From an uncultured Clostridia bacterium (GTDB lineage: Bacteria; Bacillota; Clostridia; Oscillospirales; Ruminococcaceae): DNA of 34,609 bases. The notes under the pieces are model-generated. The model did not search any database, was not told the DNA's origin, and was given only the letters and a program-made list of their open reading frames with translations. Below, one piece after another: positions 1 through 34,609 of this stretch (position 1 is its first letter; each line of letters begins with the position of its first letter). The position numbers and the translations under genes are program-made. The stretch lies in NCBI GenBank assembly GCA_947628615.1, contig CANRAO010000017.1, forward strand, positions 1-34,609, in the 5' to 3' direction.

Positions 1-389
1 AGAGGGTAAACCAGACTTATAAATCCGCTTGCATAACAGCCGGGAACAGCAATTCTGCTTGAGTTTTTTATCTTCTCCCTATGCTCCGGCGACAACTCAG
101 GAAAACCATATGCCCAGTCAGGGTTCGTCCTATGAGCAGTAGATGCGTCTATTATCTTTGTGTGGTCGTTATTTTTGTCAATCAGCGATACAGATTCTAT
201 CGCCGCTTTATCAGGCAGACACAGAAAAGTAATATCCGACTCGTTTATAAATTTAGCCCGCTCATCTTTATCCTTGCGTTTTTCCTCATCTATGAGCATA
301 ATTTCAAGGTCGTTACGGTTTTTGAACCTATCAAAGATCTTAAGACCTGTCGTACCTTCTTTTCCGTCAATAAAGATTTTTGTTTTCAT
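1..389 (-). CDS. argC: N-acetyl-gamma-glutamyl-phosphate reductase, partial
   Basis: This is the N-terminal 129 residues of an ArgC; the gene runs off the left edge. ArgC reduces N-acetylglutamyl-5-phosphate to the semialdehyde with NADPH, the third step of arginine synthesis, in the cytosol. The start MKTKIFIDGKEGTTGL carries the dinucleotide-binding glycine loop. The motif PGCYASGF near the window edge contains the catalytic cysteine. The GKEGTTGL start and short spacing to the Cys suggest the shorter type 2 ArgC. The ATG at 389 has an AAAGG ribosome binding site about 9 bases upstream. It lies 19 bases after the argH stop on the same strand, so it is very probably the third arginine gene of the operon. 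Translated by eye from the complement. Confidence 0.9.
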   Translation of the reverse strand, partial: MKTKIFIDGKEGTTGLKIFDRFKNRNDLEIMLIDEEKRKDKDERAKFINESDITFLCLPDKAAIESVSLIDKNNDHTKIIDASTAHRTNPDWAYGFPELSPEHREKIKNSSRIAVPGCYASGFISLVYP

Positions 390-408
390 ATATATTGCCT
401 TTCAATTT

Positions 409-1782
409 TTACTTATCAAGTTCTCTCAAAACATACTCTATCTGAGCTTTTACGCTTTCGGGTGCAGGTCCTCCTGCCGACTTTCTATGCATCACACAGG
501 TATCCAAAGAAATAGCTTTATAGACATCTTCATCAAAGCTGTCGCTAAGCTTTTTATATTCGTTTATCGGCAGTGTTTCAAGGGTAACGCCCAGCTCTAT
601 ACATCTTGCAACTAAAGTACCTGTTATTTTATAAGCGTCTCTGAACGGCATACCCTTTTTAACAAGATAGTCTGCACAGTCGGTTGCGTTTATGAATCCC
701 TTAGCCGCCGCGTTTCTCATATTCTCTTTTATAACCGTCATTGTAGACAGCATTGGTATAAATGTATTTATGCACAGCTTGACCGTATCTACAGCATCGA
801 ATATTGCCTCCTTATCCTCCTGCATATCCTTGTCATAAGCAAGCGACAGGTTTTTCATCATAGAAAGCAAAGTATTCAAATCTCCGTAAACACGGGCGGT
901 TTTGCCCCTGATAAGCTCGGTAACGTCGGGATTTTTCTTCTGTGGCATTATCGAAGAGCCTGTTGCGTAAGCGTCGTCAAGCTCTACAAATTTAAACTCC
1001 CACGAACACCATAAAATAATCTCCTCTGAAAAGCGAGACAGATGCATCATAAGTATTGAAATAGCACTTGCAAGCTCAATGCAGAAATCCCTGTCAGAAA
1101 CTCCGTCAAGCGAGTTTTGAGTAATCCCGTCAAAGCCTAAAAGCTCACAAACTCTCTGCCTGTCTATCTTGTAGGTAGTACCTGCTAAAGCACCGCTTCC
1201 TAAAGGCATTTGGTTCATTCTCTTATAGGTATCGTCAAGCCTTCCGACGTCACGCAGGAGCATATTTGCATATGCCATAAGATGATGAGCAAAGGTTATC
1301 GGCTGTGCTCTCTGAAGATGAGTATATCCAGGCATAACAGTTTCAATATGTTCTTTTGCCATATCGGTTATGGTATGAATCAACTTTACGGTTATACCTC
1401 TTATTTCTTTTATCTCATCTAAAAGGTACATTCTTATATCAAGTGCGACCTGATCGTTCCTTGAACGTGCAGTGTGAAGCCTTTTCCCTGCGTCGCCGAC
1501 ACGCTTAGTCAGTTCCGCCTCAATAAACATATGAATATCCTCAGCGTTTGGGTCAAATTCCAAAACCCCGTTATCAATATCTGCTAAAATACCCTTCAAC
1601 CCGTCTATAATGACCTCGCTCTCACTTTTGTCAATTATTCCGCACTCGCCCAGCATTGTTGCGTGGGCAATAGAGCCCTTTATATCGTGACGGTACATTC
1701 TCGCATCAAACTTTATAGACGAATTGAAATCGTTTACCCGCTCGTCAATATCTTTTGAAAAACGTCCTGCCCACATAGGCAT
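409..1782 (-). CDS. argH: Argininosuccinate lyase
   Basis: This enzyme splits argininosuccinate into arginine and fumarate, the last step of arginine synthesis. The 457 residues match the usual family length. It belongs to the fumarase/aspartase superfamily. The family signature GSSIMPQKKNP is at residues 275-285 with the catalytic serine loop, HTARSRNDQV is at 103-112, and GYTHLQRAQP, including the conserved His155, is at 152-161. The ATG at 1782 follows AAGGAGAG at good spacing. It is cotranscribed with argC downstream. It is separated from argG upstream by a 420-bp cassette holding a small four-helix-bundle gene, which is not usual for an argGH pair. Confidence 0.97.
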   Translation of the reverse strand: MPMWAGRFSKDIDERVNDFNSSIKFDARMYRHDIKGSIAHATMLGECGIIDKSESEVIIDGLKGILADIDNGVLEFDPNAEDIHMFIEAELTKRVGDAGKRLHTARSRNDQVALDIRMYLLDEIKEIRGITVKLIHTITDMAKEHIETVMPGYTHLQRAQPITFAHHLMAYANMLLRDVGRLDDTYKRMNQMPLGSGALAGTTYKIDRQRVCELLGFDGITQNSLDGVSDRDFCIELASAISILMMHLSRFSEEIILWCSWEFKFVELDDAYATGSSIMPQKKNPDVTELIRGKTARVYGDLNTLLSMMKNLSLAYDKDMQEDKEAIFDAVDTVKLCINTFIPMLSTMTVIKENMRNAAAKGFINATDCADYLVKKGMPFRDAYKITGTLVARCIELGVTLETLPINEYKKLSDSFDEDVYKAISLDTCVMHRKSAGGPAPESVKAQIEYVLRELDK

Positions 1783-1872
1783 AGTAAATCTCTCCTTAAA
1801 AAATATACTAAAATGAAAACTCCTAATAAAAACCTATAAGGGCAGCAAAAATGCCACCCCTTTTAATTATTT

Positions 1873-1907
1873 AATTGACAATTGACAATTGATAATTGAT
1901 AATTATT
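1873..1907. repeat. Heptamer array A (3' end of four-helix-bundle cassette)
   Basis: Five consecutive 7-bp units with one-base drift: AATTGAC, AATTGAC, AATTGAT, AATTGAT, AATTATT. The stop codon of the four-helix-bundle gene lies inside the array. Confidence 0.85.
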
Positions 1908-2256
1908 TTAAATTTGACTTTGTAGTCCTTGTAATAGAAATCAGAATTTTAATAATTTCTGTGCAGTCCTTGTATATATTTTCAAATTGAGAAAATGTAA
2001 TATATTTAGTTTCTTTTAACAACCTTAACCAATAATCAGTTTCATATGCTTCTTTGAGAGCAATGTTTACCTTTGACAAAAAGTCTTTTTTACTTTGTGC
2101 CTGTTGAGCCTCAACAACATTAGCACCTATACTAGTTCCACTTTTAAGAATTTGATTAGAAAGAACATATTCTTTCTTTTCGTTATGCAAATAGTTACAT
2201 AGTTTAACTATTCTAACTGCAAAATAGAAACTCTTATTTTCAATTAAATTATCCAT
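1903..2256 (-). CDS. Four-helix-bundle protein (S23 / 23S rRNA intervening-sequence family)
   Basis: A 117-residue, all-helical protein of the family found as ORFs inside 23S rRNA intervening sequences and as free-standing genes, related in fold to the Avd accessory protein of diversity-generating retroelements. The family core is visible: QILKSGTSIGANVVEAQ around residues 36-52, the usual R-x-x-x-SIGANI-x-EA pattern, followed by KKDFLSKVNIALKEAYETDYWL. The function is unknown. Its ATG at 2256 and its stop at 1903 both lie inside 7-bp-period repeat arrays, and no Shine-Dalgarno sequence precedes the start. It sits between argG and argH in the same direction, so it would be translated from the arginine mRNA if at all. 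I judge it a repeat-borne cassette rather than an arginine gene. Confidence 0.8.
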   Translation of the reverse strand: MDNLIENKSFYFAVRIVKLCNYLHNEKKEYVLSNQILKSGTSIGANVVEAQQAQSKKDFLSKVNIALKEAYETDYWLRLLKETKYITFSQFENIYKDCTEIIKILISITRTTKSNLK

Positions 2257-2292
2257 TGTCCATTATCCATTATCAATTGCATTGTCCATTAC
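2253..2292. repeat. Heptamer array B (5' end of four-helix-bundle cassette)
   Basis: Units with a 7-bp period: CCATTGT, CCATTAT, CCATTAT, CAATTGC, ATTGTCC, then ATTAC. The start codon of the four-helix-bundle gene is one of the repeated CAT/ATG words. The other end of the array overlaps the argG stop codon (2289-2291). Confidence 0.85.
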
Positions 2293-3512
2293 TTTCTTTT
2301 TTGGTCCAGCTTAGCCTTAACCTTAATAGGAAGTCCGAACAGATTGATAAAGCCTGCACTGTCAGCCTGATTGTAAACATTGTCCTCGTCGAAGGTTGCG
2401 ACCTCTTCGTCATACAATGTGTAAGGTGAAGTAACGCCTGCGTTGATGATATTACCCTTGTAAAGCTTTAGCTTAACATCTCCTGTTACGGTTTTTTGCG
2501 TCTCGGTAACAAATGCTGAAAGTGCCTCTCTAAGAGGTGTGTACCACTGACCGTTATAAACAATGTCAGCGAATTTTATACCGATATACTGCTTCATTCT
2601 TGCAGTTTCTTTATCGATAGTAATAGTCTCCAGAACATCGTGAGCGTGATAAAGAATCGTTCCGCCCGGAGTTTCATATACACCCCTCGACTTCATTCCG
2701 ACCAAACGGTTTTCAACTAAATCAGCAAGACCGATACCGTTTTCTCCGCCAAGCTTGTTTAGTGTTTTGACAATGTCAACGCCCTTCATTTCTTTGCCGT
2801 CAATAGCGGTAGGGATACCCTTCTCAAAGTGAATCGTTACATAAGTAGGCTTGTCAGGTGCCTGTAACGGAGAAACTCCCAGTTCTAAGAAACCTTTTTT
2901 TTCATACTGAGGCTCGTTTGCAGGGTCCTCAAGGTCAAGACCTTCGTGCGAAAGATGCCACAGGTTTTTATCCTTTGAATAGTTTGTCTCTCTGTTTATT
3001 TTAAGAGGAATATTATGTGCTTCTGCATATTCTATCTCCTGCTCACGGGATTTCAGATCCCAAATCCTCCAAGGAGCGATAATCTCCATATCAGGTGCAA
3101 AAGCCTTTATCGCAAGCTCAAATCTGACCTGGTCGTTGCCCTTGCCTGTGCAGCCGTGACAGATAGCGTCAGCGCCCTCTTTTATTGCAATTTCTGCAAT
3201 TCTCTTTGCAATGATAGGTCTTGCAAATGAAGTTCCCAGCAAGTATCTGTTTTCATAAACGGCTCCTGCCTGAACAGTCGGGAATACATAATCCTCTACA
3301 AATTCATCGTTCAGATCCTCAATATAAAGCTTAGAAGCACCCGTCTTTATAGCTTTTTCCTCAAGACCGTCGAGCTCAGTTCCCTGTCCGACGTCACCGG
3401 ATACTGCAATGACCTCGCAGTTGTTGTAATTTTCCTTTAACCACGCAATAATTATAGATGTGTCAAGTCCGCCTGAATAAGCTAAAACTACCTTTTTAAT
3501 TTCTTTTGCCAT
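2289..3512 (-). CDS. argG: Argininosuccinate synthase
   Basis: ATP-dependent condensation of citrulline and aspartate to argininosuccinate in the cytosol. The 407 residues fit the family. The ATP-pyrophosphatase P-loop AYSGGLDTS is at residues 11-19, and [13 protein letters not shown], typical of ArgG, follows at about one third of the length. I chose the ATG at 3512 rather than the longer TTG frame, because that TTG (3527) overlaps the ribosome binding site TTGGAGGAT. First gene of the arginine operon; a consensus-like promoter and a TGCATA/TATGCA palindrome lie upstream. Confidence 0.97.
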
Positions 3513-3548
3513 AATATTATCCTCCAATAAATTTTTATGTTTGTGTTA

Positions 3549-3576
3549 ATTATACACAAAAGTTTGATAATGTCAA
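3549..3576 (-). promoter_or_regulatory. argG promoter
   Basis: On the complement: -35 TTGACA, 16-bp spacer, -10 TATAAT. The predicted transcript start is about 30 bases before the argG ribosome binding site. Confidence 0.8.
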
Positions 3577-3624
3577 GGGTTTTATGCAAAATTTTTATAA
3601 TTTTCTGCATATTTATCAGCTTTG

Positions 3625-3639
3625 TGCATAAATTATGCA
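3625..3639. promoter_or_regulatory. Candidate operator upstream of argG (ArgR-like)
   Basis: Perfect palindrome TGCATAAATTATGCA about 50 bp upstream of the -35 box. AT-rich palindromes of this type and size are typical of ArgR boxes, but the TGCA ends differ from the standard TGAAT/ATTCA box, so the assignment to ArgR is inference. Confidence 0.35.
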
Positions 3640-3663
3640 TATATACACGAATATTATGTATAA

Positions 3664-3861
3664 TTATTCACCGTACTTTTTGAATTTCTCTTTTTGTTTT
3701 CTTTTTGCTTTGACATTCAGTATTACTGCAATAACTCCCAGAACAATAGCAGCATATGTGATCATATCATATTTAAACGAAACTATGATCGCAATAATAG
3801 TAAGAATGTCAAAAAAAATTGCCGCAACTGCGAGCTTATTTTTGGTAATAAATTTCCTCAT
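3664..3861 (-). CDS. Small membrane protein, unknown function
   Basis: 65 residues starting MRKFITKNKLAVAAIFFD. Two hydrophobic segments (about residues 9-28 and 33-50) are joined by a short KYD loop, followed by a very basic tail rich in K and R (VKAKRKQKEKFKKYGE). The likely topology is both ends inside. The ATG at 3861 has GGAG 8 bases upstream; the longer frame from 3903 lacks a site. I do not recognise a family. Confidence 0.6.
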   Translation of the reverse strand: MRKFITKNKLAVAAIFFDILTIIAIIVSFKYDMITYAAIVLGVIAVILNVKAKRKQKEKFKKYGE

Positions 3862-3872
3862 AATCAATCTCC

Positions 3873-3886
3873 GTTCAATATTGAAC
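3873..3886. promoter_or_regulatory. 14-bp perfect palindrome before small membrane gene
   Basis: GTTCAATATTGAAC lies just upstream of the ribosome binding site of the 65-residue membrane protein. The position fits a repressor operator in the 5' leader; no regulator is known. Confidence 0.35.
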
Positions 3887-4015
3887 ATTTTATATAAAAG
3901 CATCTAAACATTCAAACTGAATATTTATCAATTAATGGTTATTTTATCATATTTTCATCATTTTGTCCATATATAATAAGTTTTACAATAATAACGTCAG
4001 GGTGATATTTATACC

Positions 4016-4044
4016 TTGAAAATCATATCTTAATGATATATAAT
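4016..4044 (+). promoter_or_regulatory. Promoter of flavin reductase-like gene
   Basis: TTGAAA, 17-bp spacer, TATAAT. The spacer carries the short inverted repeat ATCAT/ATGAT. The resulting 5' leader of about 85 bases contains heptamer array C. Confidence 0.65.
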
Positions 4045-4050
4045 ATTAAA

Positions 4051-4113
4051 GGTTAGAAGTTAGAGGTTAGATAAAGAAAAAGAAGTCTTGTATCTTGCTT
4101 CTTGCATCTTAAT
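4051..4113. repeat. Heptamer array C (two blocks)
   Basis: Block one: GGTTAGA, AGTTAGA, GGTTAGA. Block two (4086-4113): TCTTGTA, TCTTGCT, TCTTGCA, TCTTAAT. Both have a strict 7-bp period with drift. It lies between the promoter and ribosome binding site of the next gene. Block two is the same family as array D before ilvC. Confidence 0.8.
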
Positions 4114-4133
4114 ATCTAGTAGGGGGAAATATT

Positions 4134-4643
4134 ATGGCACTTAAAGAAATTGACATCAAATCATTGGAGAATCTCAATCCTTTTTCAAAGATTGCAGACG
4201 ACTGGTTCTTGGTAACCTCAGGAGATGAAAGCGGATACAATATGATGACCGCCTCATGGGGAAGCATTGGAACTATGTGGGGAAAAAGCGTTGCAGTTAC
4301 AGTTATCCGTCCGCAAAGATATACGAAAGAATTTGTCGATAAAAACGATTATTTTTCTATATCATTTTTAAAAGACGGCAATAAAGACAAGCTGAGCTTT
4401 TGCGGTACAAAAAGCGGAAGAGATTTTGATAAAGCAAAGGAAACAGGACTCACTCCAATATTTATCGACAGCACCACAACATTTGAACAGGCAGAGCTGG
4501 TGCTTATATGCAGAAAGGTATTCGCACAGGATATTGACCCTGAGTGTTTTCTTGATAAAACACTTATAGACAGATGGTATCCTGAAAAAGATTTCCACAC
4601 AGCATATGTAGGAGAAGTAGTGAAAGCATATCAGAATATCTGA
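4134..4643 (+). CDS. Flavin reductase-like (FMN-binding split barrel) protein
   Basis: 169 residues of the flavin reductase-like / flavoredoxin type, a split-barrel FMN-binding fold. The N-terminal half shows the typical NMMTASWGSIGTMWGKSVAVTVIRPQRYT stretch in pieces: MTASWG (FMN phosphate region) and a VIRPQRYTKEF strand-loop, then YFSISFL. Such proteins bind FMN and either reduce free flavin with NAD(P)H or act as electron carriers in anaerobes; which applies here cannot be told. Start ATG has the strong AGGGGGAAAT site upstream. It is a single-gene unit with its own promoter. No clear terminator hairpin follows. Confidence 0.85.
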   Translation: MALKEIDIKSLENLNPFSKIADDWFLVTSGDESGYNMMTASWGSIGTMWGKSVAVTVIRPQRYTKEFVDKNDYFSISFLKDGNKDKLSFCGTKSGRDFDKAKETGLTPIFIDSTTTFEQAELVLICRKVFAQDIDPECFLDKTLIDRWYPEKDFHTAYVGEVVKAYQNI

Positions 4644-4749
4644 TAAATTTTGACAAATTTTTTATTATTATCACTTCAAATGGTTTGTATTTTTCAAATT
4701 TTTAATAAATTAAAAATTAAAAAACAGAATTAATTTTGCTTTTTTAGTA

Positions 4750-4778
4750 TTGTAATTAACGTAAAGTTGATGTATAAT
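4750..4778 (+). promoter_or_regulatory. Promoter of L,D-transpeptidase gene
   Basis: TTGTAA, 17-bp spacer, TATAAT, about 70 bp before the start codon. Confidence 0.65.
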
Positions 4779-4846
4779 ATATTTAAACTATCCGTGTAGA
4801 ATTACAGATAAAAAGCAAATATAAATTTTTAGAAAGGAAAATACAG

Positions 4847-6676
4847 ATGAGCAAAGATTTTGATAGAGACGACAACAGCAAAATATCTTCAGAATATGAT
4901 GTTGAAAAAATAATTGCCGAAGTAAATAAAACGGAAAAGCAAAAAAAAGACTCTTATTCAACGGCTTTAAAAACTGATAATATTTCACAAAATGAATCTT
5001 CATATGGCTCTAATCGCAAATCAAAGACGGACATTATAAACGAGATTAATAATAGTCTTGGAAACAGCAAAGCTGATTTTGATAAAAGTAATTCAGAAAA
5101 TAATTATTCAAAGCAAAACAGCAGTAAAAGAAACAGCTTTTCAGATAATGAAGCTGCCGGCTTGCAAAGAGAAATCGAGCGCGGTACAAGGTATAACGAA
5201 CTCAGAAGTATGAAAGTTCAAAGTCATAAAGGCAGAAACGCAGTTTTGTTTGTGTTTGGGCTTGTGATAATTCTTCTGATTGGCGCTTATATCATCGGAT
5301 ATATGATGACCAAGGACAGCTTTCTGCCTAACACATTTGTAAACGGAATTTCAATCGGCGGAATGAACGTAAGCGAGGCTACAGAGGCTGTTCATAACGA
5401 TAAGGCCGTTGACAAACTTGTTTTAGAAAAACTGAACGGTGAAACCGTTACCGTTGATTATTCAAAAATTGATTATACATACTCCACTGCAGACGAGCTT
5501 GATAATATAATGAAAAAGGAAAACAAAGCACTCTGGTTTGTAAATCTTATAAAAAAATCAAATTTTACAATTTCTATGAAAGGCGCATATTCAGAGGATA
5601 AACTGAAAGAAGTCATTGAAAATGCAAGCTTTGGCGTCACTCCGTCAAAAAATGCTAAAATAGTAATGAAGGATGACGGTTTTGTTATTGAGCCTGAGGT
5701 TCAGGGAGATATTGTTGATACAGAAAAGGTTTTTGAAGCTGCTAAAGAGGCTGTAAATAATGGAACTGAAAAAATCAATCTGCTTGATGCAAATTGCTAT
5801 CAAAAGCCAAGCGTCGTTTCAAGTGATCTTCAGGATAAGCTGGAGGATCTTAACAAGGTTTTTAATTTAGAGGTCAAATTGGACTTTGATTATACAACGG
5901 AAAATTTGACCTATGACGTATTCAAAAACTGGGTGACAATCAAAAAAGACGGCAGCTATACGATAGATCAGGAGTCCGTCTGGAAATGGGTAAATTCAAT
6001 AAGAAGTAAATACGACACTCTTCATAAGACAAGAAAATTCAAGTCAACACTACAGGGCACTGTAAAAATCAAGGCCCAAAGGGGTGCCGACGGAAAGTTT
6101 GACGGTATTTTCGGATATTTTCTTGACGCAGACAAAACTGCCGAAGCAATATGCAAGGCTCTTAAAAAGGGCGAAAATACGACTATTGAACCTGTTTACT
6201 GGACGAACGGCGGATACACATATGATACTCAGGGTAAAGTTAAGCGTTCTGCAAGTGACGAAAAAAAGGTTATAAGTGACATTTCACAGCTTAATACATA
6301 TATAGAAGTCGACCTTACAAATCAAACGCTTTGGTATTATAAAAACGGCAAGGTAAAACATAAATGCGGAGTCGTTTCGGGAAAGCCCACCAAAGAACGA
6401 ATGACCTATCCGGGCATTTATCAGCTATGGATGAAGGAAAGAAACAAAACTATGAAGGGCAGGACCTCAGAGGGTTCATATGAATCTAACTGCTCTTACT
6501 GGAACTATATAAGTCAAAACAGCATAGGTATTCACGACGCTACATGGCAATCCTCATTCGGAGGAGACAGATATAAATACTACGGCTCTCACGGCTGTGT
6601 AGGTATTTCACTAAGCGACGCTCAGTATATTTATGAAAACGTACCTATAGGTACTGTTGTTATAATGTTCTATTAA
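4847..6676 (+). CDS. Membrane-anchored L,D-transpeptidase (YkuD) with PG-binding domains
   Basis: 609 residues. Residues 1-130 form a cytoplasmic, polar tail rich in S, N, K and D. A single transmembrane segment lies at about 131-154 (NAVLFVFGLVIILLIGAYII). The outer part looks like two putative peptidoglycan-binding type 4 repeats (about 160-450). The C-terminal YkuD domain (about 480-609) carries IGIHDA and the active-site motif SHGCVGIS with His582 and nucleophile Cys584. These enzymes cross-link peptidoglycan stems 3-3 (or attach proteins) and resist most beta-lactams. Start ATG follows GAAAGGAAA. Single-gene unit with promoter before and terminator after. The long disordered cytosolic tail is longer than usual. 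Confidence 0.93.
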   Translation: MSKDFDRDDNSKISSEYDVEKIIAEVNKTEKQKKDSYSTALKTDNISQNESSYGSNRKSKTDIINEINNSLGNSKADFDKSNSENNYSKQNSSKRNSFSDNEAAGLQREIERGTRYNELRSMKVQSHKGRNAVLFVFGLVIILLIGAYIIGYMMTKDSFLPNTFVNGISIGGMNVSEATEAVHNDKAVDKLVLEKLNGETVTVDYSKIDYTYSTADELDNIMKKENKALWFVNLIKKSNFTISMKGAYSEDKLKEVIENASFGVTPSKNAKIVMKDDGFVIEPEVQGDIVDTEKVFEAAKEAVNNGTEKINLLDANCYQKPSVVSSDLQDKLEDLNKVFNLEVKLDFDYTTENLTYDVFKNWVTIKKDGSYTIDQESVWKWVNSIRSKYDTLHKTRKFKSTLQGTVKIKAQRGADGKFDGIFGYFLDADKTAEAICKALKKGENTTIEPVYWTNGGYTYDTQGKVKRSASDEKKVISDISQLNTYIEVDLTNQTLWYYKNGKVKHKCGVVSGKPTKERMTYPGIYQLWMKERNKTMKGRTSEGSYESNCSYWNYISQNSIGIHDATWQSSFGGDRYKYYGSHGCVGISLSDAQYIYENVPIGTVVIMFY

Positions 6677-6684
6677 TAAAATAA

Positions 6685-6715
6685 GGCTCTTGCAATTGTT
6701 GCAGGAGCCATTTTA
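6685..6715 (+). terminator. Terminator after L,D-transpeptidase gene
   Basis: GGCTCTTGCAA / TTGCAGGAGCC hairpin (6685-6709) followed by ATTTTAT. Confidence 0.75.
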
Positions 6716-6744
6716 TATGTTTCAGATTTTATATTACATTTAAT

Positions 6745-6778
6745 AAAAAATCACACACCGAATAATCAGCGTGTGATT
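6745..6778 (-). terminator. Terminator after ferredoxin gene
   Basis: On the complement, AATCACAC / GTGTGATT arms around an 14-base loop (6749-6778) followed by a run of T. Confidence 0.8.
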
Positions 6779-6793
6779 TATGTAACAATTTTA

Positions 6794-6964
6794 TTACTCA
6801 GCTGACGGAGCGTCAACAGGACAGGTGCCTGCACAAGCACCGCAATCAATACAAGTATCAGCATCAATTACATATTTTCCGTCGCCCTCTGTAATAGCCC
6901 CTACAGGACATTCAGCAGCACAAGCACCGCAGCTGATGCAATCATCAGAAATTTTATATGCCAT
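6794..6964 (-). CDS. 2[4Fe-4S] ferredoxin
   Basis: 56 residues, MAYKISDDCISCGACAAECP then a second CIDCGACAGTCPVDA. Two CxxCxxCxxxCP motifs (Cys9/12/15/19 and Cys39/42/45/49) each supply cysteines for the two clusters, as in clostridial ferredoxins: low-potential electron carrier for pyruvate:ferredoxin oxidoreductase, hydrogenase and similar enzymes. The length is exactly that of the classical clostridial form. The ATG at 6964 has a perfect AAGGAGGT site. Single-gene unit with its own terminator. Translated by eye. Confidence 0.97.
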   Translation of the reverse strand: MAYKISDDCISCGACAAECPVGAITEGDGKYVIDADTCIDCGACAGTCPVDAPSAE

Positions 6965-7139
6965 AATAGCATACCTCCTTCAATAATTAATAAATGTAAA
7001 AACATTTATAAATATATGATAACACATAATTTAAAAAATGCAAGTCTTTTATAAAAAATATATAATAAATTATTTCCTTATTCGCAAAATCCTTTCTATA
7101 CTGACAGAATAACCAGCATTTTATTTCCACAACTGATCC

Positions 7140-7637
7140 TCATATGCCAAACATAGTTTTAAGAAGGTCAGTTCCCGATTTTGTTGAAAAAATCTTTTCC
7201 ATCACTTTTTCTATCGCAGCTTTGCTCAAATTGTCTTCATAAGCATTTACTAAGAAATCTGCTTCAATAAGTATCTGATAATCAATGCCCTCCTTCAAAT
7301 TATATGTATGATGATGCCCGACCAAAAATGCTACTCGCTCTGATATGCTTTTATCCAAATCAAATTCGGATAAAAACTCTCTTACTATCTTTTCTCCCTC
7401 GATCTCCTGATATTTGCCGTTTGAAGAATTATATTTTTCTTCAGAGGTCTTTATTCCTATGTCGTGAACAATTGCAGCAATAAGTAAGGTTTCCAATGTT
7501 TCATCGCTAAGACACTCACGCTCACCTATCATTTTTGCAAATGTATATACCTTTGCAAAATGCTGAATACGTTTTGGATCTCCTGCATAATATTCAACCA
7601 TTTTGCTAAATATTTTATTTTGAATATTCATATCCAT
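7140..7637 (-). CDS. HD-domain phosphohydrolase-like protein
   Basis: 165 residues with the metal-binding residues of an HD domain in order: His26 (RIQHFAKVY), the HD pair in AAIVHDIGIKT, His residues in VGHHHTY, and the final Asp in LIEADFLVN. HD proteins of this small single-domain type hydrolyse phosphomonoesters or nucleotides; the substrate is unknown. The start is either the ATG at 7637 or the third codon at 7631; GAGGAG lies 3 and 9 bases upstream respectively, so 7631 has better spacing. Single gene, convergent with nothing obvious. Confidence 0.85.
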   Translation of the reverse strand: MDMNIQNKIFSKMVEYYAGDPKRIQHFAKVYTFAKMIGERECLSDETLETLLIAAIVHDIGIKTSEEKYNSSNGKYQEIEGEKIVREFLSEFDLDKSISERVAFLVGHHHTYNLKEGIDYQILIEADFLVNAYEDNLSKAAIEKVMEKIFSTKSGTDLLKTMFGI

Positions 7638-7766
7638 CTGCTCCTCAGAAAGAGCAAGCCCCCTTTATATTATACTTTATTTATTGACTTTAAATTTTAG
7701 TATTATTTAATTATAACACAATTTTAAATATTTATCATCTATTATAAATATCGTACTTAAATCAAC

Positions 7767-7795
7767 TTGCTAATTTAAGACAGGTAGTGTATAAT
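7767..7795 (+). promoter_or_regulatory. galK promoter
   Basis: TTGCTA, 17-bp spacer, TATAAT, 33 bp before the start codon. Confidence 0.65.
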
Positions 7796-7828
7796 AATTT
7801 TAAAAATGAGTAAATTCGGAGGATATAT

Positions 7829-9082
7829 ATGTCTGAAAAAGCAAAAATAACAATAAAAGAACTTTACGGCAAAGAAAATGAAAATGCACAAACTGAAAGG
7901 TACAAAAAGGCTGTAGATAATTTTAAGGAGCTTTACGGCAATAGCGAATACCGCATTTTCTCAGCATCAGGAAGAACAGAGGTAGGCGGAAACCACACCG
8001 ACCACAATCTCGGAAAAGTACTTGCCGCAGGTGTTTCTCTTGACGTTATAGCAATAGTTAGAAAAACTGACGACAATGTAATCGAGATGAAGTCTGAGGG
8101 ATTTCCTAAAGATATTGTCGATTTAAGCGACCTTTCCGTTATAGACGACGAAAAAGGAAATTCATCTGCGCTTATAAGAGGAGTTGCCGCAGGCTTTAAA
8201 AACAAAAATTACGGTATTGGAGGATTTAAAGCGTATACAACTTCAAATGTCCTGAAGGGCTCGGGGCTTTCCTCCTCTGCCGCTTTTGAAGTCTTGATAG
8301 GAACGATTTTAAACTATCTTTATAATGACCTTAAAGCTACAAATGTAGAAATTGCACAAATTGCTCAATATGCAGAAAATGAATATTTTGGCAAGCCTTC
8401 GGGACTTATGGATCAGATGGCTTCAAGCGTAGGCAGCTTTATAACTATTGATTTCAAAGACGCTGAAAGCCCCGTTATTGAAAAGATCGATTTTGATTTT
8501 GCAAAGTGCGGATACAGTCTTTGCATAGTCGATACAAAGGGAAGCCACGAAGATCTAACTCCCGAATATGCTGCTATTCCAGATGAAATGAAGTCTGTAG
8601 CGAAATTTTTTGGAAAAAAAGTACTTCGTGAAATAACAATTTCCGATGTTCTTAAAAACATAACCGTTCTCAGAAAAAAGTTCGGCGACCGAGCTGTGCT
8701 TCGTTCACTTCACTTTTTGGACGAAAACGAAACCGTTGAGCGAGAGGCAAATGCGCTCAAAAACGGCGATTTCAATGCATTTTTGAAAGAGGTAACAAGG
8801 TCGGGCAACAGCTCATACAAATATCTTCAGAATATTTATGCCAACAAAAATCCACAGGAACAAGGACTTGCAATCGGCTTAAATCTTGCAGAAATGGTTC
8901 TTGACGGCGAAGGTGCCTGCCGGGTACACGGAGGCGGCTTCGCAGGAACTATTCAGGCATTTGTTCCAAATGATAAGCTGGATAAATTCAAAGAGACATT
9001 AAATGGCTGCTTCGGCGAAGGAAGCTGTCATATTATTTCCATACGTCCTGTAGGAGGAATTGAAGTAGCTGATGAAATTTAG
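7829..9082 (+). CDS. galK: Galactokinase-like GHMP kinase
   Basis: 417 residues of the GHMP kinase superfamily. Galactokinase makes galactose-1-phosphate from galactose and ATP (Leloir pathway). Three motifs are clear: the N-terminal galactokinase signature in the variant form GRTEVGGNHTDHNLGKVLA (about residues 49-67; classical is GRVNLIGEHTDYN), the phosphate-binding LKGSGLSSSAAFE (about 145-157), and the C-terminal GEGACRVHGGGFAGT. The GNHTDH variant recurs in clostridial GalK-annotated proteins, as far as I recall. No galT or galE is beside it. ATG with CGGAGGA site; the next gene (trmB) follows after 39 bases and is probably cotranscribed. Confidence 0.88.
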   Translation: MSEKAKITIKELYGKENENAQTERYKKAVDNFKELYGNSEYRIFSASGRTEVGGNHTDHNLGKVLAAGVSLDVIAIVRKTDDNVIEMKSEGFPKDIVDLSDLSVIDDEKGNSSALIRGVAAGFKNKNYGIGGFKAYTTSNVLKGSGLSSSAAFEVLIGTILNYLYNDLKATNVEIAQIAQYAENEYFGKPSGLMDQMASSVGSFITIDFKDAESPVIEKIDFDFAKCGYSLCIVDTKGSHEDLTPEYAAIPDEMKSVAKFFGKKVLREITISDVLKNITVLRKKFGDRAVLRSLHFLDENETVEREANALKNGDFNAFLKEVTRSGNSSYKYLQNIYANKNPQEQGLAIGLNLAEMVLDGEGACRVHGGGFAGTIQAFVPNDKLDKFKETLNGCFGEGSCHIISIRPVGGIEVADEI

Positions 9083-9121
9083 TTATCTGGCTTAAAACTA
9101 TTATGTAACGGAGAAAAATCT

Positions 9122-9793
9122 ATGCGAATGAGAAGAAAAAAGCATCTTGAAGAACGCCTTCGGGAATGCAGCGACTACATATTCTTTATGGAGCGTGAAG
9201 ATAGAAATTTTCAAACCGCCGTTTTGAAAAAAGAGTATATTGATCTCAAAAAGATTTTCAAAAACGAAAATCCTGTTCATTTGGAAATAGGCTGCGGAAA
9301 GGGCGGCTTTGTATGTGAAATTGCAAAGCAAAACCCCGAAGTAAATTTTCTTGCCGTTGAAAAGGCAAGCAACGTAATTGTGAAAGCCGCCGAGGACGCA
9401 AAAGCCACACAACTTAAAAACCTATATTTTATGCGTGGAAGCGCCGAATATCTGGAGTGTTATATTCCCAACAAATCAATCGACAGGATATATTTGAATT
9501 TCAGCTGTCCGTTCCCCAAGAAAAAATACGCAAGCCACAGGCTTACACATCACAATTTTCTTAAAATATATAAGTCTATATTGAACGACGGTGCAGAAAT
9601 CTGGCAAAAGACCGACAATGCTCATTTTTTTGAGTTCTCAATTGAACAGTTCTCACAAAACGGATTTGCACTTAAAAATGTAACGTTTGATTTACACAAT
9701 TCCGATTTTGAGGGAAATATAATGACCGAGTATGAAAAGCGTTTTTCAGATGAGGGGCTTCCAATATATAGACTGGAAGCTTACCTTATATAG
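9122..9793 (+). CDS. trmB: tRNA (guanine-N7-)-methyltransferase TrmB-like
   Basis: 223 residues; family role is SAM-dependent N7 methylation of G46 in the tRNA variable loop. The SAM-binding motif HLEIGCGKGGFV is at about residues 57-68, followed by AVEKASNV. The C-terminus has TEYEKRFSDEGLPIYRLEA, a strong TrmB hallmark. Odd point: the catalytic region normally NFSDPWPK-x-RH-x-KRR here reads NFSCPFPKKKYASHRL, so the conserved Asp is Cys, Trp is Phe and the KRR is SHR. I recall similar versions in relatives, so it may be a clade variant rather than a dead enzyme. ATG at 9122 has GGAG 8 bases upstream. Confidence 0.85.
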   Translation: MRMRRKKHLEERLRECSDYIFFMEREDRNFQTAVLKKEYIDLKKIFKNENPVHLEIGCGKGGFVCEIAKQNPEVNFLAVEKASNVIVKAAEDAKATQLKNLYFMRGSAEYLECYIPNKSIDRIYLNFSCPFPKKKYASHRLTHHNFLKIYKSILNDGAEIWQKTDNAHFFEFSIEQFSQNGFALKNVTFDLHNSDFEGNIMTEYEKRFSDEGLPIYRLEAYLI

Positions 9794-9805
9794 AATAAAA
9801 ATAAA

Positions 9806-9974
9806 AGTTTTCGCTCAAGCCTTTTTCAAAAGGCTTGCGGGTCAAGGGCAGAGTCCTGTCGCCGACCGCAGTCGGCGAAATCCTTTATATAGTGCGCTCC
9901 GAAAAGGGTGAATTTAAAAACAGTCCAGTGGACTGTTTTTAAAGAGGGAAAGCCCTGTAAGAGAGGGCTTTCCC
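9806..9974. repeat. Structured intergenic element with four perfect hairpins
   Basis: Between trmB and ilvC. Four hairpins without mismatches: CAAGCCTTT/AAAGGCTTG (9816-9837), TCGCCGAC/GTCGGCGA (9859-9878), AAAAACAGTCC/GGACTGTTTTT (9916-9940), GGGAAAGCCCT/AGGGCTTTCCC (9946-9974). The text AAGGCTTGCGGGTCAAGGG and CCTTTATATAGTGCGCTCC resembles a repeat I associate with Oscillospiraceae genomes, but there is no second copy in this window. No ORF. Probably a dispersed non-coding repeat. Confidence 0.55.
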
Positions 9975-9998
9975 TAAAATCAAACTTATTAAGCAAAA

Positions 9999-10031
9999 AT
10001 CGCACCTTGATTAGTCAGGGTGCGATATTTT
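9999..10031. terminator. Bidirectional terminator between trmB and ilvC
   Basis: ATCGCACC / GGTGCGAT arms (9999-10026) with A-run before and T-run after, so it can end transcription from both the rightward trmB side and the leftward ilvC side. Confidence 0.75.
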
Positions 10032-10056
10032 TATGCGTAAATTATTATGCGTTAAA

Positions 10057-11100
<1,044 letters not shown>

Positions 11101-11103
11101 CTA

Positions 11104-11129
11104 TAATTTGCATATGTATATGCAAATTA
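11104..11129. promoter_or_regulatory. Perfect 12+12 bp palindrome abutting the ilvC ribosome binding site
   Basis: Arms TAATTTGCATAT and ATATGCAAATTA around a 2-base centre. It ends next to the AGGAGG of ilvC. A weaker relative, TTTGCAAATATATGCAG, lies at 11204-11221. Its core TGCATA/TATGCA matches the palindrome before argG. Candidate operator or RNA hairpin of the ilvC leader. Confidence 0.5.
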
Positions 11130-11136
11130 GAAAATC

Positions 11137-11164
11137 AGAAGCAAGAAACAAGAGGCAAGAAATT
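11137..11164. repeat. Heptamer array D in the ilvC leader
   Basis: AGAAGCA, AGAAACA, AGAGGCA, AGAAATT in strict 7-bp register. Read in the ilvC direction it is TCTTGCC/TCTTGTT/TCTTGCT, the same family and same orientation relative to the downstream gene as array C block two. Confidence 0.8.
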
Positions 11165-11339
11165 ATCTTGCCGACTGCAATACTCCTAGATTTTATATGT
11201 AAAATTTGCAAATATATGCAGTTTAATATTGTTTTTATAATAAGGAAATAAATCCCCTTATTTTTATGTTTAAGTAATTTATTTGTTCGCACATTCTATT
11301 ATGAATTTAAAATGTTACATAAATGTTTTAATTAATTGT

Positions 11340-11837
11340 TTATTTTTTAAAAGTCATAACATCCTGACCTTTTTGTATGGCTATCGTTCCTGTTCTTACG
11401 ACCTCAAGAACATCATACGGCTTTGTTATCTCCTCCAGCCTGCAAATATGAGCGTAAGTGTCAGCCAGCAGAATAGTCATAGTTGTCAGCGAAATATCAA
11501 TGACCTTTGCTCCTGTGATGTCAGCAATAGTCATGATCTCGCTTCGCTTTTCAGCAGGGACCCTAAGCTTTATCAGTATAAGCTCCCTTTCCAGCTTCTC
11601 GTCCTTTGTCAGAGTTTTGACCTTGATAACGTCAATCAGCTTATTAAGCTGCTTTTCAACCTGCTCAACTATATACTCGTCTCCGTCTACTATGATCGTA
11701 ACCCTCGAAACCGCAGGATCGTCTGTTATACCCACAGCAAGGCTCTCAATATTAAATCCTCTTCTCGAAAACAATCCCGAGATTCTCGACAGAGCTCCTG
11801 CATGATTTTCAACTAAAACTGAAATAGTATACTTCAT
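11340..11837 (-). CDS. ilvN: Acetolactate synthase small (regulatory) subunit
   Basis: 165 residues; regulatory partner of IlvB that confers valine feedback control. The N-terminal ACT domain is at about 1-75: MKYTISVLVENHAGALSRISGLFSRRGFNIESLAVG, with the valine-binding loop ENHAGALSRI. The C-terminal domain (about 85-160) has the typical RELILIKLRVPAEKR. I chose the ATG at 11837 because family members start right at this strand; the frame open to 11933 would add 32 residues not seen in the family and overlap ilvB. A GAAGGG site lies 13 bases before this ATG, slightly long; an ATG four codons earlier is possible. It follows ilvB after 31 bases. Confidence 0.93.
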   Translation of the reverse strand: MKYTISVLVENHAGALSRISGLFSRRGFNIESLAVGITDDPAVSRVTIIVDGDEYIVEQVEKQLNKLIDVIKVKTLTKDEKLERELILIKLRVPAEKRSEIMTIADITGAKVIDISLTTMTILLADTYAHICRLEEITKPYDVLEVVRTGTIAIQKGQDVMTFKK

Positions 11838-11868
11838 TATATATAACATTCCCTTCAAAATCGTAATA

Positions 11869-13479
11869 TTATAGAGTGCTTTCAAAATCATCCACAACAC
11901 ATTCCACCAGATAACAGCCCTTGTGCGACGCAAGCTTATTTATCGCCTTTTGTGCCGTTTCCTCGCTGTCGACTCTCATTGCAGGTATTCCGTAAGCCTC
12001 TGCAAGAGTAATAAAATCAGGCGAACCGTCAAGCGAGACCGCCGTCAGATGATTTTTATACACATTTGTCTGAACTTCTCTTACCATTCCCAAGAAGTTG
12101 TTTTTCATAACCACAATCTTAATGTCAACATTGTGCTGAACCGCAGTTGCAAGCTCCATAAAAGACATCTGAAAAGCACCGTCGCCGCAAATTGCAATAA
12201 CAGGGTGGTTTTCGTCTGCCAGCTTTGCCCCTATCGCCGCAGGAACAGAATATCCCATTGTTCCCATACCGCCTGACGTTAAAAAACGTCCGTCACGGAT
12301 CTTATAACTGGTAGCGCTCCAAATCTGATTCTGCCCTACATCTGCAACGACCGTTGTGTTCTTAGGCATTTTTTCAGACAAATCGCTTATAAACTTTCTC
12401 GGGTTTACCTTTCCCTGCTTAACAGGCTTTAAAATCTCCTCAGATTTAAAATTGTCAAGTTCTTTAAGCCATTCGGTATGCTCTTTAGGCCCTATATGCT
12501 CCAGCATTTGCCTTAATACCTGCTTTGCGTCTCCTACAAGCGGAATATCTACGCCTAAATTCTTGCCGATTTCAGCAGGGTCAATATCTATATGAATAAC
12601 CTTTGTCGTTTTTTTGACTACATTGGGATTTCCTATTGCTCTGTCTCCTACCCTTGCGCCTACCAGGAAAATAACGTCGCAAAGCTCTACTGCCTTGTTT
12701 GCGATTCTTTTTCCGTGCATTCCTATCATACCGAAAAACAGCTCGTTGTCGGCAGAAAATGCCGATATGCCCATCATTGTAGTAACTACGGGAATCTGCA
12801 TAACTTTTGACAGCTCTGTTATTTCGCTTACTGCATTTGACGAGAAAACTCCCCCGCCTATGCAGATAAGAGGCTTCTTTGCATCATTCAAAGCCTTAAT
12901 AACTCGCTTTACCTGAAGCATATTACCCTTTGTAGTCGGCTTATAACTTCTTATGTCTACAGTCTTGGGATATTTGAAATCTATCTCCTGCATCTGAACG
13001 TCCATAGGAACGTCAATCAGCACAGGTCCGGGACGTCCCGTACCTGCTATATAAAACGCTTCCTTAAATGCTCTCGGAAGCTCATTCTTGTTCTTAATCA
13101 GATAACTATGCTTTACAAACGGTTCGGCAGCACCAGTTATGTCTGCCTCCTGAAAAGCGTCAGAGCCTATCTGTTCGTTGTTGACCTGCCCTGTTATTAT
13201 TACAAGCGGTATAGAATCCGCATACGCAGTTGCAATAGCAGTTATAAGATTTGTTGCTCCCGGCCCCGAAGTCGCAATGCATACGCCCGGTCTTCCTGTT
13301 ATTCTTGCGTAACCGCTCGCCGCATGACCTGCGTTTGCTTCGTGACGAACAAGTATGTGTCTTATATCACTCTCATATAAAGCGTCGTAGAATGGACAAA
13401 TCGCCGCTCCCGGATAACCAAAGACGACTTTGACCTGCTCTGCTTCCAAGCATTTTACCATTGCTTCGCTTATTTTCAT
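11869..13479 (-). CDS. ilvB: Acetolactate synthase large (catalytic) subunit
   Basis: TPP-dependent condensation of two pyruvates (or pyruvate and 2-oxobutyrate), first common step of branched-chain amino acid synthesis. 536 residues, slightly shorter than the usual 550-570. N-terminal TPP domain with catalytic Glu47 in VRHEANAGHAASGYAR; central FAD-type domain from about 190; C-terminal TPP-binding motif GDGAFQMSFMELATA ending with KNN about 30 residues later. The ATG at 13479 follows ATGGAGGCGG. First gene of leftward ilvB-ilvN-ilvC, with its own consensus promoter at 13538-13566. I find no T-box leader: the 5' leader is only about 50 bases. Confidence 0.97.
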   Translation of the reverse strand: MKISEAMVKCLEAEQVKVVFGYPGAAICPFYDALYESDIRHILVRHEANAGHAASGYARITGRPGVCIATSGPGATNLITAIATAYADSIPLVIITGQVNNEQIGSDAFQEADITGAAEPFVKHSYLIKNKNELPRAFKEAFYIAGTGRPGPVLIDVPMDVQMQEIDFKYPKTVDIRSYKPTTKGNMLQVKRVIKALNDAKKPLICIGGGVFSSNAVSEITELSKVMQIPVVTTMMGISAFSADNELFFGMIGMHGKRIANKAVELCDVIFLVGARVGDRAIGNPNVVKKTTKVIHIDIDPAEIGKNLGVDIPLVGDAKQVLRQMLEHIGPKEHTEWLKELDNFKSEEILKPVKQGKVNPRKFISDLSEKMPKNTTVVADVGQNQIWSATSYKIRDGRFLTSGGMGTMGYSVPAAIGAKLADENHPVIAICGDGAFQMSFMELATAVQHNVDIKIVVMKNNFLGMVREVQTNVYKNHLTAVSLDGSPDFITLAEAYGIPAMRVDSEETAQKAINKLASHKGCYLVECVVDDFESTL

Positions 13480-13537
13480 ATCAAGCCGCCTCCATATCTA
13501 AAAGATTAATATATCTTACCATAAAATATATAAAAAA

Positions 13538-13566
13538 ATTATACAACATCTGAGAGGTTAAGTCAA
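13538..13566 (-). promoter_or_regulatory. ilvB promoter
   Basis: On the complement: TTGACT, 17-bp spacer, TATAAT. It lies directly downstream of the T-tract of hairpin RNA unit 1, so ilvB is started afresh rather than by read-through. Confidence 0.8.
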
Positions 13567-13591
13567 GCACATTAAAATAAGAAACAAAAAC

Positions 13592-13660
13592 AAAAAATTG
13601 ACAGATGAAGTTTCTAGAACGGACCGAAGTGCGTTCAAGTCAATAACTTCATCTGCCATT
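13592..13660 (-). ncRNA. Putative small hairpin RNA, unit 1
   Basis: Predicted transcript of about 68 nt. Arms: GGCAGATGAAGTT and AACTTCATCTGTC (13600-13657), a 13-bp stem, with an inner GAACG/CGTTC stem, followed by TTTTTT. One position pairs only as G-U on this strand (A-C on the other), which supports leftward transcription. The promoter lies directly before it. Could be an sRNA or simply a strong insulated terminator. No known RNA family recognised. Confidence 0.55.
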
Positions 13661-13666
13661 ATAATT

Positions 13667-13695
13667 ATAATATTATAAAACCAAAATATTGTCAA
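13667..13695 (-). promoter_or_regulatory. Promoter of hairpin RNA unit 1
   Basis: On the complement: CTATTGACAATATT includes -35 TTGACA; 17-bp spacer; -10 TATTAT (with overlapping TATAAT words just downstream). The predicted start is at the base of the hairpin. Confidence 0.65.
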
Positions 13696-13711
13696 TAGCG
13701 AAAGTATTAGA

Positions 13712-13780
13712 ATAAAAAGAATCAAGATTGGTTGAAACTTAATAGGCTCCAATCGCCGTTAGTCAACCAACCTGATTCTA
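13712..13780 (-). ncRNA. Putative small hairpin RNA, unit 2
   Basis: Predicted transcript of about 68 nt. Arms AGAATCAGGTTGGTTGA and TCAACCAATCTTGATTCT (13718-13779): 17 pairs with one bulge and one G-U pair that forms only on this strand; inner GGC/GCC; then TTTTT. Same design, size and direction as unit 1 but unrelated stem sequence. Confidence 0.55.
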
Positions 13781-13785
13781 ATAAA

Positions 13786-13813
13786 AATATATCACAAAAA
13801 ATAATATTGTCAA
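13786..13813 (-). promoter_or_regulatory. Promoter of hairpin RNA unit 2
   Basis: On the complement: CTATTGACAATATT includes -35 TTGACA; 16-bp spacer; -10 TATATT. The 14-base block around the -35 is identical to that of unit 1, 118 bp away. Confidence 0.65.
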
Positions 13814-13893
13814 TAGTAACCTTTTATTTTCGCTAATATTATGTACAACCTTTGCATATATTGCTATATACTTACAAAAAGGTTGATGAAATC

Positions 13894-14973
13894 GTGGATA
13901 CTAAAAAAACAAAAGTAAGACAGTCAGGTATAGAATTATTGCGTATTCTTATGATGCTTCAGGTGATATTTCTGCATATATGTCTTTACGGAGGCTACAG
14001 TTCCATTGCTAAACATAATTTATCAGGGATACACAAAGCTGTGTTCTATCTGGTTTATTTGTCATCAAGATGCCCTGTTTATGTTTACATCTTGATTTTC
14101 GGATATTTCTCAGTTTCGTCAAACAAAACATTAGATAGCATTAAAGGTAAAATTGCCAAAATATATTTGCCGATGCTTTTTTATTCTTTAGTTATTCCCT
14201 TTATCGGTCGGATTTTCGGTCTTTGGCGGCTTAGTAATATCGAAAAAGTAAGAGCGTTTTTCCCGTTTACATCAAGAATTTGGTACTTTATGACACTCTA
14301 TCTGCTGGTACTGATTTTAAGCCCATTCCTTAATAAAACACTGACTGCTCTTTCTAAAAAAGAGTATACAAGACTCGTTATCATACTCTTTTTAATGTTC
14401 TCCGTCTGGACGGTTTTTGCTCAGCTCGACCAGACAAACAGCATTATCAGACTTAATAAAATATTCGATTACGACGGTAAATGTCTGTACGGATTTGTTT
14501 ATATGTATGTTCTGGGAGGTTTTTTAAGACTCCATATCCCCTGTCATAAAAAAGCCCAATACAGATATTTGTTTGTCTTTGCCTTGCTTACACTCATTAA
14601 TGCTGCGCTTTGTAAATTCATAAACGGCTACTCCGTAATATCTACCAAAAATAATAACCCCTTTGTCGTTTTGCAATGTGTTTGCCTTGTATTGTTTTTC
14701 AGGGACTTAAAATTCAAGTCAAAAGTAATAAACTGTATCGCAGCCGTAAATCTCGGAGTTTATATGATCCACGAGCATTTTCTTGTAAGAAATAAAATAT
14801 GGAACGACTTGTTTGGTTTTCTAAGTGAAAAATCTTTCTATAAATCAAATACATACCCTTTTATAATACTTTTAATATGTCTGTCAGTGTTCACAGCCTG
14901 CGGAATTATCGAAAAGGTCAGAGTGCGGCTGTTTAAGGGCGTCAGTACTATAATAAAAGTCATAATGTCGTAG
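13894..14973 (+). CDS. Acyltransferase family 3 membrane protein
   Basis: 359 residues with about ten hydrophobic segments, family of integral-membrane acyltransferases that O-acetylate cell-surface glycans or exported sugars (OafA/WecH-like). The N-terminus shows the hallmark RQSGIELLRILMMLQVIFLHICLYGG, with the conserved R in ELLR and the putative catalytic His in the first segment (FLH). The C-terminus has GVYMIHEHFLVR, another common family motif. I chose the GTG at 13894 (V-D-T-K-K-T) because AAAGG lies 11 bases before it; the frame is open upstream only through TTG codons. No cell-wall operon around it, so the acceptor is unknown. Confidence 0.85.
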   Translation: MDTKKTKVRQSGIELLRILMMLQVIFLHICLYGGYSSIAKHNLSGIHKAVFYLVYLSSRCPVYVYILIFGYFSVSSNKTLDSIKGKIAKIYLPMLFYSLVIPFIGRIFGLWRLSNIEKVRAFFPFTSRIWYFMTLYLLVLILSPFLNKTLTALSKKEYTRLVIILFLMFSVWTVFAQLDQTNSIIRLNKIFDYDGKCLYGFVYMYVLGGFLRLHIPCHKKAQYRYLFVFALLTLINAALCKFINGYSVISTKNNNPFVVLQCVCLVLFFRDLKFKSKVINCIAAVNLGVYMIHEHFLVRNKIWNDLFGFLSEKSFYKSNTYPFIILLICLSVFTACGIIEKVRVRLFKGVSTIIKVIMS

Positions 14974-14980
14974 AAAAAGA

Positions 14981-15014
14981 AACACCGCTGCTATCTAAAG
15001 CAATGGTGTTTTTT
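14981..15014 (+). terminator. Terminator after acyltransferase gene
   Basis: AACACC-GC-TGCT / AGCA-AT-GGTGTT hairpin followed by TTTT. Confidence 0.75.
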
Positions 15015-15027
15015 AAGTGCTATAATA

Positions 15028-15219
15028 CTATTTTTCATCATTTGATGTTTGACTATTTGAGCTATCCAGATTATCAATTGCATAATATAAACATTGTATT
15101 ACTAATTGATTTAGAGATAACTTATTTTCAAATGCCAGTTTATCAAGTTTATTGACAAGTTCTTCAGGCAAGCGAAAAGATTTACTTATCGCATCATAAC
15201 CTTTCTTTATTTTCCACAT
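15028..15219 (-). CDS. Ribbon-helix-helix protein (HicB/CopG-like tail)
   Basis: 63 residues. SKSFRLPEELVNKLDKLAFENKLSLNQLVIQCLYYAIDNL reads as a ribbon-helix-helix DNA-binding fold: beta strand (KSFRLP), helix 1 (EELVNKLDKLAFEN), helix 2 (SLNQLVIQCLYYAI). Such proteins are repressors, often of plasmid or toxin-antitoxin origin. Start ATG has a perfect AGGAGGAG site. No partner toxin gene is adjacent. Confidence 0.7.
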   Translation of the reverse strand: MWKIKKGYDAISKSFRLPEELVNKLDKLAFENKLSLNQLVIQCLYYAIDNLDSSNSQTSNDEK

Positions 15220-15444
15220 AAGTACTTACTCCTCCTAATAATTATATTATGCAATATATTTTGTGCAAATTATACAATTATTTTGCAATATATTTGTATT
15301 ATTTTCTGCTTGCATTTATTATTTTAAAGCGTTATAATTATAAAAACAGTATTTTTCAAATCACTAATTCTTCGATAAAAATACCCAAAAATCCCCCTAA
15401 ATATTAATATATTAAAAATTATATTATAAATTCGTATGAATTGC

Positions 15445-15473
15445 TTGACTAACATTCATTTGAATGTTATAAT
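15445..15473 (+). promoter_or_regulatory. Promoter with embedded operator, 60-residue RHH gene
   Basis: TTGACT, 17-bp spacer, TATAAT. The spacer contains the perfect inverted repeat ACATTCA-TT-TGAATGT (15452-15467), ideally placed for repressor occlusion of RNA polymerase. Confidence 0.75.
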
Positions 15474-15499
15474 ATATACAAAAATTGGAGAATAAAAAT

Positions 15500-15682
15500 A
15501 TGAACAGAAAAACGGAACAACTAACTGTAAATATTGATTCAGAATTATTACATAAATACAAATATATATGCAGATATTTCAAAATTAGTTTAAGAGAACA
15601 GCTATCTTTTACTTTGTTAAAATACGTAAATAGCTTTGAGGAAATAAACGGACCTATTGAGCTAAACGAAAATAGACGCTGA
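15500..15682 (+). CDS. Small ribbon-helix-helix-like protein
   Basis: 60 residues, MNRKTEQLTVNIDSELLHKYKYICRYFKISLREQLSFTLLKYV. The pattern strand (EQLTVNI), helix (SELLHKYKYICRYF), helix (SLREQLSFTLLKYV) fits a ribbon-helix-helix DNA-binding protein. The ATG at 15500 follows TTGGAG with 9-base spacing. Its promoter holds a perfect palindrome, suggesting self-repression. The gene or genes normally downstream appear lost: only decayed sequence follows. Confidence 0.6.
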   Translation: MNRKTEQLTVNIDSELLHKYKYICRYFKISLREQLSFTLLKYVNSFEEINGPIELNENRR

Positions 15683-15689
15683 ACTAATG

Positions 15690-15857
15690 AGCGAATTTGA
15701 AAAGGTATACAAATATCGTAAACGAACAATAGACAAACAGTTTTAAATGCTGATAATAAACAATACAATCGGTTTCAGCAGACAGAACGATCCTTTGGAA
15801 CTATATGCGGTAAATGTCATAACTTAAAGACATCTAAAAATTTATTATAGATGTACA
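15690..15857 (+). pseudogene. Decayed coding remnant after RHH gene
   Basis: A short frame MSEFEKVYKYRKRTIDKQF stops at 15746; another frame then reads on through RFQQTERSFGTICGKCHNLK before a stop. The two pieces could be one gene with a frameshift; a CGKCH motif suggests a zinc-binding segment. No ribosome binding site. I do not recognise the family. Sequence from about 15860 to 16017 shows nothing. Confidence 0.25.
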
Positions 15858-16017
15858 GTTGTGGTTGCCTTGTTTAGTACAATCTTAAATGGGATATATA
15901 ATACGAAGGGTTCAGTTATTAATTTTAGCCAATTTTTTAAATTTTTCATTGTTTTAATCATCCTCTGTTTGAATTTATTGATTGCAAAGCCAATTGAATT
16001 GGTGATAATGCAATCAG

Positions 16018-16058
16018 CAGCCGCCTTTTAGATAATACTCAAGGGCGGCTGTTTTTTT
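16018..16058 (+). terminator. Terminator upstream of valS
   Basis: CAGCCGCC / GGCGGCTG hairpin followed by seven T. Confidence 0.75.
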
Positions 16059-16081
16059 ATTATCTTAATGGTATATTGCAC

Positions 16082-16110
16082 TTGCTTATTGATTTTATTT
16101 ATGTTATACT
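16082..16110 (+). promoter_or_regulatory. valS promoter
   Basis: TTGCTT, 17-bp spacer, TATACT, about 65 bp before the start codon. The leader is too short for a T-box. Confidence 0.65.
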
Positions 16111-16175
16111 TTAGATAAATTTTTAAAAAAAGGAAATTAACAGATAGTTTTCTTAATAAAGAAAGGCTGGAAAAG

Positions 16176-18599
16176 ATGTTAGACAAGAAATACAAGGCGC
16201 AGGAAAAAGAAAGCAAGTGGTTAGAATACTGGAACGAGAACAAGATTTACGAATTCAAACCTGATGAAAGGAAGGTATTTTCAATAGACACTCCCCCGCC
16301 TACGGTAAGCGGAAAGATTCACATTGGGCATATTTTCTCATACTCACAGACGGAGATGATAGCAAGATATAAAAGGTTAAGGGGATATAACATATTCTAT
16401 CCGTTCGGCTTTGACGATAACGGCTTGCCGAGTGAAAGACTTGTTGAAAAAGAGCAAGGAAAAAAGGCACACGAAATCGGGCGAGAGGAATTTTCAAAGC
16501 TGTGCTATGAGACTACTGACAAATATGAAGAAGACTTTCAGACCTTATTCAGCAAGATGGGAGTAAGCACAGACTGGGGAATTCATTATAAGACTGTAAG
16601 TCCATCGACTATCAAAATAAGTCAGACTTCATTCATAGATTTAATAGAAAAAGGACACTGCTATCATAAAGAAAGTCCGGCATTATGGTGCAACGAGTGT
16701 TTGACATCTATTGCACAGGCAGAGCTGGAGACGAAAACGATAAAGACGACATTCAACTATGTAACGTTCAAGACAGTTGAAGACGGAGAAGAATTCACAA
16801 TAGCAACGACAAGACCGGAATTATTGCCTGCAATAGTATGTGTATTTGTAAATCCTGATGATGAAAAGCACAATCATCTTATAGGCAAGACAGCGCATAT
16901 ACCTGTGATAGATGAAGAAGTACCGATAATGGCAGATGACAAGGTAGCGATCGATAAAGGTACGGGAGTAGTAATGTGCTGTACTTTTGGAGATCAGACC
17001 GACATTGAGTGGTGGAAGAAGTACAATTTGCCGTTAAAATACATTTTCACAGACGACGGAAGAATAGTTGATTCAGTACCAAATTACGGCGGATTAAAAA
17101 TCAAGGAAGCAAGAAAGAAGATAATAGAAGACTTACAAGCAGGCGGATATATAGTCAAGATAGAAGAGTTAGAGCACGAAGTACAGACGCACGAAAGATG
17201 CGGAAAAGAAGTAGAGTATTCAGTAATGAAGCAATGGTTCATAGACATTATGAATCACAAAGAAGATTTTATCAGAATAGGAAACGAAATCAAATGGCAT
17301 CCTGCGCATATGCACAGCAGATACAACGAATGGGTAGAAAACATTCTGTGGGACTGGTGCATATCAAGGCAGAGGTATTTTGGAGTACCGTTCCCTGTGT
17401 GGTACTGCAAAAAGTGCGGCGAACCTGTATTTGCAAGAAAAGAAGACCTGCCTGTTAATCCTCTGACTGATAAGCCTCACATTGAAAGCTGTCCTAAATG
17501 CGGCTGCAAAGAGTTCGCTCCCGAGACAGACGTAATGGACACTTGGGCGACGTCATCGGTAACACCGCTTATAAATATGAGATACGGTGAAAAAGAAAAC
17601 TACGAATCAATATTAAAGCCGATGAGCATAAGAACAAACGCATCAGAGATCATAAGAACATGGGATTTTTACACAATTGTAAAGAGCTTCTACCACTTTG
17701 GTCAACGACCTTGGGATAATGTAATGATCTCAGGCTTTGTTATGGCGAGCAAGGGAGAGAAAATCAGCAAGAGCAAAAAGAACAGCAAGGTAGAGCCGAT
17801 TGATTTGATAAACCAGTATTCCGCTGATGTTATTCGCTACTGGGCAGGCTCGGGAAGACTGGGAACAGACATAGTATTCAGTGAAGAGACGCTTCAAAGG
17901 GGCAAAAAGCTGATAAACAAGATATGGAATGTTTCTAAATTTATCGAGATGCACTTGACTGACTATCAAGATAAAGATTTCAATGATTATGAATACATTG
18001 ATAAATGGATCTTAGGCAGTTTTCAGGAGATGGAAAAGGGCTTTATAAAATATCTTGACGAATACGAAGTAGGCTTGGCATTAAATCATTTAGAGAAATT
18101 CTTCTGGAACTTCTGTGACAACTACATTGAAATTGTAAAGCACAGACTATACAGACCTGAAGAATTCGGCGAAGTGCCGAGATATTCCGGTCAAAAGACG
18201 GTTTACACACTTCTTTACAAACTGCTTCAGGATTTCAGTATTTTCTTCCCATTCATAACAGAAGAAATTTATCAGGAACTTTATCACGATAAGAAGTCAA
18301 TCCACATAACAGAAATACAGCCTTTGAATTTCGATTTTGCAAAGGAAATTGCAAATGGAGATTCTATAATAAGCATTATAAGTCAGGCAAGAGGAGAAAA
18401 GACAAATCACAATGTTTCATTAAAGACTCCTATAAAAATTCTTGATTTAAGTGTTAATAAAGAATTAGCAGAGGCTATTAACTTGTCGATAAAAGATTTC
18501 AAAGCTACTTTATTTATAGAAAACTTAACGGTTCAAGAAACGAATGAAGGTTACACTGTAAATAAAATAGAGCTTAATTTAGACGAGGCGAAGAAGTAA
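16176..18599 (+). CDS. valS: Valyl-tRNA synthetase, archaeal/Rickettsia-like type
   Basis: 807 residues; class Ia synthetase charging tRNA-Val. HIGH motif at 49-52 (GKIHIGHIFSYS), editing-domain TTRPE in IATTRPELLPAIVCVFV, KISKS (KMSKS loop) at 529-533 in GEKISKSKKNSK, and zinc-binding CxxC pairs in WYCKKCGEP and CPKCGCKEF. The stretch GFDDNGLPSERLVEKEQGKK and VVMCCTFGDQTDIEWW is that of the archaeal-type ValRS, not the bacterial type (which is about 880 residues and has a C-terminal coiled-coil arm). The short C-terminus here agrees. The ATG follows AAAGGCTGGAAAAG. Own promoter and strong terminator; flanked by decayed sequence, which suggests acquisition. Whether a bacterial ValRS also exists elsewhere cannot be seen. 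Confidence 0.93.
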   Translation: MLDKKYKAQEKESKWLEYWNENKIYEFKPDERKVFSIDTPPPTVSGKIHIGHIFSYSQTEMIARYKRLRGYNIFYPFGFDDNGLPSERLVEKEQGKKAHEIGREEFSKLCYETTDKYEEDFQTLFSKMGVSTDWGIHYKTVSPSTIKISQTSFIDLIEKGHCYHKESPALWCNECLTSIAQAELETKTIKTTFNYVTFKTVEDGEEFTIATTRPELLPAIVCVFVNPDDEKHNHLIGKTAHIPVIDEEVPIMADDKVAIDKGTGVVMCCTFGDQTDIEWWKKYNLPLKYIFTDDGRIVDSVPNYGGLKIKEARKKIIEDLQAGGYIVKIEELEHEVQTHERCGKEVEYSVMKQWFIDIMNHKEDFIRIGNEIKWHPAHMHSRYNEWVENILWDWCISRQRYFGVPFPVWYCKKCGEPVFARKEDLPVNPLTDKPHIESCPKCGCKEFAPETDVMDTWATSSVTPLINMRYGEKENYESILKPMSIRTNASEIIRTWDFYTIVKSFYHFGQRPWDNVMISGFVMASKGEKISKSKKNSKVEPIDLINQYSADVIRYWAGSGRLGTDIVFSEETLQRGKKLINKIWNVSKFIEMHLTDYQDKDFNDYEYIDKWILGSFQEMEKGFIKYLDEYEVGLALNHLEKFFWNFCDNYIEIVKHRLYRPEEFGEVPRYSGQKTVYTLLYKLLQDFSIFFPFITEEIYQELYHDKKSIHITEIQPLNFDFAKEIANGDSIISIISQARGEKTNHNVSLKTPIKILDLSVNKELAEAINLSIKDFKATLFIENLTVQETNEGYTVNKIELNLDEAKK

Positions 18600-18634
18600 A
18601 GGTTTATGCAATCAATTTAAACTACTGCATATAC

Positions 18635-18669
18635 AAAACGGCTTAAACATTACGTTTAAGCCGTTTTTT
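18635..18669 (+). terminator. Terminator after valS
   Basis: AAAACGGCTTAAAC / GTTTAAGCCGTTTT perfect 14-bp stem followed by T-run. It may also serve the convergent lipoprotein gene. Confidence 0.85.
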
Positions 18670-18700
18670 GTGATGTGTAATATAAATTAATCGTTATGTA

Positions 18701-19123
18701 TTAATTCACAATATAAACCATAAAAATTGAACTAAGGTCATAAGGATCGCTGAAAACGCTAGCCTCACCGCTTTCTATATCTACCAGATAGTTTATACTG
18801 CCCTCCTGAGAAAGATTAGGAATGTCAGGATTAGGCGAATAACTGCCAGTGAATTTAACAATATAGCTGGTTTTGCTGTCCTCGTAGACTTCAAAATCCC
18901 ATGAATAGGAATGGAACACAGTGTTTATCATTTCTACAACTGACGGCGTCCAGCCATCACAGGCAGGCGTATCGGCTAAAATATCTTCGATCTGCTCACC
19001 AATAACTGCTCTGTTATCTTCCGATTGTTCGGTTTGTGATTTAGAATTATTCCCACAAGCCGAAACGGTCAGACATAAAATTGCCGTGAAAAAAATTGAT
19101 ATAATTTTTGTTAGTCTTTTCAT
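18701..19123 (-). CDS. Small lipoprotein, unknown function
   Basis: 140 residues with a lipoprotein signal: MKRL, hydrophobic core, lipobox TVSAC with Cys23 as the lipidated residue. The mature part has an acidic linker (SEDNRAVIGEQIEDIL) and a C-terminal half of alternating strands (SWDFEVYEDSKTSYIVKFTGSY, INYLVDIESGEASVF). No family recognised. ATG has AAGGAGGT upstream. It starts 63 bases after the UDG-like gene in the same direction and could be cotranscribed with it. Confidence 0.75.
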   Translation of the reverse strand: MKRLTKIISIFFTAILCLTVSACGNNSKSQTEQSEDNRAVIGEQIEDILADTPACDGWTPSVVEMINTVFHSYSWDFEVYEDSKTSYIVKFTGSYSPNPDIPNLSQEGSINYLVDIESGEASVFSDPYDLSSIFMVYIVN

Positions 19124-19186
19124 AAAACTACCTCCTTTTATTTGGTAGTTTTATTTTATCAAAAGCGATGAGACAAAATCAGACCA

Positions 19187-19924
19187 TTATTTGTTATCGT
19201 TTAATTTTTTTAATATTTCTAAACTATTTTTAAAGTCATTCTGTCTACTAGCCGGATGATAAATATTTACAATGTAGGCATACTTATTTTTGTTAATATT
19301 ATATTTTTGTTTTTGGGGATCTTTTTGATTCCATTTATGCAAGCATTGATTATCTTTTTCTTTGCAGGCTTTTACAAAAGCATCAAAACAACCGCAAAAG
19401 ATTATATAGTCAGGTGAAAGGATTTCAATTTCCTTTTTTATAAAATTATAGTATTCCAAAGTATATGCCTCTAATTGCTTTCTGTTTGTTGAACCATATC
19501 CGCCACGTTTATTTAAGTTCATATATCCAAATTTATATTCAGAATCAGCTGGTTTTCCAATATTTTTAAAGACTGACGCTAGTTTTTCTGCATATTTTTT
19601 ACGAGTCTCGTCTCCTTCTGTATTTTCATCAAACCAAAACTCATCATTGACCTTATGTCCGCCGCAGTTAGATTCTTTTAAAACAAATAAAACTTTAACA
19701 ACTTCAGTTATCGTTTTATCTTTATTTAAATTACCGTTTAAAGATGTGATACCGTCTCTGCAAAAGCTTCCTTTGAAATTTTCATTCGGAACGCCACCGC
19801 AATACGGGCATTTGGGGAAAGTTTCAAAAAAGTTTTCCTCATCTTTATGAGCTTGTTTCCATAAATTAAAAAGCTCATCTAATGTTTTGCACTTGTTAAT
19901 TTTATTTTTTAATTCTTCAGTCAT
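19187..19924 (-). CDS. Uracil-DNA-glycosylase-superfamily-like protein
   Basis: 245 residues. The C-terminal part has features of the UDG fold: strand VKVLFVLKES (78-85), FGYMNLNKRGG (132-142), strand SPDYIIFCGC (170-179) and, at the very end, IYHPASRQ (221-228), matching UDG motif II (HPS-x-R). The N-terminus has CPYCGG (39-44) plus Cys55, perhaps a zinc site. UDG motif I with its catalytic Asp/Asn is not clearly recognisable, so the activity may differ. Start ATG with AAGGAG; it begins 12 bases after the WYL regulator stop on the same strand, so the two form an operon. Confidence 0.5.
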   Translation of the reverse strand: MTEELKNKINKCKTLDELFNLWKQAHKDEENFFETFPKCPYCGGVPNENFKGSFCRDGITSLNGNLNKDKTITEVVKVLFVLKESNCGGHKVNDEFWFDENTEGDETRKKYAEKLASVFKNIGKPADSEYKFGYMNLNKRGGYGSTNRKQLEAYTLEYYNFIKKEIEILSPDYIIFCGCFDAFVKACKEKDNQCLHKWNQKDPQKQKYNINKNKYAYIVNIYHPASRQNDFKNSLEILKKLNDNK

Positions 19925-19936
19925 AATTCTTACTCC

Positions 19937-20992
19937 TTAAATTTTATAATTTTCCATTGCAATTTTTATATCTTCTTTCACCTTGTCTGCAAGGCTTTGA
20001 GGTGAAAGGATCTTTGTATAAAGCGAATACTGCAATGCCCATTTACGCATTGCCAACAGATTAACATAAACCTTAGCGGTTACTTCCTTATCCGTTTCGT
20101 CTGTAAAAGAAATATCTTTGCCAAACCAGTCAATGACTTCGCTAAGCAGATGCTTTTGCAGACGAAAGGTTACCGTTCCGCTTTCTCCTGTGAACATATA
20201 TATGTGTTCCGCCATATGCTTTGGCAAGCTAAATCCGTTTTCTAAACCTTTAACTTTCCTTGCGGGTTTTATCGGAGTATCCAGCATTTTTATATTAGTT
20301 ATCCTGTCCAGACGATAGTTTGAAACATCATCATATTTATCGTTATTGCAAATCAGATAATACCACCCGTTTGCAGCAGCGATCTGATAAGGATTGATGA
20401 TATACTCTCTAAGGTTTCCATCACTGTTAAACTTTGGACAAAGCTTTTTATCAGTGTGGTATTCATTATATGTAAAGGAAACCTGCTTTGAACTGCTGAT
20501 AGCCTCATCAAGGATTTCAATTGTAAAAAACAGCTGCTTGTTCTGCAGTGAATTGTCCGGCACAGACCATATATGCTTTATGCGAGATTTAAAATATATA
20601 CTTGACAATCCCTCCAGCTTATCAATCAATTCTCTTGCCTGACTATTTGGAATGTGCTTTGAAAAAAGCAAACTGTCTATAAGCAATCTAATCTCTCCGT
20701 CGGTAAAATCACGCACAAGATAAAAATCCGACAGAATATTACTTTCTTCTAGTTCTCCTGTTTTGGCATTTGGCATCATACGAACCGTTTCACTGTATTC
20801 AATTTCATATCCGAAATCAATAAGTTCCATAATATTCCTCTTAATGGATTTGCGGTCAGCAGTCATTTCGTATTCATTTTTCAAAATATCAGCAATTTGC
20901 TTTTGGCTAAGCCTGTGATTTTCATCAGTGTATTTTCGCAAAATATCCAGTATATTAATAATCAACAGCTTTTTCGATTGTTTACTGTACAA
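19937..20992 (-). CDS. WYL-domain transcriptional regulator
   Basis: 351 residues. N-terminal winged HTH (about 1-75: LLIINILDILRKYTDENHRLSQKQIADIL then RKSIKRNIMELIDFGYEI). Central WYL domain (about 160-240) with EYIINPYQIAAANGWYYLICNNDKYDDVSNYRLDRI, the ligand-binding pattern known to bind nucleotides or nucleic acids. C-terminal WCX part. The TTG start at 20992 is supported by GAGGTG 7 bases upstream; no ATG serves. Family members often repress phage-defence or DNA-damage genes; here the only cotranscribed partners are a UDG-like protein and possibly a lipoprotein. Confidence 0.88.
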   Translation of the reverse strand: MYSKQSKKLLIINILDILRKYTDENHRLSQKQIADILKNEYEMTADRKSIKRNIMELIDFGYEIEYSETVRMMPNAKTGELEESNILSDFYLVRDFTDGEIRLLIDSLLFSKHIPNSQARELIDKLEGLSSIYFKSRIKHIWSVPDNSLQNKQLFFTIEILDEAISSSKQVSFTYNEYHTDKKLCPKFNSDGNLREYIINPYQIAAANGWYYLICNNDKYDDVSNYRLDRITNIKMLDTPIKPARKVKGLENGFSLPKHMAEHIYMFTGESGTVTFRLQKHLLSEVIDWFGKDISFTDETDKEVTAKVYVNLLAMRKWALQYSLYTKILSPQSLADKVKEDIKIAMENYKI

Positions 20993-21011
20993 TACTTATC
21001 ACCTCGCAAAT

Positions 21012-21040
21012 ATCTTATCATATTTTACTATTTTTTTCAA
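21012..21040 (-). promoter_or_regulatory. Promoter of WYL regulator
   Basis: On the complement: TTGAAA, 17-bp spacer, TAAGAT. Confidence 0.6.
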
Positions 21041-21192
21041 TATCCTGATGGGTTAAAAAAGGTACATCTATAATGAAATTAACAGGTTTATTATTTCACT
21101 TTGCATAATCATTGGGGATATTTTTGTCTATATGCACAAAAATATAAATAACGGGTCAGCATAATTTTTATAAAATAATTTTTCTAAACCCC

Positions 21193-21220
21193 TTGACAAT
21201 GAAAAAAAACTGGGTATAAT
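21193..21220 (+). promoter_or_regulatory. Heat-shock operon promoter
   Basis: TTGACA, 16-bp spacer, TATAAT, directly followed by the CIRCE operator. Sigma-A type. Confidence 0.85.
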
Positions 21221-21225
21221 AATAC

Positions 21226-21252
21226 TTAGCACTCAAGCCAAATGAGTGCTAA
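21226..21252. promoter_or_regulatory. CIRCE operator (HrcA binding site)
   Basis: Perfect TTAGCACTC - 9 bases - GAGTGCTAA. The HrcA repressor binds here under non-stress conditions, giving autoregulated control of the hrcA-grpE-dnaK-dnaJ operon. Confidence 0.98.
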
Positions 21253-21292
21253 CACTCGATTGATCCAAGTGATAAGTTACGGAGGTGGCTAT

Positions 21293-22357
21293 GTGGACGA
21301 CCGAAAGCTAAAAATTCTTACAGCCGTGGTTGACGAATATATAGTTACCGGCGAGCCTATAGGTTCAAAGGCGATGATGAAGTATATAAAGGCATCTTCG
21401 GCGACTATAAGAAACGAAATGGCAGAGCTTGAAAAGCAGGGTTATCTCGAACAGCCTCACACCTCAGCAGGCAGAGTGCCGACATATAAAGGCTACAGAT
21501 TTTATGTTGACAAGCTGATTGAAACCGATCCTCTTACAAAGGAGGAAAAGGATTTAATTGAGTCAATGCTCCCCAGCGGAGAGGATCTGACCGAAGAGGC
21601 TATCGTTCAGTCTGCTTCTACTGCACTGGCAGAGCTTACAAAATGTGCAACGGTAGTTGCAACCGAAACGCCGAAGTTTTCAATTATTTCGAAGGTGGAA
21701 GTTATCCCTACCGGAAAACGTATGTATGTGCTGCTTCTTATTACTTCGTCGGGAAATATAAAGAACAAAGTTTGCAGACTTCAGTTTGACCTTACAAACG
21801 AGCAGTTAGAGTTCTTTTCAAACTTTCTCAGAGAGAATTTAGAGGGCATAGAAATAGATAAGCTCTCTGACGACCTTATTAAAAAGCTTGAAGAGGCAAT
21901 GGGAACTTATATGATGACTCTATCGCCTCTTGTGGCAGAGATTTATAAAATGTCGCAGGAAATAACGCAAAAAGAAATCTCTTTTAAGGGTGAAAGAAAC
22001 CTGTTAAAATATGATGATTTTGACAAAAATGAGATAATTGAGTTTCTGGATAATAAAAAGGAAATTGCAAAACTGTTTGACGAGAGCTTTTCGGGACTTC
22101 ACGTTATGTTTTCACCTGAGGGCGACGGCTTTGTTATAAATAATTCAAGCATAATTACCTCGCAGTACCAAAAGGGCGGAAAGCCCGCAGGCACTATCGG
22201 TCTTATTGGACCTATGAGAATTGATTATGCGAAGTTTATTCCTTATCTTGAATATTTTACAAGCAGAATTTCAGATATGATTTCAGAAAATGAATATGAT
22301 TCTGAAAATGTTATGGATATTAGTGATGTTGACAATACAGACAGCGAAGGGCAGTGA
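21293..22357 (+). CDS. hrcA: Heat-inducible transcription repressor HrcA
   Basis: 354 residues; binds CIRCE and represses class I heat-shock genes; its folding depends on GroEL in other species. The N-terminal winged helix is clear: LTAVVDEYIVTGEPIGSK and SSATIRNEMAELEKQGYLEQPHTSAGRVPT (about 10-65), the best-conserved part of the family. The C-terminal ligand domain has IGPMRIDYAKFIPYLEYF. The frame opens at an ATG inside CIRCE (21242), but the GTG at 21293 (VDDRKLKIL) has GGAGGT 6-7 bases upstream and gives the usual protein start. First gene of the operon, 6 bases before grpE. Confidence 0.96.
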   Translation: MDDRKLKILTAVVDEYIVTGEPIGSKAMMKYIKASSATIRNEMAELEKQGYLEQPHTSAGRVPTYKGYRFYVDKLIETDPLTKEEKDLIESMLPSGEDLTEEAIVQSASTALAELTKCATVVATETPKFSIISKVEVIPTGKRMYVLLLITSSGNIKNKVCRLQFDLTNEQLEFFSNFLRENLEGIEIDKLSDDLIKKLEEAMGTYMMTLSPLVAEIYKMSQEITQKEISFKGERNLLKYDDFDKNEIIEFLDNKKEIAKLFDESFSGLHVMFSPEGDGFVINNSSIITSQYQKGGKPAGTIGLIGPMRIDYAKFIPYLEYFTSRISDMISENEYDSENVMDISDVDNTDSEGQ

Positions 22358-22363
22358 TAAATA

Positions 22364-22957
22364 ATGGCAAACGATAATGAAAAAGACTTAGAAGAAGTTA
22401 TTGATGAAACTGAAAACAATGATGTCGAGGATACGCCATGTGAAAAGGCAGTTGACGACAATAACGACAATAACGACAATAATACAGAGAATAAAACCGA
22501 AAACGAAGCAGAACCTACTGCTGAGGAAAAACTTCAAAAAGAATTAGACGAACAAAAAGATAAATATATGCGACTTGCCGCTGAATATGATAATTTCAGA
22601 AAGCGTTCAGCAAAGGAAAGACTTGATATTTCAAATACTACTATTGGTAATACAATAAGCGAAATTCTCCCTGTATTTGATAATTTTGAAAGAGCCTTGA
22701 ATGCTGAAACTACTGACGAAAAATACAAGTCGGGCGTTGAGATGATTTTTAACCAATTCTATGATACTCTTAAAAAACTCGGCGTTGAAATTATTGATCC
22801 TCTAGGAGAAACATTTGATCCGAATATAGCCAATGCGGTAAATCAGATCGAGGACGATAAGCTGGGTGAAAATGAAGTTGCGCAGGTATTTCAAAAGGGT
22901 TATAAAATCGGCGATAAGATAATAAGATATGCAATGGTAGTAGTTGCAAATCCTTAA
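22364..22957 (+). CDS. grpE: Nucleotide exchange factor GrpE
   Basis: 197 residues. Releases ADP from DnaK. N-terminal acidic, N- and D-rich, disordered tail (about 1-45), long dimer coiled coil (about 50-100: EEKLQKELDEQKDKYMRLAAEYDNFRKRSAKE), then the beta-wing domain, with FDPNIANAVNQIEDD and VAQVFQKGYKIGDKIIRYAMVVVA being the family's conserved C-terminal pattern. The ribosome binding site is weak (GAAGGGCAG about 14 bases upstream), so translation may be coupled to hrcA, whose stop is 6 bases away. Confidence 0.96.
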   Translation: MANDNEKDLEEVIDETENNDVEDTPCEKAVDDNNDNNDNNTENKTENEAEPTAEEKLQKELDEQKDKYMRLAAEYDNFRKRSAKERLDISNTTIGNTISEILPVFDNFERALNAETTDEKYKSGVEMIFNQFYDTLKKLGVEIIDPLGETFDPNIANAVNQIEDDKLGENEVAQVFQKGYKIGDKIIRYAMVVVANP

Positions 22958-22979
22958 ATAAAAATTGTAAATCAATTTC

Positions 22980-23001
22980 TGCTAAGATCTAACACTTAGC
23001 A
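22980..23001 (+). other. Stem-loop between grpE and dnaK
   Basis: TGCTAAG / CTTAGCA arms with an 8-base loop and no T-run, in the 92-bp gap. More like an mRNA stability or processing element than a terminator. Confidence 0.4.
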
Positions 23002-23049
23002 AAAATACCAATACAACTAACTTAATGATTAGAAAGGAAATGATTAATT

Positions 23050-24900
23050 ATGGGTAAAATTATAGGTATTGACTTAGGTACAACAAACTCCTGCGTTGCA
23101 GTTATGGAGGGCGGCGAAGCCGTTGTAATTCCTAACAGCGAGGGCGCAAGAACTACTCCATCGGTTGTAGGAGTTTCAAAAACAGGCGACAGACTTATCG
23201 GTCAGGTAGCAAAAAGACAGGCTGTTACGAATTTTGATAACACTGTTATTTCTATCAAAAGACATATGGGCTCTGATTATAAAGCTAAAATGGGCGGAAA
23301 GGAATACACTCCTCAAGAGATTTCAGCAATGATTCTGCAAAAGCTCAAGGCTGACGCCGAAGCATATCTCGGCGAAAGCGTTACCGAAGCAGTTATCACT
23401 GTTCCTGCTTATTTCACAGACGCCCAAAGACAGGCAACAAAAGACGCAGGTCAGATCGCCGGCTTAAATGTTAAGAGAATTATAAACGAACCTACTGCCG
23501 CTGCTCTTTCATACGGTCTTGATAAAGAGAGCGACCAAAAGGTCATGGTATATGACTTGGGCGGAGGAACATTTGATGTGTCGATCATTGAAATGGGTGA
23601 TGGTGTTACTGAGGTTTTGGCAACAGCAGGTAACAACCGTCTCGGCGGAGACGACTTCGACCAGAGAATTATTGATTGGATGGTAAGCGAGTTCAAGGCA
23701 GCTGAGGGTATCGACCTTTCAAATGACAAGATGGCTATGCAGAGACTCAAGGAGGCTGCTGAAAAAGCTAAGATCGAGCTTTCGTCAACAGCAACAACAT
23801 CTATCAGCCTTCCGTTTATCACAGCAGACGCTGCAGGTCCTAAGCATATGGAGCTTACACTTTCACAGGCTAAATTCAATGAACTCACCGCTGACTTAGT
23901 CGAGAAAACTATGGGACCTGTCCGTCAGGCATTATCAGATTCAGGTCTTTCATCAGGCGACCTCAACAAGGTATTGATGGTAGGAGGTTCTTCAAGAATT
24001 CCTGCTGTACAGGAAGCTGTTCAAAAGTTTATAGGCAAAGAACCGTTTAAGGGTATCAACCCTGACGAGTGCGTTGCATTAGGTGCAGCAATTCAGGGCG
24101 GCGTTCTCGGCGGAGACATCAAAGACGGATTGCTTCTGCTTGACGTTACTCCCCTTTCACTCGGTCTTGAAACAATGGGCGGAGTTTGCACAAAGATTAT
24201 AGAGAGAAACACAACTATCCCTACAAAGAAGTCGCAGATATTCTCAACAGCGGCTGATAACCAGTCAGCAGTTGATATAAACGTACTTCAGGGTGAAAGA
24301 GAATTCGCTAAGGACAACAAACAGCTGGGTATGTTCCGTCTTGACGGTATCGCACCTGCTCCTAGAGGAATTCCTCAAATCGAAGTTACATTTGATATAG
24401 ACGCAAACGGTATTGTTCACGTTTCTGCTAAAGACTTAGGAACAGGAAAAGAGCAGAACATTACTATTACCTCTTCAACTAATATGTCTAAGGAGGATAT
24501 AGACAAAGCTGTTAAAGAGGCAGAAGCATTCGCAGCAGAAGATAAAAAGAAAAAGGACGAGGTCGATGCAAGAAACCAAGCTGATCAGATGGTATTCCAG
24601 TGTGAAAAATCATTAGGCGAATTCGGCGATAAGATTTCTGCTGACGAAAAATCATCTGTTCAGGCAAAGATAGACGCTCTTAAAGAGGCTTTGAAGGGTA
24701 CAGATATAGAAGCTATCAAGTCTAAGCAAAAAGAGCTTGAAACAGAGTTCCAGGGCGTTGCTACAAAGGTTTACCAACAGGCTGCCTCTCAGGCACAGCA
24801 GGCGCAGGGCGCTCAGGCAGGACCTGACACAGGTGCTGACGGAACATCGTCAGATAACGGCGATGACGTTATAGATGCAGAATTCAGCGACGCAGAATAA
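23050..24900 (+). CDS. dnaK: Chaperone DnaK (Hsp70)
   Basis: 616 residues; ATP-dependent chaperone. ATPase signature [17 protein letters not shown] at 5-21, [14 protein letters not shown] at about 170-183, [17 protein letters not shown] at about 306-322. Substrate domain with [19 protein letters not shown]-terminal lid ending in Q/A-rich linker and [10 protein letters not shown], the typical GrpE/DnaJ-linked tail. It lacks the extra stretch in the N-terminal domain seen in Gram-negative DnaK, as expected for Firmicutes. ATG follows AGAAAGGAAATG. Confidence 0.98.
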
Positions 24901-24912
24901 AGCTTGCTATAC

Positions 24913-24946
24913 TGTAAAAGGGAGAACATTGTTCTCCCATTTTACA
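24913..24946 (+). terminator. Partial terminator between dnaK and dnaJ
   Basis: TGTAAAA-G-GGGAGAAC / GTTCTCCC-A-TTTTACA hairpin with short T-run inside the 3' arm. In the 120-bp gap; probably lowers dnaJ relative to dnaK and may protect the dnaK 3' end. Confidence 0.6.
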
Positions 24947-25019
24947 TAATAATGAAAGGACGATTTTAGTATCTTTCTCATAAAATTTTTGATTTCTGGA
25001 GAAAGGAATGGTCATATTA

Positions 25020-26165
25020 ATGGCAGAAAAAAGAGATTATTATGAAGTACTGGGCGTATCAAGAGGTGCTTCTGATGATGAACTAAAAAAAGCATACAGA
25101 AAACTGGCTAAACAATATCATCCTGATTTGCATCCTAACGATAAAGAAGCAGAAGCAAAATTTAAAGAAGTAAACGAAGCATACGAAGTCCTTTCGGACA
25201 GCGACAAAAGAGCAAAGTATGACCAGTTCGGGCACGCAGGAGTTGACCCCAGCTACGGCGGAGGTGCAGGAGCAGGAGGCTTCGGAGGCTTTGGCGGTTT
25301 CGGAGATATGGGCGATATTTTCGATTCTATTTTTGGCTCATTCGGCGGAGGACGTGCCTCCGCTAACCCTAATGCCCCAAGACGCGGACAGGATATTCGT
25401 GCAAGCGTAACTATTGACTTTATGGAAGCTTGCAAGGGCAAGAAAATAGAAGTCAGAATGAACAGAATGGAAAGATGCCCTGACTGCGGAGGCTCAGGTG
25501 CTAAGCCCGGAACATCAGCGAAAACCTGCCCCGACTGCGGAGGACGGGGACAAGTCAATGTTCAGCAGAGAACTCCTTTTGGTTCAATTACTTCAACAAG
25601 GGTTTGTTCAAGATGTTCAGGACAGGGAAAGATAATAGACTCCCCTTGCCCAAGATGTTCAGGACAGGGACGCACAAGAAGTTCGGCAAAAAGAGAAATC
25701 GAAATTCCTGCAGGTATTGACAACGGTCAGACGCTTCGGGTTGCAGGCGCAGGAGACGCAGGTATCAACGGCGGACCTAACGGAGATCTTAATGTAACTG
25801 TCTCAGTAAGACGCGACAGCGTATTTGAAAGAGACGGCTTCGACGTATGGACAGAAATCCCTCTGACTTTTGCTCAGGTTACTCTCGGAGATGAGATAAC
25901 CGTTCCTACGGTCGACGGAAAGGTAAGATACACAGTTCCGGCAGGAACGCAGACAGGTACTGTTTTCCGACTTAGAGGAAAGGGAATCAAGAAGCTCAAC
26001 AGAAGCGACAAGGGCGACCATTATGTAAGGGTAGTTGTTGAAACGCCTAAAGGTCTTAATAAAGAAATGATAAGAAGACTTAATGAGTTTGATAATATGC
26101 TAAGTGAAAAGAATTACGCAAAAAGGCAAAGCTTTTTATCAAAAATCAGAGAAAGACTTATGTAA
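25020..26165 (+). CDS. dnaJ: Chaperone DnaJ (Hsp40)
   Basis: 381 residues; delivers substrates to DnaK and stimulates its ATPase. J domain 1-70 with the HPD motif in [13 protein letters not shown]-rich linker (about 78-110: [17 protein letters not shown]); four zinc-binding repeats [32 protein letters not shown] (about 155-215); two beta-barrel domains to the end. I use the ATG at 25020 ([12 protein letters not shown]), as in the family; the in-frame ATG at 25008 abuts AAAGGA with no spacing. Last gene of the CIRCE operon. Confidence 0.97.
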
Positions 26166-26180
26166 TAAAATAAACTAATT

Positions 26181-26219
26181 AACCTATTGAATTGATTTTG
26201 TTTCAATAGGTTTTTTCTT
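26181..26219 (+). terminator. Terminator of the heat-shock operon
   Basis: AACCTATTGAA / TTTCAATAGGTT hairpin (26181-26212) followed by TTTTCTTTT. Confidence 0.85.
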
Positions 26220-26242
26220 TTAAAAATAATTTATAAAAAGTA

Positions 26243-26271
26243 TTGCTTTTGCTTTTTATTTATGATAATAT
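26243..26271 (+). promoter_or_regulatory. Promoter of glycoside hydrolase gene
   Basis: TTGCTT, 17-bp spacer, TAATAT, about 60 bp before the start codon. Confidence 0.55.
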
Positions 26272-26330
26272 ATAACCCGTATGCTGTTTATTTTAAGATT
26301 ATAAATTGAGACTTTTACAGGAGAGAAACA

Positions 26331-29075
26331 ATGATAGAGTTTATTGATTTAAGCGGAAAATGGTCGCTTGAGCTTGATGAAAAACTGGAGGGAAAAACGC
26401 CTCCGTTCAGCGACAGTATTATGCTACCCAACTCAACATCAAACGCTCAAAAAGGCAAATTCAATGAAAAACGCGAGAAAGATTACCTAACAGATATTTA
26501 TTATTTTGAAGGCTGGGCATGGTTTTCAAAAGAGGTGGATTTTTCAAAAGCTGTTGGTAAAAACGCTTTTATATTTTTAGAGCGTACAAGAATAACTACT
26601 TTATATATTGACGGCAACGAAATAGGAAGCTGTGATTCCCTGGTTGCTCCGCATATTTACAACATAACTGATTATGTAACTGACGGTATCCATACTGTTA
26701 CCATAAGGGTTGCCAATTTCGGATACAGAACAGGCGGCGGTCATCTGACTTCTGCTGACACTCAGACAAACTGGAACGGTATTATCGGCAGAATAGAGCT
26801 TCAGATTTTTGACAAAACCTATGTGGAAAATGTCTTTGTAGAAAGTGATATACACACAAAAACGCTTCATATAAAGGCTGATGTAGTCGGTGAAAGTGCC
26901 GGCACAGTTACTGTTTCTGCAGTCGGATTTGACGGACCGAAGGCAAAGAACGATCAAATGATTCCTCCGTGCGATTATGAATACGCAGGCGGGAAAATTG
27001 ACATAACATACAAAATGGGTGAGAATGCTTATTTGTGGGACGAATACCGCCCTTATCTTTATAATCTTTCAATCTCAATTGGCAATGACACTTACAGCAC
27101 TATTGTAGGTCTTCGTGAATTTAAGACCAACAAAGACAAATTCACAATAAACGGTAGAAAAACTTTTCTTCGTGGAAAACACGACGGTTTGATTTTCCCG
27201 AAAACGGGCTTTATGCCTACCGACGTTTCAGAGTGGCTAAGAGTTATGAGCATATCTATAGATTACGGTATGAACCATTATCGTTATCATACCTGCTGTC
27301 CGCCTGAGGCTGCTTTTATTGCCGCTGATATGCTTGGTATATATATGGAGCCTGAGCTACCCTTCTGGGGAACGATAGCTGCAAAGGATGAAGAGGGCTA
27401 TAACGAAGTTGAACAGGAATTCCTTATTGAAGAGGGATTCAAAATGATGAAATTCTACGGCAATCATCCTTCTTATTGTATGATGTCGCTCGGAAACGAA
27501 CTTTGGGGAAGCCCTTCTCGATTAAACGAAATAATCGGAGATTTCAAGAAATATGATAAGAGATTTCTTTATACGCAGGGTTCTAACAATTTTCAATTTT
27601 TCCCTCAGGTTTTGGAAAATGATGATTTCTTCTGCGGCGTAAGACTTGCACAAGACAGACTTTTGCGTGGTTCTTTTGCAACGTGCGACGCACCTCTCGG
27701 TCATATTCAAACTAGAAAACCTGCAACTGATATGTGCTATGACAGCGTAATTCACCCAACGGTCAGCGAAGGTAAAAACAAAGAAAGCTCCGACGGAACA
27801 ATACAGATACAATACGGAACTACAATGAAAACGGTAAAAGCAAGCGAGGCTGACGCAGACTTTATACCGGATGTACCAATTATTACTCACGAAATTGGGC
27901 AATATGAAACATATCCTGATTTCGATGAAATAAAAAAGTATACAGGCTCGCTGAAGCCGAAAAATTTTGAAATGTTCAAAGAACATATGGAATCCGCAGG
28001 GTTGGGACACTTAGCCAAGGACTTTTTTCGTGCCTCCGGCAAACTGACTGTAGCTTGCTACAAAGAAGAAATGGAAACAGTTTTCCGTTCAAGACTGCTT
28101 GGAGGCTTTCACATTCTTGATATTCAGGATTTTAGCGGTCAGGGAACGGCTTTGGTTGGCGTTCTTGACGCATTTATGGATCAAAAAGGAATTTGTACTC
28201 CTGAGGAGTGGAGAACATTCTGTTCTGACGCTGTATTACTTGCCAAATTTGACAGTTACACTTATGAGAGCGGTGACAAATTCAAAGCTCATATTGAGCT
28301 TGCGTACTACAGAAACTACAGCATTGATTCAAAAATTTTGAATTGGGAGCTAAAATGCTCATGCGGCAGCATTATTGCAAGCGGAAGTGAGACTATAAAA
28401 CAGACGGACGGTCAGAATTATATTGACATTTGCGATATTGACGTAACACTCCCCGAAACAGACACTGTTCGCACAATTGATTTTTCTCTGAAAATCGAGG
28501 GAACGGACATACAAAATTCATATAAGTTTTGGGTATTTCCTATTATCGACCACGTTGATATTTCAGGAGCATATATTTTCGAGAATGTTGACTCTCCAGA
28601 GGTTGAGAGTCTCTTGTCAAATGGCAAAACGATACTGATAGTACCTGACCTTGACAAGTTAAATGAAAACGATTTCATACAGGGCTTTTATTGCCAGGAC
28701 TTCTGGTGTTATCCTATGTTCAGTTCAATATCAAAAATGATGAACAAGCCTCTTCCTGTTGGAACCATGGGTCTATTGATTGACAACACTCACCCTGCAC
28801 TTTCGCACTTTCCGAGCGAGGTATTTTCAACCGAACAATGGTGGGAAATTGTCGAAAACTCAAAGAGTGAGATCCTTGACAATCGTTATGAGGACAAAAA
28901 ATTCATTGTACGCACTATAGACAATTTCGACAGGAACCACCAATTAGCAATGCTTTACGAATACAAAAAGAGCAATGGAAAGGTTGTTGTCTGCAACTGT
29001 GATTTTAACAAGCTTTCAAAATGTGCTGCAGGAAGGCAGTTTATAAAGTCGATAATTGACTATTGCAAGGGTTAA
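26331..29075 (+). CDS. Glycoside hydrolase family 2 protein, cytoplasmic
   Basis: 914 residues without signal peptide. N-terminal jelly-roll sugar-binding domain (about 1-160: FIDLSGKWSLELD, GWAWFSKEVDFSK, IFLERTRITTLYIDGNEIGS), immunoglobulin-like middle (about 165-275), TIM barrel from about 280 (GRKTFLRGKHDGLIFP, GMNHYRYHTCCPPEAAF). Acid/base Glu390 in SLGNELWGS; candidate nucleophile Glu521 in THEIGQYETYP. The 131-residue gap between them is larger than in LacZ or GUS. The substrate cannot be told; clade relatives act on plant or host glycan side chains. ATG follows AGGAGAGA. Stands alone, without transporter or regulator; galK is far away. Confidence 0.85.
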   Translation: MIEFIDLSGKWSLELDEKLEGKTPPFSDSIMLPNSTSNAQKGKFNEKREKDYLTDIYYFEGWAWFSKEVDFSKAVGKNAFIFLERTRITTLYIDGNEIGSCDSLVAPHIYNITDYVTDGIHTVTIRVANFGYRTGGGHLTSADTQTNWNGIIGRIELQIFDKTYVENVFVESDIHTKTLHIKADVVGESAGTVTVSAVGFDGPKAKNDQMIPPCDYEYAGGKIDITYKMGENAYLWDEYRPYLYNLSISIGNDTYSTIVGLREFKTNKDKFTINGRKTFLRGKHDGLIFPKTGFMPTDVSEWLRVMSISIDYGMNHYRYHTCCPPEAAFIAADMLGIYMEPELPFWGTIAAKDEEGYNEVEQEFLIEEGFKMMKFYGNHPSYCMMSLGNELWGSPSRLNEIIGDFKKYDKRFLYTQGSNNFQFFPQVLENDDFFCGVRLAQDRLLRGSFATCDAPLGHIQTRKPATDMCYDSVIHPTVSEGKNKESSDGTIQIQYGTTMKTVKASEADADFIPDVPIITHEIGQYETYPDFDEIKKYTGSLKPKNFEMFKEHMESAGLGHLAKDFFRASGKLTVACYKEEMETVFRSRLLGGFHILDIQDFSGQGTALVGVLDAFMDQKGICTPEEWRTFCSDAVLLAKFDSYTYESGDKFKAHIELAYYRNYSIDSKILNWELKCSCGSIIASGSETIKQTDGQNYIDICDIDVTLPETDTVRTIDFSLKIEGTDIQNSYKFWVFPIIDHVDISGAYIFENVDSPEVESLLSNGKTILIVPDLDKLNENDFIQGFYCQDFWCYPMFSSISKMMNKPLPVGTMGLLIDNTHPALSHFPSEVFSTEQWWEIVENSKSEILDNRYEDKKFIVRTIDNFDRNHQLAMLYEYKKSNGKVVVCNCDFNKLSKCAAGRQFIKSIIDYCKG

Positions 29076-29136
29076 ATATGTCTGATAAAATCACATTGAG
29101 ACGAACAATAAAATATTAATCAAGTAATTAAATTAT

Positions 29137-29179
29137 AAGCGGCTGAGCATTACTCAGCCGCTTTGACTGCTTTTTATTA
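29137..29179 (+). terminator. Terminator after glycoside hydrolase gene
   Basis: AAGCGGCTGAG / CTCAGCCGCTT perfect 11-bp stem (29137-29163), then a T-rich tract CTTTTTATT. Confidence 0.8.
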
Positions 29180-29228
29180 TACAAACCTTTAACAGATTCA
29201 AATTATTTCTTATTTTTTATAAAAAGTC

Positions 29229-29257
29229 TTGACAAAGGCTCTGCTTAATGGTATAAT
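29229..29257 (+). promoter_or_regulatory. tRNA promoter
   Basis: TTGACA, 17-bp spacer, TATAAT: full consensus, 34 bp before the tRNA. Confidence 0.9.
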
Positions 29258-29290
29258 AAATAAGCACTAAAAAAGTATAATAAAATTTAT

Positions 29291-29367
<77 letters not shown>

Positions 29368-29375
29368 GTTGAAAG

Positions 29376-29405
29376 CCTTGAAATCAAACGGTTTCAGGGT
29401 TTTTT
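29376..29405 (+). terminator. Terminator after tRNA
   Basis: CCTTGAAA / TTTCAGGG hairpin followed by TTTTTT. By position it was brought in by the element, since the older terminator lies beyond attR. Confidence 0.75.
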
Positions 29406-29437
29406 CTTTTGTTCGGAAAAATTAAAAATCTATTCAA

Positions 29438-29457
29438 TTTCCCTCCCGTTTCCCTCC
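29438..29457. repeat. Candidate integrase arm sites, left
   Basis: TTTCCCTCC twice, 11 bp apart. Near-copies ATTCCCTCC and TTTTCCCTTCC occur at 34109-34128, so the same pair flanks both ends of the element inside the att cores. Confidence 0.45.
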
Positions 29458-29489
29458 GAGCATCCAAAAACTCTAAAATATTAGTCGAT

Positions 29490-30383
29490 TTATGCATATC
29501 TGCTCAATGTCCTTTCAATTGTATTTGCGGCTTCTCTATCTTTGGATTTTAACGCATGTGCATAGATATTAAGAGTAGTTGCAGTATTTGCATGTCCAAG
29601 TCTTCTTGATACAGTACATACATCTGTACCCTCTGCAATCATCAACGTTGCGTTCGTATGACGAAGTGAATGAAGCGTTACATAAGGTAACTCACTTCTT
29701 TTAATAAATTTTGCAAACCAGTTTGTAATAGTGTCAGGGTGAATAGGCTGTCCATTCCATGAAGTAAATAACCTGTCGCATTCGCACCATTGATCTCCTG
29801 CTTTAAAACGTTGCTCAATTTGCCATTGTCTATATTTTCTTAACATAATACAAGCAGTGGTACTCAATGAGAAATGACGAATTCCTGATTTTATTTTCGG
29901 CTCTTTGGTAATCATAGTTTTATTTCCTATGTACTGAGCAGAACGGCATACATGCATTACTTAATTTTGAAAATCAATATCCTTCCATTCCAATCCACAT
30001 AGCTCTCCACGGCGAATACCAGTATAAACAAGCAGAGTTATCATTTGTCTAACTTCTTTCTCATTCAAATAGCGTATTTCCCTATGAGGTACTTTGGGAG
30101 GATCTGCACGCTCCGCAACATTTTTTTCAAGCAATCCCCACTTTACAGCAGTTGATAAAATTTTAGATATTACTCTATGGTGGTCAAGAATGGTTTTCGG
30201 TGCTAATCTTCCACCGGTGATTAAATTACCGTCCTTGCTTATTTTCTTATAATTATGAATTGTGTTACTTGCATTTTGAATCGTAATTGCTTCAACAATG
30301 TGATTCCCTATATAAACTTTAGTAAGTTTATCATTTGGAATGTAGTGTGCTTGTTCTTTTCTAATTTTAATCTTTTCTGACAT
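29490..30383 (-). pseudogene. Tyrosine-type site-specific integrase, broken
   Basis: One frame interrupted by an in-frame TAA at 29961-29963. Upstream part (140 codons): VISKILSTAVKWGLLEKNVAE core-binding piece and catalytic Arg124 in TGIRRGELCGLEW. Downstream part (155 codons after an in-frame ATG): RLFTSWNG, catalytic His96/Arg99 in LHSLRH, His122 in RRLGHANT, nucleophile Tyr132 in IYAH. Together about 297 residues against 380-400 usual: most of the N-terminal arm-binding domain is missing and the stretch before TLLVYTG appears shortened by some 15 residues. The start has a strong AAGGAGGA site. Lies next to the tRNA att site and surely once inserted the element; now almost certainly inactive. 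Confidence 0.85.
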
Positions 30384-30677
30384 AATATTCCTCCTTAAAA
30401 AAAGCCTATAATATTAATAACGTTTTCACTCCCATAAAAACATCAAGATTTTTATAAAAATTAACAAAATATTTACATCTTGATTTTACGGTTCTATAAT
30501 TAATAATGAAATAGAAAGCAAAAAACATCAAAACTTTTTAAAAATTTTTCAAAAGTTATTTCGGCAAAAATAAAATAATAGTAAATAACAATGATTTGAT
30601 ACAATATTTTTCTATATCAAATAAGTTTATATAAAAGCGTTATTTTTCTTTTACGGAACATTATCCTTAAAAATAAT
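30384..30677. other. AT-rich gene-free stretch
   Basis: No ORF. Contains the inverted repeat ATCAAGAT / ATCTTGAT (about 30450-30485) spanning A/T-rich sequence upstream of the integrase. Nothing else recognised. Confidence 0.4.
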
Positions 30678-30706
30678 TTGACAGTTTATGAAATTTTAAA
30701 TAGAAT
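30678..30706 (+). promoter_or_regulatory. Promoter of small unknown gene
   Basis: TTGACA, 17-bp spacer, TAGAAT. Confidence 0.55.
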
Positions 30707-30773
30707 CCTATAAATAACATAATTATTTCACTGCCTGAATTGTTATAAGTAAGCAAAATGGGGGGTGTATAGA

Positions 30774-30968
30774 ATGATGGAGATTACTATTATCAATCCG
30801 ATAGAGCAAATAGAGCTAATATGTCAGGCTATGCTTGATTTACAGTACTTTATCAAGAACGATATTAATGATTCTATTAAAACTCAATTTTTTCAAATTA
30901 ATAAATCACTAACGATAATTCACAAAGAATTGAAAACTCGGATATTAAAATATTTTTCTCAACACTAA
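30774..30968 (+). CDS. Small hypothetical protein in the integrated element
   Basis: 64 residues, probably all helical: EQIELICQAMLDLQYFIKNDIN then KSLTIIHKELKTRILKYF. No signal or membrane segment, no family recognised. The ATG at 30774 follows the purine run GGGGGGTG; the frame also opens at a GTG (30765) inside that run. It has a fair promoter. Divergent from the broken integrase, the place where element regulators often lie, but there is no HTH motif I can see. Confidence 0.5.
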   Translation: MMEITIINPIEQIELICQAMLDLQYFIKNDINDSIKTQFFQINKSLTIIHKELKTRILKYFSQH

Positions 30969-31079
30969 ACGCATACATAGGTTTTTGAAGTGTCTGCAGA
31001 CGTCATAGAGAGGTTTAATTAAGTTTGGCGAAAAGCTTTCCCAATAAAAAGAAAAGCCCTCTGTAGGGCGTATAGGCAA

Positions 31080-31130
31080 AATCAAAACCACCACTAAAGT
31101 GGTGGTTTGCACAACCCCTAAAAGGGGTTA
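31080..31130 (+). repeat. 51-bp palindromic direct repeat, copy 1
   Basis: Identical to 34501-34551: two hairpins, AACCACCAC/GTGGTGGTT and AACCCC/GGGGTT. CATAGCATT also follows both copies at a short distance. Confidence 0.9.
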
Positions 31131-31363
31131 TTACAGGCTAGCCCCCGTAAGGGGGCACTGAAAGGTGCCATAGCATTGACTGGCCCTGCAACCTGTAAAC
31201 GGGTATCTTACGGCAACAATTAGTTTTGCGCACAATTGAAAGTGACTATTTACTTCAATAATACAACACAGCACAAAGTCAAGCCATTATGCAAGCCCAA
31301 AATGCTATTGCTAAAGCTTTTTTAACTCCCCCGGTAGAACCGGGGGTTTAGATACGCTAAAGC
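31080..31363. mobile_element. IS200/IS605-like palindromic remnant (no transposase)
   Basis: A run of compact GC-rich hairpins in an AT-rich setting: AACCACCAC/GTGGTGGTT (31086-31107), AACCCC/GGGGTT (31113-31129), GCCCCC/GGGGGC (31141-31156) and CCCCCGG/CCGGGGG (31328-31346) followed by TTTAGATACGCTAAAGC. Subterminal hairpins like these mark the ends of IS200/IS605 elements and the omega-RNA region of their tnpB. No tnpA or tnpB reading frame is present, so this is an internally deleted or palindrome-associated derivative. Its first 51 bp recur exactly at 34501-34551. Confidence 0.55.
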
Positions 31364-31372
31364 AAACAAAAT

Positions 31373-31406
31373 AAAGGCGCTTAGGTTTTTTAGTCTAAGC
31401 GCCTTT
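31373..31406 (-). terminator. Terminator after the lipoprotein gene
   Basis: AAAGGCGCTTAG / CTAAGCGCCTTT stem of 12 bp, lying 38 bases past the lipoprotein stop; weak T-tract on the leftward strand. Confidence 0.6.
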
Positions 31407-31443
31407 GTTAAATTGTCTAGTTTAAAAATAAAAAATATTTATA

Positions 31444-32901
31444 TTATCCAACTAACTCTCCCGTAGTTTTTAGTTCACCAGTTTCAGCATCAAGTTCAAA
31501 GGAGACATATGGATTTGCAATTATGATTTTTTTATCTACAAACTGAACAGAATTCATCCAATCAAAAATATAATACTCATTTGTAATATTAGTCTTCCAT
31601 ACTATATTACCTTCAAGATCCACTTTCATTACCGAATCTGCATTTGAAGCTGAAAGCATAATTAAACCGTCGGATACTTTTCTTATATCGGATTTAGTTC
31701 CAACATAGCTTGGCGTAGTAACATCCGTTCCTGTTGTCATATCAATTATATAAAGATCATTGTTTGCAACAATATAGAAATTCTTTTGAGTATAGTCGTA
31801 AACTCCATTTATGGTTTCTTCAAAATCTCTTTGCCATATTTTATTAAAATTTTCATCATAATATCCTACGGTTAATGTTTTAAGATCGGTATCAAATGTA
31901 TAAATAAGATAATGCTGAAAGTCCGGAGTAAACTCAAATTTTCTGATTATATTTGAATCATCAACCGAAGTGCCTGTTCCACCAATACTAGAACTAGACT
32001 TCGCATCTTCTATAATTCCATTTTTTAAATACATTCTATACTTAGTAAATTTTGAATTGGATTGATTCTCAGGTTCACAAATCATAAATGGATTATCATC
32101 AAAAGTACATTCACCTGCACCTGCACTGGAATCATAATCCTCGCCATCAGAAGCATTTCTAACTTCTACACTATTACCAAATAATACAGTTGCAACTTTT
32201 TTAATAAAGTCAGGTTCAAACACATCGGGACTACTTATCCCTTTGTTAAAAAATGTTCGATACGCATTAATAGTTGGTACGGTATATGAGATTTTATCTA
32301 TGATTGTAGTCTCAATTTTATTATATCTTCCATAAACAACAATATCGTCCCCTGTAACAAGTCTTGTATCTGTCTGTTTTCCTTTAATTACAATAAGATT
32401 GTTTTTTGTTTTCTCTTTGTATTCATCATACATTACTCCCATATTTGAATCTCTATAGTAAAATAATCCCTCATTTTTCCCAACCCAGACTAGCATTTCA
32501 TAATCATCATCTGTTGATTTAATTATCTTCTGAATTGTTCCTGTGAAATAGATTTGTGCACCCTCAAAAATTGACGGATAACGAGCAAGAAACTCATAAT
32601 CAGTAATATCTATGTAGTCATTATCAAAATACTGAGATACCAGTTTTTGTTCTTCGGTTAATTCAGTTGTACTGTCTATTTTTATGTTTCTTAATCCTAG
32701 ATAATTATCCGCACCTGGATTTTCTTCCTCAGTTATATTTGCATTTGATTGATACTGTGAGTTTTCTACTGTATTACTTTCTGTCTGCAAGTTGGAGTTA
32801 TCAACAACCTTATTGTTTTGAGAGTTTCCATTTTCTTTTCCACAGCCTGCTGAAATAACTGTTAAAAGTATGCACATTATTAAACTTATAAATCTTTTCA
32901 T
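31444..32901 (-). CDS. Lipoprotein with propeller-like C-terminal half
   Basis: 485 residues. Signal and lipobox: MKRFISLIMCILLTVISAGC with lipidated Cys20. Then an N/S/Q-rich linker (21-65), a mixed domain with a strand pattern like YFTGTIQKIIKSTDDDYEMLVWVG and IVVYGRYNKIETT (an OB-like piece, about 110-200), and a C-terminal part with repeated blades: FNKIWQRDFEE, LYIIDMTTGTDV, GLIMLSASNADSVMKVDLEGNIVWKT, resembling PQQ-type propeller repeats. Function unknown. ATG has AAGGAGAA. Second gene after the zinc-ribbon membrane protein, 14 bases downstream. Cargo of the integrated element. Confidence 0.75.
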   Translation of the reverse strand: MKRFISLIMCILLTVISAGCGKENGNSQNNKVVDNSNLQTESNTVENSQYQSNANITEEENPGADNYLGLRNIKIDSTTELTEEQKLVSQYFDNDYIDITDYEFLARYPSIFEGAQIYFTGTIQKIIKSTDDDYEMLVWVGKNEGLFYYRDSNMGVMYDEYKEKTKNNLIVIKGKQTDTRLVTGDDIVVYGRYNKIETTIIDKISYTVPTINAYRTFFNKGISSPDVFEPDFIKKVATVLFGNSVEVRNASDGEDYDSSAGAGECTFDDNPFMICEPENQSNSKFTKYRMYLKNGIIEDAKSSSSIGGTGTSVDDSNIIRKFEFTPDFQHYLIYTFDTDLKTLTVGYYDENFNKIWQRDFEETINGVYDYTQKNFYIVANNDLYIIDMTTGTDVTTPSYVGTKSDIRKVSDGLIMLSASNADSVMKVDLEGNIVWKTNITNEYYIFDWMNSVQFVDKKIIIANPYVSFELDAETGELKTTGELVG

Positions 32902-32915
32902 TAATAGAATTCTCC

Positions 32916-33542
32916 TTATTTTACATTAGAATTTTTTGATATGAACACTGCTTCAATGTTATTAAAAGTTGTTGCATTATTCATAACATAGCTTCTTGTA
33001 ACGAAACCAAATATTGAACCTATAACACCTATTACTCCGCCGAACAAAATATTATAGATCAAATTTCCAATACGACCACCGATAGGTGAAAACTTATTTA
33101 CAATGCCAACAGGGTTAATCAAAACCTCTCTACTGTATTTGAAGTCATTTGATGATACTTTATAATTCACAATTGAGATTACTATTAAAACGAGTCCCTG
33201 AACATAATATACCATTGCTGTATCTTGAGTCCAAGAGTAGCCTGATAATGAAATACCTTGTATTAAAAGAATAATACCTAATAACAACTGCAAAGATGCT
33301 ATAACGACCCAAATTATTGCCTCAGTCTTAACTTTTCCAGAAAGTCTTTGCAAATATGAATATGCTGTAGGCTGAGTGAAATTATTTGCTTGGTACTGGT
33401 AGTTTTGTTGTGGATTAAACTGTTGATTATTTACTTGTGATTGATTAATTGTTTTTGGTTGTTCACCTACCTTGTTTCCACACTTAGGACAAAATAACAT
33501 TTCATCTGTTATTTCTGTTCCGCATTTAATACAAAATGCCAT
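32916..33542 (-). CDS. Zinc-ribbon membrane protein
   Basis: 208 residues. N-terminal zinc ribbon CIKCGTEITDEMLFCPKCG (Cys4/7/18/21), a Q/N-rich linker (about 28-65), then hydrophobic segments: AIIWVVIASLQLLLGIILLI, MVYYVQGLVLIVISIV and a glycine-rich LIYNILFGGVIGVIGSIFGF. Similar zinc-ribbon proteins are common in clostridia; function unknown. I use the ATG at 33542 with GGAGG upstream; the frame also opens at a TTG (33557) that is part of that ribosome binding site. Leads a two-gene operon with the lipoprotein. Confidence 0.75.
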   Translation of the reverse strand: MAFCIKCGTEITDEMLFCPKCGNKVGEQPKTINQSQVNNQQFNPQQNYQYQANNFTQPTAYSYLQRLSGKVKTEAIIWVVIASLQLLLGIILLIQGISLSGYSWTQDTAMVYYVQGLVLIVISIVNYKVSSNDFKYSREVLINPVGIVNKFSPIGGRIGNLIYNILFGGVIGVIGSIFGFVTRSYVMNNATTFNNIEAVFISKNSNVK

Positions 33543-33562
33543 TTTTAATTCCTCCAATTCTT

Positions 33563-33584
33563 TTCTGATACTTGTTTATCAGAA
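33563..33584. promoter_or_regulatory. Inverted repeat in the zinc-ribbon gene leader
   Basis: TTCTGAT / ATCAGAA around an 8-base centre, between the promoter and the ribosome binding site. The word TTCTGATAA also occurs at the start of the divergent XRE gene. Candidate operator for the XRE regulator. Confidence 0.35.
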
Positions 33585-33643
33585 TATTATATTTTTTTCA
33601 TACATTTCATCTGAATATCAAAAACAAAATGTGTTACAATAGC

Positions 33644-33672
33644 ATTATAATACTATTTATTAGTTTTGTCAA
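33644..33672 (-). promoter_or_regulatory. Promoter of the zinc-ribbon/lipoprotein operon
   Basis: On the complement: TTGACA, 17-bp spacer, TATAAT, full consensus. Confidence 0.8.
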
Positions 33673-33690
33673 CGATTATCTCGTTTTTTA

Positions 33691-33720
33691 TTGAAAATAA
33701 TTCATTATCTCCTTTAAAAT
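33691..33720 (+). promoter_or_regulatory. Weak promoter of XRE regulator
   Basis: TTGAAA, 18-bp spacer, TAAAAT, about 20 bp before the start codon. Confidence 0.4.
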
Positions 33721-33739
33721 AAAAACAGGAGTTGATACA

Positions 33740-34093
33740 ATGATTTTTTCTGATAAATTACGATTGCTTATAGAAGAACAAGATTTAACACAGAAGCAAT
33801 TAGCATATGATTTGAAAATACCTGTTTCTACATTAGGCGGATATGTTCAAGGAACAAGCGAACCGGATTTTCAGACATTAAAAATCATTGCCAATTATTT
33901 TGATGTTACAACAGATTACCTTTTAGATTTTTATACAAACCAAGTCAAAAGCAGCAAGGAAGATGATTTAATAAGAATATTCCGTTCACTATCACCTGAG
34001 CAACAGGATTTATATTTGGAGCAAGGAAAAGCCTTCATAAAAATAAAAGCAAAAGACAGTGCAAAATCATCAAACTCCATTTTAAAAAAGTAG
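33740..34093 (+). CDS. XRE-family HTH regulator
   Basis: 117 residues. N-terminal lambda-repressor-type HTH (about 5-62): SDKLRLLIEEQDLTQKQLAYDLKIPVSTLGGYVQGTSEPDFQTLKIIANYFDVTTDYLL, with recognition helix VSTLGGYVQG. The C-terminal part (about 70-117) is a charged helical tail (SPEQQDLYLEQGKAFIKIKAKD), no peptidase domain. ATG with AGGAG. Divergent from the zinc-ribbon/lipoprotein operon. Likely a cargo or element regulator. Confidence 0.88.
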   Translation: MIFSDKLRLLIEEQDLTQKQLAYDLKIPVSTLGGYVQGTSEPDFQTLKIIANYFDVTTDYLLDFYTNQVKSSKEDDLIRIFRSLSPEQQDLYLEQGKAFIKIKAKDSAKSSNSILKK

Positions 34094-34108
34094 AGTAACG
34101 TAGAATAA

Positions 34109-34128
34109 ATTCCCTCCATTTTCCCTTC
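34109..34128. repeat. Candidate integrase arm sites, right
   Basis: ATTCCCTCC and TTTTCCCTTCC, matching TTTCCCTCC pairs at 29438-29457. Confidence 0.4.
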
Positions 34129-34245
34129 CTCTAAATTTTATTAGGCTTTAATATATTGCAATACATGAACAGGGGGACTTACTCAGATTGCACTATATTA
34201 TCATAGATTTACTTACGCTGAAATTGGTAATTATTGAGAGTTTGC

Positions 34246-34278
34246 GCTCATAACCCGAAGGTGTGACGTTGCATCCGG
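34246..34278 (+). other. attR core and displaced tRNA 3' remnant
   Basis: Exact copy of GCTCATAACCCGAAGGT from the tRNA, followed by GTGACGTTGCATCCGG, a degenerated T-arm-like sequence. It is not a full tRNA: no D-arm or 5' acceptor strand lies to the left. Confidence 0.7.
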
Positions 34279-34308
34279 TCCACGTACTAAACAGTATGTG
34301 GATTTTTT
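34279..34308 (+). terminator. Old tRNA terminator beyond attR
   Basis: TCCACGTACT / AGTATGTGGA stem with AAAC loop, then TTTTTT. Its place right after the tRNA remnant suggests it ended the tRNA transcript before insertion. Confidence 0.7.
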
Positions 34309-34500
34309 GTACCCGCATTTAAAAAATCTTTTTAACTATGTATTATTTATAGCAATAGGCGTTTAAAAGCTTTGCAGACGTCTTTTTATTCCTGAAAATT
34401 TGGTTTGGTAACTACTCGGGGACTAAAATTTATAATTCTTAAATATTTAAAAACTCTCTAAGTAGAATAAAGTATTACCTTTTTAAAACTACCGTTATAT

Positions 34501-34551
34501 AATCAAAACCACCACTAAAGTGGTGGTTTGCACAACCCCTAAAAGGGGTTA
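34501..34551 (+). repeat. 51-bp palindromic direct repeat, copy 2
   Basis: Identical to 31080-31130; begins another IS200/IS605-like remnant or element that continues toward or past the window end. It lies outside attR, so it did not arrive with the integrated element. Confidence 0.9.
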
Positions 34552-34583
34552 CTGAATGTTTGACATAGCATTACTATCTCGGG

Positions 34584-34609
34584 CAGCCGCTAAAGCGGCT
34601 GTCTTTTTT
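34584..34609 (+). terminator. Hairpin with T-run at the window end
   Basis: CAGCCGC / GCGGCTG with TAAA loop, then TCTTTTTT. Confidence 0.65.

Follow-up and report, generated by a model that had tools for sequence, protein, structure and literature searches.

Antisense hairpin RNA units at phage polyvalent-protein domain ends and in stand-alone arrays: candidate RNA antitoxins in Clostridia and Escherichia

The window analyzed here is a 34,609-nucleotide (nt) stretch of contig CANRAO010000017.1 (assembly GCA_947628615.1) from an uncultured Clostridia bacterium. Between a divergent acyltransferase gene and ilvB, its minus strand carries two leftward promoter-hairpin-terminator units (13813-13592), each consisting of a sigma-70 promoter close to consensus, a closed 60- to 62-nt hairpin, and a T-rich tail. 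The block CTATTGACAATATT is present in exact form in both units (13685-13698 and 13803-13816, minus strand) at a spacing of 118 bp. The promoters, TTGACA-16-TATATT in unit A and TTGACA-17-TATTAT in unit B, each match the consensus at 11 of 12 positions, and the hairpins begin at the 7th and 9th nt downstream of the -10 box, respectively, with the T-rich tails following. The features are as follows.

13808..13813, minus strand: -35 box of unit A, TTGACA, within the identical block at 13803-13816
13786..13791, minus strand: -10 box of unit A, TATATT, with a spacer of 16 and preceded by TG
13718..13779, minus strand: predicted hairpin RNA of unit A, MuF_C type (type A), from the fold, the scanner, and covariance model R1
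13740..13761, minus strand: conserved core of unit A, TAACGGCGATTGGAGCCTATTA, with the apical hairpin GGC-GAUUGGA-GCC
13710..13717, minus strand: T-rich tail of unit A
13690..13695, minus strand: -35 box of unit B, TTGACA, within the identical block at 13685-13698
13667..13672, minus strand: -10 box of unit B, TATTAT, with a spacer of 17
13599..13658, minus strand: predicted hairpin RNA of unit B, LPD3 type (type B), from the fold, the scanner, and likeness to the LPD3-gene unit of genome G014
13592..13598, minus strand: T-rich tail of unit B
13538..13566, minus strand: neighboring ilvB promoter, TTGACT-17-TATAAT, outside the units

The hairpins of units A and B had fold energies of -24.0 kcal/mol (z, -4.7) and -25.7 kcal/mol (z, -5.5), respectively, and R1, a model that includes the unit A sequence itself, matched the unit A hairpin with an E value of 2.2e-13. 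A scanner for a promoter, a hairpin, and a T-run returned both units plus one weak match from the whole window. In shuffle tests (scanner score of at least 9.5, energy of at most -16), 20 shuffles of the whole window contained a mean of 0.15 units, and among 2,000 dinucleotide shuffles of positions 13480-13850, three contained one unit and none contained two. The two-unit arrangement exceeds chance, and the description in the earlier note of two same-direction units that share an exact -35 block 118 bp apart was borne out. Its reading of the pair as two small RNAs under similar control also fits, as the same design recurs in other genomes, with transcription being predicted from the sequence.

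The earlier note had further proposed that G-U pairs possible only on the leftward strand favor leftward transcription. Each transcript fold does contain one G-U pair, but the complement of unit A has two. The leftward strand folded slightly better than its complement in both units (-24.0 versus -22.3 for A; -25.7 versus -22.9 for B). The transcript strand was also the better folder in 47 of 60 scanner-picked units, a preference that is suspect because the scanner selects on transcript energy. As a general trait of the family, the strand asymmetry was rejected; it fell away among 22 type A and D units chosen by sequence, with the transcript strand folding better in 9 and the other strand in 13.

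No Rfam family covered the pair at the gathering threshold, and no toxin was found among the six neighboring window proteins that were scanned. Elsewhere in the window (29211-29364), the Staphylococcus small RNA family S774 was matched at the cutoff; this match overlaps a tRNA and is probably the tRNA itself.

The pair lies directly upstream of ilvB, and the earlier note suggested a possible link to branched-chain amino acid genes or an insulated terminator pair. The ilvB orthologs of all 15 same-genus genomes were examined, with 330 to 480 bp upstream read per locus. Units were present only in the window genome (G000) and in G004, where the unit is of type B'. The loci of G010 and G012 retain both flanks, including the first -35 box or a near copy, as well as the ilvB promoter itself, and the hairpins are absent; the remaining 11 upstream regions contained no units. 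Regulation of ilvB was rejected on this distribution (2 of 15 loci). That the units regulate or insulate ilvB is extremely unlikely despite their placement in these two genomes, as other arrays are located elsewhere, homologs occur in phages and Escherichia coli, and the window contained no Rfam match to a T-box or amino acid leader of ilvB. An insulated terminator pair would also leave unexplained the units antisense at phage toxin-type domain ends and the E. coli arrays described below.

In a DNA search of 100 relatives, strong copies (E < 1e-20) were confined to the window's own genus, where several form part of arrays. The largest are 12 consecutive units in the sister species G007 and 7 in G009; the window genome has 4+2, the four forming a second array at C1:207279-207721. 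Six types were distinguished by inner sequence (A and B, as in the window, and B', C, D, and D'). The G007 array as the query matched 8 of the 15 same-genus genomes. Window unit B is identical at 55 of 60 nt to the prophage unit at an LPD3 gene of the sister species G014, and one stem pair differs in a compensatory manner (A-U to G-C). In sister species, types B, B', and C also accompany LPD3 genes or an LPD3 remnant. The window genome itself encodes no MuF_C and no LPD3 domain, and its sole PBECR3 copy is a solo gene without a unit (G000:C1:167085-167303, L186; 137-codon frame). Copies of the type A core without an open frame of at least 400 codons through them were found in the arrays and at L049, L055, L057, L050, and L056, and this core was also found with unrelated stems. 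Exact-pattern searches of IMG/VR with types B and D gave no match, and neither did blastn of the Clostridia array against phages and plasmids (E ≤ 1e-5). Rfam searches of the G007 array at E ≤ 10 returned no abiF motif and four other chance matches, the best of which (Plastid-psbA-2) was below the cutoff.

Several loci showed additional arrangements. At L050 (JAFVWS010000032.1) and L056 (JAFSHF010000022.1), a MuF_C-type core lies between two tRNA-like units that are part of arrays of the form AAAGRYGCNNNCAGCA...YRYCTTG with ARAGORN tRNA calls; these arrays adjoin WYL-type genes and, at L050, also a DUF2828 gene. At L055 (866-1154, plus strand), promoter-hairpin units of other types lie downstream of a type A unit, for example, around GAGGATATTGTTGGGCAACGCC, and no cognate domain was found for them. 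A single type C unit with a longer inner stem lies outside the main array of G009 (L170, C28).

The home of the family is the reverse strand of phage genes. An exact search with the type A core identified 11 loci in genome contigs and three in IMG/VR. In L052, L054, L059, L060, and L061, the unit lies antisense within an open frame of 1,643 to 2,577 codons, at the end of a MuF_C domain. Likewise, the units of G014 (type B) and G002 (type B') run antisense where an LPD3 domain ends. Such giant genes are the polyvalent proteins described in PMC5512222, which treats the PBECR domains of these proteins as predicted RNases that are probably packaged and injected. In the coding segments beside the units, Pfam identified MuF_C, LPD3, and PBECR3, with ART-PolyVal and PBECR5 nearby. 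The domains are about 100 amino acids long and lie in open frames of 118 to 3,710 codons. The MuF_C model showed a weak likeness to BECR RNase toxins, and it gave no Foldseek match at E ≤ 0.001. An LPD3 protein search in IMG/VR found no relative.

Domain ends were tested with one scanner throughout (score of at least 9, energy of at most -15). In the first set, an antisense unit was found at 17 of 23 MuF_C and 7 of 14 LPD3 domain ends, with no sense unit, and the 16 further units elsewhere in these loci were also all antisense. With the five core-found loci removed, the MuF_C count was 15 of 18. A second MuF_C set, drawn by Pfam only from 394 genomes of the order with four first-set places omitted, gave 17 of 23 antisense and none sense, with 8 antisense and no sense units elsewhere. 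Among the 27 PBECR3 places, antisense units were present at 8 of 12 in frames longer than 600 codons and at 1 of 15 in shorter, solo frames; elsewhere in these loci, five antisense units and one sense unit were detected. A sense unit was found at one of the 87 domain places (L172, PBECR3 set), a borderline case with an energy of -15.0. For comparison, 28 ilvB-type loci (100.8 kb) gave six matches at the same threshold, one of them the real G004 unit.

Places missed by the scanner were inspected by eye. In the first MuF_C set, L054, L066, L071, L073 (atypical), and L076 show a promoter and hairpin and L067 does not; six of the seven LPD3 misses show one, L087 being doubtful. In the second set, the core is present in L140 and L142, L154 is ambiguous, and nothing was seen in L155, L157, and L159; for L155 and L159, an overlapping PBECR3 match in a short frame is the better one. 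In the PBECR3 set, L182, L183, and L194 look positive. The sets contain some redundancy: L078/L079 and L062/L063 have the same hairpin, L066/L091/L096, L068/L092, and L180/L194 each share a contig, L181/L193 are one gene, and L088 and L174 represent the same unit. In prophage units such as L042, L066, L070, and L091, a TATAAT- or TATACT-like hexamer lies just upstream of the -35 box (e.g., TATAATACTATTGACA); this hexamer may represent an operator or an additional promoter. L103 (G063:C26), a covariance model match, has four antisense-looking units within 3 kb, each with TTGACT and a -10 box of TATACT or TATTGT.

Within the type A family, about 22 nt are fixed and the stems change freely. The apical GGC-7nt-GCC hairpin formed in 21 of the 22 energy folds of type A and D units (the exception being L072), and a 3-by-5 internal loop formed beneath it in 9. 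RNAalifold across 17 units gave 13 pairs, 6 of which had changed on both sides; flaws in the left arm of alignment A5 break some pairs. Compensatory changes in the hairpins of relatives, which the earlier note had suggested looking for, were found alongside conserved cores. In protein-found loci, the loop of the MuF_C core (GGC-AAUUGGA-GCC) is kept while its stem varies between GGC/GCC, GGGG/CCCC (L064 and L144), GGGU/ACCC (L150), and GGAA/UUCC (L065 and L153). The 23 of 36 in the survey of this variation include chance picks (L081, L143, and L149) because the stem was maximized when the loop was chosen. Seven of the 12 long-frame PBECR3 places, two of them in a single gene, carry CGUUUCGGACG or a close variant. 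Hairpin core type follows domain family. A likeness of the core to the tRNA D-arm and to RegB GGA sites is put forward as a thought only.

At same-residue positions in eight protein-found loci, codons were identical in 62 of 99 cases within the core and in 504 of 1,413 within the domain, and none of 142 seven-codon windows reached the codon identity of the core. The core codons are fixed beyond protein need. On the opposite strand the core reads NRLQLPL, with QLP nearly invariant in MuF_C, and part of the constraint is shared with the protein, because the QLP peptide itself is conserved. This could be taken to mean that the hairpins are relics of the QLP end of MuF_C genes, conserved at the protein level, and an LPD3 remnant (L095 in G010) and, by eye, a MuF_C-like remnant beside a unit (L101) would agree with such an origin. 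However, array copies without a long frame nevertheless keep promoter, fold, core, and tail, the core varies unusually little at synonymous sites, and the apical stem pairs covary, which makes a protein-coding relic very improbable.

Relatives of the hairpin were also found in Escherichia phages. In PhiR5_2, whose recorded host is E. coli K-12 MG1655, the hairpin lies antisense at the MuF_C end of a giant coding sequence (E, 4.2e-25), and in PhiR12_3 it is likewise antisense at the MuF_C end (E, 6.1e-18). Their promoter-like pairs are weaker, were found by eye, and were missed by the scanner. The hairpin query had matches in 117 of 5,426 E. coli genomes; among the 60 matches listed, 55 lay in stretches without annotation and the other 5 within genes annotated as LPD38. 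Six of the unannotated stretches were read, and all lie just downstream of SSB, ProQ/FinO, and PerC genes, with the ProQ/FinO gene two genes upstream in all six elements. We infer that these array-bearing elements are phage satellites. By eye, five apical cores follow in a row in five of the six stretches and three in L200; the five hairpins of L202 were folded. At least 80% of the array stretch was present in 111 of the 5,426 genomes. The neighbors of the orphan array in L200 (NZ_CP054363.1 1694105-1699168) include a type II restriction endonuclease and a methylase annotated as dcm. Rfam searches of four E. coli loci at E ≤ 0.1 gave no match; with the window and the G007 array, this is consistent with the statement in the earlier note that no known RNA family fits.

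The hairpins of L202 link these arrays to the phages. Over three 20-nt blocks, hairpin 2 agrees with the PhiR12_3 unit at 60 of 60 nt, against 3 to 9 of 20 nt in the blocks outside; the identity ends at the hairpin edges and the flanks are unrelated. Hairpin 1 matches PhiR5_2 at 56 of 60 nt, with a compensated G-C to U-A pair. Hairpins 3 and 4 match LPD38- or LPD5-annotated genes (84 to 90% over 40 to 52 nt), and at least one of these places also matches hairpin 2. Such hairpin-bounded identity, together with the tandem arrays, could indicate REP- or attC-like modules that transpose or recombine at domain borders, where they might serve domain shuffling, with no antitoxin role. This is improbable, as the Clostridia units preserve their promoter, their T-tail, and the distance from start to hairpin, units occur on a fixed strand and in a fixed place, the type of core tracks domain family, and the core codons are constrained.

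The main rival is antisense silencing similar to that of type I systems, in which the RNA would pair with the mRNA of the phage polyvalent gene. In cis, this would keep the gene off in the lysogen, and arrays and satellites would silence incoming or helper phages. Nearly all domain-locus units lie antisense, and long complementarity in trans exists, with the satellite hairpin identical to the phage unit over its full 60 nt and the B units of Clostridia arrays 55 to 59 of 60 nt like a prophage unit. However, the A-U to G-C change between window unit B and G014 and the G-C to U-A change between PhiR5_2 and satellite hairpin 1 are partly compensatory differences that keep the fold and lose complementarity, and they therefore speak against silencing. 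Type A stems vary freely around some 22 fixed nt, and closed hairpins in multiple copies would suggest stoichiometric binding. Silencing is, on balance, unlikely.

We consider it fairly probable that the family comprises RNA antitoxins or immunity RNAs against virion-borne, RNase-like domains that are also kept in trans. The sequences themselves show the family, its antisense position, its correspondence with domains, its covariation, its arrays, and the hairpin-bounded identity, whereas transcription, RNA-protein binding, domain toxicity, neutralization, and protection are inferred. A hairpin that passes as a unit between phage toxin genes and satellite-like elements, has a core matched to the toxin domain, and occurs in many copies where the toxin is absent has the features expected of an RNA antidote. 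Each unit would be a minimal RNA gene made up of a sigma-70 promoter, a closed hairpin of about 60 nt, and a terminator tail. The family has its home opposite the coding strand of phage polyvalent-protein genes, where the RNase-like domains MuF_C and PBECR3, and also LPD3, have their 3' ends. In a lysogen, the promoter would give a steady supply of hairpin, the core of which, matched to the domain family, would bind and neutralize a domain that is presumably toxic. The domain could arrive with a phage particle or be produced during the lytic phase. Stand-alone copies may serve as orphan immunity RNAs for a cell or element that lacks the cognate toxin. These would include the window pair, with unit A directed against MuF_C and unit B against LPD3, the second array of the window genome, and the satellite-like arrays of E. 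coli. More tentatively, bacteria and satellites may gather toxin-binding RNA modules singly as a heritable immunity repertoire, in both Bacillota and Escherichia. The modules would be copies taken from the antisense strand of phage polyvalent toxin genes, and their expression as arrays would disarm RNase domains delivered by virions. Overall, the interpretation in the earlier note is partly supported.

A precedent exists for an RNA antitoxin that acts in trans through RNA-protein contact: RCd22, from a Clostridioides difficile prophage, is reported in PMC12373285 to neutralize AbiF in this way in cis and in trans. MuF polymorphic toxins are expected to need immunity, and small downstream open reading frames were proposed as the immunity genes (PMC5576092); immunity to MuF and polyvalent toxins has so far been guessed from such small open reading frames. 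If the repertoire reading is true, immunity to polymorphic phage toxins would be provided by RNA nested within the toxin gene itself. This would add a form of immunity based on RNA but distinct from both CRISPR and upstream type III antitoxins, as well as overlapping genes of a new type. The nested antisense RNA and the orphan arrays make the immunity question testable with PhiR5_2.

In type III toxin-antitoxin systems (ToxIN, CptIN, and TenpIN), the RNA gene lies upstream of the toxin on the same strand with a shared promoter, and a structured RNA, encoded in tandem units and with a link to phages, binds and inhibits an RNase-like toxin. The hairpin family similarly has tandem units, a phage link, and a structured RNA that is proposed to inhibit an RNase-like toxin by binding. 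In contrast, its RNA gene lies on the antisense strand where a domain inside a giant virion-type open reading frame has its 3' end, every Clostridia unit comes with a promoter and tail of its own, and some arrays are orphans. No ToxN-, CptN-, or TenpN-type toxin was detected when coding segments adjoining the units were scanned with Pfam. The toxins of type I systems are small hydrophobic peptides. As in those systems, the RNA is antisense to a toxin-type gene in phage loci, with the window pair lying alone; however, the putative toxin forms one domain within what is usually a very large protein rather than a small peptide, and hairpin cores are conserved across phyla and in arrays in trans. 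Orphan immunity gene clusters against interbacterial toxins are arrays of stand-alone immunity genes without toxins. The arrays described here also consist of stand-alone units without toxins, but of RNA hairpins instead of proteins, and directed, as proposed, against phage-borne domains.

The likeness to AbiF/RCd22 (PMC12373285) lies in a phage-encoded structured RNA; neutralization of a toxic protein by direct RNA-protein contact, in cis and in trans, would also be shared. The RNA is a different one (no Rfam match), as are the protein families, and antisense nesting and arrays set the present family apart. No Abi_2 (AbiD/F) partner was present among the Pfam matches of segments next to units, and the Rfam abiF RNA motif was absent from the window (gathering threshold), the G007 array (E ≤ 10), and the four E. 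coli loci (E ≤ 0.1). With the MuF polymorphic toxins, the family shares the phage toxin class and the expectation of immunity, and differs from the proposal of small downstream open reading frames in PMC5576092 in that the immunity candidate is an RNA. No description of these hairpin RNAs was found in the literature searched, in which subscription journals were thinly covered. The family would thus be undescribed and its architecture new, and its inferred function would stand beside that of the type III antitoxins.
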